From Flavobacteriales bacterium 33_180_T64 (GTDB lineage Bacteria; Bacteroidota; Bacteroidia; Flavobacteriales; Flavobacteriaceae), in NCBI GenBank assembly GCA_002162685.1, contig MAAQ01000016.1, positions 62,001 through 126,000 of the forward strand: a stretch of 64,000 nt of DNA. Direction: 5' to 3'. The notes beneath the pieces are model-generated. The model worked only from the letters and a program-made list of their open reading frames with translations. It searched no databases and had not been told where the DNA came from. A program made the translations under genes and the position numbers. The stretch's first letter is position 1. Every line of letters begins with the position of its first letter. Shown here piece by piece: positions 1 to 64,000 of the stretch.

Positions 1-461
1 GCTACAATAATAGTTAACTCAGATTTTTTTTTTTGATTTGAAGACGAATTTTCTAAAGAGGCATTGTATGCTTGCGATTTAGCAATTTCGGTTTCTTCCT
101 TTAAAAATTGCTGCTTTAGTTTTTCGATACGTTCTTGTTGTTTCGCAACTAATACTTCGCGTTGTTGATCTTCCCAGTCTTTTCCCATAAACTTATGAGT
201 AATAAAAACACTTACGGTATGATATATAAAAAAACATAACCATAATACTATTGCAATAACAAACCATTCGAGTCCAGCAATTTTAAAATCTTTTCCAATC
301 CCTAAAACCGTATTGGCTACTATTAAAAATACAGCGCCAATTAAAAATACAATAAAATGAATATACACACGCTTTTTTTGTTTAATGCGTTTTTCTGCAT
401 ATTTAATTAATGCTAATTGTGCTGCATCTATTTGAGGAATCTGCTTTTTTTTTCCAAACAT
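1..461 (-). CDS. 2TM domain protein, partial (3' end outside window)
   Basis: This frame is open from an ATG at 461 down to the window edge, so at least 153 codons are present and the C-terminus is missing. The protein starts MFGKKKQIPQID and has two hydrophobic helices at about residues 33-53 and 65-87. A charged, probably coiled-coil tail follows from about residue 95 (GKDWEDQQREVLVAKQQ). Two helices linked by a short loop, with a cytoplasmic charged tail, is the layout of the flavobacterial 2TM family, often found alone or on histidine kinases. No kinase domain is visible here. Function is unknown; I infer an inner-membrane protein. A terminator separates it from the upstream TonB-like gene. 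Confidence 0.75.
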   Translation of the reverse strand, partial: MFGKKKQIPQIDAAQLALIKYAEKRIKQKKRVYIHFIVFLIGAVFLIVANTVLGIGKDFKIAGLEWFVIAIVLWLCFFIYHTVSVFITHKFMGKDWEDQQREVLVAKQQERIEKLKQQFLKEETEIAKSQAYNASLENSSSNQKKKSELTIIV

Positions 462-507
462 AAATCAAAAATTTATAAATGTAAAGTTAGTCTTTTTAAC
501 GCGAAAA

Positions 508-527
508 AAACACTTTCAATTTGAAAG
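508..527 (-). terminator. Rho-independent terminator after the TonB-like gene
   Basis: The arms CTTTCAA (513-519) and TTGAAAG (521-527) are followed on the minus strand by a run of seven T. It lies just past the stop of the TonB-like gene, which ends at 559, so it probably ends the thyA-TonB-like transcript. Confidence 0.5.
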
Positions 528-558
528 CACTCTTGAGTTATTTGATACGTTTTAAACT

Positions 559-1401
559 TTATTGAAAGTAAATGGTCATTAATAAACGAAAAGGAACATC
601 AACAGGTTTGCCATCAATAGTGCCAGGTTTTTTAAACTTCGGAAGGCGTTTAGCTAGCCTTATAGCTTCAATTGCAATAGCTTTGTGGTTTGCTTTTGCA
701 TTTACTTGTTCTATTTTTCCTTTTTTGTTGATAATAAAATCTAACTGAAATTTTGTAGACTGTTCTAGAGGGAAGACGCGATCAGCCATTTCATAATCGA
801 AATTCAACTTTATGAAGTCTATGATTTTTTTAGACGTACATCGCTTAGCATTTTCATAGTTAAAACCTTCATTGCAACTTCTGAAAATCGGATACACAGC
901 AGTACTTTTGTCAATAATAGTATTGGTTTTATTTAGGTGTTTAGATGCAGTCATTTCAACTTTGAGCGGTAAAGCATAAGGCACTTTTACGGGTTTACCG
1001 TCTAGCATGCCTGGTGTCATTTGAGGTATCATTTTGATAACTCTAACAGCTTCCTTTTCTATAGAAGGATGTGGTCCTTTAGCCTTAACATCAACAACAT
1101 TACCTTGTTTGTTAATTTTGAAAATAACAGAAATGGAAATCATACCTGGGTTTAAATTTGCATTTTTATCAAGTATGGTATTGAAATTGGATTGTATCAA
1201 TTGACCAACTTTTTCAGACATACATTTTTTTTTATCCAAATTAGTAGTTCTATTTTCACAGTCCTTATAAATTGGAATGCTTTCTGTTGCTGTAAGAGAT
1301 ACAGATTCTTCTTCACTCTCTATAGGAATAGGTAATGTTATTTCTTGTGCAAATAGAGATAGACTCAAAAAGAATATTGTGATAGAAAATAAATGTTTCA
1401 T
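559..1401 (-). CDS. Secreted protein with two tandem TonB-C-terminal-like domains
   Basis: This 280-residue protein has a signal peptide (about residues 1-18, ending LSLFAQ) and then two similar halves. Each half has a Cys pair (YKDCENR...KKKC and FRSCNEG...AKRC), a beta segment with a 'NKQGNVVDVKAKGPHPSIEKEAVRV'-type layout (here INKQGNVVDV and INKKGKIEQV), and a closing DGKPVxVP motif. This is the pattern of the TonB C-terminal fold in Bacteroidota 'energy transducer TonB' annotations. There is no long proline-rich spacer, and the only membrane segment is the signal peptide, so it is probably a soluble or periplasmic TonB-like protein and not a full energy transducer. It starts 5 bases after thyA and is probably co-transcribed with it. 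Confidence 0.7.
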   Translation of the reverse strand: MKHLFSITIFFLSLSLFAQEITLPIPIESEEESVSLTATESIPIYKDCENRTTNLDKKKCMSEKVGQLIQSNFNTILDKNANLNPGMISISVIFKINKQGNVVDVKAKGPHPSIEKEAVRVIKMIPQMTPGMLDGKPVKVPYALPLKVEMTASKHLNKTNTIIDKSTAVYPIFRSCNEGFNYENAKRCTSKKIIDFIKLNFDYEMADRVFPLEQSTKFQLDFIINKKGKIEQVNAKANHKAIAIEAIRLAKRLPKFKKPGTIDGKPVDVPFRLLMTIYFQ

Positions 1402-1406
1402 ATAAA

Positions 1407-2237
1407 TTATACGGCAACAATGCCTTTAATATGTGGATGTGGGTTATAATCTTCTAGCGTGAAATCTTCAAATTTAAAATCGAAGATATCTTTTACGTCA
1501 GGATTCAATTTCATTTTAGGTAATGGTCTAATATCTCTAGATAATTGTAATTCTAATTGCTCAAAATGATTGCTGTATATATGTGCGTCACCAAAGGTGT
1601 GAATAAACTCTCCAGCTTCGTAACCACATACTTGTGCCATCATCATAGTGAATAGTGCATAAGAACCAATATTAAAAGGGACACCTAAAAAGATGTCGGC
1701 GCTTCGTTGGTATAGCTGGCAAGATAACTTTCCGTTAGCCACATAAAATTGAAAAAAAGCATGACAAGGCGGTAAGGCAGCTTTACCATTAGCTACATTT
1801 TCACTAAATGATTTTGAGGTATCAGGTAGTACAGAAGGGTTCCAGGCAGAGACCAACATACGACGACTGTTAGGATTGTTTTTTAGTGTGTGAATGACAT
1901 CTTTAATCTGATCAATATCATCGCTGTTCCAGTTACGCCATTGATGACCATACACAGGACCTAAATCGCCATTATCATCTGCCCATTCATTCCAGATACG
2001 AACACCATTTTCAGTTAAATAATTGATATTTGTGTCACCATTTAAGAACCAGAGTAATTCATAAATTATAGACTTTAAATGTAGTTTTTTAGTCGTTATC
2101 ATTGGGAACCCTTCACTTAAATCAAAACGCATTTGATATCCAAATACACTTTTGGTTCCTGTCCCTGTTCGATCTCCTTTTTCGTTTCCTTGTTCTAAGA
2201 CGTGCTTTACTAAGTCGTGGTATTGTTTCATATTCAT
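1407..2237 (-). CDS. thyA: Thymidylate synthase
   Basis: The enzyme methylates dUMP to dTMP using methylene-tetrahydrofolate, in the cytoplasm. The sequence has the phosphate-binding [13 protein letters not shown] near residue 22, RRMLVSAWN at about 125-133, the catalytic cysteine in [12 protein letters not shown] (C158), and [17 protein letters not shown] just after it. Its 276 residues exceed the usual 264 or so. The excess is a short insertion (about residues 142-154, [13 protein letters not shown]) just before the catalytic loop. The start could be M1 or M3 (MNMKQYHD); the family normally begins MKQYxxL. In many relatives folA follows thyA; here the TonB-like gene does. Confidence 0.97.
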
Positions 2238-2300
2238 TTTCCGTAGTAACGGAAATAGCTTTAAGTTGTGCTTCTATTTTCAGGAAATAAAAATAAAAAT

Positions 2301-2330
2301 AAGGGTTGAATCATAACGATTTCAACCCTT
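2301..2330 (-). terminator. Terminator downstream of the nucleoside transporter
   Basis: The arms AAGGGTTGAA (2301-2310) and TTCAACCCTT (2321-2330) form a 10-bp stem with a 10-base loop. On the minus strand the stem is followed by a T-rich tract. It lies between the transporter stop at 2400 and the thyA start, so it likely separates the two transcripts. Confidence 0.75.
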
Positions 2331-2399
2331 TATAATATTAAAAGTTATTAACTATTATTTTATGTGTTGAAGATCATAAAATAGAATAGAGGTTTGATC

Positions 2400-4154
2400 T
2401 TAGCCTATAATCATTCCTGCTATAGTTGCCGAAATTAATGACGCTAACGTTCCACCAATTAAAGCTTTCATACCAAACTTAGATAGTTGTTTACGTTGTC
2501 CAGGAGCTATTGAACCAATACCTCCAATTTGAATACCGATAGACGCAAAATTAGCGAAACCACATAGCATATATGTTGCCATGATAATAGATTTCTCATA
2601 TTTTAAATGTGTCGCATTTGCAGCATTTTTAAGATCTGCTAATTGGATGTAACCTATAAATTCGCTTGCTGCTAACTTAATACCAAGAAGTTGTCCCATT
2701 AGGGCCATGTCTTCTTTAGCAATTCCAATAAGCCACATTAATGGCGCAAAAATATAGCCTAATATAAATTCTAACGATAATGAATCATAAGGCGTATTTC
2801 TATCAATAATTTCATTGAGCGATGTAAAATGCCAATCAATGTTTAATGATTCAATAGTAAATCCGTCAAACCCGGCAATACCTCCTAAAATTCCATTAAA
2901 CATAGCAATGAATGCTACAAAGACTAATAGCATAGCGCCAACATTTACCGCCAGTTTTAAACCTTCTGTTGTTCCATTAGCGATTGCTTCTAGGATATTC
3001 GAACCTATTTTTTCTTGAGAAACATTGACATCGGTATTTATCTTTTCAGTTTGAGGAAATAATATTTTAGAAATCACAATAGCACCTGGTGCTGCCATTA
3101 CAGAAGCCGCTAATAAATGCTTTGCGTAGAACAATTGCAGCTCTTTATCATCACCTCCTAAGAATCCGATATAAGCCGCAAGAACAGCTCCAGCAACAGT
3201 TGCCATACCTCCAATCATAACAAGTAGTATTTCAGACTTGTTCATTTTTTCTAAATATGCTTTAATCAATAAAGGCGCTTCAGTTTGTCCTAGAAAAATA
3301 TTACCAGCAACACTTAAACTTTCAGCACCAGAAATACCTAAAACTTTCGTTAAAAGCCATCCCATAGCTTTTACTACTTTTTGAATTAAACCTAAATAGA
3401 ATAGTACTGATGTTAATGCCGAAAAGAAGATAATAGTAGGCAATACTTGAAAGGCGAAAATAAACCCGAAAGACTCTACATTAAGCATCCCTCCAAATAA
3501 AAACTCACTACCAGCTTGAGTAAACCCTAGCAAGTCAATAAATCTTTGACCAACCCATTCAAAGATTGTTTTAACAAATCCAACTTTTAAGACTCCTATA
3601 GCTATTATAAGTTGAATTGCGAGACCAATTCCAACAGTTTTCCAATTAACAGCTTTACGGTTACTACTAAATAAAAAGGCAATAAAAATAAGTGTTACCA
3701 TTCCTAGAATACCTCTCCAAAGACTATTCATAGAAAAGCCTTGACTTGGTATAATCTCATCGGTATTTGTTGCTGTAGGAAGAACAGCTTCTTCTATTAA
3801 TTTGTGCGCTTTAAATTTATAAGTTGTGTTTCTTTCTGAAAACACGAGTGTAGAATCTGTAAGCTCTTGAATTTTATATCTTCTAATAGTATCATTAGGT
3901 GTTGTGTAATAAAACACCAATAAGTTGTTTTGGTAAATATAATCACCAGAAGCTTGTAGGCTGTCTTTTGCGTTTAGAGTATAATTGAATTCACCAGAAT
4001 CTAAATTTAGTGCATCAGAATCTGTGATTTCAAATAGCGTTAATCCATTTTCATTTTGTATAGTATCGAATTGCCATTTTTTTTCTAAGTCTTGACCAAA
4101 AGTTGCTGTGATTCCAAAAAAAATAGCTACAATAGCTAGTATAAAATGTTTCAT
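2400..4154 (-). CDS. Concentrative nucleoside transporter (CNT family) with extra N-terminal domain
   Basis: This 584-residue protein has two parts. Residues 1-20 form a signal peptide. Residues 22-118 form a beta-rich stretch of lipocalin-like type (KKWQFDTIQNENGLTLFEI ... YKFKAHKL). The rest, from about residue 140, is a multi-spanning transporter with CNT hallmarks: GQTEAPLLIK at 289-298, the TVAGAVLAAYIGF segment, and ASIGIQIGGIG near the C-terminus. CNT proteins import nucleosides with Na+ or H+. The N-terminal domain would lie in the periplasm and is not part of the core of about 400 residues. The gene follows the bifunctional nuclease gene by 10 bases and probably shares its transcript. 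A dNTP or nucleoside salvage link with thyA is plausible. Confidence 0.88.
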   Translation of the reverse strand: MKHFILAIVAIFFGITATFGQDLEKKWQFDTIQNENGLTLFEITDSDALNLDSGEFNYTLNAKDSLQASGDYIYQNNLLVFYYTTPNDTIRRYKIQELTDSTLVFSERNTTYKFKAHKLIEEAVLPTATNTDEIIPSQGFSMNSLWRGILGMVTLIFIAFLFSSNRKAVNWKTVGIGLAIQLIIAIGVLKVGFVKTIFEWVGQRFIDLLGFTQAGSEFLFGGMLNVESFGFIFAFQVLPTIIFFSALTSVLFYLGLIQKVVKAMGWLLTKVLGISGAESLSVAGNIFLGQTEAPLLIKAYLEKMNKSEILLVMIGGMATVAGAVLAAYIGFLGGDDKELQLFYAKHLLAASVMAAPGAIVISKILFPQTEKINTDVNVSQEKIGSNILEAIANGTTEGLKLAVNVGAMLLVFVAFIAMFNGILGGIAGFDGFTIESLNIDWHFTSLNEIIDRNTPYDSLSLEFILGYIFAPLMWLIGIAKEDMALMGQLLGIKLAASEFIGYIQLADLKNAANATHLKYEKSIIMATYMLCGFANFASIGIQIGGIGSIAPGQRKQLSKFGMKALIGGTLASLISATIAGMIIG

Positions 4155-4164
4155 ATGAAAGGGG

Positions 4165-4773
4165 TTAGCGTTTAGATATTTCGTCTCGTATTTTAGCTGC
4201 TTTTTCGTAATCTTCGTTAGCTACAGCTTCTTCTAGTAGTGTATGTAATTCTTGAAGTGATTTATCCATATAATTATCTTGTATGCTAGCTTCAATTTCT
4301 TCAACTACCATATCGTCAACAAGAATAGAATCTTGATCTTCATTCTCTTTTTTAGGATTTACTTTTAAATAAATCCCAGCTTTGTCTAATATGTTTTTAT
4401 AAGTAAAAATAGGTGCTTTAAAACGAAGAGCCAATGCAATAGCGTCACTAGTTCTGGCATCTATAATTTCTTCAATTTTATCGCGTTCGCAAATTAAACT
4501 CGAATAGAAAACACCATCAACTAATTTATGAATAATCACTTGCTTAACTATGATGTCAAATCTGTCAGCGAAGTTTTTAAATAAATCGTGGGTAAGTGGT
4601 CTTGGAGGTCTAATTTCTTTTTCTAAAGCAATAGCTATAGATTGCGCTTCAAAAGCACCGATTACAATAGGTAATTTTCGATCACCATCAACCTCATTAA
4701 GAATTAAAGCATACGCGCCATTTTGGGTTTGGCTGTAAGAAATTCCTTTTATGTTTAATTTAACTAAACTCAT
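4165..4773 (-). CDS. Bifunctional nuclease family protein (DUF151 plus UVR motif)
   Basis: The first 135 or so of its 202 residues match the bifunctional nuclease (DUF151) fold: LNEVDGDRKLPIVIGAFEAQSIAIALE, then RPLTHDLFKNF, then DARTSDAIALALRFKAPIFT. The C-terminal 40 residues (LHTLLEEAVANEDYEKAAKIRDEISKR) form a UvrB/UvrC-type coiled motif. The combination is standard in Bacteroidota. The family has reported nuclease activity in plants and a thermophile structure, but the role in Flavobacteria is not settled. It begins the run of minus-strand genes leading into the nucleoside transporter. Confidence 0.9.
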   Translation of the reverse strand: MSLVKLNIKGISYSQTQNGAYALILNEVDGDRKLPIVIGAFEAQSIAIALEKEIRPPRPLTHDLFKNFADRFDIIVKQVIIHKLVDGVFYSSLICERDKIEEIIDARTSDAIALALRFKAPIFTYKNILDKAGIYLKVNPKKENEDQDSILVDDMVVEEIEASIQDNYMDKSLQELHTLLEEAVANEDYEKAAKIRDEISKR

Positions 4774-4889
4774 AACTTATAAAACGCAAAGAACTGTTTT
4801 AATTAGGACTTTACCAAACTGCAAAATGCAGATTGATATAAAGAACCAAATCAAAACAGCTCTTTTTCAAAACACAATTTAAAAAAAAA

Positions 4890-5852
4890 TTAAGCGTTTT
4901 GAGCTTTAAATGCCTTTAATTTTTCGATGAGTGTAGGCACAACTTCAAAAGCATCACCAACGATACCGTAATCAGCAGCTTTAAAGAAAGGAGCTTCTGG
5001 GTCTGTATTGATAACTACTTTTACTTTTGAAGAATTGATACCAGCCAAATGCTGAATAGCACCCGAAATACCAATGGCAATATATAAGTTAGATGCTACA
5101 GGTTTTCCTGTTTGACCTACGTGTTCACTATGAGGTCTCCATCCTAAATCTGATACGGGTTTAGAACATGCTGTTGCTGCACCAAGAACTTCAGCTAATT
5201 CTTCTATCATTCCCCAGTTTTCAGGACCTTTAAGTCCGCGTCCTCCAGATACTACTATTTCTGCATCAGCAATTGTAACCTTATCAGTAGCTCTGTCTAC
5301 AGATTGCACTGTAACTCCTGAGTTCGGAATTGAAGGAGAAAAATCCTCTGATGAAGCATTTCCGCTAGATTCTACTAATCCAAATGCGTTTTTTGATACA
5401 CCAATAATTTTTGTGTCTGTATCAATAGTTGTCATATTAAACGCTTTATTCGTAAATGCTGTTCGCTTTACTGTAAAAGGCGCTATGCTTGAAGGCGCTT
5501 CAACAACGTTAGAGGCATAGCCTGCTTCTAAACCAATTGCTAAAATAGGTGCTATATATTTACTATCAGCACTCGAACTAATTACAACAACTTTAGCATC
5601 TTCTTGCTTTGCGGCTTGTTCAATAGCACTTGCATATGAGTTCGCATTGAATTTATCTAAATCACCATTGCTAATGTTTAGTACTTTATCAACGCCATAT
5701 GTTCCTAATTCTGAAACATCCACTGTATTAATGGTTACTGCCGTTACTGTAGTACCCATTTGGTCTGCAACAGCTTTTGCGTATGAAGCAGCTTCGAAAG
5801 CTGTTTTCTTAAATTTTCCTTGTTCTGATTCTGTATATACTAAAACTGACAT
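4890..5852 (-). CDS. etfA: Electron transfer flavoprotein, alpha subunit
   Basis: EtfA carries the FAD of the ETF heterodimer, which moves electrons from acyl-CoA dehydrogenases to the respiratory chain. Its 320 residues show an N-terminal nucleotide-binding-like half. The C-terminal FAD domain contains SGGRGLKGPENWGMIEELA, SKPVSDLGWRPHSEHVGQTGKPV, IAIGISGAIQHLAG and NTDPEAPFFKAADYGIVGD, the strongest signatures of the family. It follows etfB by 24 bases and is in the same operon. An imperfect inverted repeat at 4788-4800 and 4852-4864 lies downstream, but the arms are too far apart for a confident terminator call. Confidence 0.97.
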   Translation of the reverse strand: MSVLVYTESEQGKFKKTAFEAASYAKAVADQMGTTVTAVTINTVDVSELGTYGVDKVLNISNGDLDKFNANSYASAIEQAAKQEDAKVVVISSSADSKYIAPILAIGLEAGYASNVVEAPSSIAPFTVKRTAFTNKAFNMTTIDTDTKIIGVSKNAFGLVESSGNASSEDFSPSIPNSGVTVQSVDRATDKVTIADAEIVVSGGRGLKGPENWGMIEELAEVLGAATACSKPVSDLGWRPHSEHVGQTGKPVASNLYIAIGISGAIQHLAGINSSKVKVVINTDPEAPFFKAADYGIVGDAFEVVPTLIEKLKAFKAQNA

Positions 5853-5876
5853 GTTTTTTCTTTTAAAGTGGGTTGA

Positions 5877-6623
5877 TTAAATTACTTTTGCTTCGTTATG
5901 AAGTAAACTAATTAATTGATCAATATTATCTGCATCAACTAAAGTTACTGCGCCTTTTGGAGCAGGTTTTTCGAATTTAACCGAAGTTGTTTCGATAATA
6001 GTATTTGTTGATTCTAAAACAGTTAGTGGCTTTTTACGTGCCATCATAATTCCTCTCATGTTTGGGATACGAAGATCACTTTCTTCAACTAACCCTTTTT
6101 GTCCACCAATTACTAAAGGTAAGCTAGTAGAAACCGTTTCTTTCCCACCATCAATTTCACGTATTGCTGTAGCATTTGTTCCGTCAACTTCAAGGTTAAT
6201 GCAATTAGTTACAAAGTTTGCATTGATTAATGCAGCAAGCATACCTGGTACCATACCACCATTATAATCGATAGATTCACGTCCAGCAATAACCAAATCG
6301 TAACCACCATCGTTTACAACATTTGCTAATTCTTTTGCGACTTGAAAACCGTCTTTAGCTTCAGTATTTACTCTAATAGCTGCATCTGCGCCAATAGCTA
6401 AAGCTTTACGCAGTGTAGGTTCTGTTTCTGGACCACCAACATTAACAACAGTAACGTTAGCATTTTGTTTTTCTTTGAACCACATGGCACGCGTTAAACC
6501 AAACTCATCATTTGGATTAATCACAAATTGCACACCATTTGTGTCAAATTTAGTATCATTTTCAGTGAAGTTAATCTTTGAAGTCGTATCAGGAACATGA
6601 CTAATACATACTAATATTTTCAT
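5877..6623 (-). CDS. etfB: Electron transfer flavoprotein, beta subunit
   Basis: This is the partner of EtfA; beta subunits bind AMP and dock the dehydrogenase. The 248 residues begin MKILVCISHVPDTTSKINF. They contain NPNDEFGLTRA, VVNVGGPETEPTLRKALAIGADAAIRV, LVIAGRESIDYNGGMVPGMLA and the recognition-loop region LPLVIGGQKGLVEESDLRIPNMRGIMMARKKPL, all typical of EtfB. It is the first gene of the etfBA operon and faces pdhB across a 331-bp divergent promoter region with a strong palindrome. Confidence 0.97.
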   Translation of the reverse strand: MKILVCISHVPDTTSKINFTENDTKFDTNGVQFVINPNDEFGLTRAMWFKEKQNANVTVVNVGGPETEPTLRKALAIGADAAIRVNTEAKDGFQVAKELANVVNDGGYDLVIAGRESIDYNGGMVPGMLAALINANFVTNCINLEVDGTNATAIREIDGGKETVSTSLPLVIGGQKGLVEESDLRIPNMRGIMMARKKPLTVLESTNTIIETTSVKFEKPAPKGAVTLVDADNIDQLISLLHNEAKVI

Positions 6624-6954
6624 ATCAAATTATTTATTTTGAGTGTATATTTTTTCTAAAGGACGAAGATAATTATAATAATTTGAATTTTACTATGCGT
6701 GCATAGTAAAATTTTCGAAAATTTGAAATTTATAGAGTTAGATTGTGAAATTCTCAGAAATTCTTTTCTAAATCATGAATTATTCAATTTTTTAAGACCT
6801 AAATTTATGAAGCGTTATTCGTTTCTGAAGAAAAAAACATAAAAAGTTGCTTGAATAGTTAATAGCGTGGGTTTGATTGTGTTTTTCAACGTCAATTTTA
6901 TGTTATTTTATTATCAATAATTATTACTTTTGCTATTCGTTAAAAAACTAACAC
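6624..6954. promoter_or_regulatory. Divergent etfB / pdhB control region with palindrome and promoter element
   Basis: This 331-bp region contains no gene. A near-perfect palindrome has arms at 6686-6698 and 6701-6713 (ATTTTACTATGC, two bases, GCATAGTAAAAT, plus one more pair). It is 60-90 bases upstream of etfB. A second perfect 16-bp AT-rich palindrome overlaps it at 6709-6724. On the pdhB side, TACTTTTG at 6925-6932 matches the Bacteroidota -7 element TAnnTTTG, 22 bases before the start; I see no clear -33 partner. The palindrome has the size and symmetry of a dimer-bound operator, but the regulator is unknown. Confidence 0.55.
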
Positions 6955-7932
6955 ATGAAGACAATTCAATTTAGAGAAGCAATTTGTGAAGCCATGAGCG
7001 AAGAAATGCGTAGAGATGAAAGCATTTACTTAATGGGCGAAGAAGTAGCTGAATATAATGGTGCTTACAAAGCTTCAAAAGGAATGTTAGATGAATTTGG
7101 TGCTAAACGTGTGATTGACACACCAATTGCTGAACTCGGTTTTGCAGGGATAGCCATTGGATCTACTATGACAGGAAATCGTCCTATAGTAGAATATATG
7201 ACATTTAATTTTTCTTTAGTTGGGATTGATCAAATTATAAATAACGCTGCGAAAATTAGACAAATGTCTGGCGGGCAATTTAAATGTCCGATTGTTTTTC
7301 GTGGGCCTACAGCTTCTGCAGGTCAATTAGCAGCGACGCACTCTCAAGCATTTGAGAGCTGGTTTGCTAATACACCTGGTTTAAAAGTGGTTGTGCCTTC
7401 AAATGTTTATGATGCTAAAGGGCTATTGAAATCTGCAATTCGTGATGACGATCCTGTAATTTTTATGGAGAGTGAACAAATGTATGGCGATAAAGGCGAA
7501 GTGCCTGAAGGCGAATATACTATTCCAATAGGTGTTGCTGATATAAAACGAGAAGGAACAGATGTGACTATTGTGTCTTTTGGGAAAATCATTAAAGAAG
7601 CTTATAAAGCTGCAGATGAATTAGAAAAAGAAGGGGTTTCGTGTGAAATTATCGATTTACGCACTGTTCGTCCTTTAGATAAAGAAACGGTTTTGACCTC
7701 GGTAAAGAAAACGAATAGATTAATTATTTTGGAAGAAGCATGGCCTTTTGGTAATGTGTCAACAGAAATTACTTATATCGTTCAATCTGAAGCGTTCGAT
7801 TATTTAGACGCTCCAATTGTGAAAATTAATACTGCAGATACACCTGCACCTTACTCGCCTGTTTTATTAGAGCAGTGGTTACCAAATAAAGATGAGGTAA
7901 TCAAAGCAGTTAAAAAAGTGATGTATAAATAA
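6955..7932 (+). CDS. pdhB: Pyruvate dehydrogenase E1 component, beta subunit
   Basis: The 325 residues match the E1-beta (transketolase central and C-terminal) family that works with a separate alpha subunit in oxidative decarboxylation of pyruvate. Visible signatures are TIQFREAICEAMSEEM, GEEVAEYNGAYKASKGMLDEFG, DTPIAELGFAGIAIGS, EYMTFNFSLVGIDQIINNAAK and RGPTASAGQLAATHSQAFESWFANTPGLKVV. DLRTVRPLDKETVLTSVKKTNRL lies in the C-terminal domain. Neither pdhA nor E2 is adjacent. A branched-chain or acetoin E1-beta is the main alternative, but the Flavobacteria PdhB wording fits better. It is a single-gene transcript with its own promoter element and a terminator hairpin downstream. Confidence 0.93.
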   Translation: MKTIQFREAICEAMSEEMRRDESIYLMGEEVAEYNGAYKASKGMLDEFGAKRVIDTPIAELGFAGIAIGSTMTGNRPIVEYMTFNFSLVGIDQIINNAAKIRQMSGGQFKCPIVFRGPTASAGQLAATHSQAFESWFANTPGLKVVVPSNVYDAKGLLKSAIRDDDPVIFMESEQMYGDKGEVPEGEYTIPIGVADIKREGTDVTIVSFGKIIKEAYKAADELEKEGVSCEIIDLRTVRPLDKETVLTSVKKTNRLIILEEAWPFGNVSTEITYIVQSEAFDYLDAPIVKINTADTPAPYSPVLLEQWLPNKDEVIKAVKKVMYK

Positions 7933-7954
7933 ATCGCGTTTTTTTGCGTTATCT

Positions 7955-7990
7955 AAACTTCATTAGCACGATTGTTGATGAAGTTTTTTT
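7955..7990 (+). terminator. Rho-independent terminator after pdhB
   Basis: The arms AAACTTCAT (7955-7963) and ATGAAGTTT (7978-7986) are followed by more T residues up to 7990. It lies 23 bases past the pdhB stop. Confidence 0.75.
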
Positions 7991-8088
7991 GCTTATGAAT
8001 GTTTATAAAGAACATTTTATAAGTAATTACTATTTCAATTGAAAAGAATTAAACCCTAATTAACAGAGAATTGCGAATACTTATTGTA

Positions 8089-10599
8089 ATGAAAAAAAAG
8101 CTCCTTATTTTATTTTTGTTCTTCGGAATGTCATTTCTATTTGCTCAAACGAAAGTGAGCGGTTATGTCTATGACGAAGCTAACGAACCTGTTGCATTTG
8201 CTAATGTGTTATTTAAAGGTTCTACCGAAGGTACTATTACGAATGAAGATGGTCGGTTTTATTTAGAATCTGATAACACTTGGAATACCGTTATTGTTTC
8301 TTTTTTAGGGTATGAACTCAAAGAGATTAAACTCGATAAAAAAGTCAACTATGATTTAAAGTTTATTTTGAAAGAAGAGGCGGCTGCACTTAATGAAGTA
8401 GTTATCGTTGCAGGGAAACAATCTAAAAAAGCATCTGAAAATCCAGCAATTGGAATTTTAAATAAAATCTGGGAACGTAAGCGCCAAAATGGTTTACGCC
8501 AGTTTAAACAATATAAATACGATAAATACGAAAAAGTAGAGTTTGATTTAAATACCATTGATAGTTCACTTATAAAAAGCAAGTTGTTTAGAGGAATGGA
8601 ATTTGTTTTTGAAGAAGTAGATACCTCAAATATTACAGGTAAAACTTATTTGCCCATTTTTATCAACGAAGCAGTAAGTGAAGTCTATGGAGATAACCTT
8701 CTTAAGGAAGAGAAAGAAGAATTGAAAGGGAATAAAAATTCAGGCTTTAGTAACAATCAAATTATTATCGATTTTATTGATGATTTGTATGCCGATTTTG
8801 ATATCTATGATAACTATCTTAAATTTTTTGATAAGAGTTTTGTAAGCCCGCTATCACGTACTGGAGTACAAACGTATAATTATGTCTTATCTGACAGTGC
8901 ATTTATAGATAATAAATGGTGTTATAATATTATTTATTACCCAAGACGAAAAAATGAATTGACTTTTAAAGGTGATTTTTGGGTTAATGATTCAACATAT
9001 GCTATTAAGGACATCAACTTACAAGCGTCTAAAAGCGCAAATATAAACTGGGTAAAAGAAATATATATTGAGCAAGAGTTTGACGTTTTAAATGATTCGG
9101 TATTCTTGATTAAACGTGATTATATGTTGTCGGATTTTGCACTTAATAAAAAGGAAAAATCACGAGGTGTTTATGGAAAGCGAACTACGCTTTATGATAA
9201 TTATATTTTTGATGAAGCTAAAGACGAAAAGTTTTATGAAGAGGAAGTTTATAATTATAATGAAGATGCTTATAATCGTGATGATAAATTTTGGGAAGAC
9301 AACCGAATGGAATCTCTAAATAAAGACGAAAAAGGCGTTTATAAAATGTTAGACACGCTTAAAACTGTTAAAAAGTTTAAACGCTTGTATAATATTGGAA
9401 GTATTCTAGCATCTGGTTATATTGAAGTGCCAAGCCTTAACCTTGATATTGGTCCTGTGTTTTCAATATTAGGATTTAATGAAGTTGAAGGGACACGTAT
9501 TCGTGGAGGAGGAAGAACCTATTTTGGACCCAATGATCTATGGCGAGTTGAAGGATTTTTGGCTTATGGGTTTAAGGACGATAAATTTAAATATGGTATT
9601 TCTGGTAAATGGTTAATTGATAAAAGACGACGTATTATCATATCTGGTGGAAATAGGCGAGACGTAGAGCAAATAGGAGCAAATCTTACAGCGTCTACAG
9701 ACGTACTTGGCCGAAGTTTAGCATCCTCTGCAGTTGTTGGGACAAGTACTAATGATAAGCTGACTAATATAAATTTAACAACCTTAGCTTTAGAAATTGA
9801 ACCCAGTAAAAACTTGGTGATAAGAACAAGCGGAACCTATAAAACTCTAGAATCGGCATCACCAACCTTTAGTTTAGATTATAACGACTTAGAATCTTCT
9901 ACCGGCATTTCTTCAGAAGTTAAACAGTTTGAAGCAGCAGTATCATTATCCTATTTTCCAAAACGGAAAATGACAGGGTTTGGTGTAGAGCGACGTACTG
10001 CCAACGACGGTTTTGCGAGCTTATTTGCTCAAGTTACAAAAGGAGATAAGAATTTATTTAATAGTGATTTTAATTATACTAAGGTTCAATTCTCTTATAT
10101 ACAACCTTGGCAAGTTGGAGGCTTTGGAAGATTAACAACAACGATTGAAGCGGGTAAAACTTTTGGTGAAGTTCCATTGGCTTTATTAAGTGTTGTACCA
10201 GGGAATCAATCGTATTTTTCTATTTATAATACGTTTCCACAACTTGATTTTTATGAGTTTGTAACTGATACATATACTTCTTTACATTTAGAGCATAATT
10301 TTAATGGTCGCATATTTTCTCGTATTCCATTTTTGAAAAAATATAATCTAAGGGCTATCATTGGTCTTAGAGGTGTTTGGGGAGATTTATCAAATGAAAA
10401 TATAGCATTAAATACAACAGGGAGTCTAATCGAAACACCTTTAGTTTCTCCAAGTGAAGACATTTATTATGAATACAGTTTTGGAGTGGGCAATATCTTT
10501 AAAATACTTAGAATAGATTTTAATTTTAGAGGAAATTATTTGAATACTCCAGATGCTAGATCTTTTGGTGTTACCGGTAGTTTTGGGTTTAACTTCTAA
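8089..10599 (+). CDS. DUF5686 / carboxypeptidase-like regulatory domain outer-membrane protein
   Basis: I place the start at the ATG at 8089 because it opens a signal peptide directly (MKKKLLILFLFFGMSFLFAQ); an in-frame TTG 18 bases upstream only adds polar residues. The 836-residue product has a carboxypeptidase-regulatory-like beta-sandwich at about residues 22-100 (VSGYVYDEANEPVAFANVLFKG, then a 'TNEDGRF' turn). A long region of the DUF5686 type follows, ending in amphipathic beta strands (GVTGSFGFNF at the C-terminus), which suggests an outer-membrane barrel. The family is widespread in Bacteroidota and lacks a firm function. It is probably monocistronic. Confidence 0.85.
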   Translation: MKKKLLILFLFFGMSFLFAQTKVSGYVYDEANEPVAFANVLFKGSTEGTITNEDGRFYLESDNTWNTVIVSFLGYELKEIKLDKKVNYDLKFILKEEAAALNEVVIVAGKQSKKASENPAIGILNKIWERKRQNGLRQFKQYKYDKYEKVEFDLNTIDSSLIKSKLFRGMEFVFEEVDTSNITGKTYLPIFINEAVSEVYGDNLLKEEKEELKGNKNSGFSNNQIIIDFIDDLYADFDIYDNYLKFFDKSFVSPLSRTGVQTYNYVLSDSAFIDNKWCYNIIYYPRRKNELTFKGDFWVNDSTYAIKDINLQASKSANINWVKEIYIEQEFDVLNDSVFLIKRDYMLSDFALNKKEKSRGVYGKRTTLYDNYIFDEAKDEKFYEEEVYNYNEDAYNRDDKFWEDNRMESLNKDEKGVYKMLDTLKTVKKFKRLYNIGSILASGYIEVPSLNLDIGPVFSILGFNEVEGTRIRGGGRTYFGPNDLWRVEGFLAYGFKDDKFKYGISGKWLIDKRRRIIISGGNRRDVEQIGANLTASTDVLGRSLASSAVVGTSTNDKLTNINLTTLALEIEPSKNLVIRTSGTYKTLESASPTFSLDYNDLESSTGISSEVKQFEAAVSLSYFPKRKMTGFGVERRTANDGFASLFAQVTKGDKNLFNSDFNYTKVQFSYIQPWQVGGFGRLTTTIEAGKTFGEVPLALLSVVPGNQSYFSIYNTFPQLDFYEFVTDTYTSLHLEHNFNGRIFSRIPFLKKYNLRAIIGLRGVWGDLSNENIALNTTGSLIETPLVSPSEDIYYEYSFGVGNIFKILRIDFNFRGNYLNTPDARSFGVTGSFGFNF

Positions 10600-10600
10600 A

Positions 10601-11026
10601 TCATTTTTTGACAAAGAATGTATCAAGCTCTAAATATTTTTCTTTTAACATACTTAATGCAAAAGCTCCAGCAGATGCACTAAAGACAGAGAAATCTAAA
10701 GCGCCTTTTATTCCTGTTGAAAGCGTCATTGATAAAGCAAAAGCTAATAAGAGAAACCCACTTAGCTTAGCAAATAATGTTGTTTTAAATCCGATTAAAA
10801 TAAAAATTGAAAATACAATTTCTAATGCAGTTGCAATGATACCAACTGTTGGTATCATTGCACTAGGAATCCAGGGATTTATAAGTTGGGTATACTCTAA
10901 AAAGCTGTTCCAGTTTCCCCAAGCTGAAATGTTCTCATTCCAGAGACCAAACCTATCAGCAACTGCTGATAAAAAGCCAAGTGAAAGTGCTAATCTTAAT
11001 AAGAGTTTAATTACGTTATTGTTCAT
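10601..11026 (-). CDS. DoxX-like membrane protein
   Basis: The 141-residue protein has four hydrophobic helices. The first contains LLLRLALSLGFLSAVADRFGLW, and a central one contains GIIATALEIVFSIFILIGFKTTLFAKLSGFLLLAFALSM. These are typical of the small DoxX/DoxD-like membrane family, which includes quinol oxidase subunits and SURF/TQO-related proteins of unknown role. It lies 12 bases after an AhpD-like gene and near a Crp-type regulator, so a redox-stress role is plausible. An equally long open frame on the opposite strand is a mirror with no recognisable protein features. Confidence 0.82.
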   Translation of the reverse strand: MNNNVIKLLLRLALSLGFLSAVADRFGLWNENISAWGNWNSFLEYTQLINPWIPSAMIPTVGIIATALEIVFSIFILIGFKTTLFAKLSGFLLLAFALSMTLSTGIKGALDFSVFSASAGAFALSMLKEKYLELDTFFVKK

Positions 11027-11038
11027 TTTATAGCATTA

Positions 11039-11491
11039 TTAATTGTTAACTTGATAATTACCAGGTGTAAATTCAAATGTTTTCATTAATCGGTTCCAAG
11101 TATTAATCTGAGTGATTGTTAGAGTTATATAACAAATTTCTTCTTTAGAAAAGAAACTTGATAAAGAATTGTATATAGTGTCAGGTATAGGTTTTTGGTC
11201 TAATTTTGTAAGTGCCTCTGTAAAATAAAGTGCAGCTCTTTCTTTTTCTGAAAAATAAGGTGTGTCTTCCCAGATACATAACGAGGATAAACGCAATTCT
11301 GTCTCACCAGTATGTTTTAATTCTTTATAATGCATATCGACACAATAGGCACATCCGTTTTTTTGAGATGCTCTTAATCTGATAAGTTCCAATAAGGATT
11401 TGTTTAATGATGAATTTGTAATAAAATCTTCAATAGTTCTCAAATGTTCAAACATTCCTTTAGGAATATCTTGATATGTAATTCGTTCCAT
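11039..11491 (-). CDS. Carboxymuconolactone decarboxylase / AhpD-like protein
   Basis: The 150-residue protein has the AhpD-like core: LELIRLRASQKNGCAYCVDMHYKEL, which supplies the CxxC pair and following histidine of alkylhydroperoxidase D-type proteins. A helical part (EKERAALYFTEALT...) follows. The CxxC pair is normally redox active. The last 40 residues match the usual 'YITLTITQINTWNRLMKTF' ending of the family. It is translated 12 bases upstream of the DoxX-like gene and follows a Crp/Fnr-type regulator. The substrate is unknown. Confidence 0.88.
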   Translation of the reverse strand: MERITYQDIPKGMFEHLRTIEDFITNSSLNKSLLELIRLRASQKNGCAYCVDMHYKELKHTGETELRLSSLCIWEDTPYFSEKERAALYFTEALTKLDQKPIPDTIYNSLSSFFSKEEICYITLTITQINTWNRLMKTFEFTPGNYQVNN

Positions 11492-11567
11492 GATTTTTGT
11501 TTTTAATTATGGAGTAAAATTATGAGATATAGATGTATTAAAACTTAAGGTATCTTAAGAAATAAAA

Positions 11568-12149
11568 TTAATGCCGATTTCTTCTGAGTTCACTCAAATA
11601 TTCGGGAGTTATTTCTAAATAGGAGGCGATCATGTATTGAGGGACACGTTGTGCGAAGGCTGATAAATGTTCTACAAAAAAAGTATAGCGCTCTTTGCTT
11701 TTCATTTGAAGAAACAAATCACTTTTTCTTAGGTTGGCTATAAGCATGTTTTCGGCTATAATTCGAAACAAACGTTCTAGTTTTGGGTGTTCAATATAAA
11801 GTGTTTCAAGAGTTGTTTTAGATAAGGATAGTACAGTAATATCTTCGACAGCTTGCAGATATTGAGTAGATGGTGTTTCTTTAATAAAACTTTCCATATT
11901 GGTTACCCACCAATTATCTATGGCAAACAGTGTGATTTTTTCATGCCCTTTAGAGTCTATATAGAATAAACGAACAATCCCTTTTAAAATAAAGTAATTG
12001 TGTCGGCAAATCATGTTTTCTTTTAAAAGAAATTCTTTTTTTTGAAAGGTTTTCTCTTCAAGTTTTGAGTAAATAGCATCGATTTCTTCATCATTAAAAT
12101 CTACATATCTATTAAAATAACTTTTGATTTGCGCTTTCATTTTGCCCAA
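11568..12149 (-). CDS. Crp/Fnr family transcriptional regulator
   Basis: The 193-residue protein has an N-terminal cyclic-nucleotide-binding-like beta barrel (residues about 25-120: KKEFLLKENMICRHNYFILKGIVRLFYIDSKGHEKITLF). A C-terminal helix-turn-helix follows, with VPQYMIASYLEITPEYLSELRRNRH at the end. The Cys of Fnr-type iron-sulfur sensors is absent, so oxygen sensing by a cluster is unlikely. It is separated by 76 bases from the AhpD-like gene and probably controls the AhpD/DoxX pair; this is an inference from position. The start could be M1 or M4 (MGKMKAQIK). Confidence 0.87.
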   Translation of the reverse strand: MGKMKAQIKSYFNRYVDFNDEEIDAIYSKLEEKTFQKKEFLLKENMICRHNYFILKGIVRLFYIDSKGHEKITLFAIDNWWVTNMESFIKETPSTQYLQAVEDITVLSLSKTTLETLYIEHPKLERLFRIIAENMLIANLRKSDLFLQMKSKERYTFFVEHLSAFAQRVPQYMIASYLEITPEYLSELRRNRH

Positions 12150-12239
12150 TTGGTTTTGAAAAACAAATTTAAAGAAAATGATTGTAGATTTTAATGATTG
12201 TTAGTTAAACCGTATAAAAGGATAACTAAATATACTGAA

Positions 12240-13193
12240 TTATGTATTACATGTTTTATCTATCACATCCCATACAGCTTCTTGAAAATCTATATTGTTT
12301 AAATATGATGACGAATATACAGCCATAGGACCTGCCATTTTTCCTTTTTTTGAAATCCACAATGTTCCATTAGTAGATTGATCAAAATCTAATATTTTTA
12401 AATATCGTTTAGAAGCATCAACTAAAGTTCCAGACATTCCCATTAAAGGACCTATTTTTTTCATCAAGGGCATCATCATTTTTCTCATAACCCATGATTG
12501 ATGTCTTGCGAAATTTGTACTTGGTGTTGCTCCAGGAGAAATACTATTGATAATCATATCATGAGGTAATTTCCTGGCTAATGAACTCGTCCATAAACTA
12601 ACACTTAATTTTGCTAATGCATAAGTCTTCATTGGAGAGTGATTTACTTCTGTTGAAGGAAACATTAAAGAACTTATCATTTTGTTAGTTTCTCCATTGA
12701 ATTTTTCTTGAACGATGGTATCTAATTTTGGTAATGACATCATAGGGACATCTCCTCTTGCAGCTTCAGAACCAGCAGTGACAATTTTAGCATCTTTAGA
12801 TAGTAAATTATGCCTAAGTAATCCCATTGTTAGTATATGGTGTCCCAATAGAGCAGAAGCGAAAGTGAGTTCCATACCATCATTGTTTTTTTCTAAAGTA
12901 CCTGAACTCATACAAGCATTGAGTATTAATAAATTAATATTTTGATTTTGATTTATGAGTTTTTGTAAAGCTTTTTGTGATGAGTTTTTATCTGCAACAT
13001 CTATCGCTAAAACACTATAAATATTATCAAATCCTTCACTTTGTAACTTTTCTGCAGTTAGATTTCCTTTTTCAATTGTTCTACAGGCTAGAATTATTTT
13101 CTTATACCCTAAGAAACTTAATTGTCTTACAGTTTCTAAACCAATTCCGGAGTTTGCACCTGTAACGAGTGCAACTTGTTTGTATGTATTCAT
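12240..13193 (-). CDS. Short-chain dehydrogenase/reductase
   Basis: The 317-residue protein is a classical SDR. It has TGANSGIG at 11-18 for NAD(P) binding, NAC at 92-94, a Ser near 141, and the YxxxK pair Y191 and K195 (YALAKLS). It is longer than the usual 250 residues because of an extended loop and C-terminal tail like those of retinol- and protochlorophyllide-reductase-like SDRs. The substrate is not predictable. It is the last gene of a TetR-lipoprotein-SDR group, 4 bases behind the lipoprotein gene, so it is probably TetR-regulated. Confidence 0.9.
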   Translation of the reverse strand: MNTYKQVALVTGANSGIGLETVRQLSFLGYKKIILACRTIEKGNLTAEKLQSEGFDNIYSVLAIDVADKNSSQKALQKLINQNQNINLLILNACMSSGTLEKNNDGMELTFASALLGHHILTMGLLRHNLLSKDAKIVTAGSEAARGDVPMMSLPKLDTIVQEKFNGETNKMISSLMFPSTEVNHSPMKTYALAKLSVSLWTSSLARKLPHDMIINSISPGATPSTNFARHQSWVMRKMMMPLMKKIGPLMGMSGTLVDASKRYLKILDFDQSTNGTLWISKKGKMAGPMAVYSSSYLNNIDFQEAVWDVIDKTCNT

Positions 13194-13197
13194 AATA

Positions 13198-14091
13198 TTA
13201 AAATCTATTTAATTTGTTGTCTCCAATCTTTTCTAAATTTGAATTAGGATATAATTCATTGATATCAAAATCATCAAAAACAAAATCTTTTACTATCAAT
13301 TGATGGAGATGTCTTTTGTCTTTTTTACTTGGTTCATTTAGAAAAACGGTTTGTTTATGTGGAATTAAAACACCATCAATATTTTTATAGTCATCAAATT
13401 TTATGGAGCCATAGAATGCTTTATAGCCAGGGATTTTAAGATAGTTGTCTCTTAAAGAATACACAGCATATTCTAAAAGTTGTGTGTTTTTATTTATCCA
13501 TAAGAGGTATTGGTCATGCTCCATGTGTGGTTTTGGGTCTTTCCAAGTCACAAAAATTAAATCGTATGAGATGTCATTAAACTCCTTTTCGCCTGCATAA
13601 GATATAATGGGCGCATTTTTTAATCGATCTAACATTTCAAAGAAATATTGGTATGCAGAAAGCCCAAATATGATTCGTTTATTATCTTCAACAAATTCAA
13701 TATCTTTATATTCCTTTTTCTCATAGTATTGCCAACTTTGTAAACCAGCTGTTGTATTTTGCATTTTTCCATTTAAAAATTCAACTTGACTATCAAATGT
13801 GTTTATTGCATATTTAAATTTCAATTTTGATTTAGCTTCTGGCCATGGTTTTCCCATTTTTCCCATGAGCCCTTTCCAGGTATCATCTGCAGTAAAAGAG
13901 TAGGTGTCGTGATTTTCTAATTTTGAAAATCCATGTTTATCCCAAGTGGTTTTTAATAGACGCTTGCCTTTGGTTTCGTTGCTACTATTTATACCTTCTT
14001 TTTTGATTATTCGGGTTCGCATATCTGCCATGCAACCTAGTAATAAAAAAGAACAGATTGCTAAAATTGTTAAATGAGAGTGTGTTTTCAT
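13198..14091 (-). CDS. Putative lipoprotein of unknown function
   Basis: The 297 residues open with a lipoprotein signal peptide and lipobox (LAICSFLLLGC, Cys at about 20). The rest is a soluble, beta-rich domain with conserved-looking blocks KLKFKYAINTFDSQVEFLNGK and DLIFVTWKDPKPHMEHDQYLLWINKNT. Tyr, Lys and Asp are frequent. I do not recognise a family. It is the first gene after tetR and directly precedes an SDR by 4 bases, so both are likely controlled by the TetR protein. Membrane-anchored in the periplasm is the best localisation guess. Confidence 0.7.
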   Translation of the reverse strand: MKTHSHLTILAICSFLLLGCMADMRTRIIKKEGINSSNETKGKRLLKTTWDKHGFSKLENHDTYSFTADDTWKGLMGKMGKPWPEAKSKLKFKYAINTFDSQVEFLNGKMQNTTAGLQSWQYYEKKEYKDIEFVEDNKRIIFGLSAYQYFFEMLDRLKNAPIISYAGEKEFNDISYDLIFVTWKDPKPHMEHDQYLLWINKNTQLLEYAVYSLRDNYLKIPGYKAFYGSIKFDDYKNIDGVLIPHKQTVFLNEPSKKDKRHLHQLIVKDFVFDDFDINELYPNSNLEKIGDNKLNRF

Positions 14092-14100
14092 GTCTTTGAA

Positions 14101-14109
14101 TGTACTGAT
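14101..14109 (-). promoter_or_regulatory. Candidate second TetR half-site
   Basis: TGTACTGAT begins 10 bases upstream of the lipoprotein start and repeats one arm of the palindrome near tetR (TGTACT). The partner arm is degenerate (TATCTA), so it is a weak half-site. Confidence 0.25.
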
Positions 14110-14133
14110 CTATCTAGTTAATAATTAAATTTT

Positions 14134-14715
14134 TTATATTTTAATAAAGTCTAATGCGTGTTTTAAATTATTTCTTAAAACAGAAATGTCATTATCTAAT
14201 CTAGATAATAGAAAACCTCCATACAACTGGGCGTGAATAAACTTAGCCATTTCTATAGATGCTATATCAGTCCTAAATTCACCTATACTTTGCCCTTCTT
14301 CAATACAGTTTTTAAATATTTGAAGTAGTTTATTAAGTTGTTTTTGAGTGGCATCTCTTAAATTTTCATTATTTCCAGCGCATTCAACAGAAAATTTTTG
14401 AATTAAACATTCTGATTTGAATTCATTTTTATGTGCTATATCTGTGATGAGTATTGAAAATAATTCAAAACGTTTTAAAGGACTTTTAACCTTTGGATCT
14501 TTAAGGATGCTACTGTAAAATTTGACCGAGTTATTACCATAATATTCTAGTACATGCTCCGCAAATTTTTCTTTACTTTTAAAATTATAGTAAAATGAAC
14601 TTCTAGGATAATTTGATTCCTTTAGAATTTCTTCAGTTCCTGTATTGTAATATCCAACAGTTTTAAATAAGTCTTGTCCAACTTTAATAACGTCTTCTTT
14701 ATTGTGTTTTTTCAT
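14134..14715 (-). CDS. TetR/AcrR family transcriptional regulator
   Basis: The 193-residue protein has the TetR-type N-terminal DNA-binding domain: AGQDLF-like start (KVGQDLFKTVGYYNTGTEEILKESNYPRSSFYYNFKSKEKF). YYNFKSKE is the recognition-helix ending seen in TetR, followed by an all-helical ligand domain. It has a perfect 6-bp arm palindrome 6 bases upstream of its start, so it probably represses itself and the lipoprotein and SDR genes that follow on the same strand. The ligand is unknown. Confidence 0.9.
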   Translation of the reverse strand: MKKHNKEDVIKVGQDLFKTVGYYNTGTEEILKESNYPRSSFYYNFKSKEKFAEHVLEYYGNNSVKFYSSILKDPKVKSPLKRFELFSILITDIAHKNEFKSECLIQKFSVECAGNNENLRDATQKQLNKLLQIFKNCIEEGQSIGEFRTDIASIEMAKFIHAQLYGGFLLSRLDNDISVLRNNLKHALDFIKI

Positions 14716-14720
14716 TTAAC

Positions 14721-14736
14721 TGTACTAATCAGTACA
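14721..14736 (-). promoter_or_regulatory. Probable TetR operator (autoregulatory)
   Basis: TGTACT (14721-14726), four bases, AGTACA (14731-14736): a palindrome with perfect 6-base arms, ending 6 bases upstream of the tetR start. Position and symmetry fit a TetR dimer site. Confidence 0.55.
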
Positions 14737-14851
14737 AATTTATAAAATAAATGACTACTTCAAAATTTTAAAGATGAAATTAATAGACTTTAACATATAA
14801 GTTGAAATTCTGTTTTTTTTGTGTGGGTAAAACACTGTGCATTAGCTAGTT

Positions 14852-15070
14852 TTAATCTGCTAATGTTTTGATATAAAACCCTTGTTCTTTAACTAAATCA
14901 ATAACTTCACCTTCAGATAGGTTTTTTTTGGTTTCAATTCTAAGTACATTATCAATGTCTTCGAGATCAATAGACCATTTTAAAATACCTGAGTGTTTGT
15001 TAAATATAGATTTTAAGGATTTTACTTTTTTCTTTGATTTAATATCTGTTCGAAATATTAGTAAGTCCAT
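14852..15070 (-). CDS. Small protein, possible ferredoxin-like fold
   Basis: The 72-residue protein begins MDLLIFRTDIKSKKKVKSLKSIFNKHSGI. It alternates beta and helix segments as in heavy-metal-associated (HMA) domains (beta-alpha-beta-beta-alpha-beta), ending GFYIKTLAD. The metal-binding CxxC is missing, so metal binding is doubtful. It is 1 base behind the membrane protein and probably translated with it. Function is unknown; a partner of the sigma-factor operon is possible. Confidence 0.65.
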   Translation of the reverse strand: MDLLIFRTDIKSKKKVKSLKSIFNKHSGILKWSIDLEDIDNVLRIETKKNLSEGEVIDLVKEQGFYIKTLAD

Positions 15071-15071
15071 A

Positions 15072-15485
15072 TTATTCTAATTCTGGTTTTGATGTAGGTT
15101 CTTGAGTTAGATCTGTTTGACGCTCTATATAACTTTTATAATGTTTATCACCTTCCTCTTTCCAAAATTGATCGTAGTGCTTCCATTTAGAGAAATCTGT
15201 TTTTGAATCACTTCTACATTTCTTATTTGATTTTTTTGATGAGCTTTTACTACCACTACTACAACCTCCAAGAAGTAATTTGAGAAGTATAAAAAGTCCA
15301 ACTGCTTGCCAATAGGAAAGTGCTGGAAGTCCGAAAATTAATGGCATGAGCCAATTCCAAAGCCACATAATGACAAAACCAAATAAAATGGCTAGTCCTG
15401 TGATCGCAATGGCGCCAAAAACTATTATCGCGAATATTTCTAAAGGGGATTTTTTTCTGAATTTATGAGTGAAAAAATTTGTCAT
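15072..15485 (-). CDS. Unknown two-helix membrane protein encoded with an ECF sigma factor
   Basis: The 137-residue protein has two hydrophobic helices (about residues 15-43 and 55-75, WNWLMPLIFGLPALSYWQAVGLFILLKLLLGG). A Ser/Lys-rich linker and a polar tail (KHYDQFWKEEGDKHYKSYIERQ) follow. Its start codon overlaps the end of the sigma-factor gene by 4 bases. The position suggests an anti-sigma or membrane partner, but there is no recognisable zinc-finger anti-sigma motif. I treat that as inference only. Confidence 0.7.
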   Translation of the reverse strand: MTNFFTHKFRKKSPLEIFAIIVFGAIAITGLAILFGFVIMWLWNWLMPLIFGLPALSYWQAVGLFILLKLLLGGCSSGSKSSSKKSNKKCRSDSKTDFSKWKHYDQFWKEEGDKHYKSYIERQTDLTQEPTSKPELE

Positions 15486-16024
15486 GAGATGTTATTTTTA
15501 GGTATGTTAATTTCTAATTCTATAGTGTTGTATAGTATTCCAATAGCGCGATGTCTTCTAGACATTAGTGTGCCTTCGGGAATACCTGTTTCGGTTGAAA
15601 TCTCTTTGTATGAGTAGCCTTCAAAATCTACGGCGATTATGATGTCACGATATGCTGGTTTTAACTTCTGAATGCAGTTTTTTAATACACGTATCTTTTC
15701 CTCGGAAGTAAAATCGTCTACCGATTGTTGAAATACTTCGGCTAGCTCTAATGTATCATCGTCAAGATCTAAAGCATCTGCTTTTTTACTGGTTCTCATG
15801 ATATCAATAATTTTATTTTTTATGGATCGATACACAAAACCAGCTACATTATTTATTGGTGCATATCTGTCTGCACCCGAAAATAATTTTAGGGCAACAT
15901 CTTGGATAATATCTTCAGCATCTCTATTGGCTGTGTCACTAATTTTAGTGTTCACATAAATCTTAAGAGACTGATATTCTCTTCCAAAAAAATCCTTAAG
16001 CTTTTTACTGTTTTCTGATTCCAA
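15482..16024 (-). CDS. ECF-type RNA polymerase sigma factor
   Basis: The 180-residue protein has the sigma-2 region (NRDAEDIIQDVALKLFSG, then INNVAGFVYRSIKNKIIDIMRT) and the sigma-4 region (LKPAYRDIIIAVDFEGYSYKEISTETGIPEGTLMSRRHRAIGILYN). ECF factors redirect RNA polymerase to a small regulon. It is the first gene of a three-gene transcript with the membrane protein and a small protein. It faces ppa across a 200-bp divergent region. I see no FecR-type regulator nearby. Confidence 0.92.
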   Translation of the reverse strand: MESENSKKLKDFFGREYQSLKIYVNTKISDTANRDAEDIIQDVALKLFSGADRYAPINNVAGFVYRSIKNKIIDIMRTSKKADALDLDDDTLELAEVFQQSVDDFTSEEKIRVLKNCIQKLKPAYRDIIIAVDFEGYSYKEISTETGIPEGTLMSRRHRAIGILYNTIELEINIPKNNIS

Positions 16025-16140
16025 TGTTTATTTAAAACCTTTTTAGGAAGGCTCTTTATTTTTAAAGACGATGCTTTTTGGTTTCATTGCATTTTTATCC
16101 TGAAAAATTACAAAGTTTATGATAGACTATTCCTTTTTTA

Positions 16141-16170
16141 TTGTTAAAACCAAACAATACACTATCTTTG
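16141..16170 (+). promoter_or_regulatory. Bacteroidota-type promoter of ppa
   Basis: TATCTTTG at 16163-16170 matches TAnnTTTG, and TTG at 16141-16143 lies 19 bases upstream, the spacing described for the -33/-7 pair in this phylum. The ppa ATG is at 16225. Confidence 0.7.
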
Positions 16171-16224
16171 CAGGCCAAAAAATAAGAAGCATTCTATTTT
16201 TATAGAATTTAAAAAATAAATAAA

Positions 16225-16752
16225 ATGACAGCAACAGGAAAATTAACCTTTGATGTATTGATTGAAATCCCTAAAGGGAGTCGCAATAAGTATGAATATG
16301 ATTTTGAATTAAATAAAATACGTTTTGATCGTATGTTGTTTTCTTCTATGATGTATCCAGGAGATTATGGGTTTATTCCAGAAACTTTGGCATTAGATGG
16401 AGATCCTTTAGATGTCTTGGTAATGGGTACAGAACCAACATTTCCAATGTGTGTTATGGAAGTTAAACCAATTGGTGTATTCCATATGGCAGATGAAAAA
16501 GGACCTGACGAAAAGTTAATTTGTGTGCCAGTTACAGATCCAATTTGGAATACATATAATGATATTGAAGATTTAAACCCGCATAGAATAAAAGAAATTA
16601 CACACTTCTTTCAAGTCTATAAAGACTTAGAAAAGAAGAAAGTAGATGTTGGTGGTTGGGGTAATGCTGAAGAAGCTTATGATATTCTTAATAAATGTGT
16701 AGATCGCTACGAAAATAGTGAACATAAAACTAACGGAAACTTTACTATATAG
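16225..16752 (+). CDS. ppa: Inorganic pyrophosphatase (soluble, family I)
   Basis: The enzyme hydrolyses PPi to phosphate in the cytoplasm, driving biosynthetic reactions. The 175 residues show EIPKGSRNKYEYD, the family signature DGDPLDVLVMG, and PVTDPIWN, followed by HRIKEITHFFQVYKDLEKK. The length is normal. A clear promoter precedes it and a strong terminator follows. Directly downstream is the membrane pyrophosphatase gene, so the locus pairs two ways of using PPi. Confidence 0.97.
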   Translation: MTATGKLTFDVLIEIPKGSRNKYEYDFELNKIRFDRMLFSSMMYPGDYGFIPETLALDGDPLDVLVMGTEPTFPMCVMEVKPIGVFHMADEKGPDEKLICVPVTDPIWNTYNDIEDLNPHRIKEITHFFQVYKDLEKKKVDVGGWGNAEEAYDILNKCVDRYENSEHKTNGNFTI

Positions 16753-16780
16753 TAGTAAAGTCTTTTGCTTATAAACAGTT

Positions 16781-16812
16781 AACCTCTCTATGAAAATAGA
16801 GAGGTTTTTTAT
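16781..16812 (+). terminator. Rho-independent terminator after ppa
   Basis: AACCTCTCTAT (16781-16791), loop GAAA, ATAGAGAGGTT (16796-16806), then a T tract. An 11-bp stem with a GNRA tetraloop. Confidence 0.9.
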
Positions 16813-16870
16813 TTCTCTTCGATTTTATTACTTTAGCAATCGTTAAAAACTAACCAAACTATAAAATAAT

Positions 16871-19159
16871 ATGGAAGAACTAATGATTTACATGCCAATA
16901 GCTTTGGCGATTTTAGGGTTAATTTACATGCTTGTAAAGAAATCTTGGGTTATGAAACAAGACGCTGGAGACGGTAAAATGAAAGAAATTTCAGATCACA
17001 TCTACGAAGGGGCATTAGCATTTTTAAATGCTGAGTATCGGTTACTTGCCATTTTTGTAGTTATTGTAGCAGCTTTGTTAACTGTCGTGTCTTTTGTAGT
17101 GCCAACAACTCACTGGTTAATTGTAATCGCTTTTGTTTTTGGAGCTGTGTTTTCTGCTTTCGCTGGTAACATCGGAATGAAAATAGCAACTAAAACAAAC
17201 GTTAGAACAACTCAAGCAGCTCGTACAAGTTTACCAAACGCACTTAAAATTTCTTTTGGAGGTGGAACTGTAATGGGACTTGGTGTAGCTGGTTTGGCTG
17301 TACTAGGCTTAACAGCATTCTTTATATTCTTCTTTTGGTTCTTTATGGGAAGCGAATGGACAACTACAATGGATATGACTATTGTATTAGAAACATTGGC
17401 TGGTTTTTCTTTAGGTGCTGAATCTATTGCTCTTTTTGCAAGAGTAGGTGGTGGAATTTATACCAAAGCTGCCGATGTAGGCGCTGATTTAGTAGGAAAA
17501 GTTGAGGCAGGTATTCCTGAAGATGATCCTCGTAATCCTGCTACAATTGCAGATAATGTTGGTGATAATGTTGGTGATGTTGCTGGTATGGGAGCCGATT
17601 TATTTGGGTCTTATGTTGCAACAGTATTAGCAGCAATGGTTTTAGGTAATTATATTATTAAAGATATGGGAGGTTCTATCTCTGACGCATTTGGAGGTAT
17701 TGGTCCAATTTTATTACCAATGGCAATTGCAGGTGTAGGAATTATTATTTCTGTCATCGGTACAATGTTGGTGAAAATAAAAAGTAATGATGCTAAAGAA
17801 TCTCAAGTCATGGGTGCTTTAAATATAGGAAACTGGACATCTATTGTTTTAGTCGCAGTGGCATGCTTCGGATTAGTAACTTGGATGTTACCAGAAACAA
17901 TGCAAATGTCATTTTTTGGTGAAGCTGAAGATGGTGGGAATTTAATGAAGAGCATTAGCTCGATGCGTGTTTTTTATGCAACTTTAGTTGGATTATTTGT
18001 TGGAGCAGTGATTTCTTCTGTAACTGAATATTATACTGGATTAGGAAAAAGCCCAATCTTAAAAATAGTACAGCAATCTTCTACTGGAGCAGGAACAAAT
18101 ATTATAGCAGGTCTAGCAACAGGAATGATATCTACATTTCCTTCAGTATTATTATTTGCTGGAGCAATTTGGGCATCGTATGCATTTGCTGGATTTTACG
18201 GTGTTGCTTTAGCAGCCTCTGCAATGATGGCAACTACAGCAATGCAGTTAGCAATTGATGCATTTGGACCAATATCTGATAATGCAGGTGGTATTGCTGA
18301 AATGAGTGAGCAAGAACCAATCGTTAGAGAGCGTACAGATATTTTAGATTCTGTTGGTAATACAACAGCAGCAACAGGGAAAGGATTTGCTATCGCTTCT
18401 GCTGCATTAACGTCTTTAGCATTGTTTGCAGCTTATGTAACATTTACTGGAATTGATGGGATTAATATCTTTAAAGCACCAGTACTAGCTATGTTATTTG
18501 TTGGTGGTATGGTGCCTGTAGTGTTTTCTGCTTTAGCAATGAATGCTGTGGGAAAAGCAGCTATGGAAATGGTTGAGGAAGTAAGACGTCAGTTTAGAGA
18601 TATTCCTGGGATTATGGAAGGTAAAGGGAAACCAGAATACGATAAATGTGTCGCAATTTCTACAAAAGCGTCTTTAAAAGAAATGATGTTGCCTGGTCTA
18701 TTAACAATAGGATTTCCATTAGTAATTGCTTTTGTCCCAATGTTATTTGGTATGGATAAGATGATGATTGCTGAAATGCTTGGTGGTTATATGGCTGGTG
18801 TTACAGTTTCAGGTGTATTATGGGCTATCTTTCAAAATAATGCTGGTGGAGCTTGGGATAATGCTAAAAAATCTTTTGAGGCTGGTGTAGAGATTAACGG
18901 AGAGATGACATACAAAGGTTCTGAAGCTCATAAAGCTGCTGTAACTGGAGATACTGTTGGTGATCCATTTAAAGACACATCAGGACCTTCAATGAATATA
19001 TTAATTAAATTAACATGTCTTATCGGTTTAGTTATTGCACCAATTTTAGGAGGGCATTCTTCGGAAGAAGGATTAGCGATTGATGAGGTTAAAGTTGAAA
19101 TGACAATAGATACTAAAGATTTAGCTGATGCTAAAGAAGTGAGTGTTATTAAAGAATAA
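16871..19159 (+). CDS. hppA: Membrane-bound ion-pumping pyrophosphatase, probably K+-dependent and H+-pumping
   Basis: The 762-residue integral membrane enzyme couples PPi hydrolysis to cation export. It has the PPi-binding block [26 protein letters not shown] (218-243) and [18 protein letters not shown]. At GNTTAATGK (496-504) the Ala at 500 is the residue linked to K+-dependence. The carboxylate normally in ADLFESYV is replaced here by Gly (G246). A Glu instead sits in the previous helix ([13 protein letters not shown]184), where most homologues have Ser. I recall this relocation from Flavobacterium johnsoniae-type H+-pumping enzymes, so H+ export is my preferred call, with Na+ less likely. 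It lies 118 bases behind ppa. Confidence 0.93.
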
Positions 19160-19180
19160 TATTCTAATTGTATATAGATC

Positions 19181-19209
19181 AAAAAAACCACGTTTATCGT
19201 GGTTTTTTT
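19181..19209 (+). terminator. Rho-independent terminator after hppA
   Basis: AAAAAAACCACG (19181-19192), five bases, CGTGGTTTTTTT (19198-19209). A strong GC core with A/T flanks, 21 bases past the stop; the flanking A-run makes it possibly active in both directions. Confidence 0.85.
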
Positions 19210-19274
19210 ATTTAATAAACAGGTGTTTTTACTCGTTTTTAAGTGCTTTAATTGATGTATTTTTATTTAAATTA

Positions 19275-19796
19275 ATGCAAAAGTCAAATACCATACCACA
19301 GCTATTAAAAACAATTGAAGACTTTCAAATTGTGAAATGTAATATGTACCACGAAAGTGTAGTAATTGATTCTAATAGAAAGCCTGTTTATAAACGAATT
19401 GATGATGCTATTGTGTTTGATCGTGTAAGCCTTTGTGATGCAAATCATAGAAAAGTGCGTTTAGGATGCGCACACTCAATAGTGAATAGTAACTTTTCGA
19501 AAATTTTAGAGAATGCGCAATTATTAATTCCTAAACAATCCAATGAGATTTTAATTTTTAAAAATAAATTTGAAGCTGTAATTGCAAAAATTTATGTTTT
19601 AGATCATAAAAAAGGACAAATGGAACATGAGTTGGCCATTTTTGAAATGACATCAAATGGTAAATCAAATGCACAACTTGATTTATCAATGAATGTATTA
19701 AAAGCTGAACACAATATATTAATGGATAATATTATTTCTATTAAGTCTGATATTGAGTCATTTATAAGTAAAGTGATTAATAACAGTAATTTATAA
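19275..19796 (+). CDS. Hypothetical protein upstream of the App1-type gene
   Basis: I start at the ATG at 19275 (MQKSNTIPQLLKTIEDF). The open frame extends further upstream but overlaps the hppA terminator and has no protein-like sequence. The 173-residue product has an alpha/beta N-terminal half and ends in a long helix (NAQLDLSMNVLKAEHNILMDNIISIKSDIESFI) that could form a coiled coil. Cysteines are at about residues 22, 55 and 67. I recognise no family. It is 52 bases before the App1-like gene, so shared transcription is possible. Confidence 0.6.
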   Translation: MQKSNTIPQLLKTIEDFQIVKCNMYHESVVIDSNRKPVYKRIDDAIVFDRVSLCDANHRKVRLGCAHSIVNSNFSKILENAQLLIPKQSNEILIFKNKFEAVIAKIYVLDHKKGQMEHELAIFEMTSNGKSNAQLDLSMNVLKAEHNILMDNIISIKSDIESFISKVINNSNL

Positions 19797-19848
19797 TACA
19801 CTTATTTTTTATGATTTTAGTATCTTGAACATCTAATTTACAAGATTA

Positions 19849-20847
19849 GTGTTTAAGAAAGATCCTTTACAAGTTATTACGTTTCAAAGTTATGGTACAG
19901 ACACCCATTTTTATATGCGTGGAAGAGCCCTTGAAGACGAAACTATTAATTTAGAACAAAAGGGTTTGTTTGGATTATTTATCAATTCCTGGAAGCGTTT
20001 TGAAAGTGACGAAATTAAACACACTGCGCTTAGTATTAAATTATCTAATGGAACTATTTTAAAAGCCATTACAGATGATCATGGTTATTTTAAGATTGAT
20101 GAACAAGTAGAAGGCTTAGAGGCATTAGTTAATGCTGATGGTTGGCTTAATTTTGAAGTGTCTTATAATGATGTTAAGATTAAACGACGTATTCAAAACT
20201 CAAATCGATTTCCTGGAGAATTACTCATTCCATCAATGCAAGCCGATTACGGTGTTATAAGTGATATTGATGATACTATCATTCATACAGGAGTTGTATC
20301 AACGTTAAAATGGAAAGTATTATTTAACAGCGTTTTTAAAAGTGCAGCGAGTAGGATTCCTTTAGAAGGAGCCGCCGAATTTTACCATAAATTACATCGA
20401 GGAGTCTCAGGTGAAAATGCAAATCCTATTTTTTATGTTAGTCATAGTCCATGGAATTTGTATCGCTATCTCGAATATTTTTTAAAGCAAAACGCATTTC
20501 CCAAAGGACCAATTTTATTACGAAGTTTTAAGACTATTTTTAAAAAGAAATCTCATGGAGATCAACCTCAAAAGCAAAAGGAGATTTTGAATATTCTAAA
20601 AGCTTATCCGAAATTGAAATTTATTTTAATTGGAGATAGTGGTGAACATGATGCAGATATTTATATTGAAATTGCTAATGCTATTCCAAATCAAGTTGCA
20701 GCAATATATTTAAGAAGTGTAAAACATAAAAAGAAAATGTTACGTGTTAAATCACTTTTTGAAAATTATAATCAAACACCAGTCTTATTGGTAGAAAGTA
20801 GTGCTCAAGCTATTAAGCATGCTAAGGAAAATGGATTTATTGAGTAA
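19849..20847 (+). CDS. App1-family (DUF2183) phosphatase
   Basis: The 332-residue protein has the DxDxT phosphatase motif (DIDDT at 139-143, in GVISDIDDTIIHTGVVST) and a later LIGDSGEHDADIYIEIA block, as in fungal App1, a phosphatidate phosphatase of actin patches. The N-terminal 130 residues form a beta domain containing a carboxypeptidase-like turn (AITDDHGYFKI). A GTG start at 19849 is the best choice because relatives begin close to KKDPLQVITFQSYGT. No signal peptide is visible. It ends 15 bases before the convergent TPP-enzyme gene. The lipid substrate in bacteria is unproven. Confidence 0.86.
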   Translation: MFKKDPLQVITFQSYGTDTHFYMRGRALEDETINLEQKGLFGLFINSWKRFESDEIKHTALSIKLSNGTILKAITDDHGYFKIDEQVEGLEALVNADGWLNFEVSYNDVKIKRRIQNSNRFPGELLIPSMQADYGVISDIDDTIIHTGVVSTLKWKVLFNSVFKSAASRIPLEGAAEFYHKLHRGVSGENANPIFYVSHSPWNLYRYLEYFLKQNAFPKGPILLRSFKTIFKKKSHGDQPQKQKEILNILKAYPKLKFILIGDSGEHDADIYIEIANAIPNQVAAIYLRSVKHKKKMLRVKSLFENYNQTPVLLVESSAQAIKHAKENGFIE

Positions 20848-20862
20848 TGTGTTAATTCTATA

Positions 20863-22812
20863 TTAAATCAAGTTAACGTCAGCTATTATTTCTAAAACTC
20901 CAGCTTTAGGTTGCAGATACAATTCTCGCATGGCACCTTCAAGTTCTTCTTGTTTTTCAACACGTTTACCCCAAGCTCCACAAGATTGTGCAAATTCAGA
21001 AAAATTAGGGTTAGATAACGATGTTTTCCATACATCAAATTCGCCAGCACGTTGTTCTTTAGATATTTTTCCAAGCTCGTGATTATTAATGATAATCAAT
21101 TTAACAGGCATATTATATTTAACTAACGTTGTGATTTCAGCTAAATATTGACAAACGCCTCCATCTCCAGCAATAGCAATTACAGGTCTTGTTGTTCCAA
21201 CTGCTGCCCAAGCACCAATGGCTGCAGGTAATGCAAACCCTATTGAGCCTAAATATCCAGACATTAAAAAATCTTGATTTGTAGGCTCGAAATAGCGACC
21301 AAAAGAATAAGCATTATTTCCCACATCAACACACATTACTGCGTTTTCTGGTGTAAGTTTATTCATGGTTTCAAAAATAGCAATAGAGCTAATGCCATGA
21401 TCTGAAGTTTCTAATAAACGTTTTTGCTTTTCAGCTTTCCAAATGCTCCAGCGCTCGGCTATTTCATTACGTTGATCATCAGTATTAATTTGTTTCTTTA
21501 ATTCTGATTTGAAGATGTCTAAGGTTCTTGATATTTCTCCCCAAACGGCAACTTCAACTTGATGAAATTTACTTAAAGCTAGTGGGTCAAAATCTACTTG
21601 GATAATAGGTTTTTTTGGTGTAATTCCTGTATGATTAGAGAATGATGCACCAAAAACAATTAATAAATCAGCTTCATTCATAAACCATGACGCTATTGGT
21701 GTGCCACTTCGCCCTAAAACGCCTCCGCCAAGAGGATGATTGTCTGCAATTAATCCTTTTCCTTTAAAAGTTGTTACCACAGCAGCGTTTAAACTTTCAG
21801 CAAATTGAACAACCGCTTTTTTGTGTTCGCGAGCACCATGTCCCATAACAATTACTGGTCGTTTCGCTTTCTTTATTAAATTTATTGCTTCTGTAACAGC
21901 TTCTTTTGGTGGCGCTATTTCTAAAGAGGTTATTCTATTTTTTGGTCCTTTTGCTTTAGTATGAGGGTTTACTTTCTTCTCTTGTACTTCGTCAGGGAAT
22001 GTTAAATGAGAGACATCGCGTTTTAAAATAGCGTGCTTTATGGCTAGCGACATAAGTTCGGCATGACGACTATCACTCTGCACACGTTGGTTAAATTCGG
22101 CAACGGTATTAAACCCTTGAACTAAATCGACTTCTTGAAAGTTTCCTGTACCTACAACTTGCGTTTTTACTTGACCTGTTAAAGCTAAAATTGGAGCGCG
22201 ATCTACTTTAGCATCCCAAAGGCCAGTATACATATTGGTTGCTCCTGGGCCGGCAATAGAAAAACATGCGGCAGGTTTACCTGTGAGTTTTCCATATGCC
22301 GAAGCAGCAAAAGCGGCTGCACCTTCATGGCGAATACCATAAAAATTAAGAGCTCCTTTTTCTTCTTGACGTCTCATGGCATCAGCAAAACCAAGATTAG
22401 AATGACCTACCATACCAAAAACTTTATTCACGCCCCAATTTACCATGGTTTCTACCATAATATCAGACACTGTAGTTTCATGAGGTGCTTCTTCTTTTAC
22501 GCCAACATAAATAGCATTGTTTTCTTCTTTTATTGGAAATGTATCAATACCATCATCAAAGCCACCTGGTGGCTTTCCAGAACATGGGTCAAAATCCCAG
22601 CCATGCCATGGACAACGTAACAGCCCATTTTCTATCGAACCTTCTCCTAAGGGACCTCCTTGGTGTGGGCAGCGATTATCAAGAGCTGAAAATTTCCCTT
22701 TGTAATGTGTTAAACAAATGCTTTTATGATTTGCAGTAACTGTTTTTACACGTCCTTCTGGAAGGTCTTTTTTGTTACTTAAAACTTTATGCCAAACTAC
22801 TTTTTTTTCCAT
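20863..22812 (-). CDS. Rieske [2Fe-2S] domain fused to a thiamine-diphosphate enzyme
   Basis: The 649-residue protein fuses two modules. Residues about 5-105 are a Rieske ferredoxin domain with C48-P-H50 and C67-P-W-H70. From about 115 to the end is a TPP enzyme of the acetolactate synthase / pyruvate oxidase superfamily: RHEGAAAFAASAYGKLTG with the catalytic Glu at 163, SIAGPGATNMYTGLWDAKVDR, then FEPTNQDFLMSGYLGSIGFALPAAIG. The GDGG...NN cofactor motif is near residue 550. Pyruvate or another 2-oxo acid is a plausible substrate; no quinone-binding tail is evident. It overlaps the antiporter gene by 1 base in a four-gene operon with a second Rieske fusion. Confidence 0.9.
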   Translation of the reverse strand: MEKKVVWHKVLSNKKDLPEGRVKTVTANHKSICLTHYKGKFSALDNRCPHQGGPLGEGSIENGLLRCPWHGWDFDPCSGKPPGGFDDGIDTFPIKEENNAIYVGVKEEAPHETTVSDIMVETMVNWGVNKVFGMVGHSNLGFADAMRRQEEKGALNFYGIRHEGAAAFAASAYGKLTGKPAACFSIAGPGATNMYTGLWDAKVDRAPILALTGQVKTQVVGTGNFQEVDLVQGFNTVAEFNQRVQSDSRHAELMSLAIKHAILKRDVSHLTFPDEVQEKKVNPHTKAKGPKNRITSLEIAPPKEAVTEAINLIKKAKRPVIVMGHGAREHKKAVVQFAESLNAAVVTTFKGKGLIADNHPLGGGVLGRSGTPIASWFMNEADLLIVFGASFSNHTGITPKKPIIQVDFDPLALSKFHQVEVAVWGEISRTLDIFKSELKKQINTDDQRNEIAERWSIWKAEKQKRLLETSDHGISSIAIFETMNKLTPENAVMCVDVGNNAYSFGRYFEPTNQDFLMSGYLGSIGFALPAAIGAWAAVGTTRPVIAIAGDGGVCQYLAEITTLVKYNMPVKLIIINNHELGKISKEQRAGEFDVWKTSLSNPNFSEFAQSCGAWGKRVEKQEELEGAMRELYLQPKAGVLEIIADVNLI

Positions 22813-24050
22813 CAGTTACGTTTTAATAATTTAGAAACTACTTTTTCTATGGTTAAACCTTGTGCAATAATTGAGAAGACCACTACTACGTATGTTGCAT
22901 ATAAAATAATATCTTTTACATCTCCTTCTGGAAGTGATAGTGCTAGTGCAATTGAAATTCCTCCTCGCAGCCCAGCCCAGGTTAATATTATGGTTTCATT
23001 TTTATTTGCTCGATGTGATTTTTTTAATAGGAAATTTGATAATATGATTGTGATGTATCTTGATAGAAGAACTAATATAATAGAAATAATACCCAGTAAT
23101 AAATGATAAGCATTAAAATCTAATGTAATTGTTACAATACCCATAAGAACAAATAGAACTGCATTAAAAATTTCGTCTAAGACCTTCCAAAAGATATTCA
23201 TATGATTTTTTAAATCTTTAGAAATAACTTTTGCATGCAAACTCTGTCCAATTATAAGTCCAGCAACAACCATAGCAATAGCTCCTGATATATGAAGTAT
23301 ATTGGATAATATATAACCGCCCATTACAATTGCTAAAGAAATATGTACAGCTATGACTGCTTCTTTGTTTACACTTTTAATGCATTTTTTTCCTAAATGT
23401 CCCAAGAGGAACCCCATTAAGAATCCACCTCCTGCTTCTTTGCCAAATTCAGAAGTGATATGCGAAAAATCGAATTCGTGCATCATTGTAGCCAATGAAA
23501 GTACAGATAAAAAAACAACGATACCTACACCATCATTGAACAAAGATTCGCCAACAATTTTGATTTCCATATGTTTAGGAACTCCAGCTTTTTTTAATAA
23601 CGCTAATACAGCTACTGGATCTGTAGGTGAAATTAGTGCGCCAAAAACTAAACTATATAAATAACTAATATTTAATCCTATAAGTGAAGCTACATAATAA
23701 AAGGTTGTAGCAATAATAAAGGTTGATATCAAAACACCAAATGTTGCATAAATAAAAACGATGATTTTCTCTTTTAATAACCCTTTTAAATTAACATTAA
23801 TAGCTCCTGAAAAGAGTAAAATACCTAAAAGAAAATCGAATAAAATGGTTTTAAAATCTATGCTTTTTGCAAAATCTGTAACCTGATGAAAATAAGTTTG
23901 ATCAATAAAGTAACTAGCTGCAAACAAAAGCGATACTGCAATAGAAAGAATCATTACACCTATAGTGTTAGGCAGTTTTAAAAACTTCGCGTTTAAATAG
24001 CTTAAAAATGCAGCTAAGGCAATAATACCTACAAATAGTTCAAGCATCAT
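22812..24050 (-). CDS. Na+/H+ antiporter of the CPA1 family
   Basis: The 412-residue protein has about 12 membrane helices. It has CPA1 signatures: FGALISPTDPVAVLALLKKAG with the paired Asp/Pro of helix 3-4, and VGESLFNDGVGIVVFL with the essential Asp of helix 5. WAGLRGGISIALALSLP follows near the C-terminus, typical of NhaP/NhaK-like proteins. Start M1 (GTG-free MMLELF) lies 11 bases inside the end of the unknown gene. Ion specificity is not readable from sequence, but Na+/H+ exchange is usual. Membership of the operon with two Rieske enzymes is unusual. Confidence 0.9.
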   Translation of the reverse strand: MMLELFVGIIALAAFLSYLNAKFLKLPNTIGVMILSIAVSLLFAASYFIDQTYFHQVTDFAKSIDFKTILFDFLLGILLFSGAINVNLKGLLKEKIIVFIYATFGVLISTFIIATTFYYVASLIGLNISYLYSLVFGALISPTDPVAVLALLKKAGVPKHMEIKIVGESLFNDGVGIVVFLSVLSLATMMHEFDFSHITSEFGKEAGGGFLMGFLLGHLGKKCIKSVNKEAVIAVHISLAIVMGGYILSNILHISGAIAMVVAGLIIGQSLHAKVISKDLKNHMNIFWKVLDEIFNAVLFVLMGIVTITLDFNAYHLLLGIISIILVLLSRYITIILSNFLLKKSHRANKNETIILTWAGLRGGISIALALSLPEGDVKDIILYATYVVVVFSIIAQGLTIEKVVSKLLKRN

Positions 24051-24792
24051 TTATCGAGTTTAAATATAGATTAATAGCCACTTGACAAAAATCAATTATA
24101 GAATCTTCATCAGACTCACTTATAGGTATTGCAAAACCTTGCCAACCATTAGTATAGTATGTTTCTTTGTTAATATTTTTTGGTAATTCTAGGTTTATAG
24201 GCTTATGATTATTATAGCCACTTATATAAAAATAAAAGTCATCAATTAATGAATCTGGAATAGCCATACCGATGCCAATGGAAAGCTTTTTATTAATGTT
24301 GACAAATGCTCCAGTATCAAAATGGTGAGGCCAAATTCGAATGGGCGATATATAGTTGTTGGACGTTAATACCTTTGAAATTACATGTTGTGCTAGGTCT
24401 CTTTTTTTTATTAACTGATTTAGATCGTTTTGACTTGTTAATTTGAAACGAAATGTATCAGAGATTTTTTTATACGGAAGGTCATAATGCATGAGGTATG
24501 AATATACCTTTTCAATATGATTATCTATACTCATAAGTGCGATCCAATCAATAACTTCTTTATGCGTTACATTATTCAGAAACAAATGTTCTTTGTTGCC
24601 ATCACTATGTATCCATTCTAAAGAAAAATGTTCATAATTTAAACCTAGTTTGTCTCCATTAATAAAAGGATGAGTTTCTAATGTACGATTAATCCATCCT
24701 AAATTAGTGTGACTATCATCATCTTCTTTAGTAATAAAGCTAATTGCTGAAGTGGCTAAATACTGTGCCGCTATGTGCATGGTTTCTTCCAT
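24040..24792 (-). CDS. Unknown protein of the Rieske-enzyme operon
   Basis: The 250-residue soluble protein has no signal peptide or membrane helix. It has an N-terminal helical part (AAQYLATSAISFITKEDDDSHTNLGW), then EWIHSDGNKEHLFLNNVTHKEVIDWI. A compact motif RIWPHHFDTGAFVNINKKL follows, with GIGMAIPDSLIDDFYFYISGYNNHKPI near the end. The WPHHFD block resembles small cytosolic families such as DUF5996-like proteins, but I cannot assign it. Its last 11 bases overlap the antiporter start, and it begins 3 bases after the upstream Rieske-GltS gene, so translation is likely coupled. Confidence 0.75.
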   Translation of the reverse strand: MEETMHIAAQYLATSAISFITKEDDDSHTNLGWINRTLETHPFINGDKLGLNYEHFSLEWIHSDGNKEHLFLNNVTHKEVIDWIALMSIDNHIEKVYSYLMHYDLPYKKISDTFRFKLTSQNDLNQLIKKRDLAQHVISKVLTSNNYISPIRIWPHHFDTGAFVNINKKLSIGIGMAIPDSLIDDFYFYISGYNNHKPINLELPKNINKETYYTNGWQGFAIPISESDEDSIIDFCQVAINLYLNSINDA

Positions 24793-24795
24793 AAT

Positions 24796-26421
24796 TTAGT
24801 GTATAACTCCCGCGTAATTAATTCCTGTTAGTTTGTGCATATCGATATCAAATGTTGATAAGTCATTAGGATTAAATTTTGTAATATTATCATAACCACA
24901 AGCTCGAGCAACAACCTTAATAAGGCTGTTAGTAGCATCAAAATAGTTGTGTAATTGTTTTGCTGAAGATTGAATTATAAGTCGACTTCTAAGCGATTCT
25001 TTTTGGGTTGCTATACCTACAGGGCAATTATTGGTTCCACATGCTCGCATGCCTAAACAGCCAATGGCTTGTAATGCAGAATTAGAAACGGCAATGGCAT
25101 CTGCACCAAGCATTAGTGCCTTTGCGAAATCTTCAGCAACGCGTAAACCTCCAGTAATAACTAATGTGATATTTGTAGCTCCAACCTTGTCCAAATATTT
25201 TCTGGCTCTTGCTAAAGCAGGAATTGTTGGGACATTAATATGGTCTCTTAAAATAGTAGGTGCAGAACCAGTTCCGCCGCCACGACCATCAAGTATAATG
25301 TAATCTACTCCTGCATCTAATGCAAATTGTATGTCTTTTTCTATATGACTGGCTGCAATTTTAAAACCAATAGGAATACCTCCTGTAAGTTCTCTTACTT
25401 TATTACCAAAATTTTTGAAGTCTTGAACAGTATGAAAATTTGGATTTGCAGCTGGAGAAATTGCAGTTTCCCCTTCTTTTAGTGCTCTTACTTTAGCGAT
25501 TTCTTTACTTACTTTGTTTCCGGGTAAATGACCACCAGTTCCAGTTTTTGCTCCTTGACCTCCTTTAAAGTGAAAGGCTTGTACGTTATTTAACTTATCC
25601 CAAGAGAATCCGAATTGAGCTGATGCTAATTCATAAAAGTATTTAGAATTACTTTGTTGCTCTTCTGGTAACATACCACCTTCTCCAGAACAAATTCCAG
25701 TTCCAGCCATTTCGGCTCCTTTGGCCAATGCAATCTTTGCTTCTCGAGACAATGCGCCAAAACTCATATCGCTAACAAAAAGCGGCATGTCTAATATTAA
25801 AGGTTTTTTAGCATTTGGACCAATACAAACTTTAGTAGTAACGTCTTCATGATCTAATAATGGCCGTGTTGCTAATTGAGCTGGTAGAAATTGAATGTCA
25901 TTCCATTTAGGTAATGTATTTCGGTCAACTCCCATTGAGGCAGAAAACCCATGATGACCAATGTTTTTAAGCCCGTTTTTCGCTAATTCTTTTATATAGC
26001 CAGTATAAGGTTCGGTGTCTTCAGGATGTGTATCTGCATAAGTACCTAAATAGTCCTCACGATTAAATGGTTGTGGGTGATCTATTTCAAATGCAATAAT
26101 TTCATTTTCATCTACTAAAAGGGAATCTCCTTCAGTGTATTCCTGAAATTTATGGAGTACTTCTTTGTTATTATATTCAGAAACTCCAGTATCTATTCTA
26201 TAATCCCAACCATGAACACCACAAATAAGATTATGCCCATCAATATAACCATCAGACATTAACGCTCCTCTATGAAGGCATCTTCCGTAAAGTACAGAAA
26301 TCCCTGTTTGATGTTTTATGATTACTAAATCTGTGTTTTTAACTAACGCATATGTAGGTTGCTTATCTTGAAGTTGGGAAATTTTAGCGATTTCAATTTT
26401 GTTTTTTGTCATGTGGTTCAT
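24796..26421 (-). CDS. Rieske [2Fe-2S] domain fused to a glutamate-synthase-like (FMN) domain
   Basis: The 541-residue protein has a Rieske domain at about residues 8-110 (C48-L-H50 and C67-G-V-H70). An FMN-binding glutamate synthase barrel follows: MPLFVSDMSFGALSREAKIALAKGAE, GEGGM, KGGQGAKTGTGGHLPG, PNFHTVQDF and the phosphate loop GRGGGTGSAPTILRD. A [3Fe-4S] cysteine trio, C455, C461 and C466, lies in CLGMRACGTNNCPVG. The glutaminase domain and the GltD-type FAD subunit are both absent, so it is not a normal GOGAT. Electron entry probably uses the Rieske centre, but the partner is unknown. It is the first gene of a four-gene overlapping operon. Start M1 or M4. Confidence 0.88.
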   Translation of the reverse strand: MNHMTKNKIEIAKISQLQDKQPTYALVKNTDLVIIKHQTGISVLYGRCLHRGALMSDGYIDGHNLICGVHGWDYRIDTGVSEYNNKEVLHKFQEYTEGDSLLVDENEIIAFEIDHPQPFNREDYLGTYADTHPEDTEPYTGYIKELAKNGLKNIGHHGFSASMGVDRNTLPKWNDIQFLPAQLATRPLLDHEDVTTKVCIGPNAKKPLILDMPLFVSDMSFGALSREAKIALAKGAEMAGTGICSGEGGMLPEEQQSNSKYFYELASAQFGFSWDKLNNVQAFHFKGGQGAKTGTGGHLPGNKVSKEIAKVRALKEGETAISPAANPNFHTVQDFKNFGNKVRELTGGIPIGFKIAASHIEKDIQFALDAGVDYIILDGRGGGTGSAPTILRDHINVPTIPALARARKYLDKVGATNITLVITGGLRVAEDFAKALMLGADAIAVSNSALQAIGCLGMRACGTNNCPVGIATQKESLRSRLIIQSSAKQLHNYFDATNSLIKVVARACGYDNITKFNPNDLSTFDIDMHKLTGINYAGVIH

Positions 26422-26518
26422 TGCTTATATTCTGTAAGTTACAAACTTTGAACTTAAAACAATAGGACAAATTACAACCATATAAAGAATATATGATTAT
26501 TGTATAGGTCTGCAAACC

Positions 26519-26546
26519 AAAAAACCTTAACACGGGTTTTTTTTTT
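26519..26546 (-). terminator. Terminator after the deoxynucleoside kinase operon
   Basis: The arms AAAAAACC (26519-26526) and GGTTTTTT (26535-26542) enclose an 8-base loop. Read on the minus strand the second arm runs into T residues. It lies 30-60 bases past the kinase stop. Confidence 0.6.
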
Positions 26547-26577
26547 AAAAAAAACTAAAAAGGGCTAGAAGAGAAAT

Positions 26578-27192
26578 TTAAAATAAGCCATTAATTTGAG
26601 CGTTAATTTTATTGATGATACCACCAAGATCTTCAGGATTAGCAACAAAATCTAAATTATCAACATCAATAATTAATAAATTTCCTTTATTGTAACCATG
26701 AATCCAAGCTTCGTAACGTTCATTTAATCGACTTAAATAATCGATACTGATCGTGTTTTCGTAGTCACGACCTCTTTTATGAATTTGAGCAACTAAATTA
26801 GGAATAGAGCTTCGTAGATAGATTAATAAATCAGGACCTTCAACAAAACCTTCCATTAAATCAAAAAGAGAACGGTAGTTTTCAAAATCACGATTGGTCA
26901 TTAAGCCCATAGCGTGAAGGTTAGGTGCAAAAATATGAGCATCTTCATAAATCGTTCTGTCTTGAATAATATCTTTACCACTTTGTCTAATTTGACCTAC
27001 TTGGCGAAATCGACTATTTAAGAAATACACTTGTAAATTAAAACTCCAACGTTCCATCTGATTATAAAAATCATCTAGGTAAGGATTGTCTACAACATCT
27101 TCTAATTGAGGTTCCCAATTAAAATGTTTTGCTAGTAACTTTGTGAGTGTGGTTTTACCAGCACCAATATTTCCTGCGACTGCAACGTGCAT
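26578..27192 (-). CDS. Deoxynucleoside kinase
   Basis: The enzyme phosphorylates deoxynucleosides in salvage. The 204 residues show the P-loop GNIGAGKT (7-14), the DRTIYEDAHIF block (the dNK-type lid and catalytic DRS-like motif), and YLRSSIPNLVAQIHKRGRDYENTISIDYLSRLNERYE, typical of the bacterial dNK/dGK family. Substrate range (dA/dG versus dC) cannot be read with confidence. It follows a secreted unknown gene by 2 bases on the same strand. Confidence 0.94.
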   Translation of the reverse strand: MHVAVAGNIGAGKTTLTKLLAKHFNWEPQLEDVVDNPYLDDFYNQMERWSFNLQVYFLNSRFRQVGQIRQSGKDIIQDRTIYEDAHIFAPNLHAMGLMTNRDFENYRSLFDLMEGFVEGPDLLIYLRSSIPNLVAQIHKRGRDYENTISIDYLSRLNERYEAWIHGYNKGNLLIIDVDNLDFVANPEDLGGIINKINAQINGLF

Positions 27193-27194
27193 AT

Positions 27195-27977
27195 TTATTT
27201 GATTTTTAGTTGGTATTTATGAAGTTTTTCAAGATCGTAAATATACAAGGTTTCATTGGTTAGTAAAAACTGATTTATTAACAATTGAGGTGTTTTCAAT
27301 AAAAGAATTTTCTCGCTTTTTTTAGATTTATAAACCAAAAATGTTTTCGTTTTAAGAATAATATTTGAATGATGTATTGCAAGAGCCGTATAGCCTTTAT
27401 TTTCGATTTTTGAAATTAAACTCCCAAAGTACGTGTATTGGTATAAATATTTTTCAGTAAGCATCCAACAGTAATTATAGTCACTCTTTAAATCAATCAC
27501 ATGAGATTGGATCGGTACTGTAGTGGCTCTAATGGTATTGTTTTTATAGTCGTATAATTCTAATTGCTGAAGGTCTTGATTAAAAATCCAAAGCGTGTTA
27601 TCATAACCTGTAGAAATATGAGAGACATTTTTATAGGGTTGAATCGTATTGAAATCAATTTTAAAAATTTCAGCAAGGCGGTTGTCAAGGATGATAGCGG
27701 TATTAAAATTTTGATAAAAAAGATTGATTTTTAATGGGTTAAAGGCATTTGCAGTAGTAGGCTCTCCTAATTGCACATTACTGTAATTAACCGATGGCTT
27801 GTCTTTTGGTTTTTTATAAAGAATGGTGTTAATCGTGTAATAAATCGTTTCAAAGTTATCTATAGCAATAATTTGATCGGCTTTTAATGCTGTTGAATCT
27901 ATCGCAATTACATCAATTTGAGTTTGAGCAAATACAAAAGCTGTAAAGAATAGAAATAGATATCGAATAAAAGGCAT
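27195..27977 (-). CDS. Secreted protein of unknown function, possibly beta-propeller-like
   Basis: The 260-residue protein has a signal peptide (IRYLFLFFTAFVFAQ) and a run of short beta-rich repeats (HISTGYDNTLWIFNQDLQQLELYDYKN, SDYNYCWMLTEKYLYQYTYFG, NKGYTALAIHHSNIILKTKTFLVYKSK). These look like blades of a WD/YVTN-type propeller, with about five units. No catalytic motif is visible. It is translated 2 bases upstream of deoxynucleoside kinase and is conserved in layout with it in other Flavobacteria as far as I recall. Confidence 0.68.
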   Translation of the reverse strand: MPFIRYLFLFFTAFVFAQTQIDVIAIDSTALKADQIIAIDNFETIYYTINTILYKKPKDKPSVNYSNVQLGEPTTANAFNPLKINLFYQNFNTAIILDNRLAEIFKIDFNTIQPYKNVSHISTGYDNTLWIFNQDLQQLELYDYKNNTIRATTVPIQSHVIDLKSDYNYCWMLTEKYLYQYTYFGSLISKIENKGYTALAIHHSNIILKTKTFLVYKSKKSEKILLLKTPQLLINQFLLTNETLYIYDLEKLHKYQLKIK

Positions 27978-28064
27978 GATAAATTAATTGAATTTAAAAG
28001 TACAAAAATTGAACTACTATTAAGCGACTTAATCTTTTAAACGATTAAAAATAGAGATTATGTT

Positions 28065-28745
28065 TTAGTAGACAAGTTTATAGCCAAAACCTCTGACATT
28101 TATAATTTGAATAGAGGTGTCTTTTTGAAGTTTCTTTCTCAGCTTTGTAATAAAAACATCCATACTGCGCGCAGAAAAGAAGTCGTCGTTTCCCCAAAGC
28201 TTATTAAGTATAATAGAACGTTCAAGGACTTGGTTTTTGTTTTTTATTAAATGAAATAATAAATGCGATTCTCTATGTGTGAGCTGTTCAGAAATATCAC
28301 AAAATGACAATTGTTGTTTAGGGAAATCAAAACTGTAGGCTCCAATTTGTATGATATCTGAAGTTTTTTGAAGCTGACTTCGCTGAAGTAAATTATTTAT
28401 TCTAACAATTAACTCCTCCATACTAAACGGTTTTTTAAGATAATCGTTACCACCTATAGAAAAACCTTCAACGACATCTTGTGTTTGTGACTTTGCAGTT
28501 AAAAAAATAATAGGAATGGTATCGTCAATGGCTCTAATTTCTTTTGCTAAAGTGAAGCCATCCTTTTTTGGCATCATTACATCTAAAACTAAAATCTCTG
28601 GAGATTCCGATATGTATTTTTCAAATGCTTTTTCGCCATTATCGCATAAAATGACTTCAAAATCTCGTGTTTCAAGACTTTCTTTTATAATCTGTCCTAG
28701 AGCTGCTTCGTCTTCAGCTAATACTAATTTTATATTATCAGCCAT
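28065..28745 (-). CDS. Response regulator, OmpR/PhoB type
   Basis: The 226-residue protein has a receiver domain with acidic pocket (AEDE at 10-13), the phospho-acceptor D55 (LVLDVMMPKKDG), Thr near 83 and Lys near 104. A winged-helix DNA-binding domain follows (ECDISEQLTHRESHLLFHL... SRSMDVFITKLRKKL...INVRGFGYKLVY). Stop and start overlap the sensor kinase gene by 8 bases, so it follows that gene in one transcript. The pair resembles RprXY-type systems of Bacteroidota. Confidence 0.96.
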   Translation of the reverse strand: MADNIKLVLAEDEAALGQIIKESLETRDFEVILCDNGEKAFEKYISESPEILVLDVMMPKKDGFTLAKEIRAIDDTIPIIFLTAKSQTQDVVEGFSIGGNDYLKKPFSMEELIVRINNLLQRSQLQKTSDIIQIGAYSFDFPKQQLSFCDISEQLTHRESHLLFHLIKNKNQVLERSIILNKLWGNDDFFSARSMDVFITKLRKKLQKDTSIQIINVRGFGYKLVY

Positions 28746-30273
28746 TTGGAAGTATGATTTTAAAAGTGGTTAAATTCTTATTTAAGGTTAATGTTATAGA
28801 ACCATTGTGTTGGTCAACTATAGATTTTGTGTAATATAAGCCAATGCCAAAACCTTTAACATCGTGAGTGTTCCCTTTAGGGACACGATAGAATTTTTCA
28901 AAAACACGTTCTTTATTTGCTTTAATTAAAGTGTTGCCATTATCTGATATGAGAATTTCGAATGCATTTTGCTTCGGGATTAAATCGATAGAAATTATAT
29001 TCCCACCATATTTTACAGCATTATCTAAGATATTATTTATGGCATTTTCAAAATGAAATACATCGACGTTGCCTAAAAGACTTTCAAGCTTAAAACTGCT
29101 GTTGAATTGTTTCTCTGGAAATTGAATTTTATAGCGATTGGTTAGAGTTGTAAGCAATTCTACAAGGTCTATAGATTCTTTGTTGAGCTCTAAACTATCA
29201 CTATCTAAAGTCGCTGTTTCTAGTAATTTTTCGACCATAATATTAAGCTTACTCAATTGCTCAGAAGACATGTTAATATACTTTTTGGTTTTCTCTTTGT
29301 CTTCAATAACATTAAAACTATTAATACTTTCTAGAGCAACAGCTATGGTTGCAATTGGTGTTTTAAACTCGTGTGTAATATTGCTTATTAAATCGTTCTT
29401 AATTTCTGCTAGTTTTTTTTGATGCTTTATAATTTTTAGTAAATAAAATAGGCAACTAATAACAGCTAAAATTAAAAGGGTAGAAATTAAAATACCACCT
29501 AAAATACGTTTTAGAATAAATTGAGTTTCATTAGTGAAGCTAATTCCTAGCGTACTTTCTTTTGGTAAAAATGTGGATTTAGATGTTGTTTTTAAAATTC
29601 TATTTTCCTTAAAAATAGAATCACTTATAGATTTGAGAAGGTATGGTGAAAATTTTCTATTTGCTTTTCCTTCATTAAAATATAATTTATAATCAATGGA
29701 TAAACTTTTTCTTTCAAACTCAAGCTTAACTAAGCTATCAACTTCTTTTAAATTTAGAGTGTCATTACTTATCGAGACCACAACTTTAGACGTTAATAAT
29801 TCAAATTCTTTAAAATCAGTAGTCCTATTTATACCTTTAAAACTATCAATTTTTAGCTTAAATTGATCGATAGACATTGGTTGATGTTCCTTGTCATGTT
29901 TCTTTTCCATCGAATCTACCTTAAAACCTCTAACGACAGTTATACCATCAGTAAAATTAATATCTAAAGAATCTAGATTTTTAAATTCTTTATTTGATTC
30001 ATCAATATTATTTAAAAAATGCTCTAGTTCACCTCCTTTTGCAAAAGCATTTTTTTGCTGATCGCCTTCAAGAAATATCCCAAATGTGGTACGTTCGGCT
30101 AAAGCGGTGTAATAATCATCAACTGCTTTATCCAAACTTATTTGCACTTCATTAATAAGCTGTTGCTTATTGGATTGGTAGTTTTTGTAATTCCAATAGA
30201 CCTGTATACCTATGGTTGCTCCAATTACCGTGATAATGGTGTATAAAATCCATCTGTATCTTTTGCCGTTCAT
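28738..30273 (-). CDS. Membrane sensor histidine kinase
   Basis: The 511-residue kinase has two membrane helices (about 8-27 and 257-279) flanking a 230-residue periplasmic domain of unknown ligand. The cytoplasmic part has the H-box ISNITHEFKTPIATI with phospho-acceptor H301, an N-box NAINNILDNAVKYGG, and G-boxes (SDNGNTLIKANKERVFEKFYRV, KGFGIGLYYTK). It has no HAMP domain. It is divergent from the GLPGLI/outer-membrane gene cluster across 124 bases, a common arrangement for a regulator and its targets. Confidence 0.96.
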   Translation of the reverse strand: MNGKRYRWILYTIITVIGATIGIQVYWNYKNYQSNKQQLINEVQISLDKAVDDYYTALAERTTFGIFLEGDQQKNAFAKGGELEHFLNNIDESNKEFKNLDSLDINFTDGITVVRGFKVDSMEKKHDKEHQPMSIDQFKLKIDSFKGINRTTDFKEFELLTSKVVVSISNDTLNLKEVDSLVKLEFERKSLSIDYKLYFNEGKANRKFSPYLLKSISDSIFKENRILKTTSKSTFLPKESTLGISFTNETQFILKRILGGILISTLLILAVISCLFYLLKIIKHQKKLAEIKNDLISNITHEFKTPIATIAVALESINSFNVIEDKEKTKKYINMSSEQLSKLNIMVEKLLETATLDSDSLELNKESIDLVELLTTLTNRYKIQFPEKQFNSSFKLESLLGNVDVFHFENAINNILDNAVKYGGNIISIDLIPKQNAFEILISDNGNTLIKANKERVFEKFYRVPKGNTHDVKGFGIGLYYTKSIVDQHNGSITLTLNKNLTTFKIILPNG

Positions 30274-30397
30274 ATTTCAAAAGTAAATGTTAAAAGGTTT
30301 AAATACTAATCGGTTAACACACGTTAACACTGGTTAACTTAAAAACAAAATAAGTCTTGAGATATTTGTAGAACATTAATCATAAAAAAACTAACAG

Positions 30398-30769
30398 ATG
30401 AAAAATTTAATTAGTTGCTTAATCTTATTGATTTCTTTTATTGGATTTAGTCAATCTAAAACTGAAAAAGAAGCTTTTAAAATAACAAAAATTGAAGCTA
30501 TTGGTATTGAAGTAACTATAGACTCAGTAGAAGAACTAGAGTCTGTTTTTAAAGTTGAAGATGTTGAGGAATTATTTAGCTTGAGCGAAGCTGATGGTAC
30601 TATAACCTTTACTTTAAACTGCGATTTTGATGCGAGTAAGAATAATTTGAAAGGCTCGATGACTTACACTGTAAAAGGAGAAGTTAACGAAAAAGCAGAA
30701 TTTTTAAAGAACATAAAAAAAGCAAAAGCGATAGCGTTAAAATTTTATAATTTCAAAAACAGAATATAA
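30398..30769 (+). CDS. Small secreted protein upstream of the GLPGLI genes
   Basis: The 123-residue protein has a signal peptide (MKNLISCLILLISFIGFSQ). The mature part is Glu-rich with LESVFKVEDVEELFSL and a beta-rich centre (GTITFTLNCDFDASKNNLKGSMTYTVKGEV). I recognise no family. It shares its stop region with the next start (TGA-like overlap at 30769), so it is the first gene of the GLPGLI transcript. Its neighbourhood suggests a cell-envelope role under the two-component system. Confidence 0.7.
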   Translation: MKNLISCLILLISFIGFSQSKTEKEAFKITKIEAIGIEVTIDSVEELESVFKVEDVEELFSLSEADGTITFTLNCDFDASKNNLKGSMTYTVKGEVNEKAEFLKNIKKAKAIALKFYNFKNRI

Positions 30770-31629
30770 TGACAACACTTATTAGAATAATAGTTTTAGC
30801 ATTAACAACAGTATTAATATCTACTACTGTTGTTGGTGCTCAAGAATTTCAAGGCCAAGCGACATATAAGTCGAAACGTAAAATAGATATTAAATTAGAT
30901 AGTTCGCAAGTCAACTCAGGAATGCACGAACAAATGATGGAGATGTTAAAAAAACAGTTTGAAAAAACGTATATCTTATCATTTAATAAAGAAGCCTCTA
31001 TTTATAAAGAAGAAGAATCATTAGCTGCGCCTCAACCTCAAGGGATGCAAGTGGTAATGGTAGGTTCTGGAGGAGCTGATGTGCTTTATAAAAACATAAA
31101 AGAAAAACGTTTTACCAATCAAAATGAATCGTTTAGTAAAGTTTTTTTAATTAAAGATACCTTAGTAGCTCATGAATGGAAATTAGAATCTGAAACCAAA
31201 AATATTGGTAATTATACATGTTTTAAAGCAACAATGACACGAGAAATTGAAGCTATTGAAAGTAGGATTAGTTTTAATGGGGATAAAGATTTGAGTGAAA
31301 ATGAAACCGAAAACCCTAAAATGAAAGAGATTACAATTACGGCTTGGTATACACCACAAATTCCAGTAAGTGTAGGTCCAGGAAATTATCACGGACTTCC
31401 AGGTTTAATACTTGAAGTTAATGATGGTAGTGAAACCGTTATTTGTAGTAAGATTGTTATCAATCCTGAAAACGCATCTAAAATTGTAGAGCCTAAAAAA
31501 GGAAAAGTACTTACTCAAGACGCTTATGATAAAATTATGGAAAAGAAACTGAAAGATATGGAAGAGCGTTTTAGATCAAACAGAAGTGATAGCGATGGAG
31601 AGAGTTTTGAGATTAGAATTGGAGGGTGA
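30769..31629 (+). CDS. GLPGLI family protein
   Basis: The 286-residue secreted protein has a signal peptide (ending VVGAQE) and the family motif YHGLPGLILEVND, about residue 206. It is preceded by TAWYTPQIPVSVGPGN, a typical lead-in. The family is specific to Bacteroidota and lacks a clear function. The C-terminal half is highly charged (KKLKDMEERFRSNRSDSDGES). It is one of two tandem GLPGLI genes between a small secreted protein and an outer-membrane barrel. Confidence 0.92.
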   Translation: MTTLIRIIVLALTTVLISTTVVGAQEFQGQATYKSKRKIDIKLDSSQVNSGMHEQMMEMLKKQFEKTYILSFNKEASIYKEEESLAAPQPQGMQVVMVGSGGADVLYKNIKEKRFTNQNESFSKVFLIKDTLVAHEWKLESETKNIGNYTCFKATMTREIEAIESRISFNGDKDLSENETENPKMKEITITAWYTPQIPVSVGPGNYHGLPGLILEVNDGSETVICSKIVINPENASKIVEPKKGKVLTQDAYDKIMEKKLKDMEERFRSNRSDSDGESFEIRIGG

Positions 31630-31738
31630 TATTTTAAGGAAATTTTAACTTTTCACAATTTTACTATTTGTGAGTTTTGAAGTCTAAATAGAGCATAAAG
31701 CCTTAATTTTACTATTTAGGACAAAGACTTTAAAAACC

Positions 31739-32647
31739 ATGAAACAATTTATTATTAAAATTTCCGTAGCATTTATTCTTGTATTTAATAGTTCTGTTAC
31801 TGCTCAAGACTTTCAAGGACAAGCTATTTACCAAACCAAAACAACAATCGATATGAGTAATTTTGGTGGAGGTCAAATGAGTGATCAACAAAAAAAGATG
31901 ATTGCCGATCGTATGAAAAGCATGTTGGAGAAAACATATGTATTAAATTTTAATCGTAGTGAATCTACATATAAAGAAGAAGAGAAATTGGAAGCTCCAG
32001 GAGCTGGAGGTAGTCCTTTTAGAGGTATGATGAGTAGTTTTACTGGTGGTCCACAGTATAAAAATATTAAAGAATCATTATTGTTACAAGAGCAGGAGTT
32101 CTTTGGAAAGCAATTTTTAGTGCAAGACTCATTACCAAAATTAGAATGGAAATTAGGAAGTGAGACCAAGCAAATTGGTCAGTATACATGTTTCAAAGCA
32201 ACGACAACAAAAAAGGTTGATGAAATGGATTTCATGAGTATGCGAAGAAAAGATAGAGATAAAGATCAAAACAAAGACAGTGAAAAGAAAACAGGAGAAG
32301 AAATTGCAGATACTACAAAATCTGAATCTAAAGACCCATTTGATGATGTAGAAGTTCCAAAATTTGTGATTGTTACAGCATGGTATACGCCTCAAATACC
32401 TGTGAGTACAGGTCCAGGAGAATATCATGGCTTGCCAGGTTTAATATTAGAAGTTACTGCAGATAGAACCGTAATGTTATGCACTAAAATAGTAATGAAT
32501 CCTAAAGAAAAAGAACCTATTGAGAAACCCGAAAAAGGCGAGGTTGTCACTCGTGATGCGTATAACAAAATCATGAAAGATAAAATTCAAGAAATGAGAG
32601 AAATGTATGGAGGGCGAGGTCAAGGACGAGGAGGTCGAAGACATTAA
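31739..32647 (+). CDS. Second GLPGLI family protein
   Basis: The 302-residue paralogue has the same order: signal peptide, EFQGQ/DFQGQ start, KTYVLNFNRSESTYKEEE and ITAWYTPQ(I)PVS, then YHGLPGLILEVTAD. Compared with its neighbour it carries an extra acidic-basic insert (RRKDRDKDQNKDSEKKTG) and a Gly-Arg-rich tail (GGRGQGRGGRRH). The pair looks like a tandem duplication. It precedes the outer-membrane barrel by 158 bases. Confidence 0.92.
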   Translation: MKQFIIKISVAFILVFNSSVTAQDFQGQAIYQTKTTIDMSNFGGGQMSDQQKKMIADRMKSMLEKTYVLNFNRSESTYKEEEKLEAPGAGGSPFRGMMSSFTGGPQYKNIKESLLLQEQEFFGKQFLVQDSLPKLEWKLGSETKQIGQYTCFKATTTKKVDEMDFMSMRRKDRDKDQNKDSEKKTGEEIADTTKSESKDPFDDVEVPKFVIVTAWYTPQIPVSTGPGEYHGLPGLILEVTADRTVMLCTKIVMNPKEKEPIEKPEKGEVVTRDAYNKIMKDKIQEMREMYGGRGQGRGGRRH

Positions 32648-32805
32648 ATAAAACAATCAATAATTAAGGTTTCAGTTTTTCCGAAGAAAAAAAACATAAA
32701 ACAAAAATCAATCAAATGAAGCATTCAAATCTAAATCGTTAATTCACTAAAGTGTTTTATAATTTGGGTGTTAAATCTCATCATAGTATACAATAAAATC
32801 AGCAG

Positions 32806-35547
32806 ATGAAAAATATAATTATAGTAGCGTTACTTTTTGTAACAACCATTTGTAGTGCTCAAATTTCAGTTAGAGGTGTTATAAAAGATAGTATTGGAAG
32901 CCCTTTAGAATTGGCCAATGTTATTGCAATCAATAAAGCAACCAAAGCCATGGCTTCTTATGCAATTACTAATGATAAAGGGCTATTTAAATTAGATTTA
33001 GAAAAGAATACCACATATAGTATTCAGGTTAGTTATATTGGAATGAAGACCATTTCAGAGGAAATGTCCACCCAAGACATTAGTATAACAAAAGACTATA
33101 CGCTTAAGGTTGATAATGCACTTGCAGCTGTAGAACTTACTTATGAAATGCCTGTAACCATAAAAGGGGATACATTAGTTTATAATGCAGACTCCTTTAA
33201 AGATGGAACTGAACGCAAGCTTGAAGATGTATTAAAAAAACTACCAGGCGTAGAAATCAATGATGATGGTCAAATAGAAGTTGAAGGAAAAGTGGTGTCT
33301 AAAGTTATGGTTGATGGTAAGGATTTTTTTGATGGAGATTCTAAATTAGCCACAAAAAATATTCCAGCAAATGCTGTAGATAAAGTACAAGTTCTTAAAA
33401 ATTATTCAAATGTAGGACAGCTAAGTGGTGTTACCAATAACCAAGATAATATTGCTATTAATATTAAACTAAAAGAAGGGAAAAAGAATTTCTGGTTTGG
33501 TGATATTACTGCTGGTGGAGGTGTTTCAGATGACGACGGATTGTATATTGTACAACCTAAACTATTTTATTACAGTCCTAAATACAGTATAAACTTAATA
33601 GGGGATCTTAATAATATAGGCGAAGTTGCTTTTACGCGTCGTGATTTTTTTAATTTTTCAGGCGGATTTAATGCACCTAGCCAACAGAGTGGTACGAATT
33701 TAAATTTAGGGAATAATAACCTTGGGTTTTTAACACTTCAAAATAATCAGGCGCAAAAAATTGAAACTAAATTTGGAGCAGCAAACTTTAGTTATTCTCC
33801 TAAAAAGACTTTAGATATTAATGGATTTGCCATTTTTACTAGTTCTAGAATTGGATTACAGGAAAATCGCTCTGTACGTTATACAGATTCTGATTTAGGA
33901 ATTCCCGATGAAGATACTCAGAGTAAAACAGAACAAAAAAGTGATCTAGCGCTTTTTAAATTAAAAACAAAATACAAGCCTAATGCTAGTAATCAATTAG
34001 ATTATGCAATCATAGGTAGGACCTCAAAAGAATCTCAAGATCAAAATTTTACCTCGTCAATTGTTGGAGATGTATTGCAAGACGAAGCCAATAGTCCTTA
34101 CAGCATTAAGCAAGAATTAAATTATTATTACACCTTAAATGATAAGAACATTTTTGCACTAGAAGCGCAGCATTTAATTCAAGATGAAGACCCTTTTTAT
34201 AATGCATTATTAGAAAACGATCCAGCCAATAATGAAGATGCAGATCCGCAAAATAGAGATCCGTTTGATAATACAGCTGCAGGTTTAGGTTTTGATAGCA
34301 CATTAAATAATTATAATGTTGCTCAAGAGAAACGTATCAAATCAAATCAACTCGATGCGAAATTAGATTATTGGAATGTACTTAATAAAAAGAGTAATAT
34401 TAATTTGACGCTCGGAACCATTTTAAGCCGACAAGATTTTGATAGCAATATATTTCAATTTTTAGATGATGGAACCGTATTTGATTCGACACCGGTTTTG
34501 ACTGATGTTTCCGACGTGAATGATACAAAGTATAACTTTAGTGATTTGTACCTAGGTGTGCATTATAGGTTAAAGAGCGGAATGTTTACTTTTACTCCAG
34601 GTTTTTCTACACATGCTTATAGTTCAAAAAACACACAATTAGGTACTGAGTTTAAAGATAATTTCTTTAGAGTGTTACCAGATTTAAATGTACGTTTAGA
34701 ACTTAAAAAGAGTGAGAATTTAAATTTAAACTATCGTATGCAAACTGAGTTTACCGATGTCACTCAATTAGCAAGAGGTTTAGTGATGAATAATTATGAT
34801 TCTTATTTTTCGGGGAATCAAGCATTAAAAAATGGAGCATCTCATAATGTGAATCTTACCTATTTTAGTTTTAATATGTTTAATTATACCAATGTGTTTG
34901 CAAACTTGAGCTATAGTAAGCGTATCGATCAAATTAGAACCTTATCTAATTTTGAAAATGTAATTAGAACGAGTTCGCCTTTTAATTCTGGGTTTGCCGA
35001 TGAGACGTTTAATGCTTCTGGTCGTTTTCAAAGAAATTTTAAAAAGATAAGAGCAACAATAAGAGGTAATTTCACCTATTCAAAATTTAATCAAATTATA
35101 CAAGGTGAGCAATCTTTAAATGAAAGCTATAATCAAAACTATCGTGCACAGTTACGTACTAATTTTAAAAAAGCACCAAATGTAGAAGTGTCGTATCGTT
35201 ATGGGATAAATAATAATAAACAAGGTGGTACAAATACAACGTTCTTTACACATGCGCCAACGGTTGAATTCGATGCGTATTTATGGAAAGCGGTGACATT
35301 TAGAACCGATTTTACCTATAACGAAACACGAGATAAGCAACAAACATTAAACAGTAATAAGTTATGGAATGCGTCTTTGGCATACCGAAAAAATAAGGAC
35401 GCTAAGTTTGAATACGAATTAAAAGCGACCAACTTATTAAATACACAATCGCAGTTTAATAATAGTAATGGGAATTTCTCTGTGAGTACGACAGAATATT
35501 TTATACAACCACGGTTTTTAACCTTTAGAGTGATTTATTCATTGTAA
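32806..35547 (+). CDS. Outer-membrane beta-barrel protein with carboxypeptidase-like N-terminus (TonB-dependent-receptor-like)
   Basis: The 913-residue protein has a signal peptide (ending TICSAQ) and a CarboxypepD-regulatory-like domain (about 22-100: VRGVIKDSIGSPLELANVIAI). A plug-like region follows (LEDVLKKLPGVEINDDGQIEVEGKVVSKVMVDGKDFF, about 140-190), then a long barrel of amphipathic strands ending FRVIYSL. This matches the 'outer membrane beta-barrel family' of Bacteroidota, related to TonB-dependent receptors but without a clear TonB box. It ends the GLPGLI cluster at a strong terminator. The cargo is unknown. Confidence 0.9.
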   Translation: MKNIIIVALLFVTTICSAQISVRGVIKDSIGSPLELANVIAINKATKAMASYAITNDKGLFKLDLEKNTTYSIQVSYIGMKTISEEMSTQDISITKDYTLKVDNALAAVELTYEMPVTIKGDTLVYNADSFKDGTERKLEDVLKKLPGVEINDDGQIEVEGKVVSKVMVDGKDFFDGDSKLATKNIPANAVDKVQVLKNYSNVGQLSGVTNNQDNIAINIKLKEGKKNFWFGDITAGGGVSDDDGLYIVQPKLFYYSPKYSINLIGDLNNIGEVAFTRRDFFNFSGGFNAPSQQSGTNLNLGNNNLGFLTLQNNQAQKIETKFGAANFSYSPKKTLDINGFAIFTSSRIGLQENRSVRYTDSDLGIPDEDTQSKTEQKSDLALFKLKTKYKPNASNQLDYAIIGRTSKESQDQNFTSSIVGDVLQDEANSPYSIKQELNYYYTLNDKNIFALEAQHLIQDEDPFYNALLENDPANNEDADPQNRDPFDNTAAGLGFDSTLNNYNVAQEKRIKSNQLDAKLDYWNVLNKKSNINLTLGTILSRQDFDSNIFQFLDDGTVFDSTPVLTDVSDVNDTKYNFSDLYLGVHYRLKSGMFTFTPGFSTHAYSSKNTQLGTEFKDNFFRVLPDLNVRLELKKSENLNLNYRMQTEFTDVTQLARGLVMNNYDSYFSGNQALKNGASHNVNLTYFSFNMFNYTNVFANLSYSKRIDQIRTLSNFENVIRTSSPFNSGFADETFNASGRFQRNFKKIRATIRGNFTYSKFNQIIQGEQSLNESYNQNYRAQLRTNFKKAPNVEVSYRYGINNNKQGGTNTTFFTHAPTVEFDAYLWKAVTFRTDFTYNETRDKQQTLNSNKLWNASLAYRKNKDAKFEYELKATNLLNTQSQFNNSNGNFSVSTTEYFIQPRFLTFRVIYSL

Positions 35548-35628
35548 TATTTGGGCGTTACCTTAAGGTCAGGCTTTCAAGGCTCGCTCTCTTCAAGGAG
35601 CTTAAACAAACCTTTCAATCCTTAACGC

Positions 35629-35674
35629 AAAACAGAAAAGCCTTCTCAACTGAGAAGACTTTTCTGTTTTTTTA
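35629..35674. terminator. Strong bidirectional terminator between convergent genes
   Basis: The arms AAAACAGAAAAG-C-CTTCTCA (35629-35648) and TGAGAAG-A-CTTTTCTGTTTT (35651-35670) form 19 bp with one C/A mismatch and a two-base loop. A and T runs flank it on both sides, so it can serve the outer-membrane gene (plus) and the lipoprotein gene (minus). Confidence 0.9.
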
Positions 35675-37492
35675 ATTGTCTCTTAAGACATGAATGCTTC
35701 CTGTTATACTGTGAGGGTTACCATCGTAATCTTCATAGTCGCCGCTAAAGTTAATGTCAATGTATTCTCCGGGATTACCAAACGTTGTAAGATTAAAAAG
35801 AATGTTATTATTGCTTGTGTCGGAAATATCTGTGCATTCTGAAATAGTAAAGCCAGAATTATCACCAGTTTGCCCATTCCATTCATAATAATCATATTCG
35901 CCTAAGTAAGGCGCGTCATTTAAAAGACCAAAAAAGTAGAAACAATTGATGTCATTTTGACTATAGATGTTTAATGAATCTGAATCAAGATTTGGACCTG
36001 CGATAGTAAGGTCTGTTTCAAAAGGCGCAAAAAAGATTTGAGTTGAATCATTATCAATAGTGTATTGAATAAACTCTAAAACAGTATTACAAGCAGTAAT
36101 TGTACCTATATTGGTTAAAGGTGTTGTGAATGTATAATTAATACTATCTGTGGTTTGTAAGTTTCCATAATCATTACCTGTAATAGAGAATGTATTTTCA
36201 GTATCACAACGGATTAAATTAATTTCAAATTCACCATTTTCTACAGCGTCAACAAATACTTGATTGCCGTATTCCAAATGAACATAACCGTCTGCAACAG
36301 GATTGCCATTACAGTCATTAAATAAACCTGTGACTGTTTCAGAAATAATATCAGAGTTATCAGTAATAGTAATGCTAATACTAGAGTCAGCTATAAAAGG
36401 ACCAATAGTATCAGTATACAATGAGCTTTGACCGCAAACATCATAATTGTAAACATTTACTTCTAGTGTTTCATTACTTGGTATTATACCGCAAGTTTCG
36501 CCATTTTCATTAGTGTATCCATTACCAGTACCATAATTTGTGCTTGTTAAAGACACTTGCACATTGGCTATTGGGTTACCATCACTATCATTTACAGTTA
36601 CACAAAGGTTAACGTATTCTGTAGGAATATCACAATTCCAAAACGAAAAATGAGATACGGTTCCAATATAGGTGTCTCCAACTAAAGTTGCTTGACCTTG
36701 CTCAACCCAATACCCATTAATTTCATCAAAATACCATAGTGGTATTGTGCTTGGTGCATTAGTCATAAGACTCGCATCGAGAGGTACTGTGATTTCTGCG
36801 GTAGAGCCTTCAGCTAAATTTAAATCTTCACCATTGTCACCACGTAATTCTATCGCTAGCATTCCAAAGGTTTGAAGCATGCGTTCTTCATTTTGAGCAT
36901 TGGCAGCATAAAGCATTCCAGGCATTTGATCTTGCGTATTTTCATTGGCTGGGTCTAAGTGGTGCATAATCACATTCACATTTCCAGAATAATCAGAACC
37001 ATCTGGTTTAATATAATCGCCTTCAAGCGCAACAGAAGCATTATTAGGTAAACTAATGGTTTCTTGCATTCCGCTAGATGTTGTGCCAACTATAGTTTCT
37101 GGTAACATCATGATGCGTACTTTGTTGGTGCCGCTACTTGGAGTTACAGCTCTAGAAGCGTGTATGTATCCAGTTTTTTCAGCTTTAATATATCCAAAAC
37201 GTTCATTAACGGTAGCGTCATTAATAATAAATACACCATTGCTGTCTGTCATTGCTATAGTATTACCAATACTAATGGTTACATTTTCAATAGGCGTATT
37301 GTTGGTGTCTACAACAGTTCCTAAAAAGGTTCTTGATATTTCGTTTCCGAAATTTTGAGCAAAAGCTGCCGGATCTGGATTTAGATTTTGATTTTGAGTT
37401 GTGCTCGGGCTGTCATCAGTTTCACAGGAGAAACATAATAGTAAGCTTAAAACGATGACAATAGATTTTAAAAATAGTTGAAATGATTTCAT
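35672..37492 (-). CDS. Large lipoprotein with carboxypeptidase-like repeat domains
   Basis: The 606-residue protein has a lipobox (LSLLLCFSC, Cys at about 23). Next comes a carboxypeptidase-regulatory-like domain at about residues 55-130 (GTVVDTNNTPIENVTISIGN ... DSNGVFIINDATV). A central block of FAM171/GRAM-like surface-protein style follows (GSTAEITVPLDASLMTNAPSTIPLWYFDEINGYWVEQG). Two or more further beta-sandwich repeats (VTVNDSDGNPIANVQVSL..., TGLFNDCNGNPVADGYVHL...) follow. It is Asn/Asp-rich and probably displayed on the outer membrane. Function is unknown. Confidence 0.8.
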   Translation of the reverse strand: MKSFQLFLKSIVIVLSLLLCFSCETDDSPSTTQNQNLNPDPAAFAQNFGNEISRTFLGTVVDTNNTPIENVTISIGNTIAMTDSNGVFIINDATVNERFGYIKAEKTGYIHASRAVTPSSGTNKVRIMMLPETIVGTTSSGMQETISLPNNASVALEGDYIKPDGSDYSGNVNVIMHHLDPANENTQDQMPGMLYAANAQNEERMLQTFGMLAIELRGDNGEDLNLAEGSTAEITVPLDASLMTNAPSTIPLWYFDEINGYWVEQGQATLVGDTYIGTVSHFSFWNCDIPTEYVNLCVTVNDSDGNPIANVQVSLTSTNYGTGNGYTNENGETCGIIPSNETLEVNVYNYDVCGQSSLYTDTIGPFIADSSISITITDNSDIISETVTGLFNDCNGNPVADGYVHLEYGNQVFVDAVENGEFEINLIRCDTENTFSITGNDYGNLQTTDSINYTFTTPLTNIGTITACNTVLEFIQYTIDNDSTQIFFAPFETDLTIAGPNLDSDSLNIYSQNDINCFYFFGLLNDAPYLGEYDYYEWNGQTGDNSGFTISECTDISDTSNNNILFNLTTFGNPGEYIDINFSGDYEDYDGNPHSITGSIHVLRDN

Positions 37493-37802
37493 AACATTGT
37501 TTTTGTTAATGAAACAGTTTAAAACATTAAACTCCTAACTGCTTAGTAATCATTTAGGTGTTAAAATTGTAGGAAGGCTGCGTGCTTTCTTGAAGTTTTT
37601 AAAAAATCAATTACTTTTTATACGTCGTTTGCTTTACAAAACGCTTTGCATCATTTTGGATTAAATGATTGTCTTTGTTAAAGTTTTTGTGGTAAGAGAA
37701 AAGGATTGTAGAGGTTAATTGGGTTATTGGTTAGATATTATAAAACAAAAAACCTCTAAATATTAAATTTAGAGGTTAATGTTTTGAAGGTGTTTTTAAA
37801 GT
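37493..37802 (-). terminator. Intergenic region with the metK terminator
   Basis: This 310-bp gap has no gene. The arms AACCTCTAAAT (37751-37761) and ATTTAGAGGTT (37767-37777), followed on the minus strand by a T-rich tract, form a good terminator for metK. The remaining stretch, 37493-37745, is AT-rich upstream DNA of the lipoprotein gene; I see no clear promoter match in it. Confidence 0.75.
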
Positions 37803-39056
37803 CTATAAGCCAAAAGCAGTTTTTACTTTATCTACATAATCTAGTTTTTCCCAAGTAAATAGCTCTACATCTAATGTGATTGGTTTTCCGTTTGGTTGCT
37901 CAAAAGTTTTGACTACTTTTTCTGATTGTCGTCCCATATGACCATAAGCAGCAGTTTCGCTATACATTGGTTGACGTAGTTTTAAGCGCTCTTCAATAGC
38001 TGCTGGTCGCATATCAAAGACCTTAGAGATCTTTTCTGCAATCTCACCATCTGTGATATTAAATGGGCAAGTGCCATAAGTATCAACAAAAATGGATGTA
38101 GGTTCAACAACGCCAATAGCATAACTTACTTGTACTAATATTTCATCACAAATACCAGCTGCAACCATGTTTTTTGCAATATGTCTTGTCGCATAAGCGG
38201 CACTTCTATCAACTTTACTCGGATCTTTTCCAGAGAAAGCTCCACCACCATGTGCGCCTTTTCCGCCATAAGTATCAACTATGATTTTACGACCTGTTAA
38301 TCCAGTATCACCATGAGGTCCACCAATTACAAATTTACCTGTTGGGTTGATGTGATAAGTAATGTCGTTATTAAATAATACTTGAATGTGTTGAGGTAAT
38401 TTGGCAACGACTCTTGGTATTAAAACGTCAATGATATCTTTCCTAATTTGTGCTAGCATCTTATCATCAGGACCAAAATCATCATGTTGGGTAGATACTA
38501 CAATTGCATCAATACGTTGCGGAATATTATCATCACTATATTCAATGGTTACTTGACTTTTAGAATCAGGACGTAAATAGGTAATGTCTTTATTTTCACG
38601 TCTTAAATCGGCAAGTTCTTTTAAAATTCTATGTGATAAATCTAAGGCAAGAGGCATTAAATTGTCTGTTTCACGAGTAGCATAACCAAACATCATTCCT
38701 TGGTCTCCAGCGCCTTGTTCATCTTTGCTGTCTCTGTCTACGCCACGATTAATATCTTCAGACTGTTCGTGAATTGCAGAAAATACACCGCATGAGTTTC
38801 CATCAAACATATATTCGCTTTTAGTGTACCCAATTTTGTTGATGGTATCACGAGCTATCTTCTGTACATCTAAATAGGTGTTTGATTTTACTTCACCAGC
38901 AAGTACAACTTGGCCTGTGGTTACTAAGGTTTCACATGCTACCTTCGACTCTTTGTCAAATGCTAAAAAATGATCAATTAAAGCATCGCTAATTTGATCT
39001 GCTACTTTATCTGGATGTCCTTCAGATACACTTTCCGAAGTAAATAAATATGCCAT
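37803..39056 (-). CDS. metK: S-adenosylmethionine synthetase
   Basis: The enzyme makes SAM from methionine and ATP. The 417 residues show the signature blocks [21 protein letters not shown] near the N-terminus, [13 protein letters not shown], the metal/phosphate motif [15 protein letters not shown], and [20 protein letters not shown]. Its product feeds back on the methionine operon 11 kb away through the SAM-I riboswitch. It starts 5 bases after its first possible RBS and has a long 5' leader with hairpins (separate entry). Confidence 0.97.
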
Positions 39057-39258
39057 ATAATCCCTTTAAATATTATTTTATTGAAAAATTATTGAGATTG
39101 CTTGGTCGCTAGAGAAGTTGAAAACTAACTGCTTTAGCATTTTTGTTTCTGCTGAAAACCTATTCAGCGTCAGAGGTTGCAATCAGAACAAAATTTTCCT
39201 CTTTTTATTAGGTACAAAAGTACGTATAATATTGAAACTAGAAAAAAGAAGCTACAAA
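39057..39258 (-). promoter_or_regulatory. metK upstream region with hairpins, not a recognisable SAM riboswitch
   Basis: About 200 bases precede metK. A 6-bp hairpin GCTGAA-AACCTA-TTCAGC lies at 39151-39168 and a small one lies near 39127-39141. On the transcribed strand it includes GCAACC and TGCTAAA, words also found in SAM-I cores, but the conserved GAGGGA/GATGAAGCC part of a SAM-I aptamer is missing. I therefore call it a structured leader of unknown function. Confidence 0.3.
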
Positions 39259-39293
39259 AGAAAAACCTTTAGCATAATTGCTAAAGGTTTTCT
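39259..39293. terminator. Terminator at the edge of the amt remnant
   Basis: AACCTTTAGCA (39264-39274), four bases, TGCTAAAGGTT (39279-39289), flanked by A and T runs. On the minus strand it lies just past the amt remnant and is probably its old terminator; it could act in both directions. Confidence 0.7.
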
Positions 39294-39314
39294 AAGGTTA
39301 ATAAAATTAATCAA

Positions 39315-39568
39315 TCATTTTAAGTGTTTGTGTAATTTTAAATCAGGAGACGTTTTCGTGAGTTTGTAGGTTCTTAATTGGCTAAATCCACTACCATTAA
39401 ATAATCCTTTTCCAGTATCGCCATAACACCCAAAAGACCAATTACTAAAGTACCCCATGCGTCAGCAATACCATAAACAGAAGTGGCACCAATAGCGTCG
39501 TCTATCTCAATAAACTTAATAGAAAACACCACGATAATCTCGCCAACTAAACCTTTAGCATGTAGACC
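39315..39568 (-). pseudogene. amt: Ammonium transporter remnant (amt, 3' part)
   Basis: Translating the minus strand from 39568 gives GLHAKGLVGEIIVVFSIKFI, then EIDDAIGATSVYGIADAWGTL. This matches the late helices of ammonium transporters (usual form: '[26 protein letters not shown]'). Near 39425-39436 the frame shifts by one base and continues as GCYGDTGKGLFNGSGFSQL, the next conserved block. After that the similarity ends and a TGA at 39315-39317 closes the frame. Roughly the first 300 residues are missing. It is head to head with a gltD fragment; together they look like the scar of one deletion. Confidence 0.82.
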
Positions 39569-39580
39569 AGATCATCAACC

Positions 39581-40066
39581 TTGCCATATTGGCCTATGCG
39601 TTTAAAAACAATATCATCACATCAAGAAGATGCTGAACGTTTCTTTAGTATTTCAACTAAAGCATTTTTAGAGGATAAAGAGGGGTGTCTTATTGGGTTA
39701 AAAACAATAGAAGTTGAATGGGTATTCAAAACAGGAGAACGACCAGAATTAAGAGAAATTGAAGGCACAGAAAAACAATGGGATTGTAATTTAGTATTGT
39801 TGGCTTTAGGGTTTGCTGGAGCTGAGAAAATCTTGGTAGAACAATTTGGATTAGAAATGGACTTTAGAACTAATATTAAAGCATCAACTGCAGATTATAA
39901 GACTAGTGTTAAAGGTGTTTTTGCAGCAGGAGATATGCGTCGTGGACAGTCATTGATTGTTTGGGCAATTTCTGAAGGTCGTGAAACTGTATATCATATA
40001 GATTCGTATTTAAAGGGAGCCTCAAATTTGCCATTAAAATCTGATGGTGATTTACCGAGAATATAA
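39581..40066 (+). pseudogene. gltD: Glutamate synthase small subunit remnant (gltD, 3' part)
   Basis: About 161 codons remain, ending at TAA 40064-40066. They begin LPYWPMRLKTISSHQEDAERFFSISTKAFL and contain KTGERPELREIEGTEKQWDCNLVLLALGFAGAEK. The C-terminal FAD-domain block [26 protein letters not shown] and the NLPLKSDGDLPRI end, diagnostic of GltD, follow. The N-terminal 300 or so residues, with both Fe-S clusters and the NADPH site, are gone. Upstream in-frame codons end at a TAG at 39563. Without the rest the fragment cannot work as GOGAT. The frame is intact, so loss may be recent. Confidence 0.9.
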
Positions 40067-40236
40067 AAATCAACGCTTTTGGCTGTCATATTTTTATATA
40101 TTTAATAATCTGAAAATCAATTAATTAAATGTATTAAGATAGTATTGGGTTTAGCTTAGAGAATTTATTAGTTATCTCTAAAGTTGGTTAAACAAGTACA
40201 TTAGATTTAGCAAATCAATTTTGCAAAGGCCATACT

Positions 40237-41916
40237 ATGAGCGAATTAAATAAATACAGTAAAACAGTTACTCAAGATCCAACACAACCAGCTGCTCAGG
40301 CAATGCTGCATGCTATTGGATTAACTAAAGAGGATTTCTATAAGCCAATTATTGGGATTGCAAGTACAGGTTATGAAGGGAACCCGTGTAATATGCACCT
40401 TAATGACTTAGCAAAATTAGTCAAAGAAGGAACTGAAAATAATGATGTTATAGGCTTGATTTTTAATACCATTGGAGTTAGTGATGGGATTTCTATGGGA
40501 ACACCAGGTATGCGTTACTCATTGCCTTCTAGAGACATTATTGCCGATTCTATGGAAACTGTAGTGCAAGCTATGAGTTATGACGGATTGGTTACTGTAG
40601 TGGGCTGTGATAAGAATATGCCTGGTGCTTTAATGGCAATGATTAGATTAAATAGACCAAGTATTTTAGTTTATGGTGGCACAATAGATTCAGGTTGCCA
40701 TAATGGGAAAAAACTAGATGTTGTTTCTGCTTTTGAGGCTTGGGGAAGTAAGGTTGCTGGTACAATGACCGAAAGTGAATATCAAAATATTGTCGAAAAA
40801 GCATGCCCAGGAGCTGGTGCTTGTGGAGGAATGTATACAGCAAATACAATGGCTTCGGCAATTGAAGCATTGGGTATGACATTGCCTTTTAATTCTTCAA
40901 ATCCTGCATTGAGTGATGAAAAGAAAAAAGAAGCAGTAAAAGCAGGTGAAGCTTTGCGATTATTATTAGAGAAAGATATTAAACCTTTAGATATTATTAC
41001 GCGAAAATCATTAGAAAATGCGGTGAGATTAGTCACTATTTTAGGAGGTTCTACTAATGCAGTGTTACATTTTTTAGCAATTGCGAGAGCTGCTCAAATT
41101 GAGTTTACATTAAAAGATTTTCAAGATATAAGTGATAATACACCTTTTTTAGCAGATTTAAAACCTAGTGGAAAATACCTAATGGAAGATGTTCATAGTG
41201 TTGGTGGAATTCCTGCAGTACTAAAATATCTACTTAAAAACGGACTTATACATGGAGATTGTTTAACAGTAACAGGGAAAACAATTGCAGAAAATCTATT
41301 AGATGTTAATGATTTAACAGAAAGTCAGGACGTTATTAAACCAATTGAAGATCCTATTAAATCTTCAGGGCACTTAAGAATGCTTTATGGGAATTTAGCA
41401 ACCGAAGGATCTGTTGCTAAAATTACAGGAAAAGAAGGCTTGCGTTTTCGAGGGAAAGCAAAAGTGTTTGAAGGTGAATATGCAGCAAATGATGGAATTC
41501 GTGATGGTGAAGTTGAAAAAGGTGATGTTGTTGTAATTCGTTATGAAGGCCCAAAAGGAGGTCCAGGAATGCCAGAAATGCTAAAGCCAACTGCTGCTAT
41601 TATGGGAGCAGGTTTAGGTAAAGATGTTGCCTTAATTACTGATGGACGATTCTCTGGAGGAACACATGGTTTTGTAGTTGGTCATATTACACCTGAAGCT
41701 CAGGAAGGCGGAACTATTGCTGTTGTTAAAAATGGAGATATAATTACTATTGATGCTGAAACAAATGCCATATCAGTTGAGGTTTCCGAAGAAGAATTAC
41801 AAAAAAGAAGACAAGAATGGAAAGCACCAGATTTAAAATTTGAACGTGGTGTGTTATATAAATATGTAAAAACAGTATCATCAGCCTCTAAAGGATGTGT
41901 AACTGATGAGTTCTAA
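40237..41916 (+). CDS. ilvD: Dihydroxy-acid dehydratase
   Basis: The enzyme dehydrates 2,3-dihydroxy acids in valine and isoleucine synthesis, in the cytoplasm. The 559 residues show the iron-sulfur cysteines in [24 protein letters not shown] and [36 protein letters not shown] and [12 protein letters not shown]... [16 protein letters not shown] follow near the end. It is the first gene of ilvDBNCA, all on the plus strand. I could not find a leader peptide in the 170 bases upstream. The ATG follows gltD-remnant DNA. Confidence 0.97.
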
Positions 41917-41933
41917 TTAATAGCGAAGTGCAG

Positions 41934-43670
41934 ATGAAAGAAACAGAAACGATACAAATTGTAAGAAAAGAGACCGCTACTACAGAACGTATTTCTGGTA
42001 GCGAGGCTGTTATAAAGTGTCTATTAGCTGAAGGTGTAGATATCCTTTATGGTTATCCTGGAGGTGCTATTATGCCAGTTTATGATGAACTATATAAGTA
42101 TCAAGATAAAATTCATCATGTTTTAACACGTCATGAGCAAGGAGCAACACATGCAGCACAAGGTTATGCTAGAATTTCAGGAAAAGTAGGAGTTGCTATA
42201 GCAACTTCTGGGCCAGGAGCAACTAATTTAATAACTGGTATTGCAGATGCTCAAATAGATTCTACGCCAATGGTGTGTATTACTGGTCAAGTGGGTTCGC
42301 AGTTGTTGGGAAGTGATGCTTTTCAGGAAACAGATATCGTTGGTATTTCTACACCAGTTACGAAATGGAATCATCAAATTACAAAAGCCTCTGAGATTCC
42401 AGAGGTGCTTGCCAAAGCCTTTTATATTGCAAAAAGTGGACGGCCAGGACCAGTTTTAATTGATATTACTAAAGATGCTCAGTTTGAAGAATTTGATTTT
42501 AAATATGAAAAATGTAAAGGAATAAGAAGTTATAAGCCAGTTCCAGAAACAGATAAAAATTCACTTAAGGCAGCTGCAGAACTTATAAACAAAGCTAAGA
42601 AACCATTAATAATTTGGGGACAAGGAATTATTTTAAGTGAAGCTGAAGAAGCATTTAAAGCTGTTATTGAAAAAGCAGGAATACCTGCTGCTTGGACTAT
42701 TTTAGGTGTTTCTGCAATTCCAACATCACACCCATTAAATGTTGGTATGGTTGGTATGCATGGTAATTATGCGCCAAACGTATTAACAAATGAATGCGAT
42801 GTACTAATTGCTATAGGCATGCGATTTGATGATCGTGTTACTGGGAATTTGGAAAGCTATGCAAAGCAAGCTAAAGTGATTCATTTTGAAATTGATCCAG
42901 CCGAAATAGATAAAAATGTAAAAACTGATGTTGCTGTATTGGGAGATGCAAAATCAAGCTTAAAGGCATTATTGCCATTATTAAATGCAAACTCGCATAA
43001 TGATTGGCATCACAAATTTAAAGCACTATATGAAATAGAATTTGAAAAAGTAATTAAAAATGATTTGCATCCTACAAAAGAAAGCTTAACCATGGGAGAA
43101 GTATTGAAAGAAATTAATATACATACCAAAGGAGAAGCTGCAATTGTAAGTGATGTTGGTCAACATCAGATGGTTGCATGTCGTTATGCTAATTTTAATA
43201 CTACAAAAAGTAATATCACATCTGGAGGTTTAGGAACCATGGGATTTGCTTTGCCAGCTGCAATAGGAGCAAAAATGGCAGCGCCAGAACGCGAGGTTGT
43301 CATGATTGCTGGAGATGGTGGTTATCAAATGACAATTCAAGAATTGGGTACGATCTTTCAGCAAAAAGTACCTGTAAAAATTGTAGTGTTAAATAATGAG
43401 TTTCTCGGTATGGTGCGTCAATGGCAGCAATTATTTTTTGATAAGCGCTATGCATCAACAGAAATGGTGAATCCAGATTTTGTAGCTATTGCAAAAGGTT
43501 ACCATATTGATGCAAAAAAAGTGACTAAAAGAGAGGATTTAAAAAATGCTGTTAAAGAAATGATAGATTGTAAAGGCCCTTATTTTTTAGAAGTTCGTGT
43601 AGAAAAAGAAGGCAATGTGTTTCCAATGATTCCAACAGGAGCAAGTGTTTCAGATATAAGATTAGAATAG
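41934..43670 (+). CDS. ilvB: Acetolactate synthase, large (catalytic) subunit
   Basis: This TPP enzyme condenses two pyruvates or pyruvate plus 2-oxobutyrate. I use the ATG at 41934; a GTG 6 bases upstream only adds two residues. The 578-residue product contains SGSEAVIKCLLAEGVDILYGYPGGAIMPVYDEL, the catalytic Glu in RHEQGATHAAQGYARISG, GPGATNLITGIADAQIDS, and the TPP motif GDGGYQMTIQELGTIFQQKVPVKIVVLNNEFLG. It follows ilvD by 17 bases and is 1 base from ilvN. Confidence 0.97.
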   Translation: MKETETIQIVRKETATTERISGSEAVIKCLLAEGVDILYGYPGGAIMPVYDELYKYQDKIHHVLTRHEQGATHAAQGYARISGKVGVAIATSGPGATNLITGIADAQIDSTPMVCITGQVGSQLLGSDAFQETDIVGISTPVTKWNHQITKASEIPEVLAKAFYIAKSGRPGPVLIDITKDAQFEEFDFKYEKCKGIRSYKPVPETDKNSLKAAAELINKAKKPLIIWGQGIILSEAEEAFKAVIEKAGIPAAWTILGVSAIPTSHPLNVGMVGMHGNYAPNVLTNECDVLIAIGMRFDDRVTGNLESYAKQAKVIHFEIDPAEIDKNVKTDVAVLGDAKSSLKALLPLLNANSHNDWHHKFKALYEIEFEKVIKNDLHPTKESLTMGEVLKEINIHTKGEAAIVSDVGQHQMVACRYANFNTTKSNITSGGLGTMGFALPAAIGAKMAAPEREVVMIAGDGGYQMTIQELGTIFQQKVPVKIVVLNNEFLGMVRQWQQLFFDKRYASTEMVNPDFVAIAKGYHIDAKKVTKREDLKNAVKEMIDCKGPYFLEVRVEKEGNVFPMIPTGASVSDIRLE

Positions 43671-43671
43671 G

Positions 43672-44193
43672 ATGAGTACAGAAAAAAATATATATACAGT
43701 TACTATTTATACTGAAAATAATATTGGCTTATTAAATAGAATTTCAGCAATATTTCAAAGACGACATATTAATATTGAAAGTATAAATTCTTCAGTTTCA
43801 GAAATTGAAAATGTTTCTAAATGGACACTTGTAGTAAAGCTCCATGTCGACAGTATGAAAAGAATTATTGGTCAAATCGAAAAGCAAGTTGAAGTTATAA
43901 AAGCTTACTACCATACAGACGAAGAAACAATTTATCAAGAGTCTTGTTTGTTTAAAATCAAATCAGATTTATTATTTGATGAACGTCAAATTCAGAATAT
44001 AATCAAAGAAAGTAATGCTAGAATTGTTACTGTAAATAAAGTCTTTTTTGTTTTAGAAAAATCTGGAAGAAAAGAAGAGATAGAATTATTATATAGAGAA
44101 TTAAGTGTCTTTGGTATAATGCAATTCACACGTTCAGGACGTGTAGCAGTAACAAAAAATGAAATGAAAATATCAACAATGCTCAAGGCGTAA
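43672..44193 (+). CDS. ilvN: Acetolactate synthase, small (regulatory) subunit
   Basis: The 173-residue ACT-domain protein (EKNIYTVTIYTENNIGLLNRISAIFQRRHINIESINS...) binds valine for feedback control of IlvB. A second ACT-like region lies in the C-terminal half (ELSVFGIMQFTRSGRVAVTK). It starts 1 base after the ilvB stop. The length is normal for the large-type IlvN/IlvH. Confidence 0.96.
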   Translation: MSTEKNIYTVTIYTENNIGLLNRISAIFQRRHINIESINSSVSEIENVSKWTLVVKLHVDSMKRIIGQIEKQVEVIKAYYHTDEETIYQESCLFKIKSDLLFDERQIQNIIKESNARIVTVNKVFFVLEKSGRKEEIELLYRELSVFGIMQFTRSGRVAVTKNEMKISTMLKA

Positions 44194-44211
44194 CAATTAA
44201 AAATAGAAAGA

Positions 44212-45714
44212 ATGTCAAATTATTTTAACACACTATCATTAAGAAATCAATTAGACCAATTAGGGAAATGTCGTTTTATGGATGTTTCAGAGTTTAAAGA
44301 TGGTGTAAATGCTTTAAAAGATAAGAAAATCGTTATTGTTGGTTGTGGTGCGCAAGGTTTAAATCAAGGGTTGAATATGCGCGATTCAGGATTGGATATT
44401 TCATATACTTTGAGATCAATTGCAATTGATGAAAAACGAGATTCATATAGAAATGCGACTTCAAATGGATTTGATGTTGGAACGTATAAAGAATTAATTC
44501 CTACAGCGGATTTGGTATTAAACTTAACGCCAGATAAACAACATACTAATGTTGTGAAAGCCATTATGCCGTTAATGAGAAAAGGGGCAACATTAAGTTA
44601 TTCTCATGGGTTTAATATTGTAGAAGAAGGACTAAAAATCCGTAAGGATATCACTGTAATTATGGTAGCACCAAAATGCCCTGGAACTGAAGTTCGCGAA
44701 GAATATAAACGTGGATTTGGTGTTCCAACATTAATTTCTGTACACCCAGAAAATGATCCGGAAAATAAAGGCTGGTCACAAGCAAAGGCTTATGCTGTTG
44801 CAACTGGAGGGCATAAAGCAGGCGTTTTAGAATCATCATTTGTGGCTGAAGTAAAATCTGATTTAATGGGAGAACAAACGATTCTTTGCGGTTTATTACA
44901 AACAGGAGCTATTTTATCGTTTGATAAAATGGTAGAGCAAGGTATCGAACCTAATTATGCGGCCAAATTAATTCAGTTTGGTTGGGAAACAATTACCGAA
45001 GCGTTAAAGCATGGTGGAATTACGAATATGATGGATCGATTATCAAACCCCTCAAAAATAAAAGCTTATCAATTATCTGAAGAATTGAAAAATATCATGC
45101 AGCCACTATTTGAAAAACATATGGATGATATAATATCTGGTCATTTCTCTAAAACCATGATGGAAGATTGGAAAAATGAAGATGTTAATTTGTTGAAATG
45201 GAGAGCAGCGACTGGAGAAACAGCATTTGAAAAAACAACAGTAGCAACAGACTATATTAGCGAACAAGAATATTTTGATAATGGAGTATTGTTGGTAGCA
45301 TTTGTAAAGTCTGGTGTTGAGTTAGCATTTGAAACGATGGTAAGTGCTGGTATAATCGAAGATTCTGCTTATTATGAATCCTTACACGAATTGCCCCTTA
45401 TAGCGAATACTATAGCGAGAAAGAAACTGTTTGAAATGAACCGTGTTATTTCTGATACAGCAGAATATGGGTGTTACTTATTTGATCATGCTTGTAAACC
45501 ATTATTGGCCGATTTTATGAAAACAGTAGACACATCAATCATTGGGAAATCGTTTTCTAAATCTAATGCTGTTGATAATGTTGAATTGATAGCTATAAAT
45601 GATGCGATACGAAATCATCCTATCGAAGCCGTTGGGAAACGGTTACGTGAGGCTATGACTGCTATGAAAATAATTAAAACGGATGCTAAAGTAGAGACTT
45701 CAGTTTTAGTCTAA
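44212..45714 (+). CDS. ilvC: Ketol-acid reductoisomerase (class II type)
   Basis: The enzyme isomerises and reduces acetolactate with NADPH. The 500 residues are close to the class II form of E. coli (about 490), not the short class I. They show the Rossmann motif [47 protein letters not shown], and duplicated knotted helical domains in the C-terminal half. It follows ilvN by 18 bases in the same operon. Confidence 0.97.
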
Positions 45715-45715
45715 T

Positions 45716-46981
45716 ATGGAAATTCAAACCACATATAAACCCACATTAAAAGCTGTGGAAACAGCGGCAAATAAATTAAAAGGCATTGCTTCGGTAACAC
45801 CTTTAATTAAAAATGTTCAGTATTCTAAGCAGTTTAATGCAAATATTTATTTTAAACGCGAAGATTTACAGCAAGTACGTTCTTATAAAATACGAGGTGC
45901 TTATAATAAGATATCGTCTTTAGATGCTGTTCAAATTGAAAATGAAATTGTATGTGCAAGTGCAGGGAATCATGCACAAGGTGTTGCTATTTCTTGTAAG
46001 TTATTAAAAATTAAAGGCACAATTTTTATGCCTTCACCTACGCCAAACCAAAAGGTAGAACAAGTTAAAATGTTTGGTGAAGACTATATTCATGTGGTTT
46101 TAATTGGCGATACTTTTGATGATGCTTATCATGCAGCGATGCAAGAATGCGAACGATTAAATAAAACTTTTATTCATCCTTTTGATGATAAAAAAATAAT
46201 TGAAGGTCAAGCAACAGTTGGTTTAGAAATTATAGACCAAGCAAAACAACATCCAATTCATTATATTTTTGTGCCAGTTGGAGGTGGTGGTTTATCTGCG
46301 GGATTATCCTCGGTATTTAAAGTGTTGTCGCCTCTAACTAAAATAATAGGAGTTGAGCCAAAAGGCGCGCCTTCAATGTCTACATCTATTAAAAATAACA
46401 GGAATACAGCATTACGATATATCGAAAATTTTGTTGATGGTGCAGCTGTAAAACGTGTTGGAGATTTGAATTTTGAAATCTGTAAAGAAACATTGCATGA
46501 TGTTCTTTTAGTACATGAAGGAAAAGTATGCCAAACCATTTTAGATCTCTATAATAAAGAAGCGATCGTTGTTGAGCCTGCTGGTGCTCTAAGTATTGCC
46601 GCTTTAGAACAATATGCTGAAGATATAAAAGAAAAGAATGTAGTGTGTGTTGTTAGTGGTAGTAACAATGATATCACGCGTACGCCAGAAATTAAAGAAC
46701 GTGCGCTGTTGTATGCAAATCTTAAGCATTATTTTATAATAAAGTTTCCGCAGCGAGCGGGTGCATTACGCGAATTTGTAGCTGAAATTTTAGGACCTAC
46801 AGACGATATTACTCATTTTGAATACACAAAAAAAGTTAATAGAGAAAACGATGTCGCTGTAGTTGGATTAGAATTAAAACACCCTAGCCATTTGTCGCCT
46901 TTAATTACAAAAATGAAGCTCCATAATTTCTATGGTGATTATTTAAATGATAAACCTGATTTATTTCAATTTTTGGTGTAG
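45716..46981 (+). CDS. ilvA: Threonine dehydratase (biosynthetic)
   Basis: The PLP enzyme deaminates threonine to 2-oxobutyrate, the entry to isoleucine. The 421 residues show the Schiff-base lysine in FKREDLQQVRSYKIRGAYNKIS, the SAGNHAQGVAISCK block, the GGGG(L)S loop (PVGGGGLSAGLSSV), and a C-terminal ACT-like domain (IIKFPQRAGALREFVAEI). It starts 1 base after ilvC and ends the ilvDBNCA set. It is one regulatory domain shorter than the 515-residue form, as usual in Bacteroidota. Confidence 0.96.
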   Translation: MEIQTTYKPTLKAVETAANKLKGIASVTPLIKNVQYSKQFNANIYFKREDLQQVRSYKIRGAYNKISSLDAVQIENEIVCASAGNHAQGVAISCKLLKIKGTIFMPSPTPNQKVEQVKMFGEDYIHVVLIGDTFDDAYHAAMQECERLNKTFIHPFDDKKIIEGQATVGLEIIDQAKQHPIHYIFVPVGGGGLSAGLSSVFKVLSPLTKIIGVEPKGAPSMSTSIKNNRNTALRYIENFVDGAAVKRVGDLNFEICKETLHDVLLVHEGKVCQTILDLYNKEAIVVEPAGALSIAALEQYAEDIKEKNVVCVVSGSNNDITRTPEIKERALLYANLKHYFIIKFPQRAGALREFVAEILGPTDDITHFEYTKKVNRENDVAVVGLELKHPSHLSPLITKMKLHNFYGDYLNDKPDLFQFLV

Positions 46982-47231
46982 GTTTTTTTGAAATTTAACA
47001 GCGAATACTATTAACCTTTAATAACAGTTCTGTTTTGATAATTCAATTGTTAGGTTAGTATTTTAATAGACGGGGTTTTCTTTACTGAGAAAGAATCAAA
47101 ATGAGAGTGTGTAAAATATAATAATCATCAATAAGTTTTTTATTTTTGAAACCTAGATTAATATTAATGAGTTTCCTTTTAGAATAGCTTTGTTATAGCC
47201 GGTTTTAATAGGAAATAAACACTAATTTTTT

Positions 47232-48029
47232 ATGAAAATTGCAATTATTGGAGCAGGTAATTTAGGATTGTCTATTGCTAAAGGTTTGTTGTCTAACAAT
47301 ATTATAACCTCATTGTATTTAACTAAAAGACATATCAATACACTTGAGAGTTTAATCACGAATAAACAAGTTATTATTACTTCCAATAATATTGAAGCGA
47401 TTACGAATTCGGATGTGCTTATTTTTGCAGTCCAACCTAATCATCTTACTGCGGTATTGCGTAAAAACAAGGCGTATATTACTCCAGAACATACTGTGAT
47501 TTCAACTATAACAGGGTTTTCAATTGAAAAAATTGAAGCTATTATTAGTGATAAGCATGCAGTTATTAGAGCCATGCCAAATACTGCGATAGCTGTTGGG
47601 AAGTCTATGACTTGTATTTGTAGTAACGAAAAAGCGCAATTAAAACTAAATACAGCTCGTAAGATTTTTGATGCTTTAGGGACAACTTTAATTATCCCAG
47701 AAAAACAAATGCAAGCTGCAACAGTAGTTTGTGCTAGTGGAGTTGCTTTTTGGATGCGTTTAATTCGTGCAACAACACAAGCAGCGATACAATTGGGTTT
47801 CGATGCCCAAGAAGCACAAAAACTTGCCATGCATACTTGTGAAGGTGCAGCAAGCTTATTAATTACTACGGGAAATCATCCAGAACAAGAAATAGATAAA
47901 GTTACTACACCTAAAGGTTGTACAATCGAAGGTTTAAACGAAATGGAGCATAAAGGGTTAAGTTCGTCTTTAATTCAGGGTATGATCGCTTCTTTCGATA
48001 AAATAAATGGAATTAAAGAACGAACTTAG
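47232..48029 (+). CDS. proC: Pyrroline-5-carboxylate reductase
   Basis: The enzyme completes proline synthesis. The 265 residues show the Rossmann start MKIAIIGAGNLGLSIAKGLL, the VFAVQPNHL-type block (LIFAVQPNHLTAVLRK), VIRAMPNTAIAVGKSMT, and the C-terminal signature TPKGCTIEGLNEMEHKGLSSSLIQGM. It is separate from the ilv operon by a 250-bp gap in which I see nothing else of note. The opposite strand downstream has a leuA stub. Confidence 0.95.
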   Translation: MKIAIIGAGNLGLSIAKGLLSNNIITSLYLTKRHINTLESLITNKQVIITSNNIEAITNSDVLIFAVQPNHLTAVLRKNKAYITPEHTVISTITGFSIEKIEAIISDKHAVIRAMPNTAIAVGKSMTCICSNEKAQLKLNTARKIFDALGTTLIIPEKQMQAATVVCASGVAFWMRLIRATTQAAIQLGFDAQEAQKLAMHTCEGAASLLITTGNHPEQEIDKVTTPKGCTIEGLNEMEHKGLSSSLIQGMIASFDKINGIKERT

Positions 48030-48078
48030 TAAATGGTTTTCAAAATAGATTGTATTAAAAACCTAAATGAGATTCTTA

Positions 48079-48198
48079 CTAAAAAGAGATTAGTTGTTCT
48101 GCTATAGCCAGTTTTTGATTTATATTGAATTTACAGCTTGGAACTTGCTTACCATCTCTTAAGGTTGTATCAAAAAATTGTGTGCTATTATCGGACAT
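48079..48198 (-). pseudogene. leuA: 2-isopropylmalate synthase remnant (leuA, 5' stub)
   Basis: A 39-codon frame on the minus strand starts at 48198 and ends at TAG 48079-48081. It reads [21 protein letters not shown], then [15 protein letters not shown]. This matches the N-terminus of LeuA/HOA-type synthases (usual '[11 protein letters not shown](V)PG'). Changes at normally fixed positions are DGK for DGE, and PS for PG; DGE carries a catalytic or metal-site Glu. The remaining 350 or so residues are absent. It occupies a 314-bp gap between proC and the next gene; the rest of that gap shows nothing else. Confidence 0.78.
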
Positions 48199-48343
48199 TT
48201 TATTGAAATTTATTTTTCTATTGTCTTACGAATTTATACTTTGGATATATGTTTTAATTCCTGCGTATTAATATTTTACGATGTTTAGTGTGTTTTTTAA
48301 GGTTTAAAAACTGATAATCAAGACTATAACTGTTTTTTGCTAG

Positions 48344-49888
48344 ATGGCTAAAGATCAAAAAGATAATTTATTTTTACTAGTCAAATCCTTGACTAAATCT
48401 GAGAAGCGTCAATTTAAATTGTATGTTGGACGATTAGATGTGAATCAAGATTCTAAATTCTTGAATCTTTTTAATGTTTTAGATAAAACCTCTGTTTATG
48501 ATGAAACCGCAATTTTGAAAACGGGAATTGTAAGAAAACAGCAATTAGCAAATGTTAAAGCACATTTGTATAAGCAGATTTTGATTAGCTTGAAATTGAA
48601 TCCTTCACATCAAAATATTCGTTCGCAAATTAGAGAGCAGCTAGATTTTGCTTCTATTTTATATCATAAGGGCTTGTATAGACAAAGTCTAAAAATTCTT
48701 GATAAGTCTAAAGAAATTGCAATTTTGAATGAAGAAAAAAATCTTGCATATGAAATTGTAGAACTTGAAAAAATTATCGAATCTCAGTATATAACAAGAA
48801 GTATTGGTAGAAGGGCAGATGAGTTAACCATCCAAGCAAAAGAACTTAGTTCTCTTAACGTGATCGCTAGTAAACTCTCAAATTTATCACTTAAGCTCTA
48901 TAGTATTATTTTAAAAACTGGTTATGTAAAAAATGAATCTGAAAGTGAGCAGGTTACGGTGTATTTTAAAAGCCGACTTCCAGAATATGATATTAAAAAC
49001 TTAGGATTTCGAGAAAAATTGTGGCTTAATAATGTGTATTTATGGTATAGTTTCTTGCTTCAAGATTTTAAAAATTGTTATAAATATGCTTCAAAATGGG
49101 TTGATTTATTTTATCAACATCCTGAAATGGTAAAACTTAATCCTGTTTTTTTTCTTAAAGGAAATAATTACCTCTTAGAAACGCTGTTTTTTATTGGTAA
49201 TAAAAGCAAGTTTCAGGATACGCTTTTGAAATTTCAGAATGTAATTGCTAAAAAAAGCTTTCCGAAGGATGAAAATGTAGAAGCATTAACTTTTCTTTAT
49301 CTAAACCTCAATTCGATTAATTTATATTTCATTGATGGGAGTTTTGATGATGGAGTAAAAATTATTCCGAAGATAGAAAAAGAACTAAACGCCTTTAAAA
49401 ATAGATTAGACGAACATCATACAATGATTTTTTATTACAAATTTGCCAGTTTGCATTTTGGAGTAGGAAATAATAAAGAATGCATTTCCTATTTAGATAA
49501 AATTATTTCTAATAAGTCATTGTTGATGCGAGAAGACTTACAATGCTTTGCTCGAGTTCTTAATTTGGTAGCTCATTATGAAGCAGGTTTAGATTATCAT
49601 ATCGAAACTTTATTGAGAAATACCTATAAGTATTTACTTAAAATAAATGATCTATATGAAGTTCAAAAAGAGATGATCAAATTCATTAGAAGCTTGCAAG
49701 ATATTTACCCACAAGACATTAAAAAGGCTTTTAAAGAGTTGCTTAAAACCTTAAAAACGTATGAAGACCATCCTTACGAGCGTCGCGCATTTTTATATTT
49801 AGATATTATTTCTTGGTTAGAAAGTAAAATCCAAAATGTGCCTGTTGGTCAGGTTGTCAGGGGGAAATATCTAAAAATGAATAGCTAG
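48344..49888 (+). CDS. Conserved hypothetical protein, helical repeat type
   Basis: The 514-residue cytoplasmic protein has no signal peptide and is almost entirely helical. Many short Tyr/Phe/Leu-rich helices (LASILYHKGLYRQSLKILDKSKEIAILNEEKNLAYEIVELEKI, ILWLNNVYLWYSFLLQDFKNCYKYASKWVDLF) look like degenerate TPR/SEL1 repeats. No enzymatic motif is seen. I recall similar unnamed genes near the SAM-I/met operon in Bacteroidota, but I give no name. It ends 120 bases before the SAM riboswitch. Confidence 0.7.
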   Translation: MAKDQKDNLFLLVKSLTKSEKRQFKLYVGRLDVNQDSKFLNLFNVLDKTSVYDETAILKTGIVRKQQLANVKAHLYKQILISLKLNPSHQNIRSQIREQLDFASILYHKGLYRQSLKILDKSKEIAILNEEKNLAYEIVELEKIIESQYITRSIGRRADELTIQAKELSSLNVIASKLSNLSLKLYSIILKTGYVKNESESEQVTVYFKSRLPEYDIKNLGFREKLWLNNVYLWYSFLLQDFKNCYKYASKWVDLFYQHPEMVKLNPVFFLKGNNYLLETLFFIGNKSKFQDTLLKFQNVIAKKSFPKDENVEALTFLYLNLNSINLYFIDGSFDDGVKIIPKIEKELNAFKNRLDEHHTMIFYYKFASLHFGVGNNKECISYLDKIISNKSLLMREDLQCFARVLNLVAHYEAGLDYHIETLLRNTYKYLLKINDLYEVQKEMIKFIRSLQDIYPQDIKKAFKELLKTLKTYEDHPYERRAFLYLDIISWLESKIQNVPVGQVVRGKYLKMNS

Positions 49889-50008
49889 ATTCATTAGCAT
49901 AACATGTTTTTTTTAAAAAAGAATTTCAAAAAAAATAAAAATAAATTTGGAATTGTAATTTTTCTGTTGCAATATTTGTGCTCACAAAGTTCAATAACTT
50001 ACTGAAAT

Positions 50009-50130
50009 GTTATCAAGAAAGGCGGAGGGATTAGACCCGATGAAGCCTTAGCAACCCTTAAGCAATTAAGAAGGTGCTAAATTCTACTTAAAAGCGTGAT
50101 TCATTTATCACGAATTTGGATAGATAACTC
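50009..50130 (+). ncRNA. SAM-I riboswitch aptamer
   Basis: The core reads TATCAAGAAAGGCGGAGGGA, then ATTAGACCCGATGAAGCC, TTAGCAACCC and GGTGCTAAATTC. The end GATAACTC (from 50123) pairs with TGTTATC at 50009-50015 as P1. P3 is CCTTAA...TTAAGAAGG near 50056-50074 and P4 is CGTGAT...ATCACG near 50095-50112. These are the standard SAM-I words, in order. It would shut off the downstream methionine operon when SAM is high. Confidence 0.93.
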
Positions 50131-50132
50131 AA

Positions 50133-50166
50133 ACGTAATTACTCATCTGTAATCACGTATTTTCTT
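50133..50166 (+). terminator. Expression-platform hairpin of the SAM riboswitch
   Basis: ACGTAATTAC (50133-50142), six bases, GTAATCACGT (50149-50158), then a T-rich tail. One A/C mismatch. It follows the aptamer directly, so it is the likely terminator of the switch. Confidence 0.7.
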
Positions 50167-50247
50167 ATAACATTTTTCTATTAAGTACGCTTTTTAAGCG
50201 CATTTGACTTTTGGTTTAATTTATTTATTAATTCAAAAATTAGAAAA

Positions 50248-51540
50248 ATGAGTACACAAAAATTTGCAACAAAAGCATTGCATGCAGGACACGATGTTAA
50301 TCAAAATGGAGGAACACGTGCCGTTCCAATTTATCAATCTACAGCTTATGTCTTTGATGATTCAGATGATGCAGCTGGACGATTTAATCTTTCCGTTCCA
50401 GGGTTTATATATACCCGTTTAAACAATCCTACAAACGATATTCTCGAGCAGCGAATTGCAGCTCTTGAAAGTGGTATTGCAGCAGTTGCAACTGCTTCTG
50501 GTACTGCAGCTATTTCAACAACACTCTTAACACTTTTAAAGGCTGGGGATCATATTGTGGCTTCTAATAGTCTATATGGTGGGACTTATAATTTATTAAG
50601 TGTAACCTTACCTAGACACGGAATTACGACAACATTTGTAGATCCTTCTAATCCTGAAAATTTTAAAAAAGCAGCTCAAGAAAATACGAGAACATTTTTC
50701 GTAGAATCTTTAGGGAATCCTAAACTTGATGTTTTAGATATAGAAGCAATTTCTAAGCAAGCTAAATCACATAAAGTGCCACTTATTGTTGATAATACAG
50801 TGGCGACCCCTTATTTATTAAATCCAATTGCATATGGAGCAAACATCGTGATCCACTCATTAACAAAATATATCAACGGAAATGGAACATCTCTTGGAGG
50901 TATTATTGTTGATGCAGGAACGTTTGATTGGACCAATGGTAAATTTCCAGAATTTAATGAGCCTTCAGCTGGATATCATGGTTTAGTTTATAGTGAGGCT
51001 ATTGGAGCAGCAGCGTTTATTACGAAAATTAGAATAGAAGGTCTTCGTGATTATGGCGGAGCATTGAGCCCATTTAATGCATTTCAAATTATTCAAGGCC
51101 TTGAAACTTTAGAGTTGCGCATCAAAAAACATAGTGAAAATGCACTAGAATTAGCAAAATGGTTACAAGAACAACCAGAAGTAAATTGGGTTAACTATCC
51201 TGGATTAGAAACAAGTAAATACAAATATTTAGCGAAAAAATATTTGCCAAAAGGGCAAAGTGGTATTGTGACCTTTGGAGTTGAAGGTGGCTATGAATCT
51301 GCTAAGAAAATAGCAGATGCTACAAAGCTATTTTCGCTTTTGGCGAATATTGGAGATACTAAATCTTTAATTATTCATCCTGCAAGTACAACACATCAAC
51401 AATTGAGTAATGAAGCTCAGGAAGCTACAGGTGTTACGAAAGATTTGATTCGTTTATCTGTTGGTATTGAAAATGTAGACGATTTAAAGGCCGATTTAAA
51501 AGAAGCTTTTGATGTGGTTAAAAAAACAATTTTTGCATAG
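50248..51540 (+). CDS. metY: O-acetylhomoserine sulfhydrylase / aminocarboxypropyltransferase
   Basis: The PLP enzyme makes homocysteine from O-acetylhomoserine and sulfide. The 430 residues contain FATKALHAGHDVNQNGGTRAVPIYQSTAYVFDD, the fold-type I pocket NSLYGGTYNLL, the PLP lysine in IHSLTKYINGNGTSLGG, and IHPASTTHQQL near the end. It is the first gene of the met operon after the SAM-I riboswitch. A second family member (metZ-like) is further downstream. Confidence 0.95.
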   Translation: MSTQKFATKALHAGHDVNQNGGTRAVPIYQSTAYVFDDSDDAAGRFNLSVPGFIYTRLNNPTNDILEQRIAALESGIAAVATASGTAAISTTLLTLLKAGDHIVASNSLYGGTYNLLSVTLPRHGITTTFVDPSNPENFKKAAQENTRTFFVESLGNPKLDVLDIEAISKQAKSHKVPLIVDNTVATPYLLNPIAYGANIVIHSLTKYINGNGTSLGGIIVDAGTFDWTNGKFPEFNEPSAGYHGLVYSEAIGAAAFITKIRIEGLRDYGGALSPFNAFQIIQGLETLELRIKKHSENALELAKWLQEQPEVNWVNYPGLETSKYKYLAKKYLPKGQSGIVTFGVEGGYESAKKIADATKLFSLLANIGDTKSLIIHPASTTHQQLSNEAQEATGVTKDLIRLSVGIENVDDLKADLKEAFDVVKKTIFA

Positions 51541-51617
51541 CGCATCTTAACTAGTGTTCAAATAGATGCTACGCATAATTTTTATGTGTGGTATCTATAA
51601 CTATTAAAACTTTTAAA

Positions 51618-52637
51618 ATGACGTCATTAAAACACCTAACAATTTTAAATTTTAATCTTACTTCTGGAGTATCTCAAAATATTCGATTGTCCTATCAACT
51701 CTTTGGTAAACCACTGCATGAAGCACCAATTGTTTTAGTAAATCATGCATTGACAGGGAATTCTAATGTTTGTGGAAAAACAGGTTGGTGGAATGATTTA
51801 ATTGGTGAGAATAAATGTATTGATACCAATCAGTTTACCATTTTGGCATTCAATATCCCTGGAAATGGATTTGATGCTATTGATGAGCATCTTATTAAAA
51901 ATTATAAAGACTTTACTGCGTGTAATATTGCCGAACTCTTTGCTGAAGGTTTAAAGCAACTTAAAATTAACCAGCTTTTTGCAGTTATAGGAGGATCTAT
52001 TGGAGGAGGAATTGCTTGGGAACTTGCAGCTTTAAAGCCCAATTTAATTGAGCATTTAATTCCTGTGGCTAGCGATTGGAAATCTACAGATTGGTTAATT
52101 GCCAATTGCCATATACAAGATTCAATTTTAAACCATTCTATTACACCTTTAGTAGATGCAAGAATGCATGCAATGACTTTGTATAGAACTCCAGAATCCT
52201 TTACTAATAAATTTCAACGAACAGAACTGTCTAAAGCACATTTTAATGTTGAAAGTTGGCTAGATCATCATGGAAAAGCATTAAACCAACGATTTCATTT
52301 ATCTGCATATAAATTGATGAATCAAATTTTAAAAACTATAGATATTACTAAAAACAGAGGAACGTTTAGTGAAGTTGTAAGTGCTATAAATTCTAATATT
52401 CATATTGTTACGATTCCTAGTGATCTTTTTTTTAAATCAGAGGAAAACTGGGATACTTATGTTGATTTAAAATTAATGAAACACGAGGTAGGCATTTCAG
52501 AAATAAAATCTATTCATGGTCATGATGCCTTTTTAATAGAATATGAGCAATTAAAAAAAATATTAAACCCAATTTTTAAAATAAACAAACGTACTAAAAA
52601 TGAAAAAGATACATATAGTCATATTCGGAATAGGTAA
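51618..52637 (+). CDS. metX: Homoserine O-acetyltransferase (alpha/beta-hydrolase fold)
   Basis: I start at the ATG at 51618; the frame extends 30 bases upstream from a GTG with no family similarity. The product of about 339 residues shows a nucleophile elbow GGSIGGGIAWELA (S127), the catalytic Asp in VTIPSDLFFKSEE and His in SIHGHDAFLIEYE. It activates homoserine for MetY. Its end overlaps the homoserine dehydrogenase gene by 38 bases, so translation is coupled. Confidence 0.92.
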   Translation: MTSLKHLTILNFNLTSGVSQNIRLSYQLFGKPLHEAPIVLVNHALTGNSNVCGKTGWWNDLIGENKCIDTNQFTILAFNIPGNGFDAIDEHLIKNYKDFTACNIAELFAEGLKQLKINQLFAVIGGSIGGGIAWELAALKPNLIEHLIPVASDWKSTDWLIANCHIQDSILNHSITPLVDARMHAMTLYRTPESFTNKFQRTELSKAHFNVESWLDHHGKALNQRFHLSAYKLMNQILKTIDITKNRGTFSEVVSAINSNIHIVTIPSDLFFKSEENWDTYVDLKLMKHEVGISEIKSIHGHDAFLIEYEQLKKILNPIFKINKRTKNEKDTYSHIRNR

Positions 52638-53673
52638 TGTTGGCAGTACATTGATTGGTCAGATAAATAAAGCGAGAACGCAATTTAAAAAACAAGAAGC
52701 AATCGATTTAAGAATTCCAATTGTCGCAAATTCAAAATTAGTATTCTTTGAAGATAAAACAGTTTCTAATTCTTGGGAAAGTGATTTTAGTACATTTTCT
52801 GTTCCATATAAAATTGAAGATGTTCTAAACTATATACAAGAAAAAAAATATGAGAATCTCATTGTTGTTGATGCAACTGCTAGTTCTAGTTTTGTTCAGC
52901 ATTATGTAAAGTTTGTCAAAGCTGGGTTTCATATTGTTTCAGCTAACAAAATTGCGAACACTTTAGAATTAGATTTCTATGAAGATTTACGTCAAAACCT
53001 AAAGAAGTATAACAAGAAATTTTTATATGAAACCAATGTAGGTGCAGGACTACCAGTCATTGAAACTGTGAAAAACATTTATAATTCTGGGGATGAAGTT
53101 CAAAAAATAAGAGGTGTATTTTCTGGATCACTTAGTTATGTTTTTAATCGATTTTCATCAGAAAAGGAACTGTTTTCTAAAGTACTCTCTAGAGCTTCAA
53201 AATTAGGATTGACAGAACCAGATGCTCGTGAAGATCTTTCGGGGAATGACGTTGCAAGAAAATTATTGATTTTGGCTCGAGAGTTAAATTTGAAGGTGGA
53301 ATTTCAGAATGTAAATATCGAATCTTTAGTGCCTAAGCAACTTAATGGAAAGACAACTTTGCATCAATTTAAATCGCGAATAAAAGAGTTAGATCAACCC
53401 TTTCAAAAGCGAAAATCAAGTTTGCCAAAAGAATCTGTATTACGATATGTAGGCGAGTTAGATGTTGCAAATGAAACTTTAGAAGTGAAGCTCATTTCCG
53501 AAGACAAGAATTCGGTATTAGGCCAGCTTAAGGGGGCAGATTCTATTTTTGAAATATTTACTAAATCTTATGGAGAACAGCCATTGGTGATTCAAGGTGC
53601 AGGAGCAGGAAAAGAAGTAACAGCAAGAGGATTGTTATCTGATATTATTAAACTTTCAAACCACTTAAATTAA
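52600..53673 (+). CDS. hom: Homoserine dehydrogenase
   Basis: The enzyme reduces aspartate semialdehyde to homoserine. The 357 residues show GIGNVGSTLIGQINK at the Rossmann start, SANKIANTLEL with the catalytic Lys, and the YETNVGAGLPVIETVKNI plus FSGSLSYVFNRFSSE blocks. No aspartokinase or ACT domain is attached, unlike ThrA. It lies in the met operon, supplying the acceptor for MetX and MetY. Confidence 0.93.
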   Translation: MKKIHIVIFGIGNVGSTLIGQINKARTQFKKQEAIDLRIPIVANSKLVFFEDKTVSNSWESDFSTFSVPYKIEDVLNYIQEKKYENLIVVDATASSSFVQHYVKFVKAGFHIVSANKIANTLELDFYEDLRQNLKKYNKKFLYETNVGAGLPVIETVKNIYNSGDEVQKIRGVFSGSLSYVFNRFSSEKELFSKVLSRASKLGLTEPDAREDLSGNDVARKLLILARELNLKVEFQNVNIESLVPKQLNGKTTLHQFKSRIKELDQPFQKRKSSLPKESVLRYVGELDVANETLEVKLISEDKNSVLGQLKGADSIFEIFTKSYGEQPLVIQGAGAGKEVTARGLLSDIIKLSNHLN

Positions 53674-53676
53674 GAA

Positions 53677-54840
53677 ATGAACAATAAAAATTTTGAAACT
53701 GAAGCTATTAGAACACAAACAGAACGATCATTGTTTCTGGAGCATTCTACACCATTATATCTTACATCTAGTTTCGTTTTTGAAGATGCTGAAGATATGA
53801 GAGCGTCTTTTTCTGAAGAAAAACAGCGCAATATTTATAGTCGATTTACAAATCCAAATACCTCTGAGTTTGTAGAAAAAATTTGTAAAATGGAAGGAGC
53901 CATAGCTGGTCATGCATTCGCAACAGGAATGTCTGCTGTGTTTTCAACCTTTGCCGCATTACTAAATACAGGAGATCATATTGTATCTGCGCGAAGTGTT
54001 TTTGGCTCAACACATACATTGTTTACTAAGTTTTTTCCAAAATGGAATATTCAAACTAGCTATTTTAATGTTAATGATTTAGATGCTATTGAAGATTTAA
54101 TTCAACCAAATACAAAAATTCTATATGCTGAAAGCCCAACAAATCCTGCTGTCGATATTCTTGATTTGGAACGTTTAGGTCAAATTGCAAAACAGCATAA
54201 TATAATATTAGTCATTGATAATTGTTTTGCGACTCCATATTTGCAAAATCCAATTGACTTTGGTGCCGATTTAGTGATTCATTCGGCTACAAAATTAATT
54301 GATGGTCAAGGTCGTGTTTTAGGAGGTGTTACCGTTGGACAAGCAGATTTAATTAGAGAGATTTATTTGTTTTCGAGAAATACAGGTCCAGCGTTATCTC
54401 CATTTAATGCTTGGGTATTGTCTAAAAGTTTGGAAACCCTAGCGGTTCGAGTAGACAAGCATTGCGAGAATGCTTTAAACGTTGCTGAGTTTTTAGAAGC
54501 TCATCCAAAAATTAGCATGGTAAAATACCCGTTTTTAAGTTCGCATCCGCAATATGACATAGCAAAAAAGCAAATGAAACTAGGAGGTAATGTAGTCGCT
54601 TTTGAAATCAAAGGTGGTATAGTAGCTGGGCGACAGTTTTTAGATAATATTCAGTTGTGCTCATTATCTGCTAATTTAGGTGATACGAGAACTATAGTAA
54701 CACACCCAGCATCGACAACTCACGCTAAACTTACAAAAGAAGAGAGATTAGAAGTTGGTGTTACTGATGGTTTAGTAAGAATTTCGGTTGGATTAGAAAC
54801 GATTGAAGATGTGATTAATGATTTAAGACAAGCTTTATAA
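53677..54840 (+). CDS. metZ: Second trans-sulfuration / sulfhydrylase PLP enzyme
   Basis: The 387-residue Cys/Met metabolism PLP protein has TEAIRTQTERSLFLEHSTPLYLTSSFVFE at the N-terminus. The PLP lysine lies in IHSATKLIDGQGRVLGG, with HPASTTHAKLT near the end. It is similar to O-succinylhomoserine sulfhydrylase (MetZ) but could be cystathionine gamma-synthase (MetB). Having it next to metY suggests two routes, or a back-up route, to homocysteine. It follows hom by 3 bases. Confidence 0.86.
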   Translation: MNNKNFETEAIRTQTERSLFLEHSTPLYLTSSFVFEDAEDMRASFSEEKQRNIYSRFTNPNTSEFVEKICKMEGAIAGHAFATGMSAVFSTFAALLNTGDHIVSARSVFGSTHTLFTKFFPKWNIQTSYFNVNDLDAIEDLIQPNTKILYAESPTNPAVDILDLERLGQIAKQHNIILVIDNCFATPYLQNPIDFGADLVIHSATKLIDGQGRVLGGVTVGQADLIREIYLFSRNTGPALSPFNAWVLSKSLETLAVRVDKHCENALNVAEFLEAHPKISMVKYPFLSSHPQYDIAKKQMKLGGNVVAFEIKGGIVAGRQFLDNIQLCSLSANLGDTRTIVTHPASTTHAKLTKEERLEVGVTDGLVRISVGLETIEDVINDLRQAL

Positions 54841-54845
54841 TAATT

Positions 54846-55847
54846 ATGAGCACAATTCAAGAAGAAATATCAAAACGAATTTTAGTGCTCGATGGAGCTA
54901 TGGGTACTATGTTGCAACGCTATAAATTTTCGGAAGAAGATTTTAGAGGTGAACGCTTCAAGGATTATCCTACGTCATTAAAAGGAAATAACGATTTATT
55001 GTCCTTAACACAGCCTCTCGCTATTGCCGAGATTCATAAGCTCTATTTTGAAGCAGGAGCCGATATTGTGGAAACCAATACCTTTTCAGGTACTACGATT
55101 GCCATGGCAGACTACAACATGGAAGATTTGGTATATGAACTTAATTACCAATCAGCTAGAATAGCAAAGGATGTTGCATTACAATTTACTTATGAAAACC
55201 CTGAAAAACCTCGTTTTGTAGCAGGAAGTATTGGACCAACAAATAAAACGGCAAGTATGTCTCCTAATGTTAATAAACCAGAATACAGGGCGATAACATT
55301 TGAAGAACTACGAGTAGCTTATAAACTACAAGTTGAAGCTTTGGTAGATGGAGGTGTCGATATGCTTTTAGTAGAAACAATCTTTGACACGCTTAATGCT
55401 AAAGCAGCTCTGTTTGCTATTGAGGAAGTTAAAGAAGAACGCCAAATAGATATTCCAATTATGGTCTCTGGAACAATTACAGATGCTTCAGGACGAACAC
55501 TATCTGGACAAACTGTGGAGGCCTTTTTAACATCCATATCTCATATTCCTTTGTTGAGTGTTGGGTTTAATTGTGCATTAGGAGCTGAACAACTTAAACC
55601 ATATTTACAACGATTATCACGAGAGACAACGTTTTATACCTCTGCGCATCCAAATGCAGGTTTACCAAATGCATTTGGTGAGTACGATCAATCTGCACAA
55701 CAAATGCAAATGTTAATAGAAGATTACCTTCAAGATGGGTTAATAAATATTATTGGTGGTTGCTGTGGAACAAACCCAGACCATATTAAAGCCATTGCCG
55801 AAGTTGCAAAAAAATACCAGCCAAGAGTAACTAAACTACACGTGTAA
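54846..55847 (+). CDS. metH: Methionine synthase, homocysteine-binding subunit (split MetH)
   Basis: The 333 residues match the N-terminal homocysteine S-methyltransferase domain of cobalamin-dependent MetH. They include [41 protein letters not shown] and [17 protein letters not shown]. The zinc-site [19 protein letters not shown] (two Cys) lies near the end. The rest of MetH is the next gene, whose ATG overlaps this stop. The family in Bacteroidota is commonly split like this, so it is not a pseudogene. Confidence 0.93.
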
Positions 55848-58531
55848 TGAGAGACAGTGACTGTAAAAAATATCTTACCTTATCTGGTCTTGAACCTTTA
55901 GTGGTTACCCCAGAAAGTAATTTTATAAATATTGGAGAGCGTACTAATGTTACCGGGTCTCGAAAGTTCTTAAGATTAATTAAAGAAGATAATTACGATG
56001 AAGCGTTAAGTGTTGCAAGAGATCAAGTTGAAGGAGGTGCACAGATTCTCGATGTCAATATGGATGAAGGGATGCTTGATGGAAAGTATGCGATGATCAA
56101 ATTTTTAAACCTCATTGCTTCAGAGCCAGATATTGCTCGTATTCCGCTAATGATTGATAGTTCTAAATGGGAAATTATAGAAGCTGGGTTACAAGTTGCT
56201 CAGGGAAAATGTGTCGTCAATTCTATTAGTTTAAAAGAAGGTGAAGATGAATTCATCCGACAGGCTAAGCTTGTAAGGCGCTATGGCGCAGCTGTTATCG
56301 TTATGGCATTCGATGAACTTGGTCAAGCAGATACATATCAAAAACGAATTGATATTTGCAAACGTTCTTATCATATTTTAGTTAATGAAGTTAAGTTTCC
56401 ACCACAAGACATCATTTTTGATCCTAATATTTTTCCTGTGGCTACAGGAATGGATGAACATCGCTTAAATGCTTTAGATTTTTTTAAGGCGACAAAATGG
56501 ATTCGTGAAAACTTACCTTATGCTAATGTTTCAGGAGGTGTGAGTAATGTGTCGTTTTCATTTAGAGGAAATACGGCGGTTCGAGAAGCCATTAACGCTG
56601 CTTTTTTATATCACGCGATTCAATATGGAATGAATTTAGGAATCGTTAATCCAACACTATTAGAGGTTTATGATGAGATTCCGAAGGATCTATTACAGCT
56701 TGTTGAAGCTGTTCTTTTTGATAGAAGCGATAATGCAACCGAGCGATTACTTGACTTTGCGGAAACCGTAAAAGGCAATAAAAAAGAAGATGCAACCAAA
56801 ATTTTAGAGTGGAGAAATACACCACTACAAGAACGAATCACACATAGTCTTGTTAAAGGGATTGATGTATTTATCATAGCGGATGTTGAAGAAGCACGAT
56901 TGACTTCAGCTAAGCCTATTGACGTTATTGAAGGGCATTTGATGACAGGAATGAATGTCGTTGGAGATCTCTTTGGAAGCGGGAAAATGTTCTTGCCTCA
57001 AGTAATTAAATCTGCTCGTGTCATGAAAAAAGCGGTTGCCTATTTGCAACCATTTATTGAAGCAGAAAAAGATGGGAAACAAGAATTTGCAGGTAAAATT
57101 TTAATGGCAACTGTAAAAGGTGATGTTCACGATATTGGTAAAAATATAGTGAGTGTTGTTTTAGGTTGTAATAACTATGAAATTATCGATCTAGGTGTGA
57201 TGGTTTCACCAGAGAAAATTATTGATGTTGCTCTTAATGAGAATGTTGATATTATTGGTTTAAGTGGTTTAATAACACCATCATTAGATGAAATGGTATA
57301 CCTCTCTAAAGCTATGAAAAAGGAGAATTTAAATATGCCATTAATCATTGGTGGTGCCACCACTTCAAAAGCACACACTTCGGTTAAAATTGCACCGCAT
57401 TACAATCATACAGTTGTTCATGTTAATGATGCTTCTAGAGCAGTTACTGTGGTTGGTAATTTGTTGCAAAAAAATAATAAGGTTTATAAAAAGCAAATCC
57501 GTCAAGAGTATGACGCATTCCGTGAGCAGTTTTTATCAAGAGGGAAACGTAAAGAGTTTATTTCAATTGAAGCGTCACGAAACAATAAATTTCAAATTGA
57601 TTGGAAGGCTACTAACATAGCGAAACCTAAACATTTAGGGGTTCAAATCTTAGATGATTTTGATATAATGACATTAGAAGCTTATATCGATTGGAGTCCG
57701 TTTTTTAGAAGTTGGGATTTACATGGAAAGTTTCCTGATATTCTTAGAGATGCTGTTGTTGGTAAACAAGCAACAGATGTATTTAAAGACGCTCAAGATT
57801 TACTCAAACGTGTTTTTGATGAAAAACTATTAAAAGCCAAAGCTGTTTTTGGATTGTTTTATGCAAATTCAGTAAACGACGATGATATTGAAGTTTATGA
57901 TGAAAAAGGAAATATTGAGGCTACATTCTTAACACTTCGACAGCAACTAAAAAAAAGAAATGGTATTCCAAGTTACGCCTTGAGTGATTTTATTGCCCCT
58001 AAAGATTCTGGAAAACAAGATTATATAGGAGCTTTTTGCGTGACTACAGGTTTTGGAACACAAGAATTAGCACAACAGTTTGAAGCCGATAATGATGATT
58101 ATAATTCTATTATGATTAAAGCCTTAGCTGATCGTTTGGCTGAAGCCTTTGCAGAGTTTTTACATGAAAAAGTGAGAACCACATATTGGAATTATGCTAA
58201 AGATGAAAATTTAACCAATTCTGAATTGATTAAAGACGGTTATAAAGGGATTCGTCCAGCTCCTGGTTATCCAGCATGTCCAGACCATTTAGAGAAAAAA
58301 ACAATTTGGAACCTTTTAAACGTTGAAGATAATATTGGTGTTAAGTTAACAGAGAATTTAGCGATGTGGCCTGCTGCAAGTGTCAGTGGTTATTATTTTG
58401 GACATCCAGAAGCTAAGTATTTTGGATTAGGAAAAATCACTGAAGATCAATTGCAAGATTATGCAAAACGTAGGCATATTAGTGAAAACGATGCTAGAAA
58501 ATGGTTAAATCCAAATCTCGCAGAAACTTAA
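55847..58531 (+). CDS. metH: Methionine synthase, folate/cobalamin/activation subunit (split MetH)
   Basis: The 894 residues hold the rest of MetH. Residues about 20-290 form the pterin-binding domain ([51 protein letters not shown]). The cobalamin-binding cap and Rossmann domains follow, with DxHxxG at D426-H428-G431 ([11 protein letters not shown]). From about 560 comes the SAM-dependent activation domain, with [15 protein letters not shown] near 800. It works with the preceding gene product. Confidence 0.95.
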
Positions 58532-58608
58532 CAATTTCTTTGAAATTAGCTAATAGTTTAGAAAACCTAAAGCAATATTCTTGTAATGAATTTAATCGTA
58601 ACAGAATT

Positions 58609-58695
58609 ATGAAAAAGTATAAAGTAGAATTAAGATTTGCTTTACAATTACTGTTGTTAATGACAGCGTCTTTGTTAGCAGCAAATTTTATATGA
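58609..58695 (+). CDS. Possible small membrane peptide between metH and metF
   Basis: A 28-codon frame starts ATGAAAAAG and reads MKKYKVELRFALQLLLLMTA, then SLLAANFI. It has one hydrophobic helix. It occupies most of the 174-base gap inside an otherwise tight operon. It may be a real small protein or chance; I have no conservation evidence. Confidence 0.22.
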   Translation: MKKYKVELRFALQLLLLMTASLLAANFI

Positions 58696-58705
58696 ACACC
58701 ATGAT

Positions 58706-59662
58706 ATGAAAGTAACAGAGCACATTAAAAAAGCGAACGGAACGACCCAGTTTTCATTTGAAATTTTACCGCCTTTAAAAGGGCAACATATTCAATCTAT
58801 ATTTGATAATATAGATCCATTAATGGAATTCAAACCACCATTTATCGATGTCACTTACCATCGAGAAGAATATATTTTTAAAGATGTTGGTGGTGGGTTA
58901 TTAAAAAAACAAATTGTAAAAAAACGACCAGGAACGGTTGGGATTTGTGCTGCAATACAAAACAAATATAGTGTAGATGCAATACCACATATTTTGTGTG
59001 GTGGATTTACAAAAGAAGATACCGAGAATTTTTTAATCGATCTTGATTTTTTAGGTATTGATAATGTTATGGCGCTTCGTGGTGATGCTGTTAAGACAGA
59101 GACTTATTTTAAGCCAGAAAAAGAGGGACATCACTATGCAAGTGAATTGGTAAGTCAAATTACGGATTTAAATAAAGGTTTGTATTTAGATGAAGAGCTT
59201 CAAAATTGCTCTGAAACTAATTTTTGTACAGGTGTTGGAGCTTATCCTGAAAAACACACCGAAGCGCCAAATTTGGATAGTGATATCCATTTTTTGAAAA
59301 AGAAAATTAAAAATGGAGCAGCCTATATTGTAACACAGATGTTTTTTGATAATGAGAAGTATTTTAAATTTGTTGATAAATGTCGAAACGAAGGGATTAC
59401 TGTGCCTATTATTCCGGGATTGAAACCAATAGCAACCAAGAAACAGTTAAATTTAATACCGCATCGTTTTCATGTAGATTTACCTGAAGATTTAATTGTA
59501 GAAATAGTAAAATGTAAGGATAATAGTCAGGTAAGACAAGTTGGTGTAGAGTGGTGTATACAACAATCTAAAGCATTACAAAAAGCAGGGATTCCTGTGC
59601 TTCATTATTATTCTATGGGAAAAAGTGACAATATAAAAGCAGTTGCGTCACAGGTGTTTTAA
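58706..59662 (+). CDS. metF: Methylenetetrahydrofolate reductase
   Basis: The FAD enzyme makes 5-methyl-THF, the methyl donor for MetH. The 318 residues show TTQFSFEILPPLKGQH, FIDVTYHREEYIF, NVMALRGD, a CTGVGAYPEKHTEAPN motif, and the QMFFDNEKYFKFVDKCR segment. It closes the methionine pathway in this operon. No regulatory domain is attached. Confidence 0.96.
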   Translation: MKVTEHIKKANGTTQFSFEILPPLKGQHIQSIFDNIDPLMEFKPPFIDVTYHREEYIFKDVGGGLLKKQIVKKRPGTVGICAAIQNKYSVDAIPHILCGGFTKEDTENFLIDLDFLGIDNVMALRGDAVKTETYFKPEKEGHHYASELVSQITDLNKGLYLDEELQNCSETNFCTGVGAYPEKHTEAPNLDSDIHFLKKKIKNGAAYIVTQMFFDNEKYFKFVDKCRNEGITVPIIPGLKPIATKKQLNLIPHRFHVDLPEDLIVEIVKCKDNSQVRQVGVEWCIQQSKALQKAGIPVLHYYSMGKSDNIKAVASQVF

Positions 59663-59696
59663 ATATTCTGTTATTTTTGCCCCATAATTAAATTTA

Positions 59697-60794
59697 ATGA
59701 AGCATTTCATTGCCTGTGTTTTTTGCGTATTTACTATTTTGGGATATACTCAAGACAAAAATCCTAGCTTATTTACTCTAGATGTTAATGTATTTTCTGG
59801 ATCGATTCTTCAGCATAATCCTGATATTTCACATCTAATTACAGACCACCCTTCAGGGCTTATATTAAGCTATAATAAAAAAACGTATGGTTTTGAAGAT
59901 TGGGAAAGTCGATACAATTATCCAGATTGGGGGTTTTCTTTCGTATACCAGGATCTGAAAAATCAAACTCTGGGAGAAAATTATGGATTATATGCACATT
60001 ATAATTTCTACTTTTTCAAGCGGAATTTAAATTTTAGAATTGGTCAAGGTGTAGCGTATACAACCAATCCTTATGATAAGGTTACCAATTTTAGAAATAG
60101 CGCTTATGGATCAGATTTGTTGAGTTCAACCTATTTGATGTTCAATTATAAAAAAGAAAATATAGTTAAGGGCTTTGGTATTCAAGCCGGTATTTCACTT
60201 GTGCATTACTCTAATGCAAATTTTAGAGCGCCAAATACGTCTACCAATACGTTAGCTTTCAATATAGGAACTAATTATTTATTTGATTATGCTAATGAAC
60301 CTGATTATATTCCTTCTTCCGAAGAGAAAAAATATAAAGAAAAAATAAAATATAATTTCGCTTTTAGAAGTGGTGTTAATGAAAGTGATATTATTGGTAT
60401 TGGCCAATATCCATTTTATATCGTATCGGCTTATGTAGATAAACGCTTAAACCGAAAGAGTGCAATACAGTTGGGGACAGATGTGTTTTTTTCTAAGTTT
60501 TTAGAAGAATTAATTTATTTTTATTCTGTAGCTTTTCCGGAGTTAAATGTAAAAGGAAATGAAGATTGGAAACGTGTAGGGATCTTTGTTGGGCATGAAC
60601 TATTTATCAATAAAATGTCTGTTATTACACAATTGGGATATTATGTGTATTATCCTTATGATTTTGAAGGGCAAGTTTATAATAGAATTGGGTTAAAACG
60701 CTATTTTGGCGATAAAATATTTGGAGCTATTACGCTTAAATCTCATGGCGCAAAAGCCGAAGCAGTAGAATTTGGAATTGGTATAAGATTATGA
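59697..60794 (+). CDS. PagL-like lipid A deacylase family outer-membrane protein
   Basis: The 365-residue protein has a signal peptide (ending LGYTQ) and a run of amphipathic strands ending in GIGIRL, a typical outer-membrane C-terminus. The block LVHYSNANFRAPN carries the H-x-S-N-A pattern of PagL-type lipid A 3-O-deacylases, where His and Ser act in catalysis. The acidic partner is not clearly seen. It starts 34 bases after metF and is translationally coupled to the GIN-domain gene; deacylase activity on this organism's lipid A is an inference. Confidence 0.8.
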   Translation: MKHFIACVFCVFTILGYTQDKNPSLFTLDVNVFSGSILQHNPDISHLITDHPSGLILSYNKKTYGFEDWESRYNYPDWGFSFVYQDLKNQTLGENYGLYAHYNFYFFKRNLNFRIGQGVAYTTNPYDKVTNFRNSAYGSDLLSSTYLMFNYKKENIVKGFGIQAGISLVHYSNANFRAPNTSTNTLAFNIGTNYLFDYANEPDYIPSSEEKKYKEKIKYNFAFRSGVNESDIIGIGQYPFYIVSAYVDKRLNRKSAIQLGTDVFFSKFLEELIYFYSVAFPELNVKGNEDWKRVGIFVGHELFINKMSVITQLGYYVYYPYDFEGQVYNRIGLKRYFGDKIFGAITLKSHGAKAEAVEFGIGIRL

Positions 60795-61540
60795 GAAAAC
60801 TACTTTACATAGTATTTGCAATTGTATTAGTATCCTGCAATGGAGAGAATGTGCCAGATTGTTTTCAAAATTCAGGAGATATTATTGAAAAAGATTTTGA
60901 TCTCGAAGTGTTTTCTGAAATCAAGGTTTTTCCGCGTATAGAGTTAGTTCTAAAGGAGGCTTCTGTTCAAAAAGTAACCGTTCAAACAGGTGAGTATTTA
61001 ATGAATGATATTGAGGTTAGGGTAGAAAATGGCAAACTTCATTTGTACAACAATAACGCTTGCAATATTACTAGAGATTACGGTATTACTAAGGTGTTTG
61101 TAAGTGCTCCAAATATTACTGAAATTAGAAATGGTTCAGGATTGCCCGTAAGAAGTGATGGTGTTTTAAGTTATAATAGTTTAGAATTGATTTCCGAAGA
61201 TTTTAACGAAGAGGATGAAGTTAATACAGATGGTGATTTTATTTTAGAAATAGATTGTAATAATTTTAAAGTTGTTGTAAATAATCTATCTACCTGTTAT
61301 ATATCGGGTGAAGCAAATTCTGTTTCTGTTAGGTTCTTCTCGGGTGATGCACGATTTGAAGGACGATATTTAATTGCTCAGGATGTGGATGTTTTTCACC
61401 GAAGCAGTAATGATATGATTATAAATGCCCAGCATTCTTTAACTGGAGAAATACGAAGTACAGGTGATATTATTGTGGTTAATACACCAGTAATAGTTGA
61501 TGTTGAACAATTTTATACTGGACAACTTATTTTTGAATAA
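60791..61540 (+). CDS. GIN-domain (DUF2807) lipoprotein
   Basis: The 249-residue protein has a lipobox near residue 16 (FAIVLVSC). A single head-GIN-type beta-helix domain follows (DLEVFSEIKVFPRIELVLKEASVQKVTVQTGEYLMNDIEVRVENGKLHLYNNN), with later turns of the same style (ILEIDCNNFKVVVNNLSTCYISGEANSVSVRFFSGDARFEG). The start overlaps the PagL-like stop by 4 bases. The role is unknown. It converges on gldA with a 1-base gap. Confidence 0.88.
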   Translation: MRKLLYIVFAIVLVSCNGENVPDCFQNSGDIIEKDFDLEVFSEIKVFPRIELVLKEASVQKVTVQTGEYLMNDIEVRVENGKLHLYNNNACNITRDYGITKVFVSAPNITEIRNGSGLPVRSDGVLSYNSLELISEDFNEEDEVNTDGDFILEIDCNNFKVVVNNLSTCYISGEANSVSVRFFSGDARFEGRYLIAQDVDVFHRSSNDMIINAQHSLTGEIRSTGDIIVVNTPVIVDVEQFYTGQLIFE

Positions 61541-61541
61541 T

Positions 61542-62438
61542 TTACTCTGAAGTTAGCGTTCTAAACAAACTTTCTAAACTCGCATTTTTTTGATTGAGCT
61601 GAAGGATTTTTAATTCATTATCATGAGCAAAATCGAAAACGTAAGAACGCATGTCTTTAGTTGTAGAAAATGTGATTTCGTAGATGAAATCATGTGTGTT
61701 TTTAACCGTTTTGGCATTCGGGAGTTTTAATAAAAAAGCATCTTCTACACGATAATCAAATTCAACTATAACTGTTTGCTCTGTCTCATTACGCAAATCT
61801 TTAAGTTTCTTATCAGCTACAATTTGTCCTTTGTTAATTATAATTACACGATCGCAAATAGCTTCAACTTCTTGCATAATATGAGTAGAAAGAAATACCG
61901 TTTTGTCTTTGCCTATATTTTTAATTAAATGTCTTATATCTACTAACTGATTTGGGTCTAATCCTGTAGTAGGTTCATCTAAAATTAAAACCGATGGATT
62001 GTGAAGTAATGCATTAGCAAGCCCAACTCTTTGACGGTATCCTTTTGAAAGTTGTCCAATTTTTTTTTGAGCTTCAGGGCTTAAGCCAGTTAAATCTATG
62101 ACATCATTTATTCTAGATTTTGGTGTATTGTATATACGAGCGTTAAAAGCAAGATATTCTTTAACATACATGTCTAAATACAATGGATTGTGTTCGGGTA
62201 AATAACCTACATTGTTTTGCACGTCTTGTTTATTTGTTTCAACATTAAAATCATTAACTTTTGCAACACCTTCAGACGCATTAATGTAAGTGGTTAAGAT
62301 TTTCATAAGCGTAGATTTTCCAGCACCATTAGGGCCAAGAAATCCTACAATTTCTCCTTTGTTAACAGAAAAAGAAATATTATTTAAGGCTTTCTGTTCC
62401 CCATAGATTTTAGAAATGTTTTCAACTTCAATAGACAT
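61542..62438 (-). CDS. gldA: Gliding-type ABC transporter ATP-binding protein
   Basis: The 298-residue ABC ATPase has Walker A (GPNGAGKS), Q-loop, LSKGYRQRVGLANALLHNPSVLILDEPTTGLDP (signature and Walker B), and an H-loop (STHIMQEVEAICDRVI). The C-terminal 80 residues are the short domain typical of GldA. GldA pairs with GldF/GldG membrane proteins for gliding in Flavobacterium; gldF and gldG are not in this window. Other drug/ABC exporters of the same family are possible. Confidence 0.82.
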   Translation of the reverse strand: MSIEVENISKIYGEQKALNNISFSVNKGEIVGFLGPNGAGKSTLMKILTTYINASEGVAKVNDFNVETNKQDVQNNVGYLPEHNPLYLDMYVKEYLAFNARIYNTPKSRINDVIDLTGLSPEAQKKIGQLSKGYRQRVGLANALLHNPSVLILDEPTTGLDPNQLVDIRHLIKNIGKDKTVFLSTHIMQEVEAICDRVIIINKGQIVADKKLKDLRNETEQTVIVEFDYRVEDAFLLKLPNAKTVKNTHDFIYEITFSTTKDMRSYVFDFAHDNELKILQLNQKNASLESLFRTLTSE

Positions 62439-62591
62439 AAATTAATTTATTTTACTCAAAAATAGTAATAATTACTAATGGCTTGCTTTAAATTATGAAT
62501 TCTTTAAAACTGAAACGTGAAACCTAAAAAAATGTTATAACAATTTTGATTTTCTAAAATAATAATTACATTAGCACTTCAATTCATGATT

Positions 62592-62660
62592 ATGAACACA
62601 TTAAATCATACATATTTTAATTGGTTTTATTTCTTTTTTAGCAAAAAGGGAGAGGCATGA
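62592..62660 (+). CDS. pheL: pheA leader peptide (attenuator)
   Basis: A 22-codon frame starts ATG 62592 and ends TGA 62658-62660; another in-frame ATG is at 62586. Residues 8-16 are YFNWFYFFF, eight aromatic residues out of nine, with five Phe. This is the codon pattern of E. coli pheL-type leaders. The stop overlaps the antiterminator arm GAGGC (62652-62656), which can pair with GTCTC (62695-62699) of the downstream terminator. Ribosome stalling on Phe codons would free GAGGC and prevent termination. Confidence 0.83.
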   Translation: MNTLNHTYFNWFYFFFSKKGEA

Positions 62661-62693
62661 TATGTATAATTTATTACAAATAAATTTAATATG

Positions 62694-62721
62694 AGTCTCG
62701 ATGAAAATCGGGACTTTTTTT
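62694..62721 (+). terminator. Attenuator terminator in front of pheA
   Basis: AGTCTCGAT (62694-62702), loop GAAA, ATCGGGACT (62707-62715, one G-T pair), then a T run to 62721. The pheA start is 3 bases further. It is the terminator of the leader-peptide attenuator. Confidence 0.88.
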
Positions 62722-62723
62722 AT

Positions 62724-63551
62724 ATGATAAAATCTGTAGCTATACAAGGAATTAAAGGGTCATTTCATCATATTGTGTCACAGCAATTTTTTGATAAGCC
62801 TGTATCTATCAATGAATGTTTGACATTTGATGGTGTGGTTGAATGTGTTTTAAATCAACAAAATGATGCCGCAATTATGGCTATTGAGAATTCTATTGCA
62901 GGTTCTATTATCCCAAACTATGCGCTAATTGATAATCATGGTTTACATATTGTTGGCGAGTATTATTTAGATATTCAACATCATTTAATGGCATTACCAA
63001 ACCAAACCATTAATGATATTAAGGAAGTGTATTCACATCCAATGGCATTATTGCAGTGTAAAACATTTTTAAAACAATATCCTCATATTAAATTAATTGA
63101 AGATAAAGATACAGCCGAGGTTGCACAACGTATTCAGAAGCATCAAATTAAAAATGTGGCTGCGATTGCATCGCGTTTAGCTGCTAAATTATTTGATTTA
63201 AATATTATCTCGGAAAGTATACAAACGATTAAGCATAATGAAACACGCTTTTTTATTGTTAAGACAAAAAATTCTGAAATACCTATAGTAGAAATCAATA
63301 AAGCTTCTGTAAAATTTGAATTAGACCATAAAAGAGGAAGTTTAGCGACTATTTTAAACGTATTAAGTGATTGTAAGTTAAATTTAACAAAGATACAATC
63401 ACTCCCGAAAATTGAAACACCTTGGAAATATGCTTTTTTTGTCGATTTAACTTTTGAATCCTATTCAAATTATGACAAAGCAAAATCTATAATGAAAATT
63501 ATGGCTCAAGATTTCAAAGTATTAGGAGAATATAAAAATGCAAGATTATGA
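62724..63551 (+). CDS. pheA: Prephenate dehydratase
   Basis: The enzyme converts prephenate to phenylpyruvate. I use the ATG at 62724 (MIKSVAIQGIKGSFHHIVSQQF), which matches the family N-terminus; the earlier ATG at 62691 would translate through the attenuator stem. The 275 or so residues contain the usual IENSIAGSI block (AIMAIENSIAGSIIPNY), ASRLAAKLFDLNIISESIQ, NETRFFIV and a C-terminal ACT domain for Phe feedback. No chorismate mutase is fused. The stop overlaps the next ATG. Confidence 0.95.
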   Translation: MIKSVAIQGIKGSFHHIVSQQFFDKPVSINECLTFDGVVECVLNQQNDAAIMAIENSIAGSIIPNYALIDNHGLHIVGEYYLDIQHHLMALPNQTINDIKEVYSHPMALLQCKTFLKQYPHIKLIEDKDTAEVAQRIQKHQIKNVAAIASRLAAKLFDLNIISESIQTIKHNETRFFIVKTKNSEIPIVEINKASVKFELDHKRGSLATILNVLSDCKLNLTKIQSLPKIETPWKYAFFVDLTFESYSNYDKAKSIMKIMAQDFKVLGEYKNARL

Positions 63552-64000
63552 TTCAGATTGCTGACCGATTAAAAGATGTTGAGGAATATTACTTTTCTAA
63601 AAAACTAAGAGAAGTAAGCCTATTAAAAGCTCAAGGAAAACCAATTATAAATTTAGGAATTGGTAGTCCTGATTTAAATCCGCCAGAACGCGTGCTTAAT
63701 GCTTTGGTTGAAACTTTTAATGAAGAAGCTGCTCATAAGTACCAAAGTTATCAAGGTATACTCGAATTAAGAGAAGCGATTACAGGATTTTATAAAACCC
63801 ATTTTAGTGTCCCTTTAAGCCCTTTAACAGAAGTGCTTCCACTTATGGGAAGTAAAGAAGGAATTTTGCATATTTCAATGGCTTTTTTAAATGAAGGGGA
63901 TGAAGTTTTAATCCCTAATCCTGGTTATCCAACATATAAATCGGTTACTAATTTGGTTGGTGCTACTCCTGTGTTTTATGATTTAACAGAAGACAATGAC
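63548..64000 (+). CDS. Pyridoxal-phosphate aminotransferase, partial (3' end outside window)
   Basis: This frame starts at ATG 63548, overlapping the pheA stop by 4 bases, and stays open to the window end (151 codons). It has the aminotransferase class I/II pattern: VSLLKAQGKPIINLGIGSPDLNPPERVLNAL, HKYQSYQGILELREAI, GSKEGILHISMAFLNEGDEVLIPNPGYPTYKS. It probably makes aromatic amino acids together with pheA. The PLP-Lys region lies outside the window. Confidence 0.92.
   Translation, partial: MIQIADRLKDVEEYYFSKKLREVSLLKAQGKPIINLGIGSPDLNPPERVLNALVETFNEEAAHKYQSYQGILELREAITGFYKTHFSVPLSPLTEVLPLMGSKEGILHISMAFLNEGDEVLIPNPGYPTYKSVTNLVGATPVFYDLTEDND

Follow-up and report, generated by a model that had tools for sequence, protein, structure and literature searches.

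Do four tightly packed genes of Flavobacteriales bacterium 33_180_T64, two of which encode enzymes headed by a Rieske domain, constitute a common system and, if so, what might that system do? The window, by which we mean the whole 64,000-nt stretch of DNA analysed (assembly GCA_002162685.1, contig MAAQ01000016.1, forward-strand positions 62,001-126,000), carries at 20863-26421 four co-directional minus-strand genes in the order RGLT, UNK, NHE, RTPP:

26421-24796, minus strand: RGLT, a Rieske-GltS enzyme of 541 aa (Pfam: Rieske and Glu_synthase)
24792-24040, minus strand: UNK, a protein of 250 aa assigned to no Pfam family
24050-22812, minus strand: NHE, an antiporter of 412 aa (Pfam: Na_H_Exchanger, match 12-406)
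22812-20863, minus strand: RTPP, a Rieske-TPP enzyme (Pfam: Rieske and TPP_enzyme_N/M/C)

A first-pass annotation had described these genes as nearly touching or overlapping on one strand, and re-derived coordinates bear this out: RGLT and UNK are separated by a gap of 3 bases, UNK and NHE overlap by 11 bases, and NHE and RTPP overlap by 1 base (TGATG). It had also known of no named system for them. Aimed full-text searches, extending to the available portions of articles such as PMC9478572, PMC8097209, PMC3174974, PMC5859297, and PMC10224563, likewise found no description of the set.

RTPP joins an N-terminal Rieske [2Fe-2S] domain (about residues 1-105) to a PoxB-like, three-domain TPP enzyme. 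Its RHEG and GDGG...NN motifs align with those of PoxB (TPP motif and catalytic glutamate), and we take the glutamate of RHEG to be the catalytic glutamate of PoxB-type enzymes. In an unrooted TPP tree with long branches flagged, the RTPP sequences cluster in a single clade (100/100), and a branch with 100/99 support puts them on the same side as PoxB; together with the aligned motifs, this grouping upholds the earlier proposal of a pyruvate-oxidase-like half. An identity as acetolactate synthase was ruled out, as the tree places RTPP with PoxB and not with IlvI/IlvB. Its sequence marks RTPP as a TPP enzyme of the PoxB type that is headed by a Rieske domain and predicted to bind FAD and turn over pyruvate. 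The C-terminal tail of PoxB, which is membrane-binding, is absent from RTPP in an alignment to the E. coli protein. While TPP N/M/C domains, the RHE and GDGG...NN motifs, and the side of the tree are thus common to RTPP and PoxB/pyruvate oxidase (PDB 3ey9/3eya; NCBIfam PRK08611), RTPP differs in its added Rieske domain, its missing tail, and a change from LGF to LGK. In the last of these, LGF-VAMEMKAG of PoxB reads LGKISKEQRAG, and the phenylalanine corresponds to K582, invariant in 7 RTPP sequences; the substrate of RTPP may therefore differ from that of PoxB. All 25 NCBIfam matches listed fell below their curated cut-offs. A PDB profile search with query A1 at E≤1e-100 returned no match.

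RGLT places a Rieske [2Fe-2S] domain (about residues 1-107) ahead of a GltS-type FMN barrel. Residues C455, C461, and C466 match the [3Fe-4S] ligands of GltS and are invariant in 51 RGLT sequences, the predicted structure (pLDDT 87.8, pTM 0.78) matches GltS, and Pfam detects only Rieske and Glu_synthase/FMN-barrel families, leaving no glutaminase domain. The Pfam domains, cysteines, and structural match agree with the original description of a GltS FMN/[3Fe-4S] barrel without glutaminase, and we assign RGLT on this basis as a GltS-type FMN barrel with [3Fe-4S] cysteines and predicted cofactors. It shares with the FMN domain of GltB (PDB 1ofe, 1ea0) the barrel and the C-x5-C-x4-C arrangement of [3Fe-4S] cysteines, at 34% identity over 263 aa, but has an N-terminal Rieske domain, no glutaminase domain, and 541 rather than 1486 aa, and it reads GGHLPG where E. 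coli GltB has GGQLPG.

These features bear on the possibility of pyruvate-driven glutamate synthesis for osmoadaptation, in which electrons from RTPP would reach RGLT, glutamate would be formed from 2-oxoglutarate and ammonia, and NHE would expel Na+. The retained FMN/[3Fe-4S] motifs are consistent with such a role, as are nearby antiporter and ion-channel genes, the genus names of the Bacteroidota records, which we presume to denote marine habitats, and the salt sources of the haloarchaeal records. However, the absence of the glutaminase domain and the substitution in GGQLPG argue against it. Furthermore, a flavodoxin-like protein, c17, can fill the slot of RGLT in genomes without RGLT, an arrangement more easily reconciled with a redox role than with glutamate synthesis. 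We consider this explanation unlikely.

Dioxygenase systems and quinol:cytochrome c complexes are the main settings in which Rieske domains are known. In both enzymes the predicted [2Fe-2S] domain exceeds the Pfam cut-off, and the ligands C48, H50, C67, and H70 (C-x-H ... C-x2-H), previously noted at matching positions in the two N-termini, are intact and invariant among 7 RTPP and 51 RGLT sequences. A Rieske tree, built from 108 columns only and therefore informative on recent copying and not on deeper relations, gives the RGLT domains a clade of their own (100/99) with a long stem and places the domains of RTPP and of membrane Rieske proteins in other groups; a recent copy of one domain into both genes is accordingly unsupported. 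A family search of the window's genome detected only the two Rieske domains of RTPP and RGLT, and hence no membrane Rieske protein, the proposed electron acceptor elsewhere.

The N-terminus of RGLT-like proteins is variable. Seventeen Pseudomonadota genomes encode proteins that match RGLT only past its N-terminus, with cores 56-64% identical to that of the window's RGLT, and the four N-termini examined bear tandem CDGSH [2Fe-2S] domains. The window's RGLT has a Rieske domain there and no tandem CDGSH motifs. Type 5 CDGSH proteins, as characterized in the accessible part of PMC3174974, combine tandem CDGSH with a GltS FMN domain; they share the GltS core with RGLT, and one locus of each has OYE- and GST-like neighbours, but they carry CDGSH where RGLT carries Rieske. 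Because some relatives of RGLT bear CDGSH instead of Rieske, the N-terminal [2Fe-2S] module probably serves electron transfer as an interchangeable unit. The same domains could instead act as redox or oxygen sensors which switch the enzymes on and off. Their appended nature, their separate groups in the Rieske tree, and the interchange with CDGSH might be read in this way, but two unrelated [2Fe-2S] folds at one position suit electron transfer better, and RTPP also lacks the C-terminal tail of PoxB. A sensory role thus appears highly improbable to us.

NHE matches PF00999 (E 2.6e-58), a family to which Kef also belongs, and contains the motif ESLFND, in which we take ND to be a mark of CPA1; its score for TIGR00831 lies below that model's cut-off. 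We classify it, from sequence, as a predicted PF00999 (CPA1-like) cation/proton antiporter. PF00999, across residues 12-406 of 412, is the only domain found, such that NHE consists of the transmembrane domain without KTN/RCK. Antiporters of this family recur beside RTPP, so the suggested link to a CPA1 antiporter persists, in part of the loci only: 38 of 86 RTPP loci have one at a distance of up to 8 kb, against none of 20 loci having RGLT without RTPP.

An antiporter overlapping a redox gene invites comparison with the Kef K+/H+ efflux system, for which PMC10224563, in the portion available, describes a quinone reductase, KefF, whose gene overlaps the antiporter gene. KefF is an FMN enzyme that controls the activity of KefC. 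By analogy, the redox enzymes would detect electrophiles or clear them, and so regulate the adjoining antiporter. OYE- and GST-like genes beside RGLT kin are compatible with this, as is the company of c17 and RTPP, in some cases with an antiporter, on an actinobacterial plasmid and at three Bacteroidota loci (L047, L049, L054). However, NHE ends after its membrane domain, the redox enzymes are others, and a search of the window's genome, made without a positive control, did not detect c17. Gating by glutathione, as in Kef, would be a further point of comparison. Regulation of this kind seems distinctly unlikely.

UNK belongs to a conserved family with the motifs DDSHTN, H-Y-D, and R-WPHHFDTG. 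The window's copy has no match to Pfam DUF5996, although 8 of the 47 members in the Pfam comparison match at E≤1 (best 3.6e-7), and two distant relatives near RGLT (L149, L156) do so at 1.5e-26 and 9.9e-56; we regard UNK as distantly tied to DUF5996 through these relatives, at the level of sequence. Its predicted structure is confident (pLDDT 93.9). Foldseek found nothing in the PDB at E≤0.001, the best hit having E 0.015 and a TM of about 0.2, so the fold suggests no function.

Whether the four genes belong together was gauged from 86 RTPP loci: the best 80 matches of one scan plus 6 from a second source (with possible overlap), skewed to the window's kin and including two loci from one genome (L048, L066). 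Within 5 kb of RTPP, RGLT occurs in 51 loci (on the same strand in 50), NHE in 37, and UNK in 34. The frequencies of RGLT and the antiporter indicate that the association is not due to chance. All three partners occur together in only 14 loci, and strict co-transfer of the four genes was therefore rejected. UNK is not confined to the vicinity of RGLT, being near RTPP in 12 of 35 RTPP loci without RGLT. Among 296 Bacteroidota genomes, 7 of the 8 with RTPP (Fisher 2e-6) and 23 of the 26 with UNK (Fisher 1e-21) also have RGLT, both p-values ignoring kinship, and RTPP is missing from 30 of the 37 genomes with RGLT. Stress-type genes recur as neighbours, namely pirin, GST-like, and OYE-type genes beside RGLT kin and peroxiredoxin, thioredoxin, mercury-reductase-like, and rhodanese genes beside RTPP or c17 relatives. 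These neighbours constitute context, not function.

The 19 RTPP loci outside the Bacteroidota (10 Acidobacteriota, 4 Pseudomonadota, 4 haloarchaeal, 1 actinobacterial) extend the comparison. Ten of them have RGLT no more than 5 kb from RTPP, and five have a PF00999 antiporter (haloarchaeal 1/4, acidobacterial 1/10, pseudomonadal 2/4, actinobacterial 1/1); UNK occurs in none, and its candidacy as a cross-phylum component was not borne out. RTPP was found in 4 of 200 pseudomonadotal genomes, three of which have RGLT, a membrane Rieske gene, c6, and RTPP in consecutive order, with an antiporter directly upstream in two of the three. It was found in 10 of 149 acidobacteriotal genomes, adjoining RGLT in five. 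RTPP and RGLT share a plasmid in 3 of 4 haloarchaeal cases, and in Halorarius the order is RTPP, antiporter, K+ channel, RGLT; the actinobacterial plasmid carries RTPP, the flavodoxin-like protein, and an antiporter. Bacteria and archaea thus both have the pair, which is joined at some loci by PF00999 antiporters of differing subfamilies. The initial suggestion of one conserved system survives in the recurrence of the enzyme pair beyond the Bacteroidota, but not in the quartet, given the 14 complete loci and the frequent RGLT without RTPP. The shared electron carrier and the pH link that were suggested along with it are putative.

The genes may also be bystanders of a common stress island or regulon, each enzyme having its own partner and no joint electron path. 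This reading, to which we give appreciable weight if well short of an even chance, draws on the prevalence of RGLT without RTPP, on 16 of the 86 loci (5 of the 16 with full flanks) in which RGLT, UNK, NHE, and the membrane Rieske gene are all absent within 5 kb of RTPP, on the 9 and 14 of 19 non-Bacteroidota loci missing RGLT and the antiporter, respectively, and on the many unrelated genes among the neighbours. It is countered by the overlapping genes of the window, the almost uniform strand of RGLT relative to RTPP, and the repeated pairing of the enzymes across phyla and domains, partly with differing antiporters.

We favour, at a probability of roughly 0.37, the interpretation that a widespread accessory module for redox/ion stress, centred on two Rieske-wired enzymes, takes one of its forms in this operon. 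RTPP would oxidatively decarboxylate a 2-oxoacid, most likely pyruvate, and its electrons would pass through FAD (assumed) to the Rieske cluster of the same enzyme. From there they would go to an acceptor that is either soluble or in the membrane; for many species the adjoining Rieske/ferric-reductase-like membrane protein is the probable candidate. RGLT would accept electrons at its Rieske cluster and convey them by way of [3Fe-4S] to FMN, whose substrate for reduction may be a stress electrophile or 2-iminoglutarate. The antiporter would restore cytosolic pH and cation balance under the same stress, and UNK may serve as a helper of RGLT in Bacteroidota. In a more specific and, in our estimation, doubtful version, the [2Fe-2S] domains would be plugs by which RTPP and RGLT dock on a common partner, often a Rieske/heme-b-like membrane protein, forming an undescribed cross-domain system which couples 2-oxoacid oxidation to reductive stress defence, with the antiporter resetting cytosolic pH and cations.

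Because distant bacteria share the enzyme pair with salt-loving archaea, the RTPP/RGLT operon is probably a real, hitherto unstudied redox and ion stress system. Here a TPP enzyme and a GltS-type flavoenzyme each bear a fused Rieske domain, and the pair ranges from Flavobacteria to haloarchaea, an antiporter often being present as well. If the proposed wiring is true, it would represent a new route for electrons out of 2-oxoacids; the defined gene set, with UNK as a new partner family, would then amount to a new redox/ion stress system.

The operon lies on the reverse strand, and it is listed here in order of transcription together with two genes of related loci.

Genes of the operon in the window, with two genes of related loci
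26421-24796, reverse strand: RGLT, the Rieske-GltS enzyme (Pfam: Rieske and Glu_synthase)
24792-24040, reverse strand: UNK, member of a conserved family of unassigned function (Pfam: none)
24050-22812, reverse strand: NHE, CPA1-like antiporter (Pfam: Na_H_Exchanger)
22812-20863, reverse strand: RTPP, the Rieske-TPP enzyme (Pfam: Rieske and three TPP domains)
L043:10550-11581, plus 25 similar loci: MR, membrane protein with a Ferric_reduct domain and a C-terminal Rieske domain, found with genes c6 and c7
L089:12272-12934: example of a PycTM gene, on which Pfam was run

As the first-pass annotation had described, the four co-directional genes overlap or all but touch (a 3-base gap between RGLT and UNK, overlaps of 11 bases between UNK and NHE and of 1 base between NHE and RTPP). 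The Rieske ligands it had placed at matching positions, C48/H50/C67/H70, are indeed numbered alike in both enzymes and invariant in seven RTPP and 51 RGLT sequences. A convergent gene follows RTPP, the two ends being 15 bases apart, and the gene upstream of RGLT lies 156 bases from the RGLT start. Family searches of the window's genome found neither MR nor any Rieske domain beyond RTPP and RGLT. The neighbouring ORFs at 19143-19796 (217 aa) and 27195-27977 (260 aa) had no Pfam matches at E<=0.1.

The proposed kinship of RTPP with pyruvate oxidase was borne out by a tree of 19 RTPP sequences, 22 unfused Bacteroidota enzymes, E. coli PoxB, IlvI and Gcl (cut) and the window's IlvB, in which RTPP formed one long-stemmed clade (100/100), placed by a 100/99 branch on the same side as PoxB. 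Its best PDB chains were E. coli PoxB, and its best NCBIfam model was pyruvate oxidase PRK08611, at 414 bits (under the cut-off of 742). While RTPP keeps the RHE and GDGG...NN of PoxB, it has an added Rieske domain, lacks PoxB's C-terminal tail and has K582, invariant across an alignment of seven RTPP sequences, where PoxB has F. In PoxB the tail binds the membrane and the FAD hands electrons to quinone; from the anatomy of RTPP we infer that the Rieske cluster would be its new electron exit.

In its FMN/[3Fe-4S] region RGLT aligned with GltB (34% identity, 263 aa), the top structural matches of its AlphaFold model were GltS, and C455/C461/C466 are invariant across 51 RGLT sequences. Among RGLT matches in 25 Pseudomonadota genomes, seven were full length, one was a fragment including the Rieske part, and 17 began only at residue 111-136 (56-64% identity). 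Of five such core-only matches (L235-L239), L237 yielded no frame and the other four had N-termini with two CDGSH motifs, and Pfam confirmed a CDGSH N-terminus on a GltS core in two genomes (L259, L260). The available text of PMC3174974 (see also PMC5859297) names tandem CDGSH plus GltS the type 5 CDGSH protein. That two [2Fe-2S] folds share one site of one enzyme argues that the N-terminal position of RGLT-type enzymes would serve electron transfer. Genes for an OYE-type FMN oxidoreductase and a GST-domain protein are found near both the CDGSH-GltS of L259 and the Rieske-GltS of L261; Pfam showed pirin and Fer4_19 in L259, with similar-looking genes by eye in L261, and the CDGSH-GltS of L260 lies one gene from a PF00999 antiporter.

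In a 108-column tree of the Rieske domains of RGLT, RTPP and MR with 29 background domains, RGLT formed one clade (100/99), RTPP one group (88/93) and MR a separate group including one background row. These columns did not settle the branching order of the three, and gave no sign of recent copying between the RTPP and RGLT domains.

Across 296 Bacteroidota genomes, the RTPP fusion was found in eight (E below 1e-240, the next-best matches being unfused TPP enzymes at about 1e-73), full-length RGLT in 37 (E<=2.5e-196 and covering the Rieske part; two with one internal stop) and UNK in 26. RGLT matches at E<=1e-60 occurred in 48 genomes altogether, the 11 further ones having the core only or part of it. 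Seven of the eight RTPP genomes had RGLT (Fisher 2e-6), as did 23 of the 26 UNK genomes (Fisher 1e-21), p values that ignore relatedness; the remaining RTPP genome, G128, had no RGLT match. The two enzymes lie about 3 kb or less apart in three RTPP genomes (the window's, G088 and G077) and on separate contigs in four. In G088, a close relative of the same family, RTPP (L004:1501-3444) is interrupted by an in-frame TGA close to the C-terminus, either gene decay or sequence error.

A scan of species genomes gave at least 568 RTPP relatives; the best 80 of these and six other loci make up the 86 considered here. Within 5 kb of RTPP were RGLT (51), NHE (37), UNK (34), MR (26), its neighbour c6 (25), a DUF2721-like protein, c4 (24), c7 (21), a YHS protein (16), a large, weakly metallophosphatase-like protein (13), a Crp-type regulator (12), DUF427 (11), an ion channel (10) and an FMN_red flavoprotein, c17 (8). 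Most shared the strand of RTPP (RGLT 50/51, NHE 37/37, UNK 32/34, MR 26/26). Less than 5 kb of DNA was available on at least one side in 31 loci; the 55 fully flanked loci include 38 with RGLT and 31 with NHE. The suggestion that the four genes form one system held in part for these best-80-plus-six loci: RGLT recurs beside RTPP in 51, and RGLT, UNK, NHE and MR are all absent nearby in 16, of which five are fully flanked. A PycTM (Pycsar effector transmembrane) protein lies 3' of the antiporter in six loci drawn (L044, L047, L072, L089, L093, L097).

The c6 protein has a conserved stretch, DpKCYFGvMKPG...HrSCA.lCIsGGiPP, and the c6 and c7 examples scanned had no Pfam match; with MR they may constitute an uncharacterised membrane redox module. 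In L104, where RGLT is split over two frames, a single 623-aa fusion protein (5969-7840) combines MR and c6, which supports the two working together.

A home-made profile detected an antiporter within 8 kb in 38 of the 86 RTPP loci (best 80 of at least 568, plus six) versus none of 20 RGLT loci without RTPP (Fisher 5e-5; 4e-4 minus four loci with RTPP elsewhere in the genome). The latter span about 10-15 kb each, and the RGLT open frame was recovered in 19. UNK followed RGLT directly or within a few genes in nine of these 20 (strong matches; two more were weak), and stood beside RTPP in 12 of the 35 among the 86 that lack RGLT. The operon therefore resembles a pair of couples, RGLT-UNK and NHE-RTPP, even though UNK stands by RTPP in those 12 loci as well.

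The c17 flavoprotein (about 252 aa) occurs at eight of the 86 loci, all without RGLT within 5 kb (L041, L042, L047, L049, L052, L054, L055, L077), and never together with RGLT in this best-80-plus-six set; no RGLT at E<=1e-60 was found in the eight genomes, for which completeness was not given. All eight are, by what we take to be their genus placement, Flavobacteriales, so that a small number of events may account for them. A Mycobacteroides abscessus plasmid has both a PF00999 antiporter and a protein 57% identical to c17 in the vicinity of RTPP. From both occurrences, a flavoprotein can take RGLT's slot. That genome search for RGLT covered 29 genomes: the eight with c17, that of L071 (RGLT at the locus) and 20 without RGLT at the RTPP locus. 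Among these 20, eight had a Rieske-type RGLT elsewhere (G305, G306, G307, G309, G312, G316, G318, G322), G320 had it in two pieces, G296 and G315 had the core only (residue 136 onward), and nine had none.

Beyond Bacteroidota, 200 Pseudomonadota genomes (this phylum label rests in part on L073, as Acidobacteriota below does on L071, and is otherwise our assumption) held RTPP in four, full-length RGLT in seven and both in three. All three show the order RGLT, MR, c6, RTPP, with single small genes interspersed between RGLT and MR (L221, L222) and between c6 and RTPP (L222, L223), and in two of the three a PF00999 antiporter immediately precedes RGLT. The fourth RTPP, from the gammaproteobacterium Shewanella hanedai (L073), is 68% identical to the window's, has no partners nearby and is likely a horizontal transfer. 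Acidobacteriota carried RTPP in 10 of 149 genomes, adjoined by RGLT in five (L071, L250-L253), of which L071, L251 and L252 have MR and c6, and L071 an antiporter. The others (L254-L258), mutually similar in context, lack RGLT, MR, c6 and antiporter; a 259-aa gene lies directly upstream of RTPP in four of them, and all five have another TPP-type enzyme (625-734 aa) at a distance of some kb. In haloarchaea, RTPP is on four plasmids (55.6-56.7% identity), three of which carry RGLT (53.9-54.7%) at 1.4, 4.0 and 16.7 kb; the Halorarius plasmid reads RTPP, sodium:proton antiporter, potassium channel, two small genes, RGLT. One actinobacterial plasmid carries RTPP at 51.8% identity.

The non-Bacteroidota sample of 19 RTPP loci had, within 5 kb, RGLT in 10, c6 in six, c17 in one, UNK in none and an antiporter in five, by a profile that contains those five, so that its misses alone are independent. 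These antiporters are all PF00999 of differing subfamilies: a profile for antiporters like the window's picks up the haloarchaeal one (3.9e-49), those of Pseudomonadota share 43% and 45% identity with the acidobacterial one, and the actinobacterial one is distant.

In the UNK family (47 members), D25-D26-S-x-T-N, H102, P106, R131 and W154-P-H-H-F-D159 are invariant or nearly so. Its predicted structure is a confident model, with no PDB resemblances at E<=0.001. DUF5996 was reached weakly by eight of the 47 members and strongly by two more distant proteins near RGLT; no paper in the literature library searched contained that term.

In Bacteroidota, the antiporter link goes with RTPP rather than RGLT, and its recurrence elsewhere, in a minority of loci and with other subfamilies, argues for function and not shared history alone. 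The Kef system, in the available text of PMC10224563, offers a precedent in which a quinone reductase is paired with an antiporter, although NHE lacks Kef's regulatory domain. Judging from anatomy and known families, electrons would pass from a 2-oxoacid through FAD to the Rieske cluster in RTPP, and from the Rieske cluster through [3Fe-4S] to FMN in RGLT. The RTPP-RGLT enzyme pair is real, and because it is also patchy, at times plasmid-borne and found beside stress genes, an accessory stress system is its best frame.
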